This document shows, in pieces, positions 1 through 57,757 of a stretch of 57,757 nt of DNA. The notes below the pieces were generated by a model. It was not told where the DNA came from and did no database searches. It was given only the letters and a program-made list of their open reading frames with translations. The position numbers were made by a program, and so were the translations under genes. This DNA comes from Cyanobium sp. C1_MAG_00004 (GTDB taxonomy: Bacteria > Cyanobacteriota > Cyanobacteriia > PCC-6307 > Cyanobiaceae). Positions within the stretch are counted from its first letter, which is position 1; the number at the start of each line of letters is the position of its first letter. The stretch covers positions 1 to 57,757 of the forward strand of contig JAIXOF010000116.1 of NCBI GenBank assembly GCA_027486935.1, written 5' to 3'.

Positions 1-276
1 CAGCTCAAGTCCCAGGGCCCCGTTGTCGCAGCCCCGTAAACGACCCAGCCCTTCTCCCATCAGGATCGTGGCGCCGCGGTGATTGTTCCGCTGTTGGTGA
101 AGCTGGGCGACGGCGATCTGCAGGATCCCCTGCAAAACGGGGCGGATGGGACCTTGGGTCTCATGCCACAACTCCTCGAAAACGTCGTGGCAGGCGTACC
201 AGTCGCCCGCGTTGAACAGGTCAATGGCCTGATCAAGACGCGGATCTGCCAGCAACGCCTGCTCCTCAGACGGCAT
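1..276 (-). CDS. DUF309 family protein, 3' end beyond the window
   Basis: The first 92 residues of a small protein run off the left edge. Its N-terminal half has the DUF309 signature: an Asp-x-x-Ile-x-Leu-Phe-Asn-x-Gly-Asp-Trp-Tyr segment, then a Cys-His-Asp-Val-Phe-Glu-Glu-Leu-Trp helix, then a helix rich in Gln and His. The family is alpha-helical, has no assigned reaction and is common in cyanobacteria. The ATG at 274-276 lies 9 bp after the typA stop on the same strand, so the two genes probably share a transcript. The C-terminus cannot be assessed. Confidence 0.75.
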   Translation of the reverse strand, partial: MPSEEQALLADPRLDQAIDLFNAGDWYACHDVFEELWHETQGPIRPVLQGILQIAVAQLHQQRNNHRGATILMGEGLGRLRGCDNGALGLEL

Positions 277-285
277 CAGCGATGC

Positions 286-2094
286 TCAGCGACGCGCTGG
301 CTTTTTGGCAGGCAACTTACGGAGCCTGATCGATTCAGGGGTCACTTCCAGCATCTCGTCAGGGCCGATGTACTCCAGGGCTCGCTCCAAGGTCATCTGC
401 ATCGGAGCCTGCAGCGTGTCGAGCTCCTCGGCACCGGCTGAACGCATGTTGGTCAGCTGCTTGGCTTTGCAGACGTTGATTTCCAGATCCTGGGGCCTGT
501 TGTTCTCGCCGACGATCATGCCCTTGTAGACCTTGGTGCCAGGACTGATGAAGAACTGACCACGGTCTTCAGCATTTTTGAGGGCGTAGAACGTGGCTGT
601 TCCCTCTTCAAATGCAATCAGGACACCATTGCGGCGGGTGTCGAACTCGCCCTGCATCGGCCGGTAATCCAGGAATGAGTGGCTCATGATCCCTTCGCCA
701 CGGGTAGCGCGGATGAACTCGCCGCGGAAACCGATCAGGCCACGCGAGGGGACCACGAACTCGAGTTGGGTCCGGCCATCGCTGCTGGTTTCCATGTTCT
801 GCATCTCGCCTTTGCGGACGCCGAGCTTCTCGATGCAGGCACCCACAGAGGCCTCGGGCACGTCCATCACCAGGGTCTCGAACGGCTCATGGGGAGTGCC
901 ATCGATGGTCCGGAAGATCACCTGAGGCTGGCTCACCTGAAACTCGTAACCCTCACGGCGCATGGTTTCGATCAGAATGCCCAGGTGCAGTTCACCGCGA
1001 CCACTGACCGAAAAACGGTCGGGCGAATCGGTGTCCTCGACCCGCAGTGCGACGTTGGTCAGCAGCTCCCGCTGCAAACGGTCACGCAGCTGACGACTGG
1101 TGACAAATTTTCCTTCTTTGCCGGCAAACGGTGAATCGTTGACAACGAAGGTCATCTGCAGGGTGGGTTCATCCACCTTGATCAGGGGCAACGCCTCAGG
1201 ATTGTCCGGGCAGGCGATTGTCTCGCCGATGTTCACTTCATCAAAGCCCGCTACAGCCACAAGATCACCAGCGCTGGCGGTTTCAATCTCGACCCGCTGC
1301 AGGCCCTGGAAGCCGAGCAGTTTGCTGATGCGACCACGTTTGATGCTGCCGTCGTCACGAAGCAGAGCAGCGCTTTGGCCGGCCTTGATCACACCATTGT
1401 GGATGCGGCCGATCATGATGCGACCGAGAAAATCGCTGTAATCCAGGGTTGTCACCTGCATCTGCAACGGCTTTTCAACATCGCCGACCGGCGGTGGTAC
1501 GTGCCGCAAAATCGCGTCGAAGAGCGGCTTCATCGTCTCGCTTTCCGTCTTCATGTCCGGCTTGGCATAACCACCCATGCCGCTGCCGAACAGATAGGGA
1601 AAATCACACTGATCGTCGTCAGCACCCAGTTCCAGGAACAGGTCCAACACCTTGTCGACTGCCAGTTCGGGGTCGACGCGAGCGCGGTCAATCTTGTTGA
1701 CAAACACAATCGGTCGCAGCCCCTTCTCAAGGGCTTTTTTGAGCACGAAACGGGTCTGGGGCATCGGCCCCTCGTTGGCGTCGACAATCAGCAGGGCACC
1801 ATCAACCATGCCCAACACCCGTTCGACCTCGCCACCAAAGTCGGCGTGTCCGGGCGTGTCGACAATATTGATGCGGATGCCGTTGTAATCAACAGCGGTA
1901 TTTTTCGAGAGGATGGTGATGCCACGCTCCCGCTCAAGGTCGTTTGAGTCGAGAACACAAGTGGGAACAGCCTCGCCATCACGAAAGATGCCTGACTGGC
2001 TCAGCAGTGCATCAACGAGTGTGGTCTTGCCGTGGTCAACGTGGGCAATGATCGCAATATTGCGAATGGCCACGCCTTTATGTTCACCACCCAT
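286..2094 (-). CDS. typA: Ribosome-binding GTPase TypA/BipA
   Basis: TypA is a translational GTPase of the EF-G family that acts on the 50S subunit in ribosome assembly and stress adaptation. The 602-aa product has the G1 P-loop AHVDHGKT near residues 17-24, a DTPGH G3 motif, NKID as G4, a beta-barrel domain 2, EF-G-like domains and the TypA-specific C-terminal domain. The ATG at 2094 is preferred because an AGGA Shine-Dalgarno lies about 9 nt upstream. An in-frame TTG at 2124 would add ten residues unlike the family. The gene follows the VanY-like gene by 60 bp and precedes the DUF309 gene. Confidence 0.97.
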
Positions 2095-2154
2095 AAGGGG
2101 TATTCCTGTCACGATTGAGTCCAAGCCAGGACTCTATCCCAGCCCCCTCCCCGA

Positions 2155-2946
2155 TCAGCGGTTCAGCCGCTGGGCGGGTTCAAACACCCTCAGGGCCTGA
2201 GCGCTGCCCTCGAATCGCCAGTGCCAGGGTTCGTAGTTCACACCCTGTGCATTGCCCGGGGGGAACGAAAGGACGTAGTGAAAGCGAGCGGCATTGGCCT
2301 GCAGCCAGACGAACGCAGCGGTCTGATCAAAGTCCTGGGACAGGTTGGTCTGGGGTGCCGCACCATCACCCAGATCGACCGCGTAGCCGGTGCTGTGTTC
2401 TGAGTAGCCCGGCGGGGCACTGACCCTTGCCCGTTCGAGAGCGCTCTGGTTGCGCTCTGATTTGACCTCAAAGAACAGCTGCTGCTGCACGGCCAGCGAG
2501 CGGTACCCGCTCAGGAGGACCACGTCGACACCGTCTGCCCGGGCAGCACTCTGCAGGGCCAGCAGTGCCTCAGCGGCATCTCGATGCAATTCCAGGCCAG
2601 GGGCAACATTGATGCGGTCTGCCGCAGGCACCTCCTGGTAAGGGAAATGGCCCAACAGGCGGCCGTCCGCCGCGGGCCGCTGGACTGCGCCCTTGCCAGC
2701 CCAGGGGATGTCGTTCTGACCCACCAGGCGCGGCACGACAATCACCAGGACTGCCCCCAGAACCAGCGACAACAGGCCGAGTCCAAGGGCCAGCCGTCCA
2801 CGCCGGCGCGGTCGCAAGGGCACCACCACCCGGCGCGCCAGTGGTATGTCCGCTTCCACGGCCTGGAGGGGCCTGGGTGAGGCTGAGCGCTGCAGCGCGG
2901 CTGATCTGCGGCTATTGGGGGCCAGGGCACTGGTCCCAGACGTCAT
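2155..2946 (-). CDS. VanY-type D-alanyl-D-alanine carboxypeptidase (M15B), membrane-anchored
   Basis: This 263-aa product has an Arg-rich cytoplasmic N-terminus, one transmembrane segment near residues 55-75 and a periplasmic peptidase domain. The zinc motifs of M15B enzymes are intact: SGYRS, then SEHSTGYAVD (SxHxxGxAxD), then PWHWRF near the C-terminus. Such enzymes trim the terminal D-Ala from peptidoglycan stem peptides. The ATG at 2946 leaves a 93-bp divergent region before chlP. A much longer open frame continues upstream antisense to chlP, but only the part from this ATG has peptidase character. In cyanobacteria the role is ordinary wall remodelling, not glycopeptide resistance. Confidence 0.9.
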   Translation of the reverse strand: MTSGTSALAPNSRRSAALQRSASPRPLQAVEADIPLARRVVVPLRPRRRGRLALGLGLLSLVLGAVLVIVVPRLVGQNDIPWAGKGAVQRPAADGRLLGHFPYQEVPAADRINVAPGLELHRDAAEALLALQSAARADGVDVVLLSGYRSLAVQQQLFFEVKSERNQSALERARVSAPPGYSEHSTGYAVDLGDGAAPQTNLSQDFDQTAAFVWLQANAARFHYVLSFPPGNAQGVNYEPWHWRFEGSAQALRVFEPAQRLNR

Positions 2947-3039
2947 CACAATCCTAATTGGGACTGCCACAACAGCCTGCAACCCAACTGCCAACGGTGT
3001 TAGCGTCCAGCCCAGATCCCTGATCCGGAGCGGTTTTCG

Positions 3040-4443
3040 ATGTTGCGAGTGGCGGTCGTGGGCGGCGGTCCCAGCGGTTCCTGTGCCGCAGAGGTTCTGG
3101 CCAAGGCCGGGATCCAGACCTGGATCTTCGAGCGCAAGCTCGACAACGCCAAACCCTGTGGCGGCGCTATTCCTTTGTGCATGGTCTCGGAATTTGACCT
3201 GCCCGAGTCGATCATCGACCGCAAGGTGCGCAACATGAAGATGATTTCCCCCTCGAACCGCGAGGTGGACATCAATCTCGAGAACAAGGACGAATACATC
3301 GGCATGTGCCGGCGCGAGGTGATGGACGCCTTTCTGCGGGACCGCGCCGCCGAACTGGGAGCCCAGTTGGTCAACGGTCTGGTGACCAAGATCGACACCG
3401 GTAGCAACCGTCAGGGCCCTTACACCCTGACCTATTCGGACTACAGCGGTGGTGAAGCAACCGGAGAGACCCGCACACTCGAAGTCGATCTGATCATTGG
3501 CGCCGATGGTGCCAACAGCCGGGTCGCCAAGGCGATGGATGCTGGTGATTACAACGTGGCCATTGCCTTCCAGGAGCGCATCAAGCTGCCCCCGGAAGAG
3601 ATGAAGTATTACGAAAGCCTGGCCGAAATGTATGTCGGTACGGACGTGTCCCCTGACTTCTATGCCTGGGTCTTTCCCAAGTACGACCACGTCGCCGTCG
3701 GGACCGGCACCATGCAGCAAAACCAATCCCTGATCAAGAGCCTGCAGGAAGGCATCCGCGAACGGGCCAAGAAGCGTCTTGTCAACGGAGAAGTCATCAA
3801 GGTCGAAGCCCACCCGATTCCCGAGCACCCCAGACCTCGCCGTGTCGTGGGCCGCATGGCCCTGGTCGGCGACGCCGCCGGCTACGTCACCAAAAGTTCA
3901 GGTGAAGGCATTTACTTTGCAGCCAAGAGCGGCCGCATGTGCGCTGAGCAGATTGTGGAAGCCAGCCAGGCTGGTCAGCGAATTCCCAGCGAGGCCGATC
4001 TCAAGAAATACATCAAGAAGTGGGATCGCCAGTACGGCGCCACCTACAAGGTTCTGGAGATTCTGCAAAACATCTTCTATCGCAACGATGCGGCACGGGA
4101 AGCCTTCGTCGAGATGTGCGATGACAAGGATGTGCAGCGCCTGACCTTCGACAGCTACCTCTACAAGCGGGTGGTGGCCATGAACCCCTGGCAGCAGCTC
4201 AAGCTGACCCTGCTCACCCTAGGTTCGGTGCTGCGTGGCAATGCGCTGGCTCCCCAGAACTACAAACCCGTGCCCAGTGCCGTACGGGACGACGCCGAGG
4301 TCAATGCCATGCTCGCGGTCAGCACCATCAAGGGCGGCATCCGCGTCGGCGGCCAGAAGGGAGCCAACGGCAAGGGTGCCGCAGCCACGCCGCCGGCAGC
4401 GGCCTCGGGCGAGCAGGACCGGGAGCCCGCCCTCAGCCGCTGA
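3040..4443 (+). CDS. chlP: Geranylgeranyl reductase
   Basis: ChlP reduces the geranylgeranyl chain to phytyl for chlorophyll a and for tocopherol/phylloquinone synthesis, using NADPH at the thylakoid membrane. The 467-aa protein begins with an FAD-binding Rossmann motif (VVGGGPSGSCAAE near residue 6), has the family GAIPLCM segment near residue 45, an LIIGADGANS motif and the second flavin motif around LVGDAAGYV. Length and sequence match cyanobacterial ChlP throughout. The last ~35 residues are an Ala/Gly-rich tail. It is divergent from the VanY-like gene and overlaps glyS by 11 bp, tail to tail. Confidence 0.97.
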   Translation: MLRVAVVGGGPSGSCAAEVLAKAGIQTWIFERKLDNAKPCGGAIPLCMVSEFDLPESIIDRKVRNMKMISPSNREVDINLENKDEYIGMCRREVMDAFLRDRAAELGAQLVNGLVTKIDTGSNRQGPYTLTYSDYSGGEATGETRTLEVDLIIGADGANSRVAKAMDAGDYNVAIAFQERIKLPPEEMKYYESLAEMYVGTDVSPDFYAWVFPKYDHVAVGTGTMQQNQSLIKSLQEGIRERAKKRLVNGEVIKVEAHPIPEHPRPRRVVGRMALVGDAAGYVTKSSGEGIYFAAKSGRMCAEQIVEASQAGQRIPSEADLKKYIKKWDRQYGATYKVLEILQNIFYRNDAAREAFVEMCDDKDVQRLTFDSYLYKRVVAMNPWQQLKLTLLTLGSVLRGNALAPQNYKPVPSAVRDDAEVNAMLAVSTIKGGIRVGGQKGANGKGAAATPPAAASGEQDREPALSR

Positions 4444-6598
4444 GGCGGCTGAAGTCGGCCAAGACCATCGCCTGGTTGCGCAGCACCGCCAGCAGATTGA
4501 GGCGGTTGCTGCGCAGTTCAGCGTCTTCAACCATCACCATCACGCTCTGGTCGCCATCAAAAAATGCGGCCAGGACGTCGGCCGATGCGCTGAGTTGGGA
4601 GGCCAACGCGGCGTAACGGTCGTCTGCGCTGCCACAGACGATCGGTTCGAGCGTCTGCAGCACAGCAAGCATGGCCGCTTCGCTGCTGCGCTCAAACAGA
4701 TCAGGGTTGACAGCCCCTACGGGTGTCAGCACATCTGGGGGTAACGCTCCCTTTTCGGCCAGGCGGGAGGCACGGGTGACCACGGCCTGCACAGCTGCCA
4801 GGCCACCGCTGCGGCGCAACTGGGCCAACAGTTCGGCCCGCCGGCGAGCGTCGAATGGATCCTTCAACACCCGGTCTCGGGCGACGCTCTCGCCAGCCAC
4901 CGCCTGCACCAGATCGGTGTCGAAGCCCTCGTCTTCGAGCAGGCTGACAATGCGCTGCCGCAGCAACTCCTCAAGCTCGTGCTGGAGGGTCTGGGGATTG
5001 AGCTCAAACGGGGGGAACAGGTCACTCCAATGCCCGCTGGCCCGGGCCAGCAGAGCCTGGAGATCAATGCTCCAGCCACGATCCCAGAGGATCTGCAACA
5101 GGCCATTACCCGCCCGACGCAGTCCATAGGGATCTGAGGATCCGCTGGGTCGCTCTCCCTTGGCATAGATACTCAGCAAAAGCTCCAGCCGCTCGGCCAG
5201 GGCCACCACAGCGCCGGCATCACTGCCGGGCAGGGCATCGGACGCACCCCTTGGCAGGTAGTGCTCCAGTACGGCGAGGGCAACAGGGCGCGGTTCGCCC
5301 TCGGCAAGCAGGTATTTGCCCCCCATCACCCCCTGCAATTCAGGAAACTCACCCACCATCTGGCTGACCAGATCGTGTTTGCAGAGATGGGCGGCGCGGC
5401 GGGCGTGATCGGCCGTACCGGAGGGCAGGTCAAGGGCCTTCAACAGCACATCGGTGCACCATTCGAGCCGTTCGACCCGATCCAGCACGGTGCCCAAACC
5501 TTCGGCAAAGGTGACCCGCCCCAGCTGATCGCGGCGATCGATGCTGGCCACGGCCCGATCCGCCTCGACAAAGAAAGCAGCGTCGGCCAGTCGGGCTTTT
5601 AGAACCCGCTCGTTGCCCCGGCGAATGGTCGTTGTCGCCTGCGGCAGCCCATTGGCAATGCACAAGAAGCGGTTCATCAGCTCACCGCGGGCAACCAGCG
5701 CCAGGGGGTCGCCGCTGGCGTCGCGCTCATACAGGGGGACATAGCGCTGGTGGGTGCGCATGACCGTGCTGAGCACCTCGGCCGGCAGATCCAGGTAGCG
5801 CTCTTCGATGCTGCCTTCGATCAGCGTCGGCGATTCGACCAGGTCGACCAGCTCGGCAAACAGGGACTCGGGCAGGTCAGGCCTGCTGCCAAGGGCAGCA
5901 GCGGCGTGGTCAACAGCGCTGCGAATCAGCTCGGCACGCTGGCCCCGTTCAACGAGCACCCCGGCCTGGGCCATCGCCTTGGTGTAGTCGCCAGCATCGG
6001 CGATCAGCACCGATTCGCTGATCAGGCGATGCCCGCGGCTGTGGCGGCCGGCCTCGACCTGCGGATCACTGCCCGCTAGGCATGCCGGCACGATCTGGCC
6101 GTCAAGCAGGGCCACCAACCAGCGCACAGGCCGTGAGAAGCGGCTATCACCCTGGCCCCAGCGCATGAAACGCCGGCCCTGCAGAGCGGCGATCCACTGG
6201 GGGATGGACCGCTCGAGCAGGGCAGGGGCCGTGAGTCCCCGCTGCACCACCTTGGCGAAGACAAACGGCCCCTTGGCTGTGTCCTGAACTGCCAGTGTTT
6301 CGGGCGCAACACCACAGCGTCGGGCAAAACCGACAGCAGCCGGTGTTGGCACGCCGTTCTTGAAGGCCTGGGCTGCGGGAGGTCCTTTGAGCTCCTCCTC
6401 CAGATCTGCTGCAGCGGCCTCGAGACCCTCAATCGTGACCACCAGACGGCGGGGGGTGCTGGTGCAGTGCAGCGAGGCAAAACCCAACCGTGCTTCGCTG
6501 AGGTCACGGCATACCCGCTGCTCGAGCTGAGGCAGCGCGAGACGGGCGAAATCGGCGGGAAGCTCTTCGGTCCCGATTTCAAGCAGAAAGGTCGACAA
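4433..6598 (-). CDS. glyS: Glycyl-tRNA synthetase beta subunit
   Basis: This is the beta chain of the bacterial alpha2beta2 glycyl-tRNA synthetase, which charges tRNA-Gly together with GlyQ (not in this window). The 721-aa product opens with the diagnostic LLEIGTEELP segment and shows the family blocks GxDxRF-like, MRTHQRYVPL and the DPYGLRR motif near residue 500, followed by a DALR-like tRNA-binding C-terminus. The start is TTG at 6598, placed by the conserved N-terminus. Its promoter must lie in the 94-bp region shared with the divergent sir gene. Confidence 0.97.
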   Translation of the reverse strand: MSTFLLEIGTEELPADFARLALPQLEQRVCRDLSEARLGFASLHCTSTPRRLVVTIEGLEAAAADLEEELKGPPAAQAFKNGVPTPAAVGFARRCGVAPETLAVQDTAKGPFVFAKVVQRGLTAPALLERSIPQWIAALQGRRFMRWGQGDSRFSRPVRWLVALLDGQIVPACLAGSDPQVEAGRHSRGHRLISESVLIADAGDYTKAMAQAGVLVERGQRAELIRSAVDHAAAALGSRPDLPESLFAELVDLVESPTLIEGSIEERYLDLPAEVLSTVMRTHQRYVPLYERDASGDPLALVARGELMNRFLCIANGLPQATTTIRRGNERVLKARLADAAFFVEADRAVASIDRRDQLGRVTFAEGLGTVLDRVERLEWCTDVLLKALDLPSGTADHARRAAHLCKHDLVSQMVGEFPELQGVMGGKYLLAEGEPRPVALAVLEHYLPRGASDALPGSDAGAVVALAERLELLLSIYAKGERPSGSSDPYGLRRAGNGLLQILWDRGWSIDLQALLARASGHWSDLFPPFELNPQTLQHELEELLRQRIVSLLEDEGFDTDLVQAVAGESVARDRVLKDPFDARRRAELLAQLRRSGGLAAVQAVVTRASRLAEKGALPPDVLTPVGAVNPDLFERSSEAAMLAVLQTLEPIVCGSADDRYAALASQLSASADVLAAFFDGDQSVMVMVEDAELRSNRLNLLAVLRNQAMVLADFSRLSG
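4434..4451. terminator. Hairpin at the chlP/glyS convergent stops
   Basis: A perfect 7-bp stem (CAGCCGC / GCGGCTG) with a TGAG loop spans both stop codons. It has no T-tract on either strand, so it is a possible bidirectional RNA 3'-end structure and not a canonical Rho-independent terminator. Confidence 0.4.
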
Positions 6599-6692
6599 CG
6601 CAGTCCAAAGCCCCGGTTAAACACTTTAAGAACCGCCCTGACGTGGCAGGTCATTCGCTACGGTCAAAGTCCGCTCGTGGTGTCGCTCGCCT
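6599..6692. promoter_or_regulatory. Divergent glyS/sir promoter region
   Basis: This 94-bp spacer holds the starts of two divergent genes. Toward sir, CTGACG (6638-6643) and TACGGT (6659-6664) form a weak -35/-10 pair with a short 15-bp spacer. Toward glyS an AT-rich TTAAAGTGTTTAA stretch near 6616-6630 is the only candidate core element. No clear regulator site was seen. Confidence 0.3.
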
Positions 6693-8471
6693 GTGTCCGC
6701 CGGTTCGTCCTCCATCGACGCAGGCCCCCTGCCCAGCCTGGCCAGTGGCGCCCCGCGCACCAAGTTCGAGCAGCTCAAAGCTGACAGCGATCACCTCAAA
6801 CAACCCCTGCTTGAAGAACTCGGCAACGAACTGCCGAATTTCAGCGAGGGAGCTGTCCAGATTCTGAAGTTCCACGGCAGTTACCAACAGGACAACCGGG
6901 ACAACCGCCAGAAGGGCCAGGACAAGGATTGGCAGATGATGCTGCGCCTGCGCAGCCCTGGCGGGCGCATCCCCGCCGCCCTGTTTCTGGCCCTTGATGA
7001 ACTCGCCGATCGTTATGGGAACGGAACCCTGCGGGCCACCACCCGGCAGGCGTTTCAGATGCATGGCATCCGCAAGGACAGCCTGCGCGATGTGATCGGC
7101 ACAATCGTGCGCGGCATGGGGTCCACCCTGGCGGCCTGCGGGGACATCAACCGCAATGTGATGGCTCCCGCAGCACCCTTTCAGAAAGGGGCTTACCCGG
7201 CGGCCCGTGAGCTGGCAACAGCTGTCGCGGACCTGCTGACGCCCCACGCCGCCGAAGGGTCCTATCTGGACCTGTGGGTGGATGGCGACCTGCGCTACCG
7301 GATCAAACCGACGACCGCCGTCAAGAAGGCGCGCGCCCGGCAGTCGGACGCCCACCTGACTTCGGGGGACAGTGCTGAGCCGCTTTACGGCTCCACGTAC
7401 ATGCCACGCAAGTTCAAGGTGGCCGTCACCGTTCCCGGCGACAACTCGGTCGACCTACTGACCCAGGACATCGGCCTGGTGCAATTCGCCGATCCCAACG
7501 GAAGACCCCAGGGATGCAACGTCTATGTGGGTGGTGGCATGGGCCGGACCCACAACAAGGACGAAACCTTTGCCCGCACCGCCGATCCCCTTGGCTATGT
7601 GAGCCAAGAGCACGTGCTGGACCTGGTTCAGGCGATCGTGGCCCTGCAGCGGGACCACGGGGACCGGGCTCAACGGCGGCATGCCCGCATGAAGTACCTG
7701 ATCCATGAGCGGGGCATCGCCTGGTTCCGGCAGGAACTGCGGCGCTACTTTGACCATCCGATCAAAGGCCTTCGGCTTGAGCCGAAAGCCAAGCTCGAGG
7801 ATTACCTGGGCTGGCATCGCATTGCCGCCGGCCAGTGGTTTGTCGGCCTGCCCCTGTTGTGCGGCCGGCTTGCAGGCGAGCAGAAAGCGGGCTTGCGTCG
7901 TCTGGTGCAGACCTACCAGCTTGAAATCAGACTGACCCCCAACCAGGACATCCTGCTCTGCAACATCGCCACTGCCCAGAGGGCCACCCTGGTGCGGGAG
8001 CTCGCCGCCATCGGCTTCGAGGCTCCCGAGGCACCGCCCCTGCTGGCCCGCCATGCCATCGCCTGCCCGGCCCTGCCCCTGTGCGGACTGGCGGTGACTG
8101 AGGCCGAAAGGATCTTTCCTGAGGTGCTTGAACGGCTGGACAACCAGTTCCAACGTCTGGGCATCAGCAAGTCGGTGCTGGTGCGCATGACCGGCTGTCC
8201 CAATGGCTGTGCCAGGCCTTACATGGCCGAGATTGGCCTGGTGGGCAGCGGTGTCGACCAGTACCAGCTGTGGCTGGGTGGTACGCCGAACCTCAGCCAA
8301 CTGGCCGAGCCCTACCTCGAGCGCATGCCGCTCGAGCAGCTCGAAACAACCCTCGAGCCCCTGTTGCAGGCCTGGAATCAGGCAGGGGGGCGCCGCAGCT
8401 TCGGTGCCTTCGTCCATGCCAGCGGCCGTGAGCAGGTTCTGGAGCTGCTTCAGGGGTCCACACGCCCGTAA
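6693..8471 (+). CDS. sir: Ferredoxin-dependent sulfite reductase
   Basis: Sir reduces sulfite to sulfide with electrons from ferredoxin in assimilatory sulfur metabolism, using a siroheme coupled to a 4Fe-4S cluster. The 592-aa protein has the tandem ferredoxin-like and 4Fe-4S domains of the family. Cluster ligands are Cys458 and Cys464 (Cx5C) and Cys502 and Cys506 (Cx3C, in TGCPNGCARPY). The N-terminal KFHGSYQQDNRD segment separates it from nitrite reductase. The start is GTG at 6693. It is convergent with the VanX-like gene, overlapping 22 bp. Its substrate, sulfite, is also the expected product of the persulfide dioxygenase at 50.4 kb. Confidence 0.95.
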   Translation: MSAGSSSIDAGPLPSLASGAPRTKFEQLKADSDHLKQPLLEELGNELPNFSEGAVQILKFHGSYQQDNRDNRQKGQDKDWQMMLRLRSPGGRIPAALFLALDELADRYGNGTLRATTRQAFQMHGIRKDSLRDVIGTIVRGMGSTLAACGDINRNVMAPAAPFQKGAYPAARELATAVADLLTPHAAEGSYLDLWVDGDLRYRIKPTTAVKKARARQSDAHLTSGDSAEPLYGSTYMPRKFKVAVTVPGDNSVDLLTQDIGLVQFADPNGRPQGCNVYVGGGMGRTHNKDETFARTADPLGYVSQEHVLDLVQAIVALQRDHGDRAQRRHARMKYLIHERGIAWFRQELRRYFDHPIKGLRLEPKAKLEDYLGWHRIAAGQWFVGLPLLCGRLAGEQKAGLRRLVQTYQLEIRLTPNQDILLCNIATAQRATLVRELAAIGFEAPEAPPLLARHAIACPALPLCGLAVTEAERIFPEVLERLDNQFQRLGISKSVLVRMTGCPNGCARPYMAEIGLVGSGVDQYQLWLGGTPNLSQLAEPYLERMPLEQLETTLEPLLQAWNQAGGRRSFGAFVHASGREQVLELLQGSTRP

Positions 8472-9169
8472 CGGGCTGACGGAGCCTGGCTGAGCCAGGC
8501 CCACAGCTGATCGCCAACGCTGAAATGCCACCATTCGTTGGGATGGCGGGCAAAACCTGCTGCAGCCATCACCCGGGCCAACAGCTGTCGGTTTCGGTTC
8601 CAGCCGGCAGCCTCGCCGTCGGGCTCTGCAGCGGCGCGCTGGGCGTAATGATCCGGTTCGGACACCGGTCCAATCGCGTCGATTGCTCCGCCCATGGGCA
8701 GCGGCAGACCAGTCCCGTCGGCCAGGGTCAGATCAACGGCGGCTCCGGTGCTGTGGGGCGGGGGTGTGGCCGGATCCTGAGAGGGTGGGGCCCAGAACCG
8801 TCCCACCTCGGCGGTGACGCGGTTTAGATCAGCTGAGGGGACCCCGACATCCACACCCTGCTCAACGCAGAGCTGCTGAATGGTGTGGGTCACCATGAAC
8901 TGCTGGACCGCGATGGGCCGCCAGCCATCGAAGATGGCCAGGCGCCAACCCGGTTGCAGCGTCTGCAGGGCGTCCTGGGCCTGCAGAAGCCGATCGACCA
9001 CCCCCTGCCGCAACAGAAATGGGCTCGGTTGGTCCCCATAGGGGGCGCCCAGGGTCTCGTAGGGATGGGGCGTCAACCGCAGCAGCTGGGGCGGCAGTGG
9101 GATCAGCGGCTCGCGGCAGTCGACGATCGGAATCGGGTGCCAGGGACGGGCTGCTGCGGGTTGGCGCAT
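8450..9169 (-). CDS. VanX-like D-alanyl-D-alanine dipeptidase (M15D)
   Basis: This 239-aa predicted soluble peptidase hydrolyses D-Ala-D-Ala or related cell-wall dipeptides. The zinc and catalytic motifs of VanX are present: the DGWRP segment, STGAAVDLTL (SxHxxGxAxD type, preceded by His) and EWWHF. There is no obvious signal peptide, so it probably works in the cytoplasm on recycled peptides. It lies 47 bp downstream of recG in the same direction, separated by the 8-bp tandem repeat at 9173-9224. It overlaps sir by 22 bp at the 3' end. The conserved recG neighbourhood in picocyanobacteria suggests recycling and not antibiotic resistance. Confidence 0.88.
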   Translation of the reverse strand: MRQPAAARPWHPIPIVDCREPLIPLPPQLLRLTPHPYETLGAPYGDQPSPFLLRQGVVDRLLQAQDALQTLQPGWRLAIFDGWRPIAVQQFMVTHTIQQLCVEQGVDVGVPSADLNRVTAEVGRFWAPPSQDPATPPPHSTGAAVDLTLADGTGLPLPMGGAIDAIGPVSEPDHYAQRAAAEPDGEAAGWNRNRQLLARVMAAAGFARHPNEWWHFSVGDQLWAWLSQAPSARYGRVDP

Positions 9170-9172
9170 CGG

Positions 9173-9224
9173 TTGATTGGTTGATCAGTTGATCAGTTGA
9201 TTGGTTGATCGGTTGATCAGTTGA
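9173..9224. repeat. 8-bp tandem repeat (TTGATCAG/TTGATTGG/TTGATCGG)
   Basis: Six consecutive 8-bp units plus a 4-bp partial unit run through the recG stop codon (9217-9219) into the recG/VanX-like intergenic gap. Units in order are TTGATTGG, TTGATCAG, TTGATCAG, TTGATTGG, TTGATCGG, TTGATCAG and TTGA. Several contain the palindrome TGATCA. The repeat is AT-rich compared with its surroundings and could arise by slippage. Confidence 0.9.
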
Positions 9225-11766
9225 GCTGGACGGCGGCCTCGATCTGGCGGCGGCGCTGATCCTGCAGCATCCTGGCCAGCAGCGGATGGCTTTGCAGGTC
9301 AGGGTCGCTCGCCGTGATCTGCTGGGCCACGGACCGGGCCCGCTCGAGCACCGCTCCATCGGTGCTCAGGCTGGCCAGAGCCAGATCAGGCAATCCGGAT
9401 TGTCGGGTGCCCAGCACCTGGCCCGGTCCGCGCAGGCGCAGATCCATCTCAGCGATCTCGAACCCGTCGCTGGAGCGTTCGAGCAGGTTCAGCCGTTGGG
9501 CAGCTTGAGGGTTGCTGCTGTCATTGATCAGCAGACAGTGGGATTGGGCCGCACCGCGCCCCACCCGTCCCCGCAGCTGGTGCAACTGGGCCAGGCCAAA
9601 ACGGTCGGCGTGCTCGATCACCATCACCGTGGCGGCCGGCACATCGACGCCCACCTCGACCACGGTGGTGCTGACCAGCACCTGGGTGCGTCCCTCGGCG
9701 AAGGCAGCGATGGCCTCCTGCTTGGCCTCGCTGCTGAGGCGACCATGCAACAGGCCCACGCTCAGATCGTCAAAGACCTCGGTGCTCATCTGGGCATGGA
9801 CCTCGACGGCTGAGCGCAGGTCCAGCTTGTCCGACTCCTCGACCAGTGGCAGCACCACATAGGCCCTTTGGCCGCGGACCACCTGGTCGCGGATCAGGTC
9901 ATAGGCCTGTTGCCGGGCCGATCCCCGCAGAACCCGGGTTTCGATCGGCTGACGGTTGGGCGGTAGTTCATCGATCTGGCTGACATCCAGATCGCCGTGC
10001 AGCGACAGGGCCAGGGTGCGTGGAATCGGCGTCGCGGTCATGGTCAGCAGATGGGGCTGCAGACCCTTGGCCAGCAGCCTGTTGCGCTGATTGACGCCAA
10101 AGCGGTGCTGCTCGTCGACCACCACCAGCCCCAGACGGGCAAAGTCGACCGGGTCTTCGAGCAGGGCATGGGTGCCCACCAGCAACTGCAACTGACCGTT
10201 GGCCAGGTCCTCCAGCAGGCGCCGGCGCTGCCGCATCGGTGTGGAGCCGGTCAACAGCGCACTGCGCACATGCAGCTGGTTGAGCCAGCCGATGATCTTG
10301 GCGGCATGCTGTTGCGCCAACACCTCAGTTGGTGCCATCAAAGCGCCCTGGCAGCCCGCCTCGATCGCGGTCAGCAATGCCGCCATCGCCACAACCGTCT
10401 TGCCGCTGCCCACATCGCCCTGGACCAGGCGGGCCATCGGTTCATGGCGGCCCAGATCGGCGCGGATCTCGGCCAGAACCCGTTGCTGCGCTCCGGTCAG
10501 GTCAAACGGCAGCAGGTCCAGAAAGCGGCTCACCAGATCCACTACGGCCGGATTCGCCCCTTGGTTGATTGGGTCCGCAGCGGTGAGGGGCAGCGCCTGA
10601 GCAGCCTTGAGCTGGCGGCGGCGCTGAGCCAGACCCAGCTGCAGCAGCAGGAACTCATCGAACACCAGCCGGTTGCGGGCGGCCGCAAGCGATGCCTGAT
10701 CCCGGGGCTGATGGATCGCCTGCAGGGCCTGGGCGCGTTCGAGCAACTGTTCCTGCTGGCGCAGTTGGGCAGGCAACGGCTCTGGGCAGCCGTCCAGCAC
10801 GGGCAGGACCGCTGCCACCGCCTGGCGCAGGCGCTCTGCGGTCAGCCCTTCGGTCAGGCCATAGACCGGCAGCAGGCGGCCGATGCTCTGCGACTGCAAC
10901 GGTGCATGGGCGTGTTCGAGTACCTCCATCAGCGGATCCTGAAAGGCGGGCCCGTAGGCGGTTTCCTTGACTAGACCGCTGACAGCAACCGTCGCACCTG
11001 CTGGAAACTGACGCTGCTGTGACGCCAACCAGCCAGGGGAACTGAACCGTCGCCCCGCATAGAAGCGGCTGATGCGCAGGCGCCCGGTCGGATCCTGAAC
11101 CTGCAGCTCAAGAATGCCCAGATTGGGGTTGCGCGGGCTCACAAAGGCATGGGAGCGGCGCACGGTGGCCACGATCGTGGCGGTCTGGCCGGGTTCGAGG
11201 GTGCTGATGCGCCGCAGATTGGCGTAATCGACGTAATCCCGGGGGTAGTAGTGGACGAGGTCGCGCACGACCAACAGACCCAGCTGGGCCAGACGGGTTG
11301 CCAGGCGGGGGCCAATGCCGCGCACCTCGGCCAGGGGGGTGTCTGCCAGGAGCGCCGTGGCAGCTCCCTTCGAGGTCTGGGACTGGGCCGGCTCAGCCAG
11401 CCGCAGACGGGGTGGCGCCATCACGGCAGCGGGGCGGCAGCGACGCCTGAGCTGGAGCAGCCATTCGCGACTCTGGCGCACCAGTCGTTGCCGTTGCCCA
11501 AGCCCGAGTTGCTCGTAGCGGTCGTACCCGTTCAACAGGGTCTGCAGCTGCTCCTGCTCACGCGGATCGAGCGGGATCGGGGGTGCGCTGAGCTGACGAT
11601 GGACAAAAACGGCGAACCGGTCCCGCCGACCCTGCAGGTTGGCAAAACCGCGATCAGCCTCGAGTTGCAACCCCTGGTTCAGGGGCAGCATCCAGGGATC
11701 GAGAGCCTGCTCTAATCCGGCTGTGGGCTCCCGGGGTTCCGGGCTGTGGAGTGATCGTGCAGCCAC
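9217..11766 (-). CDS. recG: ATP-dependent DNA helicase RecG
   Basis: RecG regresses stalled forks and processes branched DNA. The 849-aa product has a cyanobacterial N-terminal extension of about 140 residues, the wedge/OB domain (from about residue 150, with RGIGPRLATRL and YYPRDYVDY) and superfamily 2 helicase motifs: GDVGSGKT, MAPTEVLA, VDEQHRFG, MTATPIPRT and QLRGRVGRG. The GTG at 11766 overlaps the upstream gene by 55 bp. A later start is possible because the N-terminal extension is poorly conserved. The stop lies inside an 8-bp tandem repeat. Confidence 0.95.
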   Translation of the reverse strand: MAARSLHSPEPREPTAGLEQALDPWMLPLNQGLQLEADRGFANLQGRRDRFAVFVHRQLSAPPIPLDPREQEQLQTLLNGYDRYEQLGLGQRQRLVRQSREWLLQLRRRCRPAAVMAPPRLRLAEPAQSQTSKGAATALLADTPLAEVRGIGPRLATRLAQLGLLVVRDLVHYYPRDYVDYANLRRISTLEPGQTATIVATVRRSHAFVSPRNPNLGILELQVQDPTGRLRISRFYAGRRFSSPGWLASQQRQFPAGATVAVSGLVKETAYGPAFQDPLMEVLEHAHAPLQSQSIGRLLPVYGLTEGLTAERLRQAVAAVLPVLDGCPEPLPAQLRQQEQLLERAQALQAIHQPRDQASLAAARNRLVFDEFLLLQLGLAQRRRQLKAAQALPLTAADPINQGANPAVVDLVSRFLDLLPFDLTGAQQRVLAEIRADLGRHEPMARLVQGDVGSGKTVVAMAALLTAIEAGCQGALMAPTEVLAQQHAAKIIGWLNQLHVRSALLTGSTPMRQRRRLLEDLANGQLQLLVGTHALLEDPVDFARLGLVVVDEQHRFGVNQRNRLLAKGLQPHLLTMTATPIPRTLALSLHGDLDVSQIDELPPNRQPIETRVLRGSARQQAYDLIRDQVVRGQRAYVVLPLVEESDKLDLRSAVEVHAQMSTEVFDDLSVGLLHGRLSSEAKQEAIAAFAEGRTQVLVSTTVVEVGVDVPAATVMVIEHADRFGLAQLHQLRGRVGRGAAQSHCLLINDSSNPQAAQRLNLLERSSDGFEIAEMDLRLRGPGQVLGTRQSGLPDLALASLSTDGAVLERARSVAQQITASDPDLQSHPLLARMLQDQRRRQIEAAVQLN

Positions 11767-12860
11767 AGCTGTTCAGCTTCAAAGGCCTGCAGACGTCGCT
11801 CCAGGCGGTGGTAGGTCTGGGCCATTCTGCGCACCTCCTGACGGACCTGCCTGAGCCGGCTGCGACAGGTGCGCAGGCGGGGCTGGTCGGCCTCAAGATC
11901 GGCTGGACGCAGCAGCAGGGCCAGGCTGTTGGCCGCCAACCCCGACGGAAACTGGTCCCCCAGTCCGTTCAAGCGCACCAGATTGAGAGGGGCATTCTGG
12001 GTTTCGAGCTGGCCGGCGGCGACTCCCTCCAGCAGCCGCAGGGGTGGCAGGGTCGGACAGAGTCCCAGGCGCACCAGCTCGACATTGAGGGCGTGGGACA
12101 GGTTGCGCAACCGCCGGGCCAGGGCTCCATCCAGCTCATCCATCCAGCGCAGCAACAGCAGCGGCTGGATGGGCAGAAGACCACGGGGTTCGCTCACCTC
12201 GGGGGCTGCTGAAGCGTTCTGCTGCTGATCCTCGTCCAGCTCCTGTTCGTCGGCCTGATCCAGCAGGCTGGCCAAGGCCTGCATCAGCTCCGAAGCCTCA
12301 AGCTCGCCGTCCGGTGCATCCGGTTGCACCGCCGACTCGGAAACCGTGCCCGGCCCGGTTGTCAGGTCAAACGGGCTCGGAGCAAACAGATCCAGGTTGA
12401 TCGGCAGCCCCATGCCCAGGTGGACCGAACCGGCAGGATCCACAGGCTTGTCACCTGATGCAGGGGTTCCTGACTCAAACAACGGCGCCTGCTCGTTCTG
12501 CAGTTTTGACAGCCAACGCTGCTGCTGCCGCTGGACCAGGGCCTGGCGACGTTGACGCTGGTGGAACGCCAGGGCCTGCAATTGCTCAACCGTCAACAAC
12601 GAACAGCAACGCTGAACGAGGCTGACAATGCGTTGATGGAGCTCTGCCCGGTCAGCAGCAGACAGCCGTCGGTAGCGATCCGGATAGGCCTCAACAGCCA
12701 GATGGAAGCAGCTGCGATCAACAGCTCCAGCCAGACACTCGCGCAGCACTTGGAGGTACAGGGCCCAGTGGCGGTAGTGCTCAGGATTGCCCTCGGCGAT
12801 CCTGGCGCGCAGGGCTTCCAGCTGCTGGGCTGTGTCGCTGCGCGCCGAGGATGGCTCCAA
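11712..12860 (-). CDS. Conserved hypothetical protein between tsf and recG
   Basis: This 382-aa protein has no domain I recognise. Residues 1-120 are helical and rich in Gln, Arg and Leu. About residues 125-215 are acidic, Pro/Ser-rich and probably disordered. Residues 225-370 form a second helical part ending in a likely coiled coil with many Arg, Gln and Glu. There is no signal peptide or membrane segment. It starts 5 bp after the tsf stop at a TTG and overlaps recG by 55 bp, so it is probably co-transcribed with rpsB-tsf. The position recurs, as far as I know, in marine picocyanobacteria, which argues for a real gene. Confidence 0.75.
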   Translation of the reverse strand: MEPSSARSDTAQQLEALRARIAEGNPEHYRHWALYLQVLRECLAGAVDRSCFHLAVEAYPDRYRRLSAADRAELHQRIVSLVQRCCSLLTVEQLQALAFHQRQRRQALVQRQQQRWLSKLQNEQAPLFESGTPASGDKPVDPAGSVHLGMGLPINLDLFAPSPFDLTTGPGTVSESAVQPDAPDGELEASELMQALASLLDQADEQELDEDQQQNASAAPEVSEPRGLLPIQPLLLLRWMDELDGALARRLRNLSHALNVELVRLGLCPTLPPLRLLEGVAAGQLETQNAPLNLVRLNGLGDQFPSGLAANSLALLLRPADLEADQPRLRTCRSRLRQVRQEVRRMAQTYHRLERRLQAFEAEQLWLHDHSTARNPGSPQPD

Positions 12861-12865
12861 GGGAC

Positions 12866-13522
12866 TCAGGCGGCCTTCATGGCTGCCACTTCGGCAGCGA
12901 AGTCGGCCTTCTCGATCTCGATGCCCTCGCCCAGGGTGTAGCGGGTGAAACGACGAACCTGGATGTTTTCACCCAGCTTGCCGGCAGCCTGCTTGACCAT
13001 TTCAGAAACGGTCATGCTGCTGTCCTTGATGAACGGCTGCTCGAGCAGGGCGAGCTCCTTGAGGCGCTTGCCGATGCGTCCTTCGACGATCTTCTCCTTC
13101 ATCGCGTCGGGCTTGCCGGCCAGGTCATCGCGACCCATCTCGATCGCCTTTTCCTTGTCGGCCACCTCGTCCGGAATCTGGTCGACGGTCACGTACTCCA
13201 CATTGGGACAGGCTGCGATCTGCATGGCAACGTTGCGCAGCAGCTCCTGGAACACCTCGCCCCGGGCGACGAAATCGGTTTCACAGTTGACTTCGACCAA
13301 CACGCCGACGCGGGCACCGGTGTGGATGTAGCTGCCGATGGCACCTTCAGCAGCGGTCCGGCCGGATTTCTTTTCAGCGCTGGCGATGCCTTTTTGACGC
13401 AGCCACTCAATGGCTTTTTCGGTGTCGCCCTTGGTCTCAGCCAGGGCTTTCTTGCAATCCATCATGCCTGCGCCGGTCTTGTCGCGCAGGTCCTTGACGA
13501 GCTTGGCGGAAATCTCAGCCAT
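12866..13522 (-). CDS. tsf: Elongation factor Ts
   Basis: EF-Ts exchanges GDP for GTP on EF-Tu. The 218-aa product has the N-terminal UBA-like domain ([20 protein letters not shown]) and the core with the TDFVAR motif near residue 80. It is the short cyanobacterial/plastid form with one core repeat. The ATG at 13522 gives the invariant MAEISAKLV start. An open frame extends upstream but is not EF-Ts-like. It follows rpsB by 104 bp. Confidence 0.97.
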
Positions 13523-13559
13523 GGGTGGGGCAGAAGAAAAGGGGAGGAAACAAGGAAGG

Positions 13560-13582
13560 GGTCCGACTGCAAGCGCCGGACC
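13560..13582 (-). terminator. Hairpin in the rpsB-tsf spacer
   Basis: A 6-bp stem (GGTCCG / CGGACC) with an 11-nt loop lies in the 104-bp rpsB-tsf gap and is followed on the minus strand by a pyrimidine-rich run without a true T-tract. It may be a partial terminator or RNA-processing element that sets the rpsB:tsf ratio. Confidence 0.3.
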
Positions 13583-13626
13583 CAACGGTCACCAGGGACC
13601 GATAGCGCCCCGAAGGGAGCTCACGA

Positions 13627-14340
13627 TCAGGCTTCGTCGTCGGCGCCCTGATCGCCAGCGCCATGACGGCCTTCGTTGATGGCGTCGGCCAGGCGACCAA
13701 GCACCAGCTGCACCGAGCGGACGGCGTCGTCATTGCAAGGAATGGGCACGTCGCACAGATCGGGGTCGCAGTTGGTGTCGAGCATCGAGACCAACGGGAT
13801 GTCCAGCTTCCGGGCTTCGAGCACGGCGTTCGTCTCGCGGCGCTGGTCCACCAGGATCACCACGTCGGGCAGACGACGCATGGACTTAAGGCCGCCCAGG
13901 TACTTCTGAAGCCGCTCGAGTTCGCGCCGAAGCACAGCAGCTTCTTTCTTGGGACGCATGGCAATGGCCCCTGAGGACTCCATGCGCTCGAGGTCCTTGA
14001 GCCGGTCGATGCGGGCCCGCATCGTGGTCCAGTTGGTCAGCATGCCCCCCAGCCAACGCTGGTTGACATAGGCGGCCCCACAGCGGGTCGCTTCCTGGGC
14101 AATGACCTCAGAGGCCTGCTTCTTGGTGCCGACGAACAGGAAGCGCTTGCCGCTGCGTGCAGCACTGCGAACCCATTTGTAGGCATTGTTCATGCAGACC
14201 GCGGTCTGCACGAGGTCGATGATGTGAACCCCGTTGCGCGCGCAATAGATGTAGCGCGACATCTTGGGATTCCAGCGACGGGTCTGGTGCCCAAAGTGGG
14301 CACCAGCCTCCATCATTTCGGCAAGGGTGACAACAGCCAT
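13627..14340 (-). CDS. rpsB: 30S ribosomal protein S2
   Basis: This 237-aa S2 protein begins at the ATG at 14340 with the family start around [19 protein letters not shown]. It contains the conserved [23 protein letters not shown] and [18 protein letters not shown] blocks. The C-terminal 15 residues are an acidic, Gly-rich tail. It heads the rpsB-tsf-hypothetical-recG cluster. The 126 bp upstream to the glycosyltransferase gene must hold its promoter. Confidence 0.97.
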
Positions 14341-14466
14341 GGGAGTGAGTTTCGGGTTTGCCTCCACCTGCCAGGGACCGTTCCGTAGGGCGTGCGGAGG
14401 GCACGAACCAGCGGGCGATCACCCGAAACGCGCAGGTGTGCGGAGTGGGATGACCTAGCCAAACTA

Positions 14467-15393
14467 TCAAACGGCGCTTCGGGCCTCGCGAAACAGGCTG
14501 CGAACCCCGATGCGGTTGAGCGGCAACCGCAGCAGTTCCATCGCCAGGGCGGCATGGCCACGGCGGATCAACCAGGCCAACAGAGGCCTCAGGCTGCGCT
14601 CGTTGAGCAGACCACCAAGGGTGAGCAGCTCCCAGAGCAGGCGATGGAACCAGGTGTACTGAATGATCAATCGCACCCGCCGGGTGGGGTGCTTGCGAAA
14701 GAACACCAGGCCCATGCGAGCCCGTTCCCGTTCGACCTGAATCAACCGGGGCAGCTGCTCCAGGCTGAGGGGAGGGTGCCAGTGGTAGCCAACAGCCTGG
14801 GGACAGCGAATCAGGCGAACGCCCAGCTGGCGTAACCGCTCGCCCAGCTCCAGATCCTCCCATCCGTAGAGACGGAACGCCGTGTCAAACAGCCCGGCCT
14901 GCTCAAGCAGCTGCCGGTCAATGGCCACGTTGCCGGTGGCAAAGTAGGCCCCCGACCAGTCGCGCAGTTTGTGGCGCTCACCGGTTGGGTTGTCGAAATC
15001 GGCTGTGTTGATCACGGCGCCGTAGGTGAAACACAGCCGATCACCGCGTTGCTGCCAGGCACGGCTCAGCGCCTCGGCATGGGCCTGCAGAAATCCGTCG
15101 GTGACCACCAGATCGCTGTCAATGAAGACGATCACGTCACCCCGCGCCGCCTCCACGCCACGGTTTCTGCCTTCGGCTGGGCCGCCGTGGTCCTGACAGA
15201 TCAGGCGCACATGGGGGAGCTGGGCTGCCTGCTGCTGCACCCAGGCCACCGTGGCATCGGTGGAACCATCGTCGACCAGAACGATCTCGTAGCCGCTGAT
15301 CGGCGCCGCCAGGTTCTGCCGTTCCAGGGCCGAGAGGCACTTCTGGAGGATCGGCAACCGGTTGTAGGTGGGAATGACGACGCTGAGGAACAT
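14467..15393 (-). CDS. Family 2 glycosyltransferase
   Basis: This 308-aa GT-A fold enzyme would transfer a sugar from a nucleotide donor to a cell-surface or lipid acceptor. It starts with SVVIPTYNR, has the VDDGSTD donor-binding motif near residue 42, an FIDSD metal-binding DxD near residue 92, and WEDLELGERL (the ED-type catalytic region) near residue 185. The last ~70 residues are Arg/Leu-rich and probably membrane-associated. There is no transmembrane signal at the N-terminus. The acceptor cannot be told from context. A terminator lies just upstream, so it likely has its own promoter. Confidence 0.9.
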   Translation of the reverse strand: MFLSVVIPTYNRLPILQKCLSALERQNLAAPISGYEIVLVDDGSTDATVAWVQQQAAQLPHVRLICQDHGGPAEGRNRGVEAARGDVIVFIDSDLVVTDGFLQAHAEALSRAWQQRGDRLCFTYGAVINTADFDNPTGERHKLRDWSGAYFATGNVAIDRQLLEQAGLFDTAFRLYGWEDLELGERLRQLGVRLIRCPQAVGYHWHPPLSLEQLPRLIQVERERARMGLVFFRKHPTRRVRLIIQYTWFHRLLWELLTLGGLLNERSLRPLLAWLIRRGHAALAMELLRLPLNRIGVRSLFREARSAV

Positions 15394-15407
15394 GGTCGCT
15401 CCAGGTC

Positions 15408-15438
15408 AAAAAAAAGGGGGTGCCCCGTGGGTCACCCC
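15408..15438 (-). terminator. Rho-independent terminator of the 51-aa protein gene
   Basis: On the minus strand a GGGGTG/CACCCC stem with a short loop is followed by eight T residues (A-run at 15408-15415). It lies downstream of the small basic gene and 15 bp upstream of the glycosyltransferase start. Confidence 0.8.
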
Positions 15439-15474
15439 TGCTGAATGATGGGATGGGGCGAGGCCCAGGCCACC

Positions 15475-15630
15475 TCAGTCAGCGGCACCGCCGTTGCTGG
15501 CTGTGCCGGTGACGCCATTGCCGGCGCCTTCACCGCGGCCGTCATTGCGCAGCTTGCGCTTCTTGAACTTGCGGGCGTAAGCCCGGTTGCGTTCCTGCTT
15601 TTCCTTCTTCAGATTTCTGCGCTTGGCCAT
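15475..15630 (-). CDS. 51-aa Lys/Arg-rich protein
   Basis: This short gene encodes a very basic N-terminal helix (about residues 1-32: MAKRRNLKKEKQERN, then more Arg and Lys) and a neutral Gly/Asn/Ala-rich tail. The charge pattern suggests an RNA- or ribosome-associated protein. I recall near-identical N-termini in other picocyanobacteria but no assigned function. It has its own terminator at 15408-15438 and starts 37 bp downstream of the devA stop region, in the same direction as the devBCA operon. Confidence 0.75.
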   Translation of the reverse strand: MAKRRNLKKEKQERNRAYARKFKKRKLRNDGRGEGAGNGVTGTASNGGAAD

Positions 15631-15667
15631 GCGGTGAGGACAAAGGGTTGTCTTTGAAACACTCTAC

Positions 15668-16393
15668 TCATCGGGCCTCTGGGTCTTGATCGAACAGCCG
15701 TCCGTCCTCCATGCGCAGCAGACGGTCCGCCACATCAAGGATGCGCGGATCGTGGGTGACCATCAGCACCGCACAGCCCTGCTCGCGGGCGAGCCGTCGC
15801 AGCAGGTCCACCACCTCACGGCCACTGCGGCTGTCGAGGGCCGCAGTCGGCTCGTCGGCCAGTAACAGTTCAGGGCGCGCAGCCAGGGCCCGGGCGATGG
15901 CCACCCGCTGCTTCTGACCGCCTGAGAGGTCGTGGGGCAACTTGCCGAGGTGGTCACCCAGACCCACCGCCCGCAGCCATTCACGGGCCTGATCGCGACG
16001 GGCCCGATAGCCCAGATCAGCCAGCAGATCGGCACCCATCTGCACGTTCTGCTCTGCCGTCAAGCAGCGCAGCAGATTGTGCCCCTGAAAAATCATGCCG
16101 ATGCGGCGGCGCAGCTGCTGACGCTCGCGCCGACCGGCGCCCAGCAACTCGGAACCGAACAGCTGAACGGAACCGGCCTGGACCTGACGCAGTGCCCCCA
16201 CCAGCGTCAACAGGGTGGTCTTGCCGCAGCCCGATGGCCCGGTCAAAAGAACCACCTCACCGGGGTCGATGCTCAATTCGACATCCTGAAGGACCTGGCG
16301 ACGGGCATCACCGCGCCCATACCAGTGGCTGAGGTCGCGAACGGCGATCGCGGCACCCCCTGTTGGCTTGTCGATGGCAGTGGGTGATCGCAT
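15668..16393 (-). CDS. devA: DevA-type ABC exporter ATPase
   Basis: This 241-aa ATP-binding subunit belongs to the DevBCA/MacAB-like exporter class. It has Walker A GPSGCGKT, the signature LSGGQKQRVAIARAL, Walker B LLLADEPTAALD and the His switch VTHDPRI. With DevC and DevB it would move a lipid or hydrophobic substrate across the envelope, as known for heterocyst glycolipid export in filamentous species. The substrate in unicellular species is unknown. The ATG at 16393 avoids overlap with devC. An ATG at 16426 is possible. Confidence 0.9.
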   Translation of the reverse strand: MRSPTAIDKPTGGAAIAVRDLSHWYGRGDARRQVLQDVELSIDPGEVVLLTGPSGCGKTTLLTLVGALRQVQAGSVQLFGSELLGAGRRERQQLRRRIGMIFQGHNLLRCLTAEQNVQMGADLLADLGYRARRDQAREWLRAVGLGDHLGKLPHDLSGGQKQRVAIARALAARPELLLADEPTAALDSRSGREVVDLLRRLAREQGCAVLMVTHDPRILDVADRLLRMEDGRLFDQDPEAR

Positions 16394-16400
16394 CACAGGT

Positions 16401-17594
16401 TCAGAAGATCTCAGCGGGGTCCGCATCTCCCAGGCGCCGCATCGCCAGGCCCGCCGATCCCAGGCACATCACCAGGATCATGGTGAACACCAACAGGGCC
16501 CGTTGGGGATCCATCACCACTGGCAATCGGGTGCCGCTGCGCACCAAGGCGTAGAGCCCCTGGCCGGCCACGTAGGCGGGCAGGTAGCCGAGCACCGCCA
16601 GCAACAGACCCTCGCGGGCGACCACCCCCAGCAGGCTGGGCAGGCGGTAGCCCATCGCCATCAGGGTCGCGTATTCGGGCAAGTGATCGCTGACGTCCGA
16701 ATACAGGATCTGGTAGACGATCACACACCCCACCACAAAGCCCATGCCTGCTCCGAGGGTGAAGATGAAACCGATTGCCGTGCTGGTCCGCCAGTAGGTC
16801 TTCTCGAGCTCTTCGAAACCAGCCTTGGTCACAACCCTGACATCGCCAGGCAGCAGCCGCTTCAAGCGGGCCACGGCTGCGTCGGGGTCAGCGCCGGGGC
16901 GCAGGCGGATCAGACCCAGTTCGATGCTGCCCGGTGGTGAGCTGGGCATCAATCGCTGGTAGGTCTCGCGACTGGTGATCATGTTCCCGTCAGCGCCGAA
17001 GGACGGCCCCAGCGACACCAGGCCGGCGACCCGGATGCGCTCGCCCGAGACCTCGGTCTCGACCGTGCGGCCCTGCTTCAACCAGGCGGCCACCGGACCG
17101 AACTCGGGCCTGGAGCGCTCGTCAAACAGGACCCAACCGCGGTTCTGCAGAAGCCTGGCCTGGCTGCTGATCGAGGGGTCCAGAAAGATCGGATCATCAG
17201 GCTCAAACCCCAGGGTCAGGATCGAGCGCGTGGTCCTGGCTTCGGGGTTGCGCCACAACAACAGATTCCAGTTGACCGGGCTGATGCCGATGACGTCGGG
17301 ATCGGCCAGGGTCTGCACCAGGCGCCGCCGGGGAAAGCTGGCCATGCCGATCGAGCTGGTGGTCCGGGGACTGAGCAGCACCACATCGGCGTCAAACAGC
17401 TTGTGGACGGTGACGCTGGCCTCGAACAGCCCATCGCGGAAGCCGAGCTGCATGAACATCAAGATGCCGGCAAAGGCGATGCCGGCGAGGGCCACGGCCA
17501 GCCGCATCGGCTGACGGGTCAGCAACAGCCAGGCCAGGGGGATTCGCCGGCTACGCCAGATCCCCGCGATGGTCTGCAGACCCCGTGACACCAT
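16401..17594 (-). CDS. devC: DevC-type ABC exporter permease
   Basis: This 397-aa membrane subunit has one N-terminal transmembrane segment (near residues 30-55), a large periplasmic domain of about 200 residues and three C-terminal transmembrane segments, the FtsX/MacB topology expected of DevC. It starts directly after the devB stop (GTG 17597 or ATG 17594) and ends 7 bp before devA. The DevB, DevC and DevA order matches the known operon. Confidence 0.9.
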   Translation of the reverse strand: MVSRGLQTIAGIWRSRRIPLAWLLLTRQPMRLAVALAGIAFAGILMFMQLGFRDGLFEASVTVHKLFDADVVLLSPRTTSSIGMASFPRRRLVQTLADPDVIGISPVNWNLLLWRNPEARTTRSILTLGFEPDDPIFLDPSISSQARLLQNRGWVLFDERSRPEFGPVAAWLKQGRTVETEVSGERIRVAGLVSLGPSFGADGNMITSRETYQRLMPSSPPGSIELGLIRLRPGADPDAAVARLKRLLPGDVRVVTKAGFEELEKTYWRTSTAIGFIFTLGAGMGFVVGCVIVYQILYSDVSDHLPEYATLMAMGYRLPSLLGVVAREGLLLAVLGYLPAYVAGQGLYALVRSGTRLPVVMDPQRALLVFTMILVMCLGSAGLAMRRLGDADPAEIF

Positions 17595-17597
17595 CAC

Positions 17598-18542
17598 TCA
17601 GGGTTCAAAGCGGGCAATCACCTTGAGCCCGGCCAGGCTCCGCAGCCGGCTGCTCTGGGCCGGATCGAGGGCCAGACGCACCTCAACGATGCGGGCATCG
17701 GCGTCGGCACTTGGATCAGTGCTCAGCACCTGCCTCTGGCGCACCTGGGGGCTGATGCGGATCACGCGGGCCAGGACCGTGCCCTTGTAGCCACCGCTTT
17801 CGCTCTCGAGCCGAACCTGCTGACCCAGGTGAACCCGGCTGATGTCGCTTTCGTAGACCTCGGCGACCGCTTCCATGCTCTGGTTGGCGCCGACCTCGAG
17901 AATGCCGTCGCTGCCGGGTCGCTCGCCGGGCTGCACAAACACCCGCAGCACCAGTCCTTCGATCGGTGAGCGCAACTGGGACAGGGCCAGTTCGGTGTCC
18001 AGCTTGTTGAGCTCGGCCCGAGCCTCGTTGAGCCGGGCGCGCTTGTCGGACAGCTGGATCTCCCGATCATCGAGATCGCCGGCGGGATTGGCGCCTGAAC
18101 GGGTCAATCCCCTATAGCGGCGCATCTGCCCCTCAAAGATGCGCAGCTGGGTTTCGAGTGCGGTGATGCGGGTCAGCAACAACTGGCGCTGGGCCAGCAG
18201 ACCGGGACGGTTGTCAAAGCTGGCCAGCACCTGACCACGGCGCACCTGGTCGCCTTCACGCACATAGAGATCGGACAAGCGGGGGCTGACCCCCATGCCG
18301 CCGGACGGTGCTGCGAGGGTGCGCACATCACCCGCTGGCTCGAGCCGGCCCAGGGCCGCCACCGCATCAGACCCGGTTGTCGCCGGTGCCTGGGACCGGG
18401 CTGTCGCCGGATCGCGGGGGGCAGGCGCAACCACGACCGGTCTGCTCTGCGGCCGCAACAGGGTCCACAGCACGACCACCACGACGGCTGAACCCAGGGT
18501 CAGCCAGGCCTTGCGGGGCAAACGACGCAGTTGCTCTTTCAC
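17598..18542 (-). CDS. devB: DevB-type HlyD-family membrane fusion protein
   Basis: This 314-aa periplasmic adaptor has an N-terminal transmembrane anchor (near residues 12-28), a lipoyl/beta-barrel region starting around [11 protein letters not shown], a coiled-coil hairpin of about 60 residues, and the returning beta-barrel. It would bridge the DevCA pump to an outer-membrane TolC-like channel, not present here. The GTG at 18542 overlaps the pcyA stop as GTGA, implying translational coupling. A longer frame upstream is antisense-like and was not used. Confidence 0.88.
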
Positions 18543-19252
18543 GGCTTCGGCGGATCGTCGAACAGCAGCTCCTCGATGTAGCGGTCGGCCCAGGACGGGT
18601 TGAAGGCCTTCTCGAGCACCCGGCGTGTCTTGTCGTTGCGCTTCTGTTGCCTGCAATAGCTGAGCTGACCCTGCCAGCGCTCAACCGTAGCGGGCGTATC
18701 AGCAGGGTCGGGCGTCCCGGCGGCGATCGCCTCGCCCAACACCTGCAGCAGGGTGTCCACCCAGGCAATGAAGCCCTGGTCCTCATCGGCCCCATCGGGG
18801 CGAATGAAACAGACATGGGGCGAGAAGATCGATCCCCAGGGGGGCAACTCGCGGCGCTGGCCAAAGTCAAAGCAGGGCCGGCTCGCCAGGGCTCGGTCGA
18901 TGCCATCGGGGAGCCGGCCCCGGGTGGGGGACAGGTCGGCGATCGCGGCCGACACCCCTGCCGGCGAAGCCACCACGTCGGCACCGAACACCGGCAGATC
19001 AAAGCGCGGGTCAGGAAAGAACACGCAGTGCAAGATCTGCAGGCCGGCTCCCAGACGGGCGGTTTCGAGGTGCAGCTTGCGCAGACCCCGTGCCGATGCC
19101 AGCTCGTTGCGGATGAACAGGGCCTCCCCATCAAGGCTGCCGCTGATCTCTTCGAGATCAGCGGCCAGGGGCAGGGGGGTCAATTCGCTGAAATCCTGCC
19201 AGCGGCTGCGGATGCAATCGGCCAGCGAAACCATCAGCGGATGAAGGCTCAT
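18539..19252 (-). CDS. pcyA: Phycocyanobilin:ferredoxin oxidoreductase
   Basis: PcyA performs the four-electron reduction of biliverdin IXalpha to phycocyanobilin, the phycobilisome chromophore. The 237-aa protein has the family core with the conserved His in LHCVFFP and the Asp in PVFGAD that protonate the bilin, and the C-terminal [18 protein letters not shown] stretch. The ATG at 19252 fits family length. An ATG at 19234 is an alternative. It is the first gene of a run with devB-devC-devA and is divergent from the M16 peptidase with a 33-bp gap. Confidence 0.96.
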
Positions 19253-19285
19253 CGGCGCGGCGCGCAGCAGAATGCAGATCCTGCC

Positions 19286-20572
19286 ATGGGTCTGCCTTTG
19301 TCCACCATCGCCCGGCCACCCCTGCTTGACGGCCTGGAGAGCGTGCACAGCCGGACGCTGCGCTCCGGCGCCAGGGTGGTCAGCCTGAATCTGCCTGAGG
19401 CCCCCCTGATCTGTCTGGACCTGTGGTGCCGGGCTGGCAGCGCCTTCGAAACGGCCGCCGAAAGCGGTATGGCCCATTTTCTTGAACACATGGTGTTCAA
19501 GGGCAGCGACCAGCAGCAAGCGGGGGACTTCGACCTGCAGGTCGAGGCCCTGGGCGGTCACAGCAACGCCGCCACGGGCTTTGACGATGTGCACTACCAC
19601 GTGCTCGTCCCGCCGGCGGCGGCGACCCAGGCCTGTGAACTGCTGCTGGATCTGGTGCTCAGGCCCCGCCTGGACCAGCAGGATCTCGAGTTGGAACGGC
19701 AGGTGGTGCTGGAGGAGCTGGCCCAGAGTCAGGACCAGCCCGATGAGATGGCCCTCCAGACCCTGCTGCAGCTGGGCTGCAGCGATCATCCCTACGGCCG
19801 GGCAATCCTGGGGGAGAGGGATCTGCTGGAGTCGCACACATCGGGCTCCATGCGCCGCTTTCAGCAGCGCCTGTATGGCGCCCAGCACTGTGTGCTGGCC
19901 ATGAGCGGCCCGCTCGAGCAGCCCAGGTTGGAGGCATTGTTCGAGCAGCTCGAGCAGTCGCCCCTGGCATCCTTGCCGCGCACCGCCACAACACCGGTAC
20001 CGCCACCGCTGCAGCTTCACCCGGGCGAGCATCGTCGAACCTTTGCCCGGCTCGAGGCGGCCCGCCTGCTGATGGCCTGGTCGCTGCCGGGAGCAGCCGA
20101 GCGCCAGGCCGTGGCGGCGTTGGATCTGGCCACCAGCTTGCTAGCCGAAGGGCGCCGCAGCCGACTGGTGGCCCGCCTGCGGGAGGAGTTGCGCCTGGTG
20201 GAGAGCATCGATCTCGATCTGCAAGTGCTCGAGTGCGGCAGCCTGGGACTGCTGGAAGCGGTCTGCGATCCCGACGATCTGCCCGTGGTGCGCCGCCAGA
20301 TTGAAGGGGTCCTGCGGGAGATCCAGGAGACGCCGCCACCCGCCGTTGAAATCGAGCGGGGGCGCAAGCTCGTGGCCAACGGCTATCGGTTCGGCCTCGA
20401 GGCAGCAGCCGGCGTGGCCGGCGTGATCGGCAATGGAGCGCTCTGGCAGCGGCCGAGCGACCTCAACGACCCCCTGCGCGCGCTGCGGGCCGTCGATGCC
20501 GAACAACTGCAGCAGAGCTTCGCCCAGCTTGATCCCAGCCGGGCCTGTGTCCTGGAGGCGGTGCCGGCATGA
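19286..20572 (+). CDS. M16 family zinc peptidase, catalytic subunit
   Basis: This 428-aa protein belongs to the pitrilysin/processing-peptidase family. The inverted zinc motif is intact: His64-x-x-Glu67-His68, with the distal Glu expected in the following helix region ([12 protein letters not shown]). No signal peptide is apparent. It overlaps the next M16 gene by 4 bp (ATGA), the classic arrangement in which an active and an inactive half form a heterodimer. The ATG at 19286 lies 33 bp from the divergent pcyA. The open frame extends upstream but lacks family similarity there. Confidence 0.92.
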
Positions 20573-21864
20573 GCGAACCCTGCTGGATCAGGCGGCAGCT
20601 CAGCGGCGGGCTGCTACTCAGCTGCCGTGAACACCGCTCCCCCGGACTGCTGGCGGCGAGGCTGTGGATTGCCGGTGGCAGCAGTGTTGACCCCAGCGAT
20701 CAGCGCGGCGTTCACCAACTGCTGGCCGGTCTGCTGACCCGGGGCTGCGGCGATCTCGATGCCGATGGGCTGGCCGATCTGGTCGAAGGCCGCGGGGCTG
20801 CATTACGGGCCGAGGCCGGTGAAGACAGCCTGGTGATCAGCCTCAAATGCGCCAGCGAAGATGCCGATGTCCTGCTGCCGCTGCTGGTGCAGATGGCCAG
20901 CCGGCCGACCCTGGAGCCCGACCAGATCGCGATCGAGCGGCAGCTCAACCTTCAGGCGCTGCAACGGCAGCGGGAAGACCCATTTCAGCTCTGTCACGAG
21001 AGCCTGCGGCAGCAGCTCTATGGCGAGGGTCCCTATGCCCACGATCCCCTGGGGGTGGCCGACGAACTGGAGCAGCTGGAACGCTCTGACCTGCGGGATC
21101 AGCTGAGCCTGCTCGGACGGCGCGGTGCGGCGTTGGTGCTGGCCGGTGGCGTCAGCCAGGGCGCTCTCGAGGCCCTCGAAACGGCGATCAGCCGCGATCC
21201 CTGGCCGGTGAGCCCGCCAGGACAACCCCTGGAGCTGGGCGCAGCCAGCAGCGGTTCGCCCCTGGCGTTGATCGAAGAGGACACCGAACAGGTCGTGCTC
21301 ATGCTCGGTTGCACAACGGTGCCGCTGGCCGACGCCGACAACCTGCCGCTGCGGCTGCTGCAGGCCCACCTGGGCCTGGGCATGTCAAGCAGGCTGTTCA
21401 TCACCTTGCGTGAAGAGCGGGGCCTGGCCTACGACGTGGGGGTGCACATGCCGGCGCGGCGGGGGCCCACCCCGTTTGTCTGGCACCTGTCCACCAACGC
21501 CGATCGCGCCGCCGAAGCCTGTACGGCGCTGCTGGATGAGTGGCAGCGGATGCTGGAGCAGCCGTTGACCGACCCGGAACTGACCCTGGCCAGGGCCAAA
21601 TACCTGGGCCAGGAGGCGATGGGACGCCAGACCTGCGGTCAACTGGCTGACCGCGAGGCCCTGCTGCTGGGTTTCGGCCTCAGCACGACGTTCATTGACG
21701 ATTGCCTGGCCCGGGCCGCCGCGTTCAGCGGCGTGGCATTGCAGCAGGCGGCCCAGCGCAGCCTTGGCTCACCGCGACTGAGCCTGTGCGGCCCCACGGA
21801 TGGACTTCAGGCCGCCGCCGCCGCCTGGAACAGCCATGCCCTCAACCGGGATCGCAACGCCTGA
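20569..21864 (+). CDS. M16 family peptidase-like, non-catalytic subunit
   Basis: This 431-aa M16 homologue has lost the zinc site: where the partner has HxxEH, this protein reads GVHQLLAGL. The C-terminal R/Y pair region typical of substrate-binding M16 subunits (REERGLAYDVG) is kept. It is translationally coupled to the active subunit and presumably forms its substrate chamber. It ends 23 bp inside sipA, tail to tail. Confidence 0.9.
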   Translation: MSEPCWIRRQLSGGLLLSCREHRSPGLLAARLWIAGGSSVDPSDQRGVHQLLAGLLTRGCGDLDADGLADLVEGRGAALRAEAGEDSLVISLKCASEDADVLLPLLVQMASRPTLEPDQIAIERQLNLQALQRQREDPFQLCHESLRQQLYGEGPYAHDPLGVADELEQLERSDLRDQLSLLGRRGAALVLAGGVSQGALEALETAISRDPWPVSPPGQPLELGAASSGSPLALIEEDTEQVVLMLGCTTVPLADADNLPLRLLQAHLGLGMSSRLFITLREERGLAYDVGVHMPARRGPTPFVWHLSTNADRAAEACTALLDEWQRMLEQPLTDPELTLARAKYLGQEAMGRQTCGQLADREALLLGFGLSTTFIDDCLARAAAFSGVALQQAAQRSLGSPRLSLCGPTDGLQAAAAAWNSHALNRDRNA

Positions 21865-22072
21865 GGGCTGAGGCCTGCAGCAGGAACGTGCCGCGGCGAA
21901 ACCGCACCGCCAACTGATCACCCGCCCGCAGACCCACCACCTGGCCGACCTCGTCCAACCCGATCAGGTCGGCCGGTCTGAGCATCGGCATCGGGTCAGC
22001 GGTCTTCAGGTAGGGGGGCTGCTGCCTGAGCTGGACCCCATCGCCAACGGTGAACAGGTCCGGCACGTCCAT
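21842..22072 (-). CDS. sipA: NblS-interacting regulator SipA
   Basis: This 76-aa protein matches the small SH3-barrel-like SipA family. It has the diagnostic LKTADPMPMLRP stretch near residue 27 and the RFRRGTFLLQ strand near residue 60. SipA is known to bind the sensor kinase NblS and modulate high-light and nutrient-stress signalling to RpaB. The ATG at 22072 gives the family length. A longer upstream frame is not conserved. It is divergent from bioY and convergent with the M16 gene. Confidence 0.88.
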   Translation of the reverse strand: MDVPDLFTVGDGVQLRQQPPYLKTADPMPMLRPADLIGLDEVGQVVGLRAGDQLAVRFRRGTFLLQASALRRCDPG

Positions 22073-22148
22073 CACTGCTCCCTGGAGGTCTGGTAGCGGG
22101 ACCTTACCTGCTGCAGGATGGCCATTAGTCCAGTCTTTGGTCCTCAGT

Positions 22149-22724
22149 TTGCGTGCCATCGCCACCTGGAGCGGCGCCCTCGCCGGCCTGATGCTGATCC
22201 TGGCCGGTGGGCTGGTGGGCGCTGCCCTGCCCCTGCTGGATCTCAACGGCGGCCTGCGGGTGCTGCCGCTGCCGATGACCCTGCAGGTGCCGGCCCTGCT
22301 GCTGACCGCCCTGGTCTGCGGCCCCCGCAGCGCCATGTTGGCTGCGGTGGCCTACCTGAGTTTGGGGCTGTTTCAGCTACCCGTGTTTCAGGGGGGTGGG
22401 GGCGTTGGTTATCTGCTCGATCCGGGCTTCGGCTACCTGGTGGGGTTCATCCCCGCCGGTTGGCTGACGGGACGACTGGCCCGCCAAAGCGGCATGGACG
22501 ACCTGCTCAAACTGCTGGGTGCCAGCCTGGGGGGCCTGCTGGTTCTGCAGCTGTGCGGCCTGTTGAACCTGCTGCTGGGAGGTCTGTCCGGTCGCTGGCC
22601 CCTGGGATTGGCCCAGACTCTGGTCAGTTACAGCCTCTCGCCGCTGCCAGGGCAGGTCCTGCTCTGCTGTGGTGCGGCGCTGCTGGCGCTGGTGCTGCGC
22701 CGTGGCCTCAAACTGTCGCCATGA
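22149..22724 (+). CDS. bioY: BioY-family biotin transporter S component
   Basis: This ~191-aa integral membrane protein has about six hydrophobic segments. It carries the BioY core: VPLPMT-like LPMTLQVPALLLTAL near the N-terminus, a GPRSAMLAA loop, a GGGGVGYLLDP-like turn and GYLVGFIPAGWLTGRL. BioY captures biotin for an ECF-type importer or works alone. The N-terminus is uncertain. No ATG fits without antisense overlap of sipA, so TTG at 22149 is chosen. ATG at 22050 in the same frame would overlap the sipA start. It overlaps lspA by 4 bp. Confidence 0.85.
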   Translation: MRAIATWSGALAGLMLILAGGLVGAALPLLDLNGGLRVLPLPMTLQVPALLLTALVCGPRSAMLAAVAYLSLGLFQLPVFQGGGGVGYLLDPGFGYLVGFIPAGWLTGRLARQSGMDDLLKLLGASLGGLLVLQLCGLLNLLLGGLSGRWPLGLAQTLVSYSLSPLPGQVLLCCGAALLALVLRRGLKLSP

Positions 22725-23197
22725 ACAGGTCAAGACGTTGGCGTCTGATCAGTCTTGGGCTGGCTGCGCTGGTCCTGCTGCTCGATCAGATCAGCAAGGG
22801 CTGGGCCCAGGCGTCGCTTGCCGCCGGCCCAATCCAGGGCTGGCTGCCCGGACTGATGGATCTGCAACTTGTTTACAACCGAGGAGCGGCATTCAGCCTG
22901 TTCACCGGCGCGACCTCGGTTCTGGCGCTGATCAGCACGGCCGTCGCCGCTGTGCTGGTGGCCTGGATACTGCGGTGCCGTCAGGGCCGGCCGCTGGCGC
23001 TGGTCGCTGCCGGCCTGCTGCTGGGAGGGACCTTGGGCAATGGCCTGGACCGCTGGCGTCTCGGTGCGGTGATCGATTTTCTGGCCCTGGTGCCGATCCG
23101 CTTCCCGGTGTTCAACCTGGCTGATGTGGCGATCAACCTGGCAGTGCTGGTGTTTGCCCTCGATCTGTTGAGGCAGCATGGTTCCGCTGAGGATTGA
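22721..23197 (+). CDS. lspA: Lipoprotein signal peptidase (SPase II)
   Basis: LspA cleaves prolipoprotein signal peptides in the plasma membrane. The 158-aa protein has four transmembrane segments and the catalytic aspartates Asp119 (in GAVIDF) and Asp135 (in FNLADVAI), with the conserved NRGAAFS and GNGLDR motifs. The ATG at 22721 overlaps the bioY stop. Its end overlaps the FHA-PBP start by 20 bp, so bioY, lspA and the cell-wall synthase appear to form one operon. Confidence 0.95.
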   Translation: MNRSRRWRLISLGLAALVLLLDQISKGWAQASLAAGPIQGWLPGLMDLQLVYNRGAAFSLFTGATSVLALISTAVAAVLVAWILRCRQGRPLALVAAGLLLGGTLGNGLDRWRLGAVIDFLALVPIRFPVFNLADVAINLAVLVFALDLLRQHGSAED

Positions 23198-25361
23198 ACG
23201 CTTAGGCCAGCGCCTGCAGTCCCGCTGGCAGCGTTGGCGCCATCCCCCCTGCCCGCAGGTGCTAATCCATAGCCCCGGGGGTGGCACCACCCGTCAGCCC
23301 CTGATCGGCGGTGCCTACCGCATCGGTCGTGACGACAGCTGCGAGATCACCATCGACCACGGAGCGGTCAGCCGGGTGCACGCGTGGCTGGAGCAGCGCG
23401 GTGGCCGCTGGCTGCTGCGCGATGCCGGCTCAACCAATGGCGTGTGGTGGCAGGGTCGACGGGTGCAGGAGCTCCTGCTCGAAGACGGCGACTGCATTCG
23501 CCTGGGACCGCTGTCCCAGCCAGGCCTGCCCGAGCTGAGCTACAGCGCCGCGCCCCTGCCCGAGCTGGCGGCCCTGCGCAGGGGCCTGGGCTGGTTGATC
23601 ATTGGCTCCCTGGGTCTGGGAACCGGCCTGCTGCTGCTGTCGGTGGCCCAGATGCCGATCCGGGGCAGCCTGGCCACGGTGCGGGGCCCCCTGGCCATCT
23701 ACGACCGTCAGGGCAGGGCCGTCAGCAGCCTGGACACCCTCAAGCACCGGGAACAAGGGGGCCTGAGCGACTATCCCGACGTGCTGATCCAGGCCTTGCT
23801 GTCCAGCGAGGACAGCCGCTTCTGGTGGCATCCGGGGGTCGACCCGATCGGCACGGCCAGGGCTCTGGTGACCAACCTGCTGGGGGGGCGGGTGCTGCAG
23901 GGGGGAAGCACCCTCACCCAGCAGCTGGCGCGCAGCCTTTACCCCGAAGAGGTCGGTGACGGCGAAACACTGGAGCGCAAGTGGCGCGAACTGCTGGTGG
24001 CGCTTCAGCTTGAGGCCCGTTACAGCAAACGCGATCTGCTGCTCAGCTATCTCAACCGTGTCTATCTCGGGGTCGGCTGGGGCTTTGAGGACGCCGCCCA
24101 GCACTATTTCACGATCTCGGCCAGCCGCCTCAATCTTGAGCAGGCGGCGTTGCTGGTGGGCCTGCTGCCGTCGCCCAACGGCTACGACCCGTGCCTCGAT
24201 CCCCAGGCCGCCTTGGAGGCACGCAATCAGGTGCTCAACAAAATGGCCGCCACCGGACGCATCAGCGCTGACCGGGCCCGGCGGGCCCGGCGCGCACCGA
24301 TCGTGATCGCCCCCCAGGCTTGCCGCAGCAACCCAGCCCTGCGCGGAGCACCCTATTACACCGATCAGGTCCGCCGGGACCTGGAGCGTCTGGTGGGAGC
24401 GGAGTCCGCCGAGCAGGGCAATTACCTGATCGACACCCATCTGGACCTCGCCCTGCAGCAACGCGTTGAAACGCTTCTGCGGCAGCGTCTGCAGCGCAGC
24501 GCCTCGCTGGGGGTGAACCAGGGCGCCGTGGTGGTGCTCGACAGCCGCAACGGCGGCGTTCTGGCCATCGCCGGCGGCCGTGATTACCGCACCAGCCAGT
24601 TCAATCGAGCCTCGATGGCCCTGCGGCAACCAGGCAGCGCCTTCAAGCTGGTGCCCTTTGCCCTGGCGCTGGAACGGGGCCTGGGACCTGGTGCGCCGGT
24701 CAGCTGCAGCCCCCTGGCCTGGGGTGGGGTCCTGTACGCCAGTGACTGTCGCGGCAGCCTGAGCCTGACCTCGGCCCTGGCCAGCAGCAGCAACACGGCG
24801 GCATTGCGGCTGAGTCGGCGAGTCGGGCTCGAGGCCGTGGTCCAGAAGGCAAGAGATCTGGGCATTTCCTCACCCCTTAATCCGGTGCCAGGATTGGCAC
24901 TGGGGCAGAGCGAGCTGACCCTGCTAGAGCTGACGGGGGCCTACGGGGCGATCGCCAACGGCGGCATCTGGCATGGACCCCGCACGATCCGTCGCCTCCA
25001 TGACGCCGAGAGCTGCCAAGGATTGGCGGATCGCCGCTGCCGTCTGGCCGCCAGCCAGGCGCCCCCGCTGGCCAACCCGGGCCGGCGCGCCGTCAGCGAA
25101 CGGGCCAGCAACCAGCTGCGCACGATGTTGCAGGCGGTGGTCGCCAACGGCACCGGCCGTGCCGCCTACCGCGGTGGCGGCGAAGGCGGCAAGACCGGCA
25201 CCACCAACGACGGCCGGGATCTGCTGTTCGTGGGCTTTGATCCCGGCCGCCACTGGGTGATCGGCATCTGGCTGGGCAACGATGACAACAGCCCGACCCA
25301 GGCCAGCAGTGCCCTTGCGGCGGGGCTGTGGAGCGAGATCATCGCCGCATCCGGGGGCTGA
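23178..25361 (+). CDS. Class A penicillin-binding protein with an N-terminal FHA domain
   Basis: This 727-aa bifunctional peptidoglycan synthase has a cytoplasmic FHA domain (about residues 28-105; Gly50-Arg51, Ser65 and His68 of the phosphothreonine-binding loop are present), a transmembrane segment near 138-160, a GT51 glycosyltransferase (EDSRFWWHPG, GGSTLTQQLARSL) and a transpeptidase. Catalytic motifs of the latter are Ser487-x-x-Lys490, SSN and KTGT. FHA domains read phosphothreonine, so wall synthesis may be tied to a Ser/Thr kinase. It overlaps lspA by 20 bp and precedes a DUF697 GTPase by 3 bp. Confidence 0.93.
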   Translation: MVPLRIERLGQRLQSRWQRWRHPPCPQVLIHSPGGGTTRQPLIGGAYRIGRDDSCEITIDHGAVSRVHAWLEQRGGRWLLRDAGSTNGVWWQGRRVQELLLEDGDCIRLGPLSQPGLPELSYSAAPLPELAALRRGLGWLIIGSLGLGTGLLLLSVAQMPIRGSLATVRGPLAIYDRQGRAVSSLDTLKHREQGGLSDYPDVLIQALLSSEDSRFWWHPGVDPIGTARALVTNLLGGRVLQGGSTLTQQLARSLYPEEVGDGETLERKWRELLVALQLEARYSKRDLLLSYLNRVYLGVGWGFEDAAQHYFTISASRLNLEQAALLVGLLPSPNGYDPCLDPQAALEARNQVLNKMAATGRISADRARRARRAPIVIAPQACRSNPALRGAPYYTDQVRRDLERLVGAESAEQGNYLIDTHLDLALQQRVETLLRQRLQRSASLGVNQGAVVVLDSRNGGVLAIAGGRDYRTSQFNRASMALRQPGSAFKLVPFALALERGLGPGAPVSCSPLAWGGVLYASDCRGSLSLTSALASSSNTAALRLSRRVGLEAVVQKARDLGISSPLNPVPGLALGQSELTLLELTGAYGAIANGGIWHGPRTIRRLHDAESCQGLADRRCRLAASQAPPLANPGRRAVSERASNQLRTMLQAVVANGTGRAAYRGGGEGGKTGTTNDGRDLLFVGFDPGRHWVIGIWLGNDDNSPTQASSALAAGLWSEIIAASGG

Positions 25362-25364
25362 GCG

Positions 25365-26921
25365 TTGAACACCCGCAAGCGTCTCTGGCTGGGCCTGGCA
25401 CTGCTGCTGGCCGCGCTGGTGGTGGTGGGCATCGTCCTGCAGACGATCAACCAGTTGATCTGGCAACTGTCGGCAGTGCTGCCCTACGGACTGGTGGGGC
25501 CGGTTGTCAGCCTGCTGATGCTGGCCGCCGCAGCCCTGTTGCTGCAACTGGCCTGGCCCTGGTTGCAGCCCTTGCTCAAGGGCGGCATCTCCCGGCGAGC
25601 CGCCGCCCCGTCGCAGCCAGCCGCCAACCGTCGCGAAGCGGCCAGGCAGAACCTGGAGGCCATCGACCAGACCCTCGAGCAGGTGCGTGATCAGGTCGAA
25701 CGGCAACTGCTCCAGCAGGAACGTCAGCGCATGGCCCAGGAGCTCGAACGGGGTGACCTGGTGCTGGTCATCCTGGGCGCCGGCTCGGTCGGGAAGACGT
25801 CGCTGATCCGAGCCCTGTTGGGGGAACTGGTGGGCGATGTGGGCGCCGCCATGGGGTCAACGGCAATCAGCCAGCGCTATCGCCTGCGGCTGCGCGGACT
25901 GGAGCGGGCGATCTGGCTAGTGGACACCCCCGGCATCCTGGAAAGCGGCACTGACGGTCAGTCGCGCGAACAGTTGGCCCGCGACCAGGCCTCCAAGGCC
26001 GATCTGTTGCTTTTGGTGGTGGACGGGGACCTGCGCCGGGCTGAACTCGAGGTGTTCCAGGCCCTGGCCGGGCTGGGCAAGCGGCTGCTACTGGTGCTCA
26101 ACAAGTGCGATCTGCGCGGCGAGCAGGAGGAGGCAAGGCTGCTCGATCTGCTGCGGCAGCGCAGCCGCGGCAAGCTGGAAGGGGCTGATGTGGTTCCCGT
26201 CAGCGCCTCACCGCAGAGCATCCCCAGGCCCGGAGGCCAGCCGCTGCAACCGGGACCCGAGGTCGAGTCCCTGCTGCGTCGCATCGCTGCGGTCCTGCAC
26301 CAGGACGGCGAAGAGCTGATCGCCGACAACCTGCTCCTGCAGTCAAGGCAACTCAGCGACGCCAGCCGCGCGTTGTTGTCGGGGCAACGCCAGCAGGATG
26401 CCGAGGCGATCGTCGAGCGCACGATGTGGACCTGCGCCGGGGTGCTGGCCGTGACGCCGCTGCCAGGTCTCGACCTGCTGGGAACGGCGGCGGTCAACGC
26501 CCAGATGGTGGTCGAGATCGCCCGGGTCTACGGAGTGCAGCTCAGCCGCCAGAGCGCCCAGGACCTGGCGATGTCGGTGGGCCGCACCCTGGCCGGGCTG
26601 GGGTTGGTCAAAGGGGGCGTCAGCCTGTTAAGCACCAGCCTCAGCCTGAGCCTGCCCAGCCTGCTGGTGGGCCGGGCGCTGCAGGCCGCCACCGGTGCCT
26701 GGCTGACCCGGGTGGCGGGTCTCAGCTTCATCACCTACTTCGCCCAAGACCAGACCTGGGGCGACGGCGGCATCCAGGATGTGGTGCAGCGGCAGTTCGA
26801 CCTCAGCCGCCGAGACGCCGATCTGCGGCGTTTTTTACAGACAGCGTTCAGCCGGGTGGTCGAGCCGTTGCAGCGGCAGCAGGAGAAACAACTGCCACCT
26901 CGCCGCCGCCCGAACCGCTGA
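25365..26921 (+). CDS. Membrane GTPase with DUF697 domain
   Basis: This 518-aa protein has two N-terminal transmembrane segments (about residues 7-30 and 42-65), a coiled-coil linker, an Era-like GTPase domain and a C-terminal DUF697/YcjF-type helical membrane domain. GTPase motifs are GAGSVGKT (P-loop), DTPG and NKCD. No partner is known in cyanobacteria. The start is TTG at 25365, 3 bp after the stop of the FHA-PBP, so a link to envelope synthesis is plausible but inferred only from position. It converges on the small membrane-protein gene, overlapping 74 bp. Confidence 0.88.
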   Translation: MNTRKRLWLGLALLLAALVVVGIVLQTINQLIWQLSAVLPYGLVGPVVSLLMLAAAALLLQLAWPWLQPLLKGGISRRAAAPSQPAANRREAARQNLEAIDQTLEQVRDQVERQLLQQERQRMAQELERGDLVLVILGAGSVGKTSLIRALLGELVGDVGAAMGSTAISQRYRLRLRGLERAIWLVDTPGILESGTDGQSREQLARDQASKADLLLLVVDGDLRRAELEVFQALAGLGKRLLLVLNKCDLRGEQEEARLLDLLRQRSRGKLEGADVVPVSASPQSIPRPGGQPLQPGPEVESLLRRIAAVLHQDGEELIADNLLLQSRQLSDASRALLSGQRQQDAEAIVERTMWTCAGVLAVTPLPGLDLLGTAAVNAQMVVEIARVYGVQLSRQSAQDLAMSVGRTLAGLGLVKGGVSLLSTSLSLSLPSLLVGRALQAATGAWLTRVAGLSFITYFAQDQTWGDGGIQDVVQRQFDLSRRDADLRRFLQTAFSRVVEPLQRQQEKQLPPRRRPNR

Positions 26922-27060
26922 AGCCAAGCGCTTCCGGCGGTGGCGGCTGCAGCGGGCCGCGGCTGTCGAGCACGGTGATCAACACCAGGTAGGCCACACC
27001 GATCAACACCGACAGGGCACCGGTGATCACGGCCACCCATCGTCCACGGGATTGACTCAT
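26848..27060 (-). CDS. Small single-span membrane protein
   Basis: This 70-aa protein has a short basic N-terminus, one transmembrane helix (about residues 9-30: VAVITGALSVLIGVAYLVL) and a Pro/Gly/Ala-rich C-terminal tail. Its first 40 residues resemble a conserved picocyanobacterial protein of unknown function. Its ATG overlaps the stop of the PLP decarboxylase as ATGA, so it is translationally coupled to it. The last 24 codons overlap the GTPase gene tail to tail. Confidence 0.7.
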   Translation of the reverse strand: MSQSRGRWVAVITGALSVLIGVAYLVLITVLDSRGPLQPPPPEALGFSGSGGGEVAVVSPAAAATARPPG

Positions 27061-28496
27061 GGCTTTGCGGTGAGGCTGGAGGCCACGATCGCAGCCAGCT
27101 GCTCGAGCTGGGCGGGGCGGGTGTGGGGATTGCCCAACACCGCCTTGAGATGGTGACGCCCCTGGTACAGGGGGCGCGACAGCATCAATTGCGCAGCCAG
27201 CAGCTGTTGGCGGGTGGCCTGACTCCAATGGTCCGCCTGCCCGGCCGACAGGCCCAGGGGCGTCATCGCCAGCAGATGCAGATCACCACCGCGCAGGGCC
27301 AGCCCCTGCAGCGGCCGCAGCAGGTCCATCAGGGTGGCGGTCCGCTCGATCGCACCATCCAGCACCGCGCGGATCCCCTCCTGGCCCAGCTGGCGCAGTC
27401 CAAGCCACAGTTTCAGGGCCTCGGCCGGGCGGGTGCCCTGCAGACCGCATTCGCCGCCGTGGCTGCCACCCCAGCTGGCCTCCATGTAGGGCAGACCGGT
27501 GGCAAAGACCTCGGCCAGCAGCTGCGGCTGGGCCAACAACAGCAGCGATGAGGTCTTGGTGATGCCCAGGAGCTTCTGGGGGTTGACCGTCACCGAATCG
27601 GCCAGACCCAGCCCCTGGACCCGCTGGGCATGGCCAGGATCCAGGGCATACACCGCACCGATGGCACCATCGACATGCAGCCAGGCCCCATGGCTGCGGC
27701 ACAGGCCGGCGATCGATGCCAGGGGATCGACCGCGCCGCAGACCGTGGTTCCGGCCGTCGCTACCACAGCCAGCACCGGCACCCCCTGAAGCCTGCAACG
27801 GTCGAGCTCGTCGGCCAGGGCACCGGACTGCAGGCGCCCGGCCGGGTCAATCGGCAGCCGGCGCAGGGCTGTGGCAGGCAGCCCCATCACCATCAGGGCC
27901 TTGTCGAGCGAGACGTGGGCATCGCTGCTGGCCAGCACGACCGCATCGCTGCGGCCCTGCAGCCCATGGTGCTGGCGAGCCACGACCAGGGCTGTGAGAT
28001 TGGACAGGGTGCCACCGCTGGCGGGGACCCCACCGCTACCGGCCGGCAGACCGATCGCTTCGGCGAGCCAGGCGCAGAGGCTCCGTTCCAGCCGGGTCAG
28101 GCTGGGCGAAAGCTCCTCGGCGAGCAGATTGTTGTTGAGGCCGGCACAGACCATCTCGGCCGCGATCGAGGCCGGCAGGGGCGGTGGATCCAGGTGGGCG
28201 AGGGCACCGGGGTGATTGGGGTTGTAAGCCCCTTCCATCACCTGCTGCAGTTCGGCCAGCAGCACGTCGCCGCCCAGACCCTGAACTGACGGGGCCACCG
28301 CTGGTGTCAGCCCCAGGGCCGGCAGTGGAGCACGGGACGCCGCACTGCCCAGCCATTGACACAGCATGCGCGAGGCTGAATCCAGCAGCTCCTGCAGGTC
28401 CGGATCCAACTGATCGGGGCTGGCAAAGGGCAGGGCGTCGCTGGCCCATGGGGCTGGGGGCGCAAGGGCCAACGGCAGACGCTGCAAAGATCCCAT
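27057..28496 (-). CDS. Group II PLP-dependent amino acid decarboxylase
   Basis: This 479-aa enzyme belongs to the pyridoxal-phosphate decarboxylases related to aspartate, glutamate and diaminobutyrate decarboxylases. The fold is visible from NPNHPGALAHLDPP, GGTLSNLTAL, ATAGTTVCGAVDP, HVDGAIG and VNPQKLLGITKTSS, where Lys in the NPQK motif is the likely Schiff-base lysine (DPHK in most relatives). The substrate cannot be read from sequence. Aspartate (giving beta-alanine) or 2,4-diaminobutyrate are options. The ATG at 28496 is preferred over a GTG at 28502. It is divergent from tadA with a gap of 11 bp. Confidence 0.88.
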   Translation of the reverse strand: MGSLQRLPLALAPPAPWASDALPFASPDQLDPDLQELLDSASRMLCQWLGSAASRAPLPALGLTPAVAPSVQGLGGDVLLAELQQVMEGAYNPNHPGALAHLDPPPLPASIAAEMVCAGLNNNLLAEELSPSLTRLERSLCAWLAEAIGLPAGSGGVPASGGTLSNLTALVVARQHHGLQGRSDAVVLASSDAHVSLDKALMVMGLPATALRRLPIDPAGRLQSGALADELDRCRLQGVPVLAVVATAGTTVCGAVDPLASIAGLCRSHGAWLHVDGAIGAVYALDPGHAQRVQGLGLADSVTVNPQKLLGITKTSSLLLLAQPQLLAEVFATGLPYMEASWGGSHGGECGLQGTRPAEALKLWLGLRQLGQEGIRAVLDGAIERTATLMDLLRPLQGLALRGGDLHLLAMTPLGLSAGQADHWSQATRQQLLAAQLMLSRPLYQGRHHLKAVLGNPHTRPAQLEQLAAIVASSLTAKP

Positions 28497-28507
28497 TGTC
28501 ACCTGCC

Positions 28508-29044
28508 ATGCTCAGGGCAACGGCATCCATGGCCCCAGAACGCCCCCGTCTGCCCCAGGCCCATGACGCCCAGCTTGAGCTGTGGATGGCCAGACTGCTG
28601 CGGCTGGCCGAGCGCGTCGGTCGCTGTGGCGAGGTGCCCGTGGCTGCGGTGCTGCTTGACCAGCACCTGCGTTGCATCGGCTGGGGCAGCAATGGCCGTC
28701 ATCGCCGTGACGATCCGCTGGGCCACGCCGAGTTGCAGGCCCTGCAGCAGGGAGCTCGCCTGCTGGGTGACTGGCGTTTCAACCACTGCACCCTGGTGGT
28801 CACGCTCGAGCCCTGCCCCATGTGCGCCGGCGCGCTGATTCAGGCCAGGGTGGGACGGGTGGTCTTTGCCGCCTCCGACCCCAAGCGAGGTGCCCTGGGT
28901 GGATGCCTTGATCTGGCTGCCGATCCCAGCGCGCACCACCACCTGGAGGTGCGCAGCGGGGTTCTGGGCCAGCAGGCGTCCGACCAGCTGGCCCAGTGGT
29001 TCAGACAGCGACGGGGGTCGAAGCCGAGCTGGCGGCAGACCTGA
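28508..29044 (+). CDS. tadA: tRNA-specific adenosine deaminase
   Basis: TadA converts A34 to inosine in tRNA-Arg(ACG). The 178-aa protein has the deaminase zinc site: His73 and catalytic Glu75 in GHAELQAL, and Cys103 and Cys106 in EPCPMCAGA. A core CDA fold and helical C-terminus follow. An ATG at 28529 is an equally plausible start. It is divergent from the PLP decarboxylase and overlaps the aminotransferase by 44 bp, tail to tail. Confidence 0.95.
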   Translation: MLRATASMAPERPRLPQAHDAQLELWMARLLRLAERVGRCGEVPVAAVLLDQHLRCIGWGSNGRHRRDDPLGHAELQALQQGARLLGDWRFNHCTLVVTLEPCPMCAGALIQARVGRVVFAASDPKRGALGGCLDLAADPSAHHHLEVRSGVLGQQASDQLAQWFRQRRGSKPSWRQT

Positions 29045-30197
29045 ACTTGGGCAGTTCTTCGGCCAGCAAATCCAGCAGGCGGTCGACGTTGGCGGCCTGG
29101 CTGTTGTATCCCATCAGGCCGATGCGCCAGACCTTGCCGGCCAGGGCACCCAGACCGCCGCCAACCTCAATTCCATAGGTATTGAGAAGGTGCAGGCTGA
29201 AGGCCTTGCCATCCACACCCTCAGGAATGCGCACCGTGGTGAGGGTGGGCAGGCGCAGCGACTCGGGAACATGCAGTTCCAGTCCCAGCCCCTCAAGACC
29301 GGCCCACAACCGTTCGGCGTTGCTGCGGTGGCGGGCCCAGGCCGCTTCGAGACCTTCGTCAGCGAGAAGGCGCAGGGCCTCACGCATGCCGAAGTTCATG
29401 TTGACCGGCGCGGTGTGGTGATAGACGCGGTCGCTACCCCAGTACTGGTTCAGCAGGGTGACGTCCAGGTACCAGTTGGGAACCTTGCCGCTGCGGCCCA
29501 TCATCTTGGCCTCGGCCCTGGGTCCCATCGTGAAGGGCCCAAGCCCGGGGGGACAGCTCAGACCCTTCTGGCTGCAGCTGTAGGCCAGATCGACCTTCCA
29601 GTCGTCCAGAAAAAGGGGCACTCCACCGAGGGAGGTGACGGTGTCCAACAGCAGCAGACAGTCGTGGGCACGGCACAGATCACCGATGCCTTCCATCGGC
29701 TGGCAGACGCCGGTGGAGGTCTCGGCGTGCACCATGGCCAGGATCGCCGGCTTGTGGGTGCTCACAGCCTGCTCGAGCTCCTCGAGGGAGAAGGCCTCGC
29801 CCCAGGCCTTCTCAATCGTGACCACGTTGGCGCGGTAACGGCCGGCCATGTCGGCCAGACGCAGCCCGAAATAGCCCATGACCGCCACCAGGACGGTGTC
29901 GCCGGGCTCGATCGTGTTGGCCAGGGTCGCTTCCATGGCGGCACTGCCGGTGCCGCTCATCGGAATGGTCAGGCGGTTGTCGGTCTGCCAGGCATAACGC
30001 AACAGACCCTGCACCTCACCCATCAACTCCACGTAAAGCGGATCGAGGTGTCCAATCGGCGTGCGGCTCAGGGCTTCCAGCACCGTCGGGTGGGCATTGG
30101 AGGGCCCAGGACCGAGCAACAGACGCGAAGGGGTGTTGATCGGGTCGAGGGAGCGGCGGTGGTGGGACTGAACAGGAGGCAGCACGGGGGAAGGCAA
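29001..30197 (-). CDS. Alanine/serine-glyoxylate-type aminotransferase (class V)
   Basis: This 398-aa PLP aminotransferase matches the AGXT/SGAT group, which acts in photorespiratory glyoxylate removal. The conserved start LLLGPGPSN, MSGTGSAAMEA, HAETSTGV, DTVTSLGG and the Schiff-base lysine in SCSQKGLSCPPG are present, with a C-terminal domain containing GLGALAGKVWRIGLMG. The start is TTG at 30197. The true start may be slightly downstream because the first ~20 residues are not conserved. It follows apcF by 41 bp on the same strand. Confidence 0.9.
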   Translation of the reverse strand: MPSPVLPPVQSHHRRSLDPINTPSRLLLGPGPSNAHPTVLEALSRTPIGHLDPLYVELMGEVQGLLRYAWQTDNRLTIPMSGTGSAAMEATLANTIEPGDTVLVAVMGYFGLRLADMAGRYRANVVTIEKAWGEAFSLEELEQAVSTHKPAILAMVHAETSTGVCQPMEGIGDLCRAHDCLLLLDTVTSLGGVPLFLDDWKVDLAYSCSQKGLSCPPGLGPFTMGPRAEAKMMGRSGKVPNWYLDVTLLNQYWGSDRVYHHTAPVNMNFGMREALRLLADEGLEAAWARHRSNAERLWAGLEGLGLELHVPESLRLPTLTTVRIPEGVDGKAFSLHLLNTYGIEVGGGLGALAGKVWRIGLMGYNSQAANVDRLLDLLAEELPKFRSAASSASTPVAV

Positions 30198-30238
30198 GGG
30201 AACAGAGCCGGGGCGATGGGTGGAGACTAAAAGGCCGC

Positions 30239-30760
30239 TCAGCGAGCCCTCACATCATTGGCGGCCAGTCCCCGGCACAGGTGATCGAAGGGCTGCCGGA
30301 TCCAGAGGTCACCGCCGTCGATGCCCGTCTCGGAAGCCTTCTCACAGACGACATCGGCAAGCAGGGCAATGCTGCGCACGGTCGGGCCAGTGGGCACACC
30401 CAAACTCTTATAGGTGTCATCTAGACCGTTCAAGACCCGCTCGTTGAGCATGGTGACGTCATCGGCCACCAGGGCATAACTGGCGTAGCGCAAGAAGTAA
30501 TCCATGTCCCGCAGGCAGGCCGAGAGCCGCCGGGTGGTGTAAGCATTGCCCCCGGGCAGGATCAGCTCGGGATCGGCCAGCCACAGGCGCTGGGCAGCTT
30601 CGCGCACGATCTCGGCTGCTTCACGGTTGATCAGCTCGACCACCGCGAGACGGGCAGAGGCCTGGCTGTAATAGCCATTCATCCGGTCCACGGCGTCGCG
30701 ATCGAGGTATCGACCGAGCTGGTCATAGCGGCCGATCAGACCGGTGATGGCATCGCGCAT
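30239..30760 (-). CDS. apcF: Allophycocyanin beta-18 subunit
   Basis: ApcF is the minor beta-type allophycocyanin of the phycobilisome core, placed next to the ApcE linker-terminal emitter. The 173-aa globin-like protein has the phycocyanobilin attachment Cys82 in RRLSACLRDMDYFLRYASYA, the GGNAYTTRR loop with the usually methylated Asn72, and the C-terminal LGVPTGPTVRSI segment. It is closer to ApcF than to ApcB or CpcB. The ATG at 30760 leaves 234 bp to the divergent glnA. Its presence shows the organism builds phycobilisomes. Confidence 0.93.
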   Translation of the reverse strand: MRDAITGLIGRYDQLGRYLDRDAVDRMNGYYSQASARLAVVELINREAAEIVREAAQRLWLADPELILPGGNAYTTRRLSACLRDMDYFLRYASYALVADDVTMLNERVLNGLDDTYKSLGVPTGPTVRSIALLADVVCEKASETGIDGGDLWIRQPFDHLCRGLAANDVRAR

Positions 30761-30906
30761 GGCGGAACGAACAGGTCGCTTCAGCGCTGCGAAGGTAGCA
30801 CTGCTGAATCGACAAAACCCAGGTGCGGGCGGGGATCTGGGCCAATTGACAGAAACGGTTACGCAACGGCCCCGCGCCCCTGAGACAGCCAGGCAAAGGC
30901 CAAATG

Positions 30907-30949
30907 GTTACTACGGATACAAAAGGGTGTCGGGTCTGATCCGTACGGT
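30907..30949 (+). promoter_or_regulatory. NtcA-activated promoter of glnA
   Basis: A near-consensus NtcA box GTT-N8-TAC occupies 30907-30920 (consensus GTA-N8-TAC). A TAN3T-type -10 element, TACGGT at 30944-30949, starts 24 bp downstream of the box end, within the 20-24 bp spacing of class II NtcA-activated promoters. No good -35 is present, as expected. glnA starts 45 bp further on. Confidence 0.75.
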
Positions 30950-30994
30950 CCCCCCCAAGCCGCCAGCGGCGCGGCAGTACCGCTTTTCCGTGTC

Positions 30995-32413
30995 ATGGCC
31001 AAAACAGCCCAGGACGTTCTCAGGCAGATCAAGGACGAGGGGATCGAGCTGGTCGATCTGAAATTCGTCGACCTGCACGGCAAGTGGCAGCACCTCACCG
31101 TCTGCCAGGACCTGATCGATGCCGAAGCCTTCACCAGCGGCGTGGCATTCGACGGCTCTTCGATCCGCGGTTGGAAGGCCATCAACGAGTCGGACATGGC
31201 GATGGTGCCGGATCCGAACACCGCCTGGATCGACCCCTTCTATAGCCACAAGACCCTGAGCCTGATCTGCTCAATCCAGGAACCCCGCAGCGGCAAGCCC
31301 TACGCCCGCTGCCCCCGGGCCCTGGCCCAGAAAGCCCTCGAGTACCTGGGCACGACCGGCATTGCCGACACCGCCTACTTCGGACCCGAGCCGGAATTTT
31401 TCGTCTTTGACGATGTCCGCTACACCTCGGGTTCGGGCAGCAGCTTCTACAGCGTTGATTCCATCGAGGCTCCCTGGAACACCGACCGCCACGAAGAGGG
31501 CGGCAACCTGGCCTACAAGATCCAGCTGAAGGAGGGTTACTTCCCGGTCGCGCCCAACGACACCCTTCAGGACATGCGCACCGAAATGCTGCTCACCATG
31601 GGCAGCCTCGGTGTACCGATCGAGAAGCAACACCACGAAGTCGCCACGGCCCAGCACGAACTCGGGATCAAGTTCGCTGAGCTGATCAGCGCCGCCGACA
31701 ACGTGATGATCTACAAGTACGTGGTGCGCAATGTGGCGCGCAAGTACGGCAAGACCGCCACGTTCATGCCCAAGCCGGTGTTCGCCGACAACGGCAGCGG
31801 CATGCACGTGCACCAGAGCCTGTGGAAAGGCGGCAATCCCCTGTTTTTTGGGGAAGGGACCTACGCCAACCTGTCGCAGACAGCCCGCTGGTACATCGGC
31901 GGCCTGCTCAAGCACGCCCCCAGCTTTTTGGCGTTCACCAACCCCACCACCAACAGCTACAAGCGACTGGTGCCGGGCTTCGAAGCACCGGTGAACCTGG
32001 TGTACAGCCAGGGCAACCGATCGGCAGCGGTCCGCATCCCGCTCACCGGCCCCAGCCCGAAGGCCAAGCGTCTCGAGTTCCGCTCGGGCGATGCCCTCTC
32101 CAACCCCTATCTGGGCTTTGCCGCCATGCTGATGGCCGGCATCGACGGCATCAAAAACCAGATCGACCCGGGTGATGGCACTGACGTCGACCTGTTCGAA
32201 CTGTCGGCCGAGGAGCTGGCCAAGATCTCGACCGTTCCTGCTTCGCTCAACGGCGCCCTGGAGGCACTCGACTCCGACAAGGATTACCTGCTGGCCGGTG
32301 GCGTCTTCACCGAAGACTTCATCAACAACTGGATCGCTCTCAAATACGAGGAGGTCCAGCAGCTGCGCCAGCGTCCCCACCCCCACGAGTTCGTGATGTA
32401 CTACGACGCCTGA
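30995..32413 (+). CDS. glnA: Glutamine synthetase type I
   Basis: GlnA makes glutamine from glutamate, ammonium and ATP, the entry point of nitrogen into metabolism. The 472-aa enzyme has the beta-grasp N-terminus (FDGSSIRGW), metal-site motifs in PEPEFFVFD and [12 protein letters not shown], the [10 protein letters not shown] segment and the [16 protein letters not shown] glutamate-binding loop. The [13 protein letters not shown] region around the adenylylation-type Tyr is also kept. The ATG at 30995 sits behind an NtcA-type promoter, and a strong terminator follows the stop. Inactivating factor genes gifA/gifB are not in this window. Confidence 0.98.
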
Positions 32414-32435
32414 TTCCCTGGCAGTGCGATGCACG

Positions 32436-32461
32436 GCCCCGGCCTTTGGCCGGGGCTTTTT
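32436..32461 (+). terminator. Rho-independent terminator of glnA
   Basis: A perfect 9-bp GC stem (GCCCCGGCC / GGCCGGGGC) with a TTT loop is followed by five T residues, 22 bp after the glnA stop. It is the strongest intrinsic terminator seen in the window. Confidence 0.93.
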
Positions 32462-32590
32462 CGTGTCTAAGGCCGGTGAAGCCCCCCAGGGGACCCTCTC
32501 ATCTGCCCTTAGCGCTCCGGGTGCAGCCACGCCCGAGGACCGTCATCCGTTGAAATGGAGAACCCCGCAGCTTCGCTGCACTGCGTTGCC

Positions 32591-33649
32591 ATGGCTGATC
32601 CGCTGACCAAGCTCGCCTACCAGACCCTGCAGAACGGCAAGGGCCTGCTGGGGCTTGTGCACAAGGAGGCCAGCACCCGTCTGATGAATCTGCTGGCGCC
32701 CGATGGGGTCCCCAGCACCGTTCCTGTGCCGCCGCGGATGCTGCAGGACCTGCGGGCGTCAATGGACCGGTTGCACCAGCTCGACTGGGAAGAGGCTGAA
32801 CGGGGCCTATACCCCTCGTCGCTGCTGTTCGATGCCCCATGGCTGGACTGGGCCGCCCGCTACCCGCTGGTCTGGCTGGACACGCCCCGCACCTGGAGCC
32901 GCCGCCAGGAGCGCAATATCCGCGATCTACCCAAAGATGTGGATCACAGCGCCTACCCCGACTACTACCTGCAGAACTTTCACCACCAGACCGATGGCTA
33001 TCTGAGCGAGACCTCGGCGTCGCTCTATGACCTGCAGGTCGAGATCCTGTTCAACGGCACCGCCGATCCGATGCGCCGGCGGGTGCTGGGCCCTCTGCTG
33101 CTGGGCCTGCAGACTTTTGGCGAGCGTCCCTCTGGGCAGATTCGCGTGCTGGACGTGGCCACAGGCACCGGCCGCACCCTGCGCCAGCTGCGGGGGGCCT
33201 TGCCCCAGGCCCAACTGGTGGGACTGGATCTTTCCCATGCCTACCTGCGGCAGGCCAACCGCTGGCTGAGCCAGTTGCCCGGGGAGCTGCCCCAGCTGGT
33301 CCAGGGCAACGCCGAGGCGATGCCGTTCATCGACGGGGGGTTCGAAGCCGTCACCTGCGTCTTTCTGTTGCATGAACTGCCACCGGAAGCCCGCCAGAAC
33401 GTGATCGACGACTGCTACCGGCAGCTGGTGCCTGGCGGGACATTGGTCCTGGCCGATTCGGTCCAGCTTGCCGACTCACCGCAATTTGAGGTGGCGATGG
33501 AGAACTTCCGTCGGGTCTTCCATGAGCCCTACTACCCGGACTACATCCGCGATGACATCGATCAGCGGCTGCAGAGCGCAGGGTTTGAAGCGATCACCGC
33601 CAGCTCCCATTTCATGACCCGGGTCTGGAGTGGCCGCAAACCGCGCTGA
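32591..33649 (+). CDS. Class I SAM-dependent methyltransferase
   Basis: This 352-aa protein has an unfamiliar N-terminal ~150 residues, with many aromatic residues (WLDWAARYPLVWLD, YPDYYLQNFHHQTDGYLSE), and a C-terminal Rossmann methyltransferase domain. SAM-binding motif I is DVATGTGRTL near residue 195, the post-I acidic residue is in LVGLDLSHAYL, and motif II/III are AVTCVFLLHELP and LVPGGTLVLAD. The domain is closest to UbiE-like small-molecule methylases. The substrate is unknown. The ATG at 32591 gives the family-like start. It is convergent with the next gene, 2 bp apart. Confidence 0.85.
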   Translation: MADPLTKLAYQTLQNGKGLLGLVHKEASTRLMNLLAPDGVPSTVPVPPRMLQDLRASMDRLHQLDWEEAERGLYPSSLLFDAPWLDWAARYPLVWLDTPRTWSRRQERNIRDLPKDVDHSAYPDYYLQNFHHQTDGYLSETSASLYDLQVEILFNGTADPMRRRVLGPLLLGLQTFGERPSGQIRVLDVATGTGRTLRQLRGALPQAQLVGLDLSHAYLRQANRWLSQLPGELPQLVQGNAEAMPFIDGGFEAVTCVFLLHELPPEARQNVIDDCYRQLVPGGTLVLADSVQLADSPQFEVAMENFRRVFHEPYYPDYIRDDIDQRLQSAGFEAITASSHFMTRVWSGRKPR

Positions 33650-33651
33650 GG

Positions 33652-33930
33652 TCAGCGCCGCAACCACCAGGCCAGCACCAGGCCCAGGGTTCCCCAACGC
33701 AGTGGGCGCCAAAACCATTCGCCCGCACCCGTGGCGTGCAACCCGGCCGGCAAGGGATCCAGCAAACGTTGGGCCAGGGCCAGGCGCTGGCGCTGGCGGC
33801 GTCCACTGACGCCACTGGCCAGGCGGGCCCGGGCCGGGAGGCTCAAAAGGGCACCCAGATGATGCAACAGCCCTGGAACGTCAGCACGGGCTCCCATGTC
33901 TCCCTTGAAGGCGTGGCGTGTTCGACGCAT
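33652..33930 (-). CDS. Small basic protein with C-terminal hydrophobic segment
   Basis: This 92-aa product is Arg-rich and predicted helical, ending in a Trp-rich hydrophobic stretch (WFWRPLRWGTLGLVLAWWL) that could span or lie on a membrane. I do not recognise a family. Support for a real gene is its exact fit between the methyltransferase stop and the divergent DUF6439 gene. The alternative start is GTG at 33933. Confidence 0.55.
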   Translation of the reverse strand: MRRTRHAFKGDMGARADVPGLLHHLGALLSLPARARLASGVSGRRQRQRLALAQRLLDPLPAGLHATGAGEWFWRPLRWGTLGLVLAWWLRR

Positions 33931-33957
33931 CACAGACAGGGGTGGACAGCCATCAGG

Positions 33958-34299
33958 ATGGTGGCCAGACCTTCACCAGGCACCATTGTGAGTGATCGCT
34001 CCAGCGAGCGCCCCCTGGAACACCGGTTGCAATGGCCCGACGGGGCCCTGCAAGCGGCCGTGGCCCTGCATCAGCAGCTAAGCATCGGCGATCGCGATTG
34101 GCACGCCTTGAAAAGTCAGCGCTCGCGCCGGGCCGCCGAACAACTGGCGGCCGCCCTGGTTCAGCTGCTCAGCGGTGATCAGCCAGCAGACCCCACCAGC
34201 AACGGGGCCCGCAACCGGGCACTGGAGCTGATCGACCATGCCCAGCAGTGGTTACGGGCCGAAATCAGCGATCCAGGCTGCCCCCAGCACCGCCGTTGA
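33958..34299 (+). CDS. DUF6439-type small protein
   Basis: This 113-aa protein has a helical core (about residues 28-110) with the segments AVALHQQLSIGDRDWH, RRAAEQL and a C-terminal WLRAEISDPGCPQH. That pattern matches a cyanobacterial family of unknown function (DUF6439, assigned from memory). The start is uncertain: ATG at 33958 or GTG at 33988, which would give a more family-like length. It overlaps the RsbW-like gene by 35 bp, tail to tail. Confidence 0.65.
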   Translation: MVARPSPGTIVSDRSSERPLEHRLQWPDGALQAAVALHQQLSIGDRDWHALKSQRSRRAAEQLAAALVQLLSGDQPADPTSNGARNRALELIDHAQQWLRAEISDPGCPQHRR

Positions 34300-34696
34300 G
34301 CGGGCGGCCGGCCCGACTGACGGCCAGTTGCAGACGATTACCGCGACGGCTCCAACGCACGTCGTCAAAACAGTGGTGAATCAGAAACAAGCCCCGGCCT
34401 GAGGCGGCATCAGCCCGTTCGGGCAGACAGGTGACCCGGCCATCGGCAGGCAGGCCCGGACCTTCATCCTGAACCTGCCAGATCCACCAGCGGGGCGTTT
34501 CGATGCGGCGGATCCGGATCGTTTTGTGCGGGTCACAGCCATTGCCGTGGCGCACGGCATTGACCAGGGCCTCCTGAAGCCCCAACTGCAACCTGGACTG
34601 AAGCTGCTGACAGCGCACTGGCTCCAGCAACAGATCCAGCAGCGGGGCCAGCTGAAGCGTCGACGGGGTGATGAAGTCACTCCAACGCAGGGTCAC
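34265..34696 (-). CDS. RsbW-like anti-sigma/serine kinase ATPase domain protein
   Basis: This 143-aa protein is a stand-alone GHKL ATPase domain of the RsbW/SpoIIAB type. The N-box helix is LQEALVNAVRHGNG near residue 41, the G1 box is QDEGPGLP and the G2 box is SGRGLFLIHH. Such proteins phosphorylate anti-sigma antagonists (STAS proteins) or bind sigma factors in partner-switching networks. No STAS partner lies beside it. Only the divergent SpoIIAA-like protein at 54.8 kb is in the window. The start is GTG at 34696. It lies 44 bp downstream of gun4 on the same strand. Confidence 0.85.
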   Translation of the reverse strand: MTLRWSDFITPSTLQLAPLLDLLLEPVRCQQLQSRLQLGLQEALVNAVRHGNGCDPHKTIRIRRIETPRWWIWQVQDEGPGLPADGRVTCLPERADAASGRGLFLIHHCFDDVRWSRRGNRLQLAVSRAGRPLNGGAGGSLDR

Positions 34697-34740
34697 CAGC
34701 CGGATCGCGTCATCGGTTCGACCCTAGGCCAGGGGGCCGG

Positions 34741-35475
34741 TCAGCGGCCCGTGGACGGGGCTAGCAACCGTTGCTGCAAGGACGGATGGCTGAGGAGGGC
34801 ATCCATCAACCGCACCCCGCGCAACTGGTTGACCAGGGGCATGTGACCGTCAGGAGCGTCCAGCGACCAGGTGAACGACCCTGGATAGCGGGTCCAGATG
34901 CCGGCGGCTTTCCAGCCGATGCGCGGCCACAGCTGATCCCAGCGGTCATTGCAGCTGCGCAGGAGCCGTGCCTGAACCGAAAACCCGAAGCGGCCCTGCG
35001 AGTAGCAGACCCAGAGTCGATCGAGGCTCTGCAGGTCCACCCCAGGCATGGGCGGCACCTCGCTGTAATACACATAGCCGCGGCGGACGGCGGCCTCACC
35101 CGCCAGCTGGCGCAGGCGTTCGCTGGTGAGACGATCCGCCTGTTCAAACTGCTGTTCGGCGAGGGCCCGCTGCAACGGGGCGTAATCGAGACCGCACCCG
35201 CTCAGGGCGGCCAGCCAACCCTCGGGGTGGCGGTCCCACCAGGCCTGGGCACGCTCTGGACCGGCAGCGCCCAGAAACAACTGGATCAGGGTCCCGGCTG
35301 CCCAGTCGTCGCCGGTGGGATCGAGCCGGTCCAGACGGTCCTCGATCAGGTCCACCAGCTCCTGCTGACGCGCGGTGAGCTGGGGCAACAGGGAACGGCG
35401 CTGGCGGCCGGCGGCCGACACAAAGCGATCCAGCAGCTGCTCGGCGGTGACGGCGACCGGTGAACCGGAGAGCAT
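34741..35475 (-). CDS. gun4: GUN4 tetrapyrrole-binding activator of Mg-chelatase
   Basis: Gun4 binds protoporphyrin IX and Mg-protoporphyrin and stimulates magnesium chelatase at the first committed step of chlorophyll synthesis. The 244-aa protein has an N-terminal helical ARM-like bundle (about residues 10-85) and the GUN4 core. That core includes the ERLRQLAG helix, the VYYSEVPPMPGVDLQSLDRL loop and the WPRIGWKAAGIW and NQLRGVR signatures. The ATG at 35475 is preferred. A TTG at 35496 is also in frame. It is divergent from mnmH with a 33-bp gap. Confidence 0.95.
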   Translation of the reverse strand: MLSGSPVAVTAEQLLDRFVSAAGRQRRSLLPQLTARQQELVDLIEDRLDRLDPTGDDWAAGTLIQLFLGAAGPERAQAWWDRHPEGWLAALSGCGLDYAPLQRALAEQQFEQADRLTSERLRQLAGEAAVRRGYVYYSEVPPMPGVDLQSLDRLWVCYSQGRFGFSVQARLLRSCNDRWDQLWPRIGWKAAGIWTRYPGSFTWSLDAPDGHMPLVNQLRGVRLMDALLSHPSLQQRLLAPSTGR

Positions 35476-35508
35476 GGGGAGGTCGGCGCTGACCAAGGTG
35501 GGCCCACT

Positions 35509-36597
35509 ATGTCAGTTGCATCCCTGAGCCCCATGGCGCAGCAGCACGGGCGATCGATGGCCATGCCGGCCTATCTCGAGGGCGAGGGCCCCCTGCTGGA
35601 TGTGCGCAGCCCGGGCGAATTCAGCCAGGGACACATCCCCGGCGCGATCAACCTGCCCCTGTTCAGCGACGAGGAACGGGCCGCCGTCGGCACCGCCTAC
35701 AAACAGCAGAGCAGGCAGACCGCTGTGCTGCTGGGCCTGGCGATCATCGGGCCACGGCTCGAGCAGCTGGCCCAGGCACTGATCAGCCACAGCCGGGGCA
35801 GCGGGCGATTGCGGCTGTACTGCTGGCGGGGTGGCATGCGCTCGGCCAGCATGGCCTGGTTGGCGGGAACCGTCGATCTGGACTGCCAGCTGCTGGCAGG
35901 CGGCTACAAGGCCTACCGGCGCTGGGTGCTGTCGCAGTTCGAGCAACCCTGGCCCCTGATGGTGCTTGGCGGCCGCACCGGCGGCGGCAAGACCGACCTG
36001 CTGCTGGCGCTGCAGGCCCGAGGGGTGGCCGTGCTGGACCTCGAAGGGCTGGCCCATCACCGCGGCAGCAGCTTCGGGGGTCTGGGCCTGCCGGCGCAGC
36101 CCAGCAGCGAGCATTTTGAAAACCGCATCGCCGACACCCTCTGGCGCTGCCCGGACAGCGGTCCGATCTGGCTCGAAGCCGAGAGCGCCCAGGTGGGGCG
36201 ATGCCGGCTTCCTGCAGCGTTATGGCAGCAGATGCAGCAGGCCACGGTGGTGGAACTGCAGCGCCCGACCCGGGAACGGGTGCAGCGCCTGGTCGCCGTC
36301 TACGGAGCCCAGCCCCGCGAGGAGCTGCGCAGCGCCACCGAACGCATCGCACGACGCCTGGGGCCGCAGCGCACAGCCCTGGCCCTGGCGGCGATCGAGA
36401 CCGGCGACATGGCCACCGCCTGCGAGCAGATGCTCGATTACTACGACCGTTGCTACGACCACGAACTGGCGCAGCGGCCCCGCAGCCCCCAGTTGCGACT
36501 GAACGGCGACGGCTGCAGCGAAGCCGAGCTGGCCGATCAGCTCTGCCAGTGGCAACGCACCTTGAGCGCAGAACCCTCTGCCGTCTCCCTCGCCTAA
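35509..36597 (+). CDS. mnmH: tRNA 2-selenouridine synthase
   Basis: MnmH (SelU, YbbB) converts 2-thiouridine at the wobble position of tRNA Lys/Glu/Gln to geranyl-thio- and selenouridine. The 362-aa protein has an N-terminal rhodanese domain with catalytic Cys105 in YCWRGGMRS and a C-terminal P-loop domain (GGRTGGGKT, residues 154-162). Family length and domain order are typical. Whether selenium is used depends on selD, which is not in this window. The ATG at 35509 is 33 bp from the divergent gun4. Confidence 0.93.
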
Positions 36598-36619
36598 CAT
36601 CAGCCTTTGCCGACTCACC

Positions 36620-36979
36620 ATGGGCGCCGCCATTCAGTTCTTTCGTGGCGTCGATGAGCCCGTGGTGCCCGACATCCGTCTGACCCGCTCACGCGATGGC
36701 CGCACCGGACAGGCGCTGTTCGTGTTCGAGCAACCCGATGCCCTGGCCCCCGAGACCATGGGAGACATCACCGGCATGTTCATGGTCGACGACGAGGGTG
36801 CCCTGGTGACCCGTGAGGTCAAGGCCCGCTTTGTCAACGGCAAGGCCAGCGCACTCGAGGCCACCTACACCTGGAAGAACACCGAGGACTTCGAACGGTT
36901 CATGCGTTTTGCCCAGCGTTACGCCGAGAGCCATGACCTGGGCTTCAGCGGTCGCGAAGAGGGAGGCGAAGAGGCTTGA
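36620..36979 (+). CDS. psb28: Photosystem II assembly factor Psb28
   Basis: Psb28 binds the cytoplasmic face of CP47/RC47 intermediates during photosystem II assembly and repair. The 119-aa product contains the family core: [20 protein letters not shown] at the start, [15 protein letters not shown] and the [19 protein letters not shown] helix. The ATG at 36620 follows mnmH by 22 bp, and its stop overlaps the next gene by 4 bp (TTGA). Confidence 0.96.
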
Positions 36980-38028
36980 AATTCGGCCAGTGGCTCGGGC
37001 TGGTCGCCCTGATCACCGCGCTGGTGTTGCTCTGGCACCTGCGTGAAAGCCTGATTCACCTGTTCGCAGCCGTGGTGTTGGCCATGGCCCTGTGCACCCT
37101 TGTGGGCTGGGTGCAGCGGCGTCTGGGCTGCCCCAGACCCGTGGCCCTGCTGATCAGCCTGGCGCTGGTCGGCGTGTTGCTGGCCATCGTGGCCACGGCG
37201 GTGATTCCGCCCTTTGTCAGCCAGTTCGCCCAGTTGCTCACCAACCTGCCTGAGGCAGCACAGACCCTGATCGAGCTGGTGCGCGGCGCCATGGTCGGCG
37301 TCAGCCAGATGTTGTATGGCCATCGCGATGCAGCGCTGACGTGGCTCAAGCAAAGCCTGCAGGTGCCCCCCCAGGGCCTGGGGAACGGTGCGGCCCGGCT
37401 CCTCGGCTGGGCCGAAAACCTGGGTACGGGGGTGATTCAGACGCTGTTCGTGCTGGCGGTGGCCCTGATGATCACCACCCAACCCCAGGCCTACCGCGAG
37501 GTCGCCGTGCTGCTGGTGCCCTCGTTCTATCGCCGCCGCTTTCGCCAGGTGCTGATCGCCTGTGGCCAGGCCCTGAGCGCCTGGATGCTGGGGGTGGTCG
37601 TCAGTTCGCTCTGTGTGGGCACCCTGGCGGCGATCGGCCTAACCCTGCTGGGGGTCAAGCTGGTGGCCGCCAATGCGGTGCTGGCCGGTCTGCTGAATGT
37701 GATTCCCAATCTGGGACCGACCCTCAGCACCATCTTTCCGATGTCCGTTGCGCTGCTGGAGAGTCCCTGGAAGTCCCTGGCGGTCCTGGCCCTGTACGTC
37801 GCGGTGCAGAACCTGGAGAGCTATGTGATCACCCCCTCGGTGATGCACCATCAGCTGCGGCTGCTACCGGGTCTGACCCTGACCGCGCAGCTCGTGTTCA
37901 CAGTGCTGTTCGGTCCACTCGGGCTGCTGTTGGCGCTGCCGCTCGGGGTCTGCGTTCAGGTGGTTGTGCGGGAGGTGCTGATCCGCGACATCCTTGATCC
38001 TTGGAAGCGCCTGCGTCTGGCCCGATGA
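36976..38028 (+). CDS. AI-2E family permease (first of two)
   Basis: This 350-aa membrane protein has about eight transmembrane segments, an amphipathic middle section and the family C-terminal signature ([31 protein letters not shown]). The family (PF01594) includes quorum-signal exporters and Na+/H+ antiporter-like members, so the substrate is unknown. The start is TTG at 36976, overlapping the psb28 stop, and its stop overlaps the second permease as ATGA. Confidence 0.88.
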
Positions 38029-39026
38029 ACGCCCGCACCGTCCTGGGGGCTCTGGCCCTGATCGTGCTGGCCCTGTTGACCTGGGAGCTGCGCTGGGTGC
38101 TGCTGGTGCTGTTCGGGTCGGTGGTGCTGGCGGTGGCCCTCGACGTGCCGGTCACCCTGCTGCGGCGGATTCTGCCGTTGAACCGGCCGGCAGCCCTGCT
38201 GATGGTGCTGCTGGTGCTGGTGCTGGCCGGAGGTCTGCTGGCCCAGCAGCTCCTGCCAGAGCTGATCGATCAGGTCCAGCAACTGGTTGAACTGCTGCCC
38301 CAGTTGGTGGGCCTGTTCGAGCGGCTGACCCGCACCATCACCTGGTTGCCGGACCTGGAGCGGGGCCTGCTGGACGGATCCATGTGGCAGCGGCTGCAAC
38401 CGCTGGGGGGGCAACTGCTGGGTTTTGCCGGCGGCGCCGCCAGCGCAACGGTGCAGGTGCTGCTGATGGTTCTGCTGGCCATCCTGCTGGCGCTGGACCC
38501 CCGCGCCCATCAACGCCTGCTGGTGGGCATCACACCGCGGTTTTACCGCACCGACATGCAGAGCCTGCTGAGCCACTGCCGCGCTGCGCTGGGGGGCTGG
38601 CTGGCGGGCATGACCCTCTCGGCCCTGAGCGTGTTTCTGCTGACCTGGGCAGGGCTGGCGCTGTTGCACATCCCACTGGCACTGCTCAGCGCCCTCGTTT
38701 GCGGCCTGCTGACCTTTGTGCCGACGATCGGCCCCACGGCCGCCACCCTGCTGCCTGTGGCAGTCGCCCTGCTGGTCTCGCCGACGGCGGTGCTGCAGGT
38801 GCTGGTACTGCGCCTGGCTCTTCAGAACGTGGAGGCCTTCCTGATCACCCCCCTGCTGTTGAGCCAGACGGTGAACCTGCTGCCGACTGTGGCCTTGATG
38901 GCCCAGCTGAGTCTGGGGGCTCTACTGGGGCTGCCCGGGGTGCTGCTGGCCTTGCCGTTGGTTGTGGTGCTGCAGGTGATTTGCCAGCAGGTGGTCGTCC
39001 GTGATGTCATGGACCGCTGGGTCTGA
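38025..39026 (+). CDS. AI-2E family permease (second of two)
   Basis: This 333-aa paralogue has the same topology and signature motifs (FVPTIGPTAATLLP, NVEAFLITPLLLS). The two copies differ widely in sequence, so the duplication is old. They may form a heteromer or have distinct substrates. It is translationally coupled to the first copy (ATGA) and ends 15 bp from the convergent small gene after secF. Confidence 0.88.
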   Translation: MNARTVLGALALIVLALLTWELRWVLLVLFGSVVLAVALDVPVTLLRRILPLNRPAALLMVLLVLVLAGGLLAQQLLPELIDQVQQLVELLPQLVGLFERLTRTITWLPDLERGLLDGSMWQRLQPLGGQLLGFAGGAASATVQVLLMVLLAILLALDPRAHQRLLVGITPRFYRTDMQSLLSHCRAALGGWLAGMTLSALSVFLLTWAGLALLHIPLALLSALVCGLLTFVPTIGPTAATLLPVAVALLVSPTAVLQVLVLRLALQNVEAFLITPLLLSQTVNLLPTVALMAQLSLGALLGLPGVLLALPLVVVLQVICQQVVVRDVMDRWV

Positions 39027-39041
39027 ACTGCTGCGGCAGGG

Positions 39042-39263
39042 TCAAGGCAAGCGGTCAGCCCGTCGGACCATCGAGGGCAACAGCAGCAGCACGACCACCG
39101 CTAACGGATGGTTCCAAAGGCCCGCAGCCAGACTGGTCCAGGTGGGGTGATCGCGTAGCAGCTGCAGCTCGACGCGCAGATCCCAGACCGCCAACACCCC
39201 CAACAACACTGCGGACCCTGGAACCGCCGCCAGAATCGATCGACGGGCACGGGGTTGGCTCAC
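39042..39263 (-). CDS. Small two-span membrane protein after secF
   Basis: This 73-aa protein has two predicted transmembrane helices (about residues 10-28 and 47-64) and a basic end (VRRADRLP). It starts at GTG 39263, directly abutting the secF stop (TAG then GTG), so it belongs to the pdhB-secD-secF transcript. I do not recognise it. Its position suggests a clade-specific membrane protein tied to secretion or simple co-transcription. Confidence 0.65.
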   Translation of the reverse strand: MSQPRARRSILAAVPGSAVLLGVLAVWDLRVELQLLRDHPTWTSLAAGLWNHPLAVVVLLLLPSMVRRADRLP

Positions 39264-40229
39264 CTAACTGCGCGCAAACAGGGGCAGCAGGGTCGGAGCG
39301 ACGCCGATGCTGCTCCAACTGCCGACGGCGATGCCGACGGTCAGGGCCACCGCAAACCAGAACAGGGTGGAGCCACCAAAGAAGATCAGCGCCACCAGGG
39401 GCAACAGCGTGGTCAGGCTGGTGTAAAGCGAGCGGGTCAGGGTCGCATCGACAGCCACATCGACCTGTTCGACCACAGGCAAGGCGGCCAGGGTGGTCTG
39501 CTGCTCACGGATGCGGTCAAACACGACCACGGTGTCGGTCACCGAATAGCCCGCGACCGTGATCAGTGACACGGCAAACAGGGAATCCACCTCCACACCG
39601 CGCAGCAGCCCCAGCCAGGCAAACACGCCACAGGTGATCAACACGTCGTGGGCCAGGCACACCAGGGCCAGGCCTGCATACACCCTGTCGTAGCGAAAGG
39701 TGATGTAGGCAGCGATGGCCGCAAAGCTCACCAGCAGCGACACCAGGCTGCCGCGCAGCAGTTGATCACCCAGGGTCGGGCCGATGGTGTTGACGGCGGT
39801 GCCGGCAGCATCGAGCGGGCCCAATGTCTGGCCCAGGACTGCAGTCACCTTGGTGGCCTGTTCGGGGCTCAGTTCGGGCAACCTGATCAGCAGCGAACGC
39901 CCTTCATCCAGCAGCTGCACCTGGGCAGAGTCCAGGTTTGGAGCCGGTGATGATCCTGCACCCGTGTCAAAGGTCAGTTGTTGCAGGCTTTCCTGAATCT
40001 GGGACGCGCTGATCGCCGGGCAATCCGTCCTGCAGAGGCGTTCCAGCTGGATCTGGGTCCCGCCGGTGAAATCCAGACCGGGTTTCAGCGGCAGGCCAAT
40101 GCTCGGGGTCAGCCAGCAGAGGGCCATGCCCAACAGGCTGAGCAGGCAGGCCAGGCCCGATCCCCACCAGGCCAGGTTGCGGTAACGGCTGATCCGAAAG
40201 CGGACGGGTGGCATTGCAGCGGTGGTCAT
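39264..40229 (-). CDS. secF: Protein translocase subunit SecF
   Basis: SecF pairs with SecD to pull proteins across the membrane using the proton motive force. The 321-aa protein has a first transmembrane segment, the GLDFTGGTQIQL periplasmic start, and five C-terminal transmembrane helices with YSVTDTVVVFDRIRE, the proton-pathway/SecF signature. It starts at the secD stop (TGATG) and is followed by the 73-aa gene without a gap. Confidence 0.96.
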   Translation of the reverse strand: MTTAAMPPVRFRISRYRNLAWWGSGLACLLSLLGMALCWLTPSIGLPLKPGLDFTGGTQIQLERLCRTDCPAISASQIQESLQQLTFDTGAGSSPAPNLDSAQVQLLDEGRSLLIRLPELSPEQATKVTAVLGQTLGPLDAAGTAVNTIGPTLGDQLLRGSLVSLLVSFAAIAAYITFRYDRVYAGLALVCLAHDVLITCGVFAWLGLLRGVEVDSLFAVSLITVAGYSVTDTVVVFDRIREQQTTLAALPVVEQVDVAVDATLTRSLYTSLTTLLPLVALIFFGGSTLFWFAVALTVGIAVGSWSSIGVAPTLLPLFARS

Positions 40230-41749
40230 CAGGAGGCTCGGGCAGGCAGTTGCCGGACCGGCAGAAAATTGGTGTTGCGCCGCAGCGATGGGTAGGCCAT
40301 CAGCACGCGCAGGATCGTGCGGGTGCAGGTGAGGGCCGTGAACAGACTGAGCAACAGACCGATGGCAAGGGTCACGGCGAATCCCTTGACCAGGCCGGTG
40401 CCCAGCGCAAACAGGGCGACGCAGCTGATCAGACCGGTGACGTGTCCATCGAGGATCGAGGACAGGGCCTGGGCAAAGCCGGTGTCAATGGAGCGGATCA
40501 GGGTGTTGCCGCTGCGCAGCTCCTCCTTGACCCGCTCAAAAATCAGGACGTTGGCATCGACAGCCATGCCGATCGAGAGAATGAATCCGGCGATACCCGG
40601 CAGGGTCAGGGTCACCGGAATCAAGGCGTAGACCGCCAGGTTGAACAGGGCATAGAGGCTCAGCGAGAGCACCGCCACCAGCCCGGGCAGGCGGTAGACG
40701 ACGACCATGAACAGGGCCACCAGGCCAAGACCCGTCAAACCAGCCGCGAGGCTAGTGCGGATGTTCTCGGCCCCCAGGGAGGGGCCGACGGTGCGCACCT
40801 CGATGATCTTGACCGGCAGGGGCAGCGACCCGCCGCGCAGCTGCACCTCCAGATCCCGTGCCTCATCGGCCGTGAAATTGCCTGTGATCGTGGCGCCGCC
40901 ACCGGAGATCCCGGCGGCCTTGAATTCGGGCCCGACGCTGGCCTCGCTGATCGAGCGTCCATCGAGCACGATGCCCAGCAGGCGGCCACTGCCGGCGATC
41001 GAACGGGTCAGATCGGCAAATTTCTCACCACCCTCACGGCTGAAACTGAGGGTGACATCCCAGGCACTGCCGGACTGCTGTTGCTGGCGGCCGGCACTGA
41101 CCAGATCACGGCCGCTGAGGTTGGAGGGTTCGTAGAGGGCAACAATCCTCTGGTTGACGGCATCGAGCAGGAGCTCGATCTGCCGTTGTTCGCTGCTGCC
41201 GGCCGGCACGTCCACCCCCAACTGGGTGAGTGCGCGGGCCAGTTCTTCGGCCTTGATGCTCGGTGGGTCAGGCTGCTGGGCTTGATCACCGGCTCCGGCC
41301 GCGGCATCGGCGGAATCAGCTGTACGGGGCTTCAGTCGGTTCAACACAGCTGTGGCCTGACGCTTGAGCTGCAGCAGCCCCTGCATCTCCTGTTCGGTCC
41401 CGGGCTTCTGAGCCTTGAACTCGAGCAGGGCGGTGCTGCCGAGAACAGTGGCGGCCCGGGTCGGGTCCTGTTCGCCAGGCAGCTGCAGCACCAGCTGGTC
41501 ATTGCCGACGGTCTGCAGGGTTGATTCGGCCACACCGAGGCCGTTGATGCGGCGCTCCAGCACCTCCTTGACAGCCTCAAGCTGCTCGGGCTGGACGGTC
41601 TTGACCGCCCCGGCGGGCATGACCTGCAGCATCAGCTGGCTACCGCCGCGCAGGTCCAGGCCCAGCTTGAGGGGAAAGCTGAACAACAGCGCGGCCGCAG
41701 CGATGGCCAACGCAAGGATCAGGGCGATCCAGCCTTGCTGACGGGCCAT
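40229..41749 (-). CDS. secD: Protein translocase subunit SecD
   Basis: This 506-aa SecD has the GLDLRGGSQLML motif after the first helix, a large periplasmic domain and a C-terminal five-helix bundle with GIAGFILSIGMAVDANVLIFER. The periplasmic part contains an Ala/Asp/Gln-rich insert near residues 140-160. It starts at the ATG at 41749, 1 bp from pdhB, and is followed by secF. Confidence 0.96.
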   Translation of the reverse strand: MARQQGWIALILALAIAAAALLFSFPLKLGLDLRGGSQLMLQVMPAGAVKTVQPEQLEAVKEVLERRINGLGVAESTLQTVGNDQLVLQLPGEQDPTRAATVLGSTALLEFKAQKPGTEQEMQGLLQLKRQATAVLNRLKPRTADSADAAAGAGDQAQQPDPPSIKAEELARALTQLGVDVPAGSSEQRQIELLLDAVNQRIVALYEPSNLSGRDLVSAGRQQQQSGSAWDVTLSFSREGGEKFADLTRSIAGSGRLLGIVLDGRSISEASVGPEFKAAGISGGGATITGNFTADEARDLEVQLRGGSLPLPVKIIEVRTVGPSLGAENIRTSLAAGLTGLGLVALFMVVVYRLPGLVAVLSLSLYALFNLAVYALIPVTLTLPGIAGFILSIGMAVDANVLIFERVKEELRSGNTLIRSIDTGFAQALSSILDGHVTGLISCVALFALGTGLVKGFAVTLAIGLLLSLFTALTCTRTILRVLMAYPSLRRNTNFLPVRQLPARAS

Positions 41750-41750
41750 G

Positions 41751-42734
41751 TCAGATCTGACCGGACTGAAGAGCCCGCGCCGCCTCGACGATCTGATGGG
41801 GCTGGATGATCGTCAGGTTCTCGAGAGTGCCGTTGTAAGGGGTGGGAATGTCCTGGGAAGACAGCCGCACCGGCCTGGCGTCCAGCTCATCGAAACACTG
41901 CTCGGTGATCAGAGCCAGCAGTTCGGCGCCGATGCCCCCGGTCTTCATGCACTCTTCAACGACAATCACCTTGTGGGTCTTGCGGATCGAGGCGCGGATC
42001 GTCTCCATATCAAAGGGTTTGAGGCTGATCAGGTCGATCAGCTCCACATCGATCCCGTCCTGACTGAGCTGCTCCACGGCCTTGAGGCAGTGGTGACGCA
42101 TGCGTGAGTAGGTCAGGATCGTGACATCCTTGCCCTCGCGCACGATCTCGGCCTGATCCAGGGCGCACACATAGTCGCCCTCGGGAATGTCCTCGCTGAG
42201 GTTGTAGAGCAACACGTGCTCGAAGAACAGGACCGGGTTGTTGTCGCGGATGGCGGCTTTCATCAGGCCCTTGGCATTGGTGGGCGTGCTGACGGCCACG
42301 ATCTTGATGCCGGGAACCGCGTGAAAGTAGGCCTCGAGCCTCTGGCTGTGTTCCGCTCCCAGTTGCCGGCCCACCCCACCGGGGCCGCGAACCACGGCAG
42401 GAATCGTGAAATTGCCGCCGCTGGTGTAGCGGAGCATGCCCATGTTGTTGGAGATCTGGTTGAACGCCAACAGCAGAAAGCCCATGTTCATCCCCTCGAC
42501 GATGGGCCGAAGACCCGTCATCGCGGCACCGACGGCCATGCCGGTGAAGGCGTTCTCGGCGATCGGGGTGTCCAGCACCCTCAGTTCGCCGTATTTGTCG
42601 TAGAGATCCTTGGTGACCTTGTAAGAGCCCCCGTACTGGCCAACGTCCTCGCCCATCACACAGACGTGGGGGTCGCGGGCCATCTCTTCGTCGATGGCTT
42701 CTCGCAGGGCGTTGAACAGCAGGGTTTCTGCCAC
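41751..42734 (-). CDS. pdhB: Pyruvate dehydrogenase E1 beta subunit
   Basis: PdhB forms the alpha2beta2 thiamine-diphosphate E1 that feeds acetyl-CoA from pyruvate. The 327-aa product shows the transketolase pyrimidine-binding domain ([31 protein letters not shown]) and the C-terminal domain ([25 protein letters not shown]). The start is GTG at 42734. It lies 1 bp upstream of secD, an arrangement typical of picocyanobacteria. pdhA is not in the window. Confidence 0.96.
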
Positions 42735-42802
42735 GTTGAGGTCGTCAGTCCGGCTCTGGCCGGTTGCGGACCCCCGCGACCGGGGGCGAGGGCCAACCTA
42801 TC

Positions 42803-42898
42803 TCAGCCTCCTGCAGCCAGGGTGGCCAGCAGCAGGACCGAGAGCAACATGGCCGGTAACAGCAGGGTCACCAGCAGACCGAGGTCGTGAACCGTCAT
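42803..42898 (-). CDS. Possible 31-aa membrane peptide
   Basis: A short ATG-initiated frame between DUF3082 and pdhB encodes a single hydrophobic helix (Leu/Val/Thr-rich, residues 6-27) ending in Ala-Ala-Gly-Gly. It resembles the size of small photosystem or cytochrome b6f subunits but matches none I know. It has no clear Shine-Dalgarno. It is reported because the strand, operon position and hydrophobicity fit. It may be chance. Confidence 0.35.
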   Translation of the reverse strand: MTVHDLGLLVTLLLPAMLLSVLLLATLAAGG

Positions 42899-42916
42899 GG
42901 CCCGAACTTAGGGCGA

Positions 42917-43234
42917 TCAGTCGTCGGCGGCGGACGTCGTCACGGTCTGCACAACAGAACGAACAAAGACCAGGGTCAGGCCCAGGCTGATGAAGCCGAA
43001 GCTGAACGTCGCCAGGAACGCCATGCCGACGATCAGGGTCTTGAGCGCGGTGGCGATGCTCTGGGCGACCTGGGAGCTGTAATTCGGCGGGTGCTGCAGG
43101 TAATAGAGGGTCAGCCGCCTGCTCAGCCCCCAGCTGAGCCAGCCCAGCAGTGCGGCGGTCAACGCCCCCGACAGAAAGCTGAGCGGCCCCTTGCGGGGCT
43201 CTGACGTGCTGGGGTTGGGGTCCGGTTTGTCCAT
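42917..43234 (-). CDS. DUF3082 membrane protein
   Basis: This 105-aa protein has a polar N-terminus, two transmembrane segments (near residues 20-40 and 65-90) and the family's YYLQHPPNYSS loop. DUF3082 is a cyanobacterial/plant family without a known function. Its ATG overlaps the ispE stop as TGATG, giving translational coupling. Confidence 0.8.
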   Translation of the reverse strand: MDKPDPNPSTSEPRKGPLSFLSGALTAALLGWLSWGLSRRLTLYYLQHPPNYSSQVAQSIATALKTLIVGMAFLATFSFGFISLGLTLVFVRSVVQTVTTSAADD

Positions 43235-44169
43235 CAGGCCTCCACACTGACACCCGCGGAGCGGGTGTTGCACACCCAGCTGTCAAAACCGGCAGCGGCA
43301 AGGGGAGCGGCCAATGCCGCGGCGGCCTGAGCTGCCAGCTCACGGGTGCTGAACAAGGCAAACAGGCTGGGGCCGGAGCCACTCATGGCCACCGCCAGGG
43401 ATGCCTCAGCCCGGCGCAGCAGCGTCATGCCGGCTGCGACCACCGGCACCTCAGGTTCCACCACGGATTGCAGGTCATTGCGCAACGCCGGCCAGGAGCC
43501 TTGGCCCTGCAGGGCATGGACCAGCGGGCTCAGGCGTAGCGCCTGGCGCCGGTCGGCAAAGGCCTGCTCGTCGGCCAGGTAGGTCTGCCCGCGCAGCTCG
43601 CGGCAACGCCCATAGGCCCAGGGGGTGCTGACACTGACCTGGGGATGTTTGATCAGCAGCACCCCTAGCGGAGCCACTTGCCCGATGGCGATGGGCTCCA
43701 GCCGCTCGCCACGACCAAAACAGAGCTGGCAGCCGCCACCGAGGCAGAACGGCATGTCAGACCCCAGTTCGGCAGCCAGGTCCGTCAGGGCCGATTCGCC
43801 CAGACCCAGGCCCCAGACCTGATTGAGGCCGAACAGGGCAGCCGCTCCATCACTGGAGCCCCCGGCCAGGCCGGCGCCGATGGGAATGCGTTTGCGCAAC
43901 GTCATGCGGGCCCCCAGCTCGGGCAGGCCAACCCGGCTGCGCAGCAGTTCGGCGGCCCTGACGATCAGGTTGTCGCCACCGGTGGTCAGCTCGCTGCGGT
44001 CGCAACTGAGCTGGATCTGGCCATCGGCGCTGGGGCTGATCACCAGCTGATCGGCCAGATCGATGGACTGCATCACCATCGCCAGCTCATGAAAGCCGTC
44101 GGGGCGAAGACCGAGAACCTCCAGATGGAGGTTGATTTTGGCCGGAGCCGTCACCACCAGATCAGCCAT
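43234..44169 (-). CDS. ispE: 4-diphosphocytidyl-2-C-methyl-D-erythritol kinase
   Basis: IspE phosphorylates CDP-ME in the MEP route to isoprenoids. The 311-aa GHMP kinase has the [22 protein letters not shown] start, the ATP loop [17 protein letters not shown] near residue 97 and the [12 protein letters not shown] motif near the C-terminus. The ATG at 44169 matches family N-termini. An in-frame ATG at 44187 would overlap rsmA more. It lies in the rsmA-ispE-DUF3082 operon. Confidence 0.95.
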
Positions 44170-45031
44170 CGGCACCCGCTCCTGCATCGCGCTGCTGTGC
44201 CCGATTCAAACCTGCCGCCAGGGCGACCCAGGCCGAGGGCGGCACCTCCTGGGGACGCTGCTGCAGGGTGACTCCGGCTGCGGCCGCCAGCTCGTGAAGC
44301 TGGGGTTCGCTCAGCAATCCCGCCAGGGTGTTGCGCAGCATCTTGCGTCTGGCCACAAAGGTGCGCCGCAGCAACAGTTCAACGCTGCGAGCCAGCAGGG
44401 GATCCAGGCGCTCCTGCGGCGGCAGCGGCTCGAGGGCGATCACCTCTGAATGGACCTTGGGCGGTGGATCGAAACAACGGGGCGGCACCGGGCAGACCAG
44501 GCTGCAGCGGCAGAGCAGCTGCATGCGCACACTCAGGGCCGAAAAACTGCTGCTGCCCGCTCTGGCACGGATCCTCTCGCCGACTTCCCGCTGCACCAGC
44601 AGCACCAACCGTCGATAGGGCTCTGCCAGGGGTCGGTCAAGCCGCCCCACCAGCCGCTCCAGCAAAGGACCGGTGATGTTGTAAGGGATGTTGGCCACCA
44701 CTTTGTTGGCGGGTGGTAGCTCGAGCTTGAGCACATCCCCGCTGAGCAGGGAGAAGCGCGCATCGGCGGCAAAGCGCCGCTGCAGTCCGCTGACCAGGTC
44801 GCGATCGAGTTCGATCGCATGCAGGGATCCCAGGGGTGAAGCCAGCAGTTCGGCTGTCAGGGCGCCACGCCCGGGGCCGACCTCGAGCACGCTGTCGCCG
44901 GGATCCAGCGCTGCAGCCGCAACGATCTGGGACAGCACCTTTTGATCGACCAACCAATGCTGGCCAAAACGCTTGCGCGTTCGGTGGGTTGAGAATTCTG
45001 CGCTCACACGACAACGCGCGACACCCGTCAT
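44162..45031 (-). CDS. rsmA: 16S rRNA dimethyladenosine transferase
   Basis: RsmA (KsgA) dimethylates two adjacent adenosines in helix 45 of 16S rRNA late in 30S assembly. The 289-aa protein has [14 protein letters not shown] motif [15 protein letters not shown] and the catalytic [11 protein letters not shown] (N-x-P-Y) motif. The ATG at 45031 or GTG at 45007 are the likely starts. A longer frame upstream runs antisense to two other genes and is not RsmA-like. Confidence 0.94.
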
Positions 45032-45076
45032 CGCTAGACAGGCTTCAAAAGGTTCTATCAGCCCCTGAGGATCCCC

Positions 45077-45346
45077 ATGCCGTTCACACGCATGCCGAGG
45101 CTGCTTGCCCTGCTGGCTGCCTTGGTGCTGGCCCCGGTCGAGCGAGCTGCTGCCGGCACCGCCATCGGCGAGTCGATCTGGGACCGCAAGAACGCTCGCG
45201 AAAGAGCCCTGCAGTCGGTTCCCGCAGGCGCACAGATCATCAACAGCGACTGCCAGACGGTGGAGGTCGGCACCGGCAACTTTCGCTACATCTGCCGGAT
45301 CACCTACGACGATCCGGCCCCACAGCCTCAGGGGTCCAGTCGTTGA
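45077..45346 (+). CDS. Small secreted protein
   Basis: This 89-aa protein has a signal peptide (about residues 1-26, with cleavage after an AAA-G-type site) and a mature part of about 60 residues. The mature part holds two Cys (SDCQTVEV and RYICRITYD) that could form a disulfide. I recognise the pattern as a picocyanobacterial hypothetical but know no function. It is divergent from rsmA and overlaps the YraN gene by 47 bp, tail to tail. Confidence 0.7.
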   Translation: MPFTRMPRLLALLAALVLAPVERAAAGTAIGESIWDRKNARERALQSVPAGAQIINSDCQTVEVGTGNFRYICRITYDDPAPQPQGSSR

Positions 45347-45710
45347 GCCGGATCCAGCGCACAGGCCGGCGCAGCGGCGGCAGGGCCACCAGCGCCGCCA
45401 CCAGCTCGAGGGCATCGAGCTGATGCTGGGGGTGCTCGGCCAGCCAGCACAGGCAGCTGCGGGCGATACGCCGGCGTTTGCCGGCGCGCAATGCCGCCAC
45501 CCCGCCACCGTCGGGACCCCAGGCCGAGCGTCCCTTGACCTCGACCACCAGCAGACGCTCCGGTTTGCAGAGAACCAGGTCCAACTCGCCCCAGCGGCAA
45601 TGCCAGTTGCGCGCAACCAGGCGCCAGCCGCGCTGCTGCAACAACCGCAGCACCCGCTGTTCGGCCCAACGCCCCTGAAACGCCGTGGTGTGGATCGACA
45701 AGGGCAGCAC
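45300..45710 (-). CDS. UPF0102/YraN family endonuclease-like protein
   Basis: This 136-aa protein has the PD-(D/E)XK-like core of the YraN family: GRWAEQRVLRLLQQRGW, WGELDLVL and LVVEVKGRS, so the acidic residues and Lys of the nuclease motif are present. The family's role is unsettled (possible DNA processing). GTG at 45710 gives a family-like N-terminus. An ATG at 45755 would overlap the divergent pentapeptide gene. Confidence 0.88.
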   Translation of the reverse strand: MLPLSIHTTAFQGRWAEQRVLRLLQQRGWRLVARNWHCRWGELDLVLCKPERLLVVEVKGRSAWGPDGGGVAALRAGKRRRIARSCLCWLAEHPQHQLDALELVAALVALPPLRRPVRWIRLNDWTPEAVGPDRRR

Positions 45711-45747
45711 TGGTGGGTCGCTGCCTAGGGTTCCCACAACGATTCCA

Positions 45748-46260
45748 ATGGCCATGGTTTGGCGCTGGCGCCCATTGCGGCGGATGTTCACGGTTCTGGC
45801 CGTGGCTGCCATGGTTCTGGTCACCGGCATTGGCCGGGCAGCCCCGGCCTCGGCGGCCGTCGATGTGGCCAAACAGGTGTTGATCGGAGCCGACTACAGC
45901 CAGCAGGATCTGCGGGGTGCCACCTTCAGCCTGACCAACCTGCGGGAAGCGACCTTTAGAGGCTCAGATCTGCAGGGGGCGAGCCTGTTTGGCGCCAAGC
46001 TCCAGGATGCCGACCTGCGTGACACGAATCTGCGGGAGGCCACCCTGGATTCGGCTGTGCTGAGCGGAACCGATCTGCGCAATGCCGTGTTGGAGGACGC
46101 CTTTGCCTTCAACACCAAATTCACGGACGTGCTGATCGACGGTGCCGACTTCACCAACGTGCCCTTTCGTTCCGATGCCCTCAAGACCCTGTGCGCGTCA
46201 GCGCAGGGAACGAATCCTGTGACTGGGCGCCACACCCGCGACACCCTGGGGTGCCCCTGA
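45748..46260 (+). CDS. Secreted pentapeptide-repeat protein
   Basis: This 170-aa protein has a basic N-terminus and signal sequence (hydrophobic near residues 15-30, ending in AAPASAAV) followed by about fourteen A(D/N)Lxx-type pentapeptides (residues 50-130). These form a right-handed quadrilateral beta-helix. A short tail contains two Cys. The signal suggests a thylakoid-lumen or periplasmic location, as for related cyanobacterial lumenal pentapeptide proteins of unknown role. ATG 45748 and 45754 are both usable. Confidence 0.85.
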   Translation: MAMVWRWRPLRRMFTVLAVAAMVLVTGIGRAAPASAAVDVAKQVLIGADYSQQDLRGATFSLTNLREATFRGSDLQGASLFGAKLQDADLRDTNLREATLDSAVLSGTDLRNAVLEDAFAFNTKFTDVLIDGADFTNVPFRSDALKTLCASAQGTNPVTGRHTRDTLGCP

Positions 46261-46261
46261 G

Positions 46262-46692
46262 GTGGCCTTCGACGCACGCAGCCGCGAGCGGCTCGAACAA
46301 CTGGGCCGCCAGCTGCCCCAGCCCCTGCCCCAGCCCGATGCGGGCAGCACCCGTGCCGGCTCGTCAAAAGGACAGGGCGGCAGAAGCCACCGCCTCGAAA
46401 CCGAAACGGACCCCCAGGCCCTGTTCCGCGAGCTGATGCAGGCCAGTCCCGACGGCACCGTGCCGCCCCACCTGCTGCAGCGCCTGCGGGACGTGGAACA
46501 ACAGAAGCCACCCCTCAATGGGCAGGGCCCCTTTGCCACCACGGCATCGGCATCGGCACCGGCTTCATCGAAAACGGCACCGAAAAGGGTTTCATCACCG
46601 TCGACCAGGGACAGGGACCGGGCCCGCCCCAGCCGCGATCAGGATCCGCTCTATGTGAGTTTCGAGCAGATGCTGCTCGAGGACGAGAACCT

Positions 46693-46696
<4 letters not shown>
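46262..46696 (+). CDS. Hypothetical protein with disordered middle
   Basis: This 144-aa protein has an N-terminal helix (about residues 1-20), a Ser/Pro/Ala-rich low-complexity middle and a C-terminal acidic helix (YVSFEQMLLEDENL). I do not recognise it. The GTG at 46262 is 1 bp after the pentapeptide stop, and its stop overlaps the next gene as GTGA, so three genes are coupled. Confidence 0.65.
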
Positions 46697-48077
<1,381 letters not shown>

Positions 48078-48112
48078 AGCTGCTGCCTGTCCCAGGCCAC
48101 CCGTACTCAAGT

Positions 48113-48142
48113 CTATACAGGGCTATATAAGGCTATAAAATG
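48113..48142 (+). repeat. 10-bp periodic CTATA repeats upstream of the PilZ gene
   Basis: Three 10-bp units start with CTATA (CTATACAGGG, CTATATAAGG, CTATAAAATG) in the gap/pilZ spacer. They are AT-rich and include TATAAA/TATAAAAT, good -10-like sequences. They lie 24-53 bp upstream of the PilZ GTG start and may be a promoter or a binding array with helical phasing. Confidence 0.7.
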
Positions 48143-48165
48143 GAAGCTCCATGGCCTGATTCACC

Positions 48166-48534
48166 GTGCGTGCGCAGGAACTCGCGGCTTTCCGCTGGGC
48201 CCTGCGCCGGCAAAAGGGACTTGTCCCTGTCAATGACAGACGCAAAGAACCCCGTTACCTCCCAATTGGCCCCATGGCCAGAGCCAGGGTGAAACTTACA
48301 GGATCAGCAGATCTAATCGATGCCGATGTAATCGATGTGAGCTTCAGCGGGCTGAGAGTGGCTGTGCATCCCAATCTGAAACCCGAGCAGGGCACAACCT
48401 GCAAGATTCAGCTGACAACAGACGGAAGCCAAACTCTGCTTTTGGAAGGAGAGATTCGCTGGACGGAACAACATCCACTCATCAGTGTATTTGGCGTCCT
48501 CCTGGAACCGGGAACCAGCAAACTATCTCCATAG
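48166..48534 (+). CDS. PilZ-domain protein
   Basis: This 122-aa protein has one PilZ domain (about residues 23-115) with both c-di-GMP-binding motifs: RxxxR in NDRRKEPRY (near residue 25) and (D/N)xSxxG in IDVSFSGLRV (near residue 60). It would bind cyclic di-GMP and relay it to motility, envelope or transcription targets. The start is GTG at 48166. It has no neighbour that reveals a target, and no GGDEF/EAL protein is in the window. It lies next to the low-coding stretch. Confidence 0.85.
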   Translation: MRAQELAAFRWALRRQKGLVPVNDRRKEPRYLPIGPMARARVKLTGSADLIDADVIDVSFSGLRVAVHPNLKPEQGTTCKIQLTTDGSQTLLLEGEIRWTEQHPLISVFGVLLEPGTSKLSP

Positions 48535-48930
48535 ATCCACGATGAATACAGACGCAATCATTGGCAAGAATTGGGGACTGGCGCATCAGCCCTTTTCTGT
48601 CTAAGTGTGCTGTTGCTTACGCCCAGCGGCTTGCTGGCGGCGGCCAGGGAGGTTGGACGATCGGTCGGGACCCTCAATATCGCCTTGAGAATGACACGAT
48701 CAGGGCCAGTCCCAGCCCCTTGACTCGCTTTTCTTTTGAGCTGATCTAGGTTGCGAATGTCAAGTAGACCCTTGCCATACAGAGCCGTCCCATACAGAGC
48801 CTGGCCATCTCAACCCTGGCCATGTAGAGAATCACCCTTTGATACGGCGCTGCAGATCGCAGGCGAATGCGGTGAGCGTTGATCCGGCAACTGACCAGCA
48901 GTGCTGGGATAGGTCATTCGTCAACGCCCC
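48535..48930. other. Noncoding stretch with 15-bp tandem repeats
   Basis: This 396-bp segment lacks a convincing gene. A 62-aa TTG-initiated frame at 48561-48749 has no recognisable features. The segment holds four 15-bp tandem units at 48775-48834 (see the separate entry) and is less GC-rich than its flanks. Confidence 0.6.
48775..48834. repeat. Four 15-bp tandem repeats (CCATACAGAGCC type)
   Basis: Units begin at 48775, 48790, 48805 and 48820. The first two share CCATACAGAGCC exactly. The third is CCATCTCAACCC and the fourth CCATGTAGAGAA. The exact 15-bp spacing, the noncoding location and the nearby DnaA boxes make it iteron-like. No function is proven. Confidence 0.85.
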
Positions 48931-49122
48931 ATGGCTGCCGTGCCGATCACCAAAGGCTGCTACGACAGCCGGGTTGCAGAACTCAGGCGTCAACTTGGTC
49001 TGATGCAGCAGCAGTGCCGCAACGGTGGGCTATCAGAGGAGCTGGAAGACCTTCTGCAGCAGCAGATACGCTGTGCCCATGCCTATCTGTGGGCCCTCTA
49101 CGCCGAGATCGAAGAGGACTGA
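48931..49122 (+). CDS. Small helical protein
   Basis: This 63-aa frame encodes a mostly helical protein with Gln/Leu/Arg-rich heptads (about residues 12-45) and an acidic end (YAEIEED). Its composition is that of a real soluble protein, and ATG at 48931 is a good start, but no Shine-Dalgarno is obvious. I do not recognise it. It is isolated between two noncoding segments. Confidence 0.5.
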   Translation: MAAVPITKGCYDSRVAELRRQLGLMQQQCRNGGLSEELEDLLQQQIRCAHAYLWALYAEIEED

Positions 49123-49150
49123 GACCGATCAGATCTGCTGAAGCCTTGAG

Positions 49151-49258
49151 TTTTCCACACGACGCCCTTCTTTTCCCCAGGGTCGGCTGCTTTTTTCCAC
49201 ATGCTCAAGATGCATACCACCTGCATGCCTTTGGTCTGAAGGGCCAACCTGTGGAAAG
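49151..49258. other. Cluster of DnaA boxes
   Basis: Two perfect cyanobacterial-type DnaA boxes TTTTCCACA are at 49151-49159 and 49193-49201. A one-mismatch box TTTTCCCCA is at 49171-49179. A reverse-strand CTTTCCACA is at 49250-49258. Four boxes in 108 bp lie in the 346-bp gene-free segment 49123-49468. No dnaA or dnaN is near, so this may be a replication origin, a DnaA titration locus or a DnaA-regulated promoter. Confidence 0.6.
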
Positions 49259-49468
49259 AAGCGTGTGACTTGACAGCATCCCGAAAAGTTACCGCAGGCC
49301 ACAGATTGGCTGCTCACCAGCTCAAGGACGCCGATTGCAAGTGCATTCTCAGTTGGAGTCCACTCGAGACCATGGCCAGGAACTGACCTTTGACGATCCG
49401 CGATTGCTATGGCGTGATGGATCTCTCAATGCAGGTCAGCCCGACCTGAAGCTGGGATCGATCCGACC

Positions 49469-49801
49469 ATGGGTAGCCAGACCTGTGACAGCCAACAGGA
49501 GAGACTGCCCCTCGGCAGCACGGCTGCAGCCGCGAGCTGTGGTGCACAACCGCTAGCTGGACATGGACCAGCCCTGAGCGTGGTCCACGCCTGCGGAATC
49601 ACGGATGCCTTCGAGGTGATCAGGGTGGTGCGCGCCAACCAGGCCGTTCTGCTCAACTGCAGTCAGCTCACCAGCAGGCTGGGCAGCCGCCTAATCGACA
49701 TCTGCAGCGGTGGGGTCTGCGCGATGGATGGCCAGGTCCATCGCATCAGTTCCGATCTGGTCCTGTTTGCCCCGGCTCTGACACGGGTGGCGTGCGCCTG
49801 A
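49469..49801 (+). CDS. Short SepF-like (DUF552) protein
   Basis: Residues ~36-110 of this 110-aa product match the C-terminal domain of SepF/YlmF, the FtsZ-binding division protein. The matching parts are a VV-strand start (ALSVVHACG), the middle VLLNCSQLTSRLGSRLIDICSG, and the SGGVCAMDGQVHRISSDLVLFAP end, which parallels SGxVYAxxG and the final FLFTP strand of SepF. The N-terminal ~35 residues do not resemble the amphipathic membrane helix of SepF. Typical SepF is 150-200 aa, so this is a shortened paralogue. It is convergent with the ArsR gene 10 bp away. Confidence 0.7.
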   Translation: MGSQTCDSQQERLPLGSTAAAASCGAQPLAGHGPALSVVHACGITDAFEVIRVVRANQAVLLNCSQLTSRLGSRLIDICSGGVCAMDGQVHRISSDLVLFAPALTRVACA

Positions 49802-49811
49802 GGGCGTGAAC

Positions 49812-50150
49812 TCAGACGGACTGCAGCTCGGCCAACTGGGCCTGCAACCGTTGACGCAACCGGTTCTGCACCAGCTCGCAGAGATCATCAACCAGGGTGT
49901 CATCGACCCTGTAGATCAGGCGCACGCCATCACGCTCGCAGCGGACCAGTCCAGCCCGTTGCAGCTGGCCCAGCTGGCGGCTGATGTGGGATTGGCTGAA
50001 TCCGGTCGATTCGATCAGTGTTGCCACATCGCAGGGCCCCTGCTTCAGTTCGCAGAGGAGCTGCAACCGGGCCGGTTCGCTGAGCAATCGAAAGAACTGA
50101 CTGAGTTCCTCCAGCAGCTGGGGGCCAGGGACGAAGGAGGACACGACCAC
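49812..50150 (-). CDS. ArsR-family transcriptional repressor
   Basis: This 112-aa winged-helix regulator has the ArsR fold: LLSEPARLQLLCELKQGPCDV (alpha2-alpha3), the recognition helix SQSHISRQLGQLQRAGLV and the beta-wing CERDGVRLIYRV. Cys33, Cys40, Cys71 and Cys91 are present. The ELCVC arsenic-binding motif is absent. Cys33 and Cys91 sit where the persulfide-sensing pair of SqrR/BigR lies (alpha2 and alpha5), though spacing is shorter (58 against 66 residues). The start is GTG at 50150. It is divergent from the persulfide dioxygenase operon, the classic arrangement for its regulator. Confidence 0.88.
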   Translation of the reverse strand: MVVSSFVPGPQLLEELSQFFRLLSEPARLQLLCELKQGPCDVATLIESTGFSQSHISRQLGQLQRAGLVRCERDGVRLIYRVDDTLVDDLCELVQNRLRQRLQAQLAELQSV

Positions 50151-50168
50151 CGTTATGACAGCAAAAGC

Positions 50169-50196
50169 ATTATGGACTAGGACTGTCTAGCCACAA
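50169..50196 (-). promoter_or_regulatory. Putative promoter of the ArsR gene
   Basis: On the minus strand, TTGTGG (at 50191-50196) and CATAAT (at 50169-50174) form a -35/-10 pair with a 16-bp spacer, placing the start about 15-20 bp upstream of the GTG at 50150. The -10 shares the GCATTATG word with the operator at the far end of the intergenic region. Confidence 0.5.
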
Positions 50197-50329
50197 CGTT
50201 TGAAGCCCAGCTGTGGGCAGCCCCCCTTCAAACCCTGGCCTCCGGGATCAACGCTGTGGCAAATCCGACTGGGCCCAGGGCCAGGGCGAGAGCGCGGTGA
50301 TCCAGGTGATAGCCAGAAAACCCTGAGAA

Positions 50330-50359
50330 TTGCTCCTACCCGCATTATGCGTGTATGGT
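50330..50359 (+). promoter_or_regulatory. Persulfide operon promoter with palindromic operator
   Basis: A -35-like TTGCTC (50330-50335) and -10-like TATGGT (50354-50359) are 18 bp apart. Almost filling the spacer is a 17-bp inverted repeat, 50338-50354, with core CGCAT-T-ATGCG (perfect arms) and outer matches giving 7 of 8 bases per arm. Repressors of the ArsR type commonly bind such spacer palindromes. The ATG of the first gene is 25 bp downstream. Confidence 0.6.
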
Positions 50360-50383
50360 CATATCAGTTCGCTTCTGGTCGTC

Positions 50384-51502
50384 ATGGTCCCTGCGGCATC
50401 AGCGTTGCTTGCGGCCGCCGCCGGTGGTTCGGCCCTGTTGTTCCGGCAGCTGTTTGACGCGGAGACCGGAACGTTCACCTACCTGCTGGTGGATGTGCCG
50501 ACCCATCAGGGGGTGCTGATCGATCCGGTGTTCGAACAGCACAGCCGCGATCTGTCCTTGATCCAGGAGCTCGGGGTTGCTCTGATCAGCAGCCTGGACA
50601 CCCACGCCCATGCCGACCATGTGACCGGCAGCTGGCTGATGCATCAGGCCACCGGTTGCGGCATCGGCCTAGCGGCCGTCGCCCGGGCCGAGAACGTGAC
50701 CCTGCCCCTGCAACACGGCGACAAGGTCACGTTCGGCACCCGGCATCTGGGCGTGCGAGCCACACCAGGTCACACCGATGGCTGCCTGAGCTATGTGCTC
50801 GATGACCAGAGCATGGCCTTCACCGGTGACGCGCTGCTGGTGCGGGGCTGTGGGCGCTGCGATTTTCAGCAGGGCAACGCTGGAACGCTGTTTCGCTCGA
50901 TCAGCGAACAGATCCTGTCGCTGCCTGAGCGGTGCCTGTTGTATCCCGGGCACGATTACACCGGCCGGATGGTGACTTCGGTCGCCGAAGAACGGCTGTA
51001 CAACGCACGCCTGGGGGGGCAGGCCAGAGAACGGGACTTTGTGGGCTTCCTGGAGAACATGAAGTTGCCCCATCCCCACCGGATCGCCCAGGCGCTGCCG
51101 GCCAACCTGCGCTCTGGGCGTCCCAGGGACGAAGCCGCCATGGCCCCGGCCTGGGCACCGATCCAGCGCAGCTATGCCGGCCTGCCGGAACTGGCGCCGG
51201 CCTGGGTGGCCGAACACCGCGACGAGCTGACCTTGCTGGATGTGCGATCCCGCGAGGAATTCAACGGTCCCGACGGACGGGTGGCGGGCAGCCTGCTGAT
51301 TCCGCTGCCTGAACTGGAACAGCGGCTGCAAGAGATCCCAGCTGAACGGCCCGTGGTGGTGCTCTGCCACGCAGGCAGCCGCTCGGCTCTGGCCACCCAG
51401 CAACTGATGAAGGGCGGCGTTGCCCAGGTCGCCAACCTCCGGGGCGGTCTCAGTCGCTGGAGTGACGAGGGCTTCCCGATGGAGGGCGAAGGTCCCCGCT
51501 GA
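50384..51502 (+). CDS. Persulfide dioxygenase-rhodanese fusion
   Basis: This 372-aa protein has an ETHE1/SDO-type metallo-beta-lactamase domain (residues ~18-260) and a C-terminal rhodanese domain. MBL residues include THAHADH (73-79), TPGHTDG, FTGDALL and YPGHDY, consistent with a mononuclear iron persulfide dioxygenase that turns glutathione persulfide into sulfite. The rhodanese loop CHAGSRS has catalytic Cys328. Fused enzymes of this kind (PRF type) also pass sulfane sulfur from thiosulfate or GSSH. The ATG at 50384 lacks a strong ribosome site. It opens the operon under the ArsR promoter. Confidence 0.92.
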   Translation: MVPAASALLAAAAGGSALLFRQLFDAETGTFTYLLVDVPTHQGVLIDPVFEQHSRDLSLIQELGVALISSLDTHAHADHVTGSWLMHQATGCGIGLAAVARAENVTLPLQHGDKVTFGTRHLGVRATPGHTDGCLSYVLDDQSMAFTGDALLVRGCGRCDFQQGNAGTLFRSISEQILSLPERCLLYPGHDYTGRMVTSVAEERLYNARLGGQARERDFVGFLENMKLPHPHRIAQALPANLRSGRPRDEAAMAPAWAPIQRSYAGLPELAPAWVAEHRDELTLLDVRSREEFNGPDGRVAGSLLIPLPELEQRLQEIPAERPVVVLCHAGSRSALATQQLMKGGVAQVANLRGGLSRWSDEGFPMEGEGPR

Positions 51503-51568
51503 TCGACCCGGGTTCCATCCACCACACAACTGACAACCCCAACCCCATCCCAGCCAACCCCATCAACC

Positions 51569-52105
51569 ATGACCAAAACCACCGCCCTGCGCCTCAGCCC
51601 CCATGAACTCGACGAGCAACGCCGGGGAGGTCGCATCACGATCATCGATGTGCGCGAGCCGATGGAATACGTCGGCGGTCACATCCCTGGCAGTCGCAAC
51701 ATCCCCCTGAACCACCTGGCCAAAGCACCCATGCCCGATGGCCCCCTGGTGCTGGTCTGCCAGAGCGGCGCCCGCAGCGAACGGGGCATCACCAGCCTGA
51801 TGGGCCGCGGGGTCTCCACCACCGGCGGCGGCCTTGCCGACCTCGAAGGCGGCCTGATCGCCTGGCAGGCGGCCCAGTTGCCGCTTGAGCGTCGCAAGGG
51901 TGCTCCCTTGCCCCTGATGCGTCAGGTGCAGATCGTGGCCGGCACCCTGGTGTTATCGGGCGTCCTCCTGAGCCAGTTGGTGGCGCCGGGCTGGATCTGG
52001 CTGAGCGGTTTCGTGGGCGCGGGCCTGATGTTCGCCGGCATCAGTGGGTTCTGCGGCATGGCCAGGCTGCTGGCGGCGATGCCCTGGAACCGGGTGACGG
52101 TGTGA
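51569..52105 (+). CDS. Membrane-anchored rhodanese with DUF2892
   Basis: This 178-aa protein has an N-terminal rhodanese domain with catalytic Cys64 in VCQSGARSE and IDVREPMEY, then a DUF2892-type two-helix membrane region (about residues 120-165). It would place sulfane sulfur carriers at the membrane, next to the TSUP exporter gene whose start overlaps its stop by 1 bp. It follows the fusion gene by 66 bp with no terminator between. Confidence 0.9.
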   Translation: MTKTTALRLSPHELDEQRRGGRITIIDVREPMEYVGGHIPGSRNIPLNHLAKAPMPDGPLVLVCQSGARSERGITSLMGRGVSTTGGGLADLEGGLIAWQAAQLPLERRKGAPLPLMRQVQIVAGTLVLSGVLLSQLVAPGWIWLSGFVGAGLMFAGISGFCGMARLLAAMPWNRVTV

Positions 52106-52971
52106 TGGTTTCCCCGATCTTGCTGCTGCTGGTAGCCGGTGGCGGGCTGATCGGCTTTCTGTTGGCGGTCCTGGGGGCCGGGGGCTCGATTCTGCTGCTG
52201 CCGCTGCTGGTGACCGGTGCCGGCCTGCCCACCCGCACCGCTGTACCGCTGTCGCTGATCATCGTGATGGTGCTGGCCATCGGCAACGCGGGCCCCTACC
52301 TGCGACGACGGCAGGTCGCGCCTGGACCTGCACTGATTCTGGGCATCCCTGCTCTGGCAGGCAGCTGGATCGGCGGCAGCCTGGTCAAAGCCGGCCTGGT
52401 ACCCGAGGTGGCCCAGCTGGCCATCTTCGCGGCAGCGGCCCTGGTCGCTTCGTGGCTGATGCTGCGCCGGGCCCGCGCTGGCGCCGACACGGCCCTGCCA
52501 TTGCAGGCTGTTCTGCGGTCTCCCGCCTCGCCCTTGCCCCTGGCCATGCAAGGCGTTCTGGTGGGTCTGCTGACCGGCATCGCCGGCGTGGGTGGTGGCT
52601 TTGCCATCGTGCCGGCCCTGGTGCTGCTGGCGGGGCTGCCGATGCAATTGGCCAGCGGCACCAGCCTGCTGCTGATCGCCCTCAACAGCCTGGTGGCGCT
52701 GCTGGCGCTGGGGCACTGGCCTGCGGACCAGCTGTCCCTGGTGCTGCCGCTGCTGATCGGCGGGGTGGCCGGTGCCGTGGTCGGTCAACGGCTCGCCCCC
52801 CACCTCAAGGACCGTCAATTGCGCCTTGGCTTTGCCGCCCTGCTGATCGGTTCAGCCCTGCTGACCGCAGGAGAGGCCTGGCGGCGCCAGAACGGCAACG
52901 TCCAGACGGCCACCTTCCACACCCCCACGACCCCCTCCAAACCACGGTCATCCCATGGGCAAGTCCTCTGA
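52105..52971 (+). CDS. TSUP (TauE/SafE) family sulfur-anion exporter
   Basis: This 288-aa membrane protein has about eight transmembrane helices and both TSUP signature repeats: GAGGSILLLPLLV near residue 25 and GVGGGFAIVPALVLL near residue 160. The family exports sulfite, sulfoacetate or thiosulfate-type anions. With the persulfide dioxygenase upstream, sulfite or thiosulfate export is the most likely role. The ATG at 52105 overlaps the rhodanese stop. The in-frame GTG at 52102 is an alternative. The last 17 bp overlap the DUF302 gene. Confidence 0.88.
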   Translation: MVSPILLLLVAGGGLIGFLLAVLGAGGSILLLPLLVTGAGLPTRTAVPLSLIIVMVLAIGNAGPYLRRRQVAPGPALILGIPALAGSWIGGSLVKAGLVPEVAQLAIFAAAALVASWLMLRRARAGADTALPLQAVLRSPASPLPLAMQGVLVGLLTGIAGVGGGFAIVPALVLLAGLPMQLASGTSLLLIALNSLVALLALGHWPADQLSLVLPLLIGGVAGAVVGQRLAPHLKDRQLRLGFAALLIGSALLTAGEAWRRQNGNVQTATFHTPTTPSKPRSSHGQVL

Positions 52972-53380
52972 AACCTCGCCACTGGTGGTGGTCGAGACCC
53001 CGCAACCCTTTGAAGAGGCCTGCCGCGCCCTTGAAGCCGCTATCCCGGCCCATGGGTTCGGCCTGCTGACCGTGCATGATCTGGGAGAGACACTGCGCCA
53101 CAAAGGCATCGCCTTCGCTGAGCACTGCCGGATCTATGAGGTGTGCGAACCCCAGCAGGCTGGCCGGGTGCTGGCAAGCCACATGGCCCTGAATGTGGCC
53201 CTGCCTTGCCGGCTGTCGGTCTACACCGAAGCCGGAGTGACAAGAATCGGCATGGTGAGCCCCGTGGCGATGCTGAGCGGCCTGAGCAGCGACCCTGGGC
53301 TGCAGTCGGTTGCCTCTGAGGTGGAGGCCACCACCCGGGCGATCATCGACATGGCCGCCACTGCCGGCAACCCTGCCTGA
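52955..53380 (+). CDS. DUF302 protein
   Basis: This 141-aa DUF302 protein has the family fold, with FEEACRALEAAIPAHGFGLLTVHDLGETL at the start and YEVCEPQQAGRVL and LPCRLSVY in the core. Two Cys (near residues 69 and 87) are noted, as in relatives found in persulfide and heavy-metal operons. The molecular role is unknown. Overlap with the TSUP gene and 4 bp to the reductase gene put it in the same operon. Confidence 0.85.
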   Translation: MGKSSETSPLVVVETPQPFEEACRALEAAIPAHGFGLLTVHDLGETLRHKGIAFAEHCRIYEVCEPQQAGRVLASHMALNVALPCRLSVYTEAGVTRIGMVSPVAMLSGLSSDPGLQSVASEVEATTRAIIDMAATAGNPA

Positions 53381-53384
53381 ACCG

Positions 53385-54758
53385 ATGGACCCGACCCCGA
53401 TGGACACCAACTACGACCTGATCGTGCTCGGTGCAGGGTCCGGCGGATTGGCGGCGGCCAAGCGCGCCGCCTCCTACGGCGCCAGGGTCGCCATCGTTGA
53501 GGGGGACCGGGTCGGCGGAACCTGCGTGATCCGCGGCTGCGTCCCCAAGAAGCTGCTGGTGTACGGGGCCTCGTACCGCCATGTGTTGGCTGATGCCGCC
53601 AGCTACGGCTGGCAGCTGGGCAGCGTCAGCCACGACCCCGGTGCCCTGCTGGCGCGGGTGCGCGCCGAAGTCGACCGCCTCAACGCCCTGCACCTCGGCT
53701 TTCTGGAGAAAGCGGGTGTGGATCTGATCAGGGGTTGGGGCCGCTTCAGCGGACCCAACGCCATCGCGGTCCAGGGCCCTGACAAGGCAGCGCGAACCCT
53801 GAGCGCCGAACGCATTCTGATCGCCGTGGGTGGCCGGCCCCATCGCCCCCAGATCCCCGGGGCTGAACTGGGGTGGGTCAGCGACGACATGTTCGAGCTC
53901 GACCGGCTGCCAGAACGCATGGTGGTGGTCGGCGCCGGTTTCATCGCCTGCGAATTCGCCTGCATCCTCTCGGCCTTGGGGGTTGAGGTCACCCTGCTGG
54001 TCAGGGGTGATCACCTGCTGCGGGGCTTTGACCGCGAAGCCGCCATGGCTGTGCAGCAGAGCATGGAAGCCAGCGGCATCAGCCTTCGCCTCGCCCACAG
54101 CCCAGCATCAATCGAAGGCCAACCCGGCGACCTCACCGTGGTGACCCAAAACGGTGAACGGCACCCCTGCGGTGGGGTGCTGCTGGCCACCGGGCGGCGT
54201 CCGTTTTTGGCAGGACTCGATCTTGAAGCAGCCGGCGTGGCAATCGAAGGCCACCGCATCCCGGTCAATGGCGACCAGCAGACCAATGTGGCCCACATCT
54301 ATGCCGTGGGTGATGTCACCGACCGCATCAACCTCACCCCGGTGGCGATCGATGAAGGCCGGGCCTTCGCTGACAGCGTCTATGGCGGCAGACCGCGTCA
54401 GGTCAACCACCAGTTGGTGGCCAGTGCGGTGTTCAGCCTGCCCGAACTCTCATCGGTCGGCCTGAGCGAAGAGGAGGCGATCGAGCGGTACGGCAACGAA
54501 GGCATCCGCATTCACCGGGCCCGCTTCAGACCCATGAGCCAGGCCCTGCCCCAACGGGATCCCAAGGTTCTGCTCAAGCTGATCGTGGCCACAGACACAG
54601 ACAGGGTTCTGGGCTGTCACATGGTGGGAGACCATGCAGCCGAAATCATTCAGATGGCAGCGATCGCCATCGGCATGGGCGCCACCAAGGCGGACTTTGA
54701 CCGCACCATGGCCCTGCACCCCACCGTGGCTGAAGAATTTGTGACGATGCCCAATTAA
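53385..54758 (+). CDS. gor: Glutathione reductase
   Basis: This 457-aa flavoprotein reduces glutathione disulfide with NADPH. It has the FAD motif GAGSGG (16-21), redox Cys47 and Cys52 in GGTCVIRGCVPKKL, the NADPH-binding VVVGAGFIACEFA and RGDHLLRGFD segment with an Arg that favours NADPH, and the C-terminal HPTVAEEFV motif. This is the plant/cyanobacterial GR type, not mercuric reductase, which would need the N-terminal HMA or extra C-terminal Cys pair. Starts at ATG 53385 or 53400. In this operon it would restore GSH consumed by persulfide chemistry. Confidence 0.92.
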   Translation: MDPTPMDTNYDLIVLGAGSGGLAAAKRAASYGARVAIVEGDRVGGTCVIRGCVPKKLLVYGASYRHVLADAASYGWQLGSVSHDPGALLARVRAEVDRLNALHLGFLEKAGVDLIRGWGRFSGPNAIAVQGPDKAARTLSAERILIAVGGRPHRPQIPGAELGWVSDDMFELDRLPERMVVVGAGFIACEFACILSALGVEVTLLVRGDHLLRGFDREAAMAVQQSMEASGISLRLAHSPASIEGQPGDLTVVTQNGERHPCGGVLLATGRRPFLAGLDLEAAGVAIEGHRIPVNGDQQTNVAHIYAVGDVTDRINLTPVAIDEGRAFADSVYGGRPRQVNHQLVASAVFSLPELSSVGLSEEEAIERYGNEGIRIHRARFRPMSQALPQRDPKVLLKLIVATDTDRVLGCHMVGDHAAEIIQMAAIAIGMGATKADFDRTMALHPTVAEEFVTMPN

Positions 54759-54776
54759 TTCTCCTGTCCCCAGCCT

Positions 54777-55508
54777 TCAGGCACCGGAATGGCTGAGCCA
54801 CTGCTGGGCCTGGTCCAGATGCTCGCCGTCAAACCAACGCGTCTGAGCTTTGGGGAAATGCCCCAGCAGCCGTAGGCCCCCCTGCTGCCAGCGACGGTCC
54901 GCGATGACCGCCACCTGGTTGGGCACCGTTGCGTACTGCCGGATCAGGGCCAGATGCTGGGTCACAGCCCCCAGGCCCTGCCAACCGTCGAACTGACGCA
55001 GATCGAGCAGCAACCGCACGGGCGGGTGATGGCTGAACACATGCGCAAGGTCATCGTCCATCCTGCGGTAGACCGCGGGATCGAGCCGACCGATCAGCGC
55101 CATGGTGACCTGGCCATCCTGCTGGTCAAGATGAATCGTGCCGAGGGATTCAGCCAACCAGCGCCGTGCCTGGTCGGTCCCTTCGGCGTGGAACAGCCGC
55201 AGCGGACAGGGCAAGAGCAAGGCCAGGGCGCGAAACGCCTGGTTGACCCAGACCAGATCCGACACGACGGCGATGCGCTCGAACCCGTCCCAATGACGCA
55301 GGCCCAGCCTGGTGTCGTCCCACAGGGCCTCGAGGGTGATCCCCTCAAAGTCTTCGGCAAACACCAGCAGGGCCTTGACCGCGCCGACCTGGTCGATGGC
55401 GTTGTCCAGTGCCGGTTCCAGGACCGTTTCGATGTCATGGCGATCGACCCCACCGCTCAGGCAGAAGCCGAGGGTTCCTTCCGGAAGATCTGAAATCTGC
55501 TCGATCAC
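54777..55508 (-). CDS. Tandem SpoIIAA-like (PF11964) protein
   Basis: This 243-aa protein contains two SpoIIAA-like/STAS-related domains (about residues 5-120 and 128-240), each with the family's strand-helix pattern and the LLV-x-F/DLRQF-type strand before a W-G-Q or W-D region. Single-domain family members are common. The duplication here is unusual. No phosphorylatable Ser of classical STAS antagonists is obvious at the same position in both halves. The start is GTG at 55508. It is convergent with gor, 18 bp apart. Confidence 0.75.
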   Translation of the reverse strand: MIEQISDLPEGTLGFCLSGGVDRHDIETVLEPALDNAIDQVGAVKALLVFAEDFEGITLEALWDDTRLGLRHWDGFERIAVVSDLVWVNQAFRALALLLPCPLRLFHAEGTDQARRWLAESLGTIHLDQQDGQVTMALIGRLDPAVYRRMDDDLAHVFSHHPPVRLLLDLRQFDGWQGLGAVTQHLALIRQYATVPNQVAVIADRRWQQGGLRLLGHFPKAQTRWFDGEHLDQAQQWLSHSGA

Positions 55509-55597
55509 GGCGTCGCCCCTGGACAGGATCCCGGGACCGTAGGGATCCAGTCAGGGATCAACGGGGCGTTGCAGCCAGGCCGCTGCAGATGGACGTC

Positions 55598-56188
55598 TCA
55601 GGCCTGTCGCAGCCCGTCGAGCCGGCCACTGGCGTGCCAGTGGATCAGCGCCTCGTAACCGCCGATGAACTCGCCATCAATGGTGATCTGTGGCACGGAC
55701 TGGCCCGCCGCAGGTTCGACCCGTTCAAACGGGATGGCGAGGCTGTCCAACAGGCGCAGGGCCCGGCGCGAAAAGGGGCATTGATCCGACGCCGCCACCA
55801 TCACCCGGGCCTGCAGAGGTTCGTCCTGCAGGGCATCGCCGGCATGGCGGGGGTCATCGACTGACTCGAGACAACCGATCAGCAGGTCAACCCCTTTGAG
55901 CACCAGGGTTCCTGGCTCCAGGTGGCCGCCCCAGACCTGACAGGCTGAATCGGAACAACTCAAATGGAGATGGACACCCTCAGCGGTGAGCGTGCCCTGC
56001 AGCGTGATGATCTCGAGCTCACCGCGCACCACGGTGGGCTCGGGCTGACCAGGACAGAGAAAGGCGGCCTGGGACAGGTTGCCAACAACGCCCAAGACGA
56101 AACCCTGGCCCCCATGGTGCTGGGCCAGTCGTTGCAAGCAGTCCAGCAGGTCACTGCCAGCGCTCAGGTGGTAGGGCAAGGCACGCAT
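55598..56188 (-). CDS. PPC (DUF296)-glutaredoxin fusion protein
   Basis: This 196-aa protein joins a PPC/DUF296 domain (residues ~1-110; LEIITLQGTLTAEG and a VWGGHL motif) to a glutaredoxin domain (about 128-196). The glutaredoxin active site is Cys137-Pro-Phe-Ser140, a monothiol-type CPxS, followed by SVPQITIDGEFIGGYEAL, the glutathione-binding and cis-Pro loop. Plant PPC domains are DNA-binding parts of AHL proteins. The bacterial ones are less understood. The fusion suggests a GSH/Fe-S-responsive regulator or oxidoreductase. The ATG at 56188 is chosen. It lies 25 bp from the upstream His-rich gene. Confidence 0.85.
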   Translation of the reverse strand: MRALPYHLSAGSDLLDCLQRLAQHHGGQGFVLGVVGNLSQAAFLCPGQPEPTVVRGELEIITLQGTLTAEGVHLHLSCSDSACQVWGGHLEPGTLVLKGVDLLIGCLESVDDPRHAGDALQDEPLQARVMVAASDQCPFSRRALRLLDSLAIPFERVEPAAGQSVPQITIDGEFIGGYEALIHWHASGRLDGLRQA

Positions 56189-56213
56189 GGGCGCCACCCT
56201 ACCGGCAGCGGGA

Positions 56214-56798
56214 TCAGCGACTGGCTTCTGAGTGGAGCAGCAGCAACCGCTCCACATCGTCGAGGGCGCTCTCGGCGACATCGTGGGCCAGCTGGAACTG
56301 GCCGTTGGCGTCGTCGAGCATGGCCTGGGCGACCCGATCCAACAGGGCCTCGCGCTGTTCGCGCAGCATCGCCAGCAGCTCCCGTTCGATCAGCTGCTGC
56401 AGGGCCTGACGCCGCAGGCTGGTGGACAGCCCAGCCTCTGAGAGGGTGCCTTGAACCAGTTCGTCGACGAACAGGCGCTGCACCTCGCGGCTGCGCAGAA
56501 AGCTCTCGACCGCATTGAGGGCGCCATCGACCAGGGTGCGCTCGGCCTCGGCCGACTCGCCGCCGAGCCTGAACTCCCAGTCCAGATGGCGGCGCTGCCA
56601 ACCCTGGGCCTGCATCTGCGGGGCCACGTTCTGGCAGAAGCTGTCGACCGAGATCTCGTAGACGCGCTCAGCGAGGCGTTCGCACCAACTGACGCCGTGG
56701 CTGCGCAGGCTCGACTGCAGGGCATCCCTGCTGACGGCATGTCCGCCGTGGTGGCTGTGGCAGACCCCGTCGGGACATTCAATGGCGGTCAGGGACAT
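56214..56798 (-). CDS. Conserved helical protein with His-rich N-terminus
   Basis: This 194-aa protein starts with an N-terminal Cys/His cluster (ECPDGVCHSHHGGH, residues ~7-20) that could bind Zn or another metal. The rest is predicted helical with the segments LHLDWEFRLGGES-like and many Leu/Glu/Arg heptads. The sequence has the feel of a conserved picocyanobacterial hypothetical. I do not recognise a domain. It lies between the ZIP transporter upstream (72 bp) and the PPC-glutaredoxin fusion downstream. Confidence 0.65.
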   Translation of the reverse strand: MSLTAIECPDGVCHSHHGGHAVSRDALQSSLRSHGVSWCERLAERVYEISVDSFCQNVAPQMQAQGWQRRHLDWEFRLGGESAEAERTLVDGALNAVESFLRSREVQRLFVDELVQGTLSEAGLSTSLRRQALQQLIERELLAMLREQREALLDRVAQAMLDDANGQFQLAHDVAESALDDVERLLLLHSEASR

Positions 56799-56870
56799 GG
56801 AGCCTGGGGAGTTCAACGACCCCCGGCCTAGCAACGGTGTGGACCAACCACCAACAGGAGACTGCCGGGC

Positions 56871-57626
56871 TCAGAGCTCGGCCACCGCCAGCAACCACAG
56901 CAGCAACAGCCCTGCGGCAAACCAGCCCAGGGTTTGGGCCGATTGGCTGGCCGTGGCCTGGGTCTTGATCTCTGGCACCAGATCCGAAGCGGCGATGTAG
57001 AGAAAATTGCCAGCGGCAAACAACACCAACGCCGGCAAGGGCAGGGATCCAGCCAACAACCAGGCCAGCAGTCCACCGATGGGGAAGCTGAGCCCAGCGA
57101 TGAAATTCCAGCGCAGGGCCTGGGCCGGTCGCCAACCGCTGTGCACCAGGACGCCATAGTCACCCAGCTCCTGCGGCAGCTCATGGGCGGCTGCCGCCAG
57201 CCAGGCAGCCACGCCGGCAGCTGGGTTGATCAGATAGGTGCTGGCAATCCCCAGGCCACCGACAAAGTTGTGCAGGGCATCGCCCAGCAGAACCAACAGA
57301 GCCACCGGTTGAACGGCACTGGCCTGCTGACGGTGACCGTGATGCCAGCGCAGCAGTTGCTCGAGGCCCAGAAACACCGTGAATCCGGCGGCCAGATAGC
57401 CACCGACCCGGTGCGGGGGCAAGGCCGCTATCCCTTGGGGCAGCATGTGAAACAGGGCCCCGCCCAGCAGTGAGCCGGCGGCAAGGGCAATCAGCGGCAG
57501 CAACAACTGCTGCTGCCGGCGGCTTGAGAGAAACACCGTCAAGCCGCCCACCAGGGTGAACAGCGTCATCAGCAGACCGCCGGCGGTGATGGTGAGCAGC
57601 GCCCTCAAGCCCGCCACCACAACCAC
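56871..57626 (-). CDS. ZIP family divalent metal transporter
   Basis: This ~251-aa membrane protein has eight hydrophobic segments and both metal-binding signatures of ZIP carriers: LGDALHNFVGG in helix 4 and AAAHELPQELGDYGV in helix 5, with a His-rich HHGHRQQ loop before helix 4. It would import Zn2+ or Fe2+. The start is uncertain. GTG at 57626 overlaps the upstream gene by 22 bp. GTG at 57617 or ATG at 57569 are alternatives. The downstream His-rich protein could be a metal partner. Confidence 0.9.
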   Translation of the reverse strand: MVVVAGLRALLTITAGGLLMTLFTLVGGLTVFLSSRRQQQLLLPLIALAAGSLLGGALFHMLPQGIAALPPHRVGGYLAAGFTVFLGLEQLLRWHHGHRQQASAVQPVALLVLLGDALHNFVGGLGIASTYLINPAAGVAAWLAAAAHELPQELGDYGVLVHSGWRPAQALRWNFIAGLSFPIGGLLAWLLAGSLPLPALVLFAAGNFLYIAASDLVPEIKTQATASQSAQTLGWFAAGLLLLWLLAVAEL

Positions 57627-57757
57627 GCCTCGCGGTTGATCAACACCCCGACACCGGTCAGCAACCCCATCAGGATCACCTGGTCAGTTCGCGAGTCAGG
57701 GATGCGGATGTCGGCGATCAGATGCATCACGTTGGTGATGCTGTAGATGACGCTGAA
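57605..57757 (-). CDS. C-terminal fragment of a membrane protein
   Basis: The last 50 codons of a gene that begins outside the window encode a polar stretch then a hydrophobic helix (VILMGLLTGVGVLI) and a Trp-rich end. I do not recognise the family. Its stop (57605-57607) overlaps the longest version of the ZIP gene by 22 bp, suggesting the two are co-transcribed. Confidence 0.6.
   Translation of the reverse strand, partial: FSVIYSITNVMHLIADIRIPDSRTDQVILMGLLTGVGVLINREAWLWWRA

Follow-up and report, generated by a model that had tools for sequence, protein, structure and literature searches.

The joining of a PCC (DUF296) domain to a glutaredoxin (Grx) in bacterial proteins has been on record since Alves et al. 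(2009; PMC2679010) included a DUF296-GRX architecture in their list. The available text of that paper places the Grx in the CPYC class and offers a DNA-binding role as a guess, without a test. Cysteine co-conservation, a taxon-wide survey and a form lacking helix alpha2 do not appear in that text, nor does it mention Prochlorococcus or Synechococcus. No study of the function of the PCC-Grx fusion emerged from the literature searches, and a review of redox signalling in cyanobacteria published in 2026 uses neither 'PPC' nor 'PCC domain'. More is known about the separate halves. The PPC domain of the stand-alone protein PH0802 (2dt4) is reported as a trimer, as cited in PMC4958981. In the plant AHL proteins, DNA binding requires the AT-hook, while the PPC domain makes protein-protein contacts (PMC8056045). 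In PTD012 (C11orf54), whose fold is related to that of acetolactate decarboxylase (ALDC), zinc is held by three conserved histidines (PMC12435205).

The window analyzed here, a 57,757-nucleotide stretch of DNA from Cyanobium sp. C1_MAG_00004, encodes such a fusion in a single unbroken frame of 196 amino acids plus stop, starting from an ATG at position 56188 of the minus strand (Table 1). Both domains score above their Pfam cut-offs, PCC/DUF296 (PF03479) with 65.6 bits against 25 and Glutaredoxin (PF00462) with 30.2 bits against 22.9 (E 5.4e-7), which rules out a chance domain match. Full-length homologues are kept in many single-contig genomes, which rules out a fusion created by sequencing or assembly. 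Thus, the PCC and glutaredoxin-like domains are joined in one gene, as the first-pass annotation had it, and no sequencing error has merged two genes. The protein has the two domains that Alves et al. (2009) listed as DUF296-GRX, in the same order. The annotation had also called both domains complete. This does not hold for the Grx, whose Pfam match is limited to residues 129-157, or profile positions 1-29 of 60. The best NCBIfam Grx model, GRX_bact, falls short of its cut-off of 90 bits with a score of 34.1.

Table 1. Coordinates of the PCC-Grx gene, its domains and key residues in the window, and of genes flanking it in marine relatives.
Feature	Position	Strand	Evidence
PCC-glutaredoxin fusion gene	55598..56188	-	Open frame; Pfam PCC and Glutaredoxin; full-length homologues in 57/57 same-family genomes
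PCC/DUF296 domain, residues 6-105	55874..56173	-	Pfam E 6.6e-18; genome search; 2p6y Z 20.3, 2h6l Z 13.7
Alpha2-less glutaredoxin domain, residues about 127-196	55601..55810	-	Pfam; model secondary structure; Grx fold matches Z about 10; length comparison
Cys45 codon, fusion-specific	56054..56056	-	C in 84/84 fusions, 1/45 stand-alone PCCs
Cys83 codon, fusion-specific	55940..55942	-	C in 84/84 fusions, 1/45 stand-alone PCCs
H73-x-H75 ... H89, proposed metal-binding triad of PCC	55922..55972	-	84/84 fusions, 45/45 stand-alone
CysA (Cys137) codon, catalytic, CPFS motif	55778..55780	-	Invariant 84/84
RHH_5 gene flanking PCC-Grx in marine relatives	locus L071, 5680-5970	-	
DUF6737 gene flanking PCC-Grx in marine relatives	locus L071, 6585-6803	+	

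Within the phylum sampled, the fusion is confined to one family. Of the 386 genomes in this sample, all 57 from the same family gave a match over the whole profile, and no full-length fusion was found in the 329 others; among the matches listed for the latter, coverage either ends at the PCC half or spans the Grx half only. A broader search of the family gave a match in 278 of 300 genomes at E <= 0.001, a count in which some of the weaker matches are probably ordinary Grx or PCC proteins only, and among the matches listed all were full length or nearly so. Because Prochlorococcus, Synechococcus and Cyanobium are the named relatives that carry it, the family corresponds to the picocyanobacteria, and the fusion is a long-kept trait of these tiny ocean and lake cyanobacteria. 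The architecture is therefore common in this family and was listed in 2009, but no characterization of it was found. What is new here is the set of fusion-specific cysteines, which provide a testable clue, and the alpha2-less monothiol Grx as a variant form. No phage-borne copies of the fusion were found in viral contigs, and PADLOC returned no match to a defence system. Other PCC arrangements were seen during the survey. In a 648-residue frame from a genome of the same class (locus L106, 40-1983, plus strand; also L102), a C-terminal PCC domain follows a sugar nucleotidyltransferase with hexapeptide repeats, making another PCC fusion with a different partner. In another cyanobacterial family, a glutathione S-transferase gene adjoins a stand-alone PCC gene (locus L108, 1426-2696, minus strand).

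The PCC half possesses the HxH...GGH motif and Glu59, and shares these, the His triad and its fold with the stand-alone proteins 2p6y (VCA0587), 2hx0, 2dt4 (PH0802) and 2h6l (AF0104). In a structure search with this half, solved PCC proteins were matched at Z 13.7-20.3, including 2h6l, which is titled a metal-containing protein. ALDC structures were matched at Z 9.2-9.7. Based on the invariant triad, these fold matches and the Zn(His)3 site of PTD012, a metal is likely to be bound at H73, H75 and H89, by analogy with these relatives.

Despite this likeness, the stand-alone PCC proteins have no Grx domain and differ at two positions. Among 45 of them, position 45 is mostly Phe or Leu (also Tyr) and position 83 is mostly Gly; the solved relatives 2p6y and 2hx0 have Leu or Tyr at the former and Gly at the latter. 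The Cys exceptions are one distant, poorly alignable protein and one truncated, stop-containing fragment. In contrast, the 84 fusions compared, which range from Prochlorococcus to Cyanobium, have three invariant cysteines and only three: C45 and C83 in the PCC domain and C137 in the Grx. The resolving position of the Grx (CysB) is optional, being Cys in 25 of the 84, Ser in 57 and Thr in two. In the structural model, C45 lies in the turn after strand beta2 (29-44) and C83 in the turn after beta4 (72-79). If the predicted strands form a simple antiparallel meander, the two turns would sit at the same sheet edge. A broken PCC fragment with an internal stop (locus L173, G056:C1:211300-212500) retains Cys83 and may be what is left of an additional, decayed fusion gene.

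The Grx half resembles bacterial glutaredoxin 3 and Synechocystis GrxA (1fov, 3qmx) in its thioredoxin-type fold, CPx[CS] site (CPFS, 137-140), cis-Pro (P166) and GG turn (176-177). Unlike these proteins, it has lost helix alpha2, its site is monothiol and it is covalently carried by a PCC domain. The spacing from CysA to the cis-Pro is 30 residues, compared with 42 in 53 of the 84 family members, so that relative to most relatives 12 residues are missing between strand beta2 and the cis-Pro. In the AlphaFold2 model (75-sequence alignment, single chain, mean pLDDT 92.5), strand 154-157 is followed directly by strand 167-170 with no helix between, whereas in a long CPWC relative helix 158-168 fills this place. 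Moreover, a basic residue within the six positions before the residue that precedes the cis-Pro is found in 49 of the 53 long forms but in only two of the 31 short ones, and the window protein lacks it. Because helix alpha2 is missing and the glutathione scaffold is incomplete, the domain is better described as a reduced, glutaredoxin-like domain than as a canonical class I Grx. The full glutathione/cis-Pro loop described in the first-pass annotation does not hold up. Nor is the domain a class II (CGFS) Grx: its site is CPFS, and the five-residue loop of that class is absent, as nothing is inserted ahead of CysA when the domain is compared with E. coli Grx3. The genome encodes a separate CGFS Grx. 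The activator lysine three residues before CysA is absent from all 84 fusions. This was dropped as a sign of inactivity because the ordinary dithiol Grx of the same genome also has Trp there.

When the loop and active-site columns are left out of a maximum-likelihood tree, two changes suffice to explain the short form, which is essentially a single clade apart from one long member whose placement is uncertain. At least five changes are needed for the resolving cysteine. In close pairs where dN/dS could be computed, it ranges from 0 to 0.27 for both domains, the short forms included, indicating that the stripped Grx is maintained rather than decaying.

The first-pass annotation had also tied the fusion to nearby glutathione and metal genes. 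On the minus strand of the window, the order is a ZIP transporter gene, a conserved gene for a 206-residue protein (orf206), PCC-Grx and a SpoIIAA-like gene, with a glutathione reductase gene convergent. The glutathione reductase and SpoIIAA-like genes are retained beside PCC-Grx in other members of the genus, but none of the four neighbors accompanies it in the other genera fetched, where the neighbors are different. At the congener locus fetched, the approximately 1.9 kb read upstream of orf206 contained no ZIP gene. Across the family, orf206 is itself conserved but sited elsewhere in the genome. Since the neighborhood is not conserved beyond the genus, the argument from position fails and a functional link through neighbors was rejected. 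Other features of these regions were recorded. The orf206 product (56217-56834, minus strand), encoded between ZIP and PCC-Grx, belongs to no real Pfam family, is present in 93 of 151 family genomes and holds CPDGVCHSHHGGHA, a possible metal-binding motif, at its N-terminus. In marine relatives, the flanking genes of PCC-Grx are an RHH_5 gene, CopG-like and divergent, and a DUF6737 gene, an arrangement conserved in more than 20 loci. Elsewhere in the window, a metallo-beta-lactamase-rhodanese fusion (50330-51502, plus strand) and a TauE/SafE sulfite exporter (52102-52971, plus strand) are probably the sulfur island of the earlier annotation.

Mainly because the two PCC cysteines accompany the fusion, we tentatively propose that a thiol relay between C137 and C45/C83 operates in the PCC-Grx oligomer of picocyanobacteria, a reading that falls somewhat short of probable. 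The model has a low-confidence linker (117-122) and a pTM of 0.59, which suggests that the domains are mobile relative to each other. The reduced monothiol domain with its catalytic C137 would thus be tethered flexibly to a PCC part that oligomerizes around a metal site, as a trimer by analogy. C137 may then exchange a disulfide or glutathione with C45 or C83, in cis or between subunits, and the PCC core would thereby have its state set by the thiol state of the cell. Since the mixed disulfide could be resolved by a PCC cysteine or by GSH, the Grx would not need a resolving cysteine of its own. The output of the core would be the regulation of a protein partner, as a first guess, or a metal-dependent reaction. 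In the sequence comparisons, the invariance of the three cysteines while CysB varies, together with purifying selection on both domains, argues for the relay. Against it, the three cysteines could instead be structural or metal-binding, and the partial loss of the glutathione site in the window's clade could mean that the Grx has no redox chemistry. A more specific version, and a rather speculative one, is a self-contained thiol switch, in which the PCC core gained a cysteine pair and the tethered, progressively stripped Grx serves that pair only.

Other readings have been weighed against the relay. The His triad, C45/C83 and C137 might together bind Zn, Fe or Cu, with the protein buffering or sensing metal. 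The invariance of the triad, the match to 2h6l, the Zn(His)3 sites of the ALDC/PTD012 relatives and the position of the gene after a ZIP transporter gene in this genome are all consistent with metal handling. However, the predicted strands would place C83 in a hairpin turn several residues from H75 and H89, and ZIP was not found beside the gene at the congener locus or in other genera, so that we consider this explanation unlikely. It is still less likely that a [2Fe-2S] cluster is shared by two Grx domains of the oligomer, with C137 and GSH as its ligands and the PCC core as its reporter. A monothiol site (CPxS or CPxT) is present in 59 of the 84 members, and Fe-S binding is known for some class I Grx, but a proline in the active site reportedly may disfavor cluster assembly (PMC11724882). 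In addition, the site is CP[FWY][S/C/T] rather than CGFS, the class II loop is absent, the window's clade has lost the helix alpha2/loop portion of the GSH scaffold, and a cluster would leave the fusion-specific C45 and C83 unexplained. As for the annotation's suggestion of a GSH- or Fe-S-responsive fusion, the evidence supports the joining of the domains and a redox role, while the specific GSH or Fe-S reading is weak.

Similarly improbable is a metal-dependent enzyme of the ALDC/PTD012 fold type that is kept reduced by the Grx domain. Although the HxH...H motif and E59 are invariant and ALDC structures match the PCC model, Z-scores near 9-10 indicate fold rather than function. At about 107 residues, the PCC domain is much smaller than ALDC or PTD012, ALDC is matched in part only, no evidence linked to catalysis was found, and known PCC proteins are described as oligomerization or DNA-associated factors. 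Least probable, and by our estimate very much so, is a DNA-binding redox regulator in which the PCC trimer contacts DNA directly under the control of the Grx domain. Beyond the proposal of 2009 for DUF296-GRX, several solved PCC entries bear the title 'putative DNA-binding protein'. In the AHL proteins, however, binding resides in the AT-hook and not in the PPC domain; the window protein has no AT-hook core and so lacks the AT-hook plus PPC make-up of AHL proteins, and its PCC domain is acidic (pI 5.5). The DNA-binding role raised in the first-pass annotation is accordingly weak, and the PCC half more probably serves as an oligomeric domain with a metal site than as one that binds DNA.

About a quarter of the primary production of the oceans comes from Prochlorococcus and Synechococcus (PMC13421787), and a putative redox fusion that nearly all of them have kept is an obvious object of study. 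The co-conserved cysteines offer a direct test of bacterial PCC-domain function, and the alpha2-less domain shows how little of a glutaredoxin can persist under selection. If true, the thiol switch would represent a new type of redox sensor, one shared by nearly all picocyanobacteria of marine and fresh waters.
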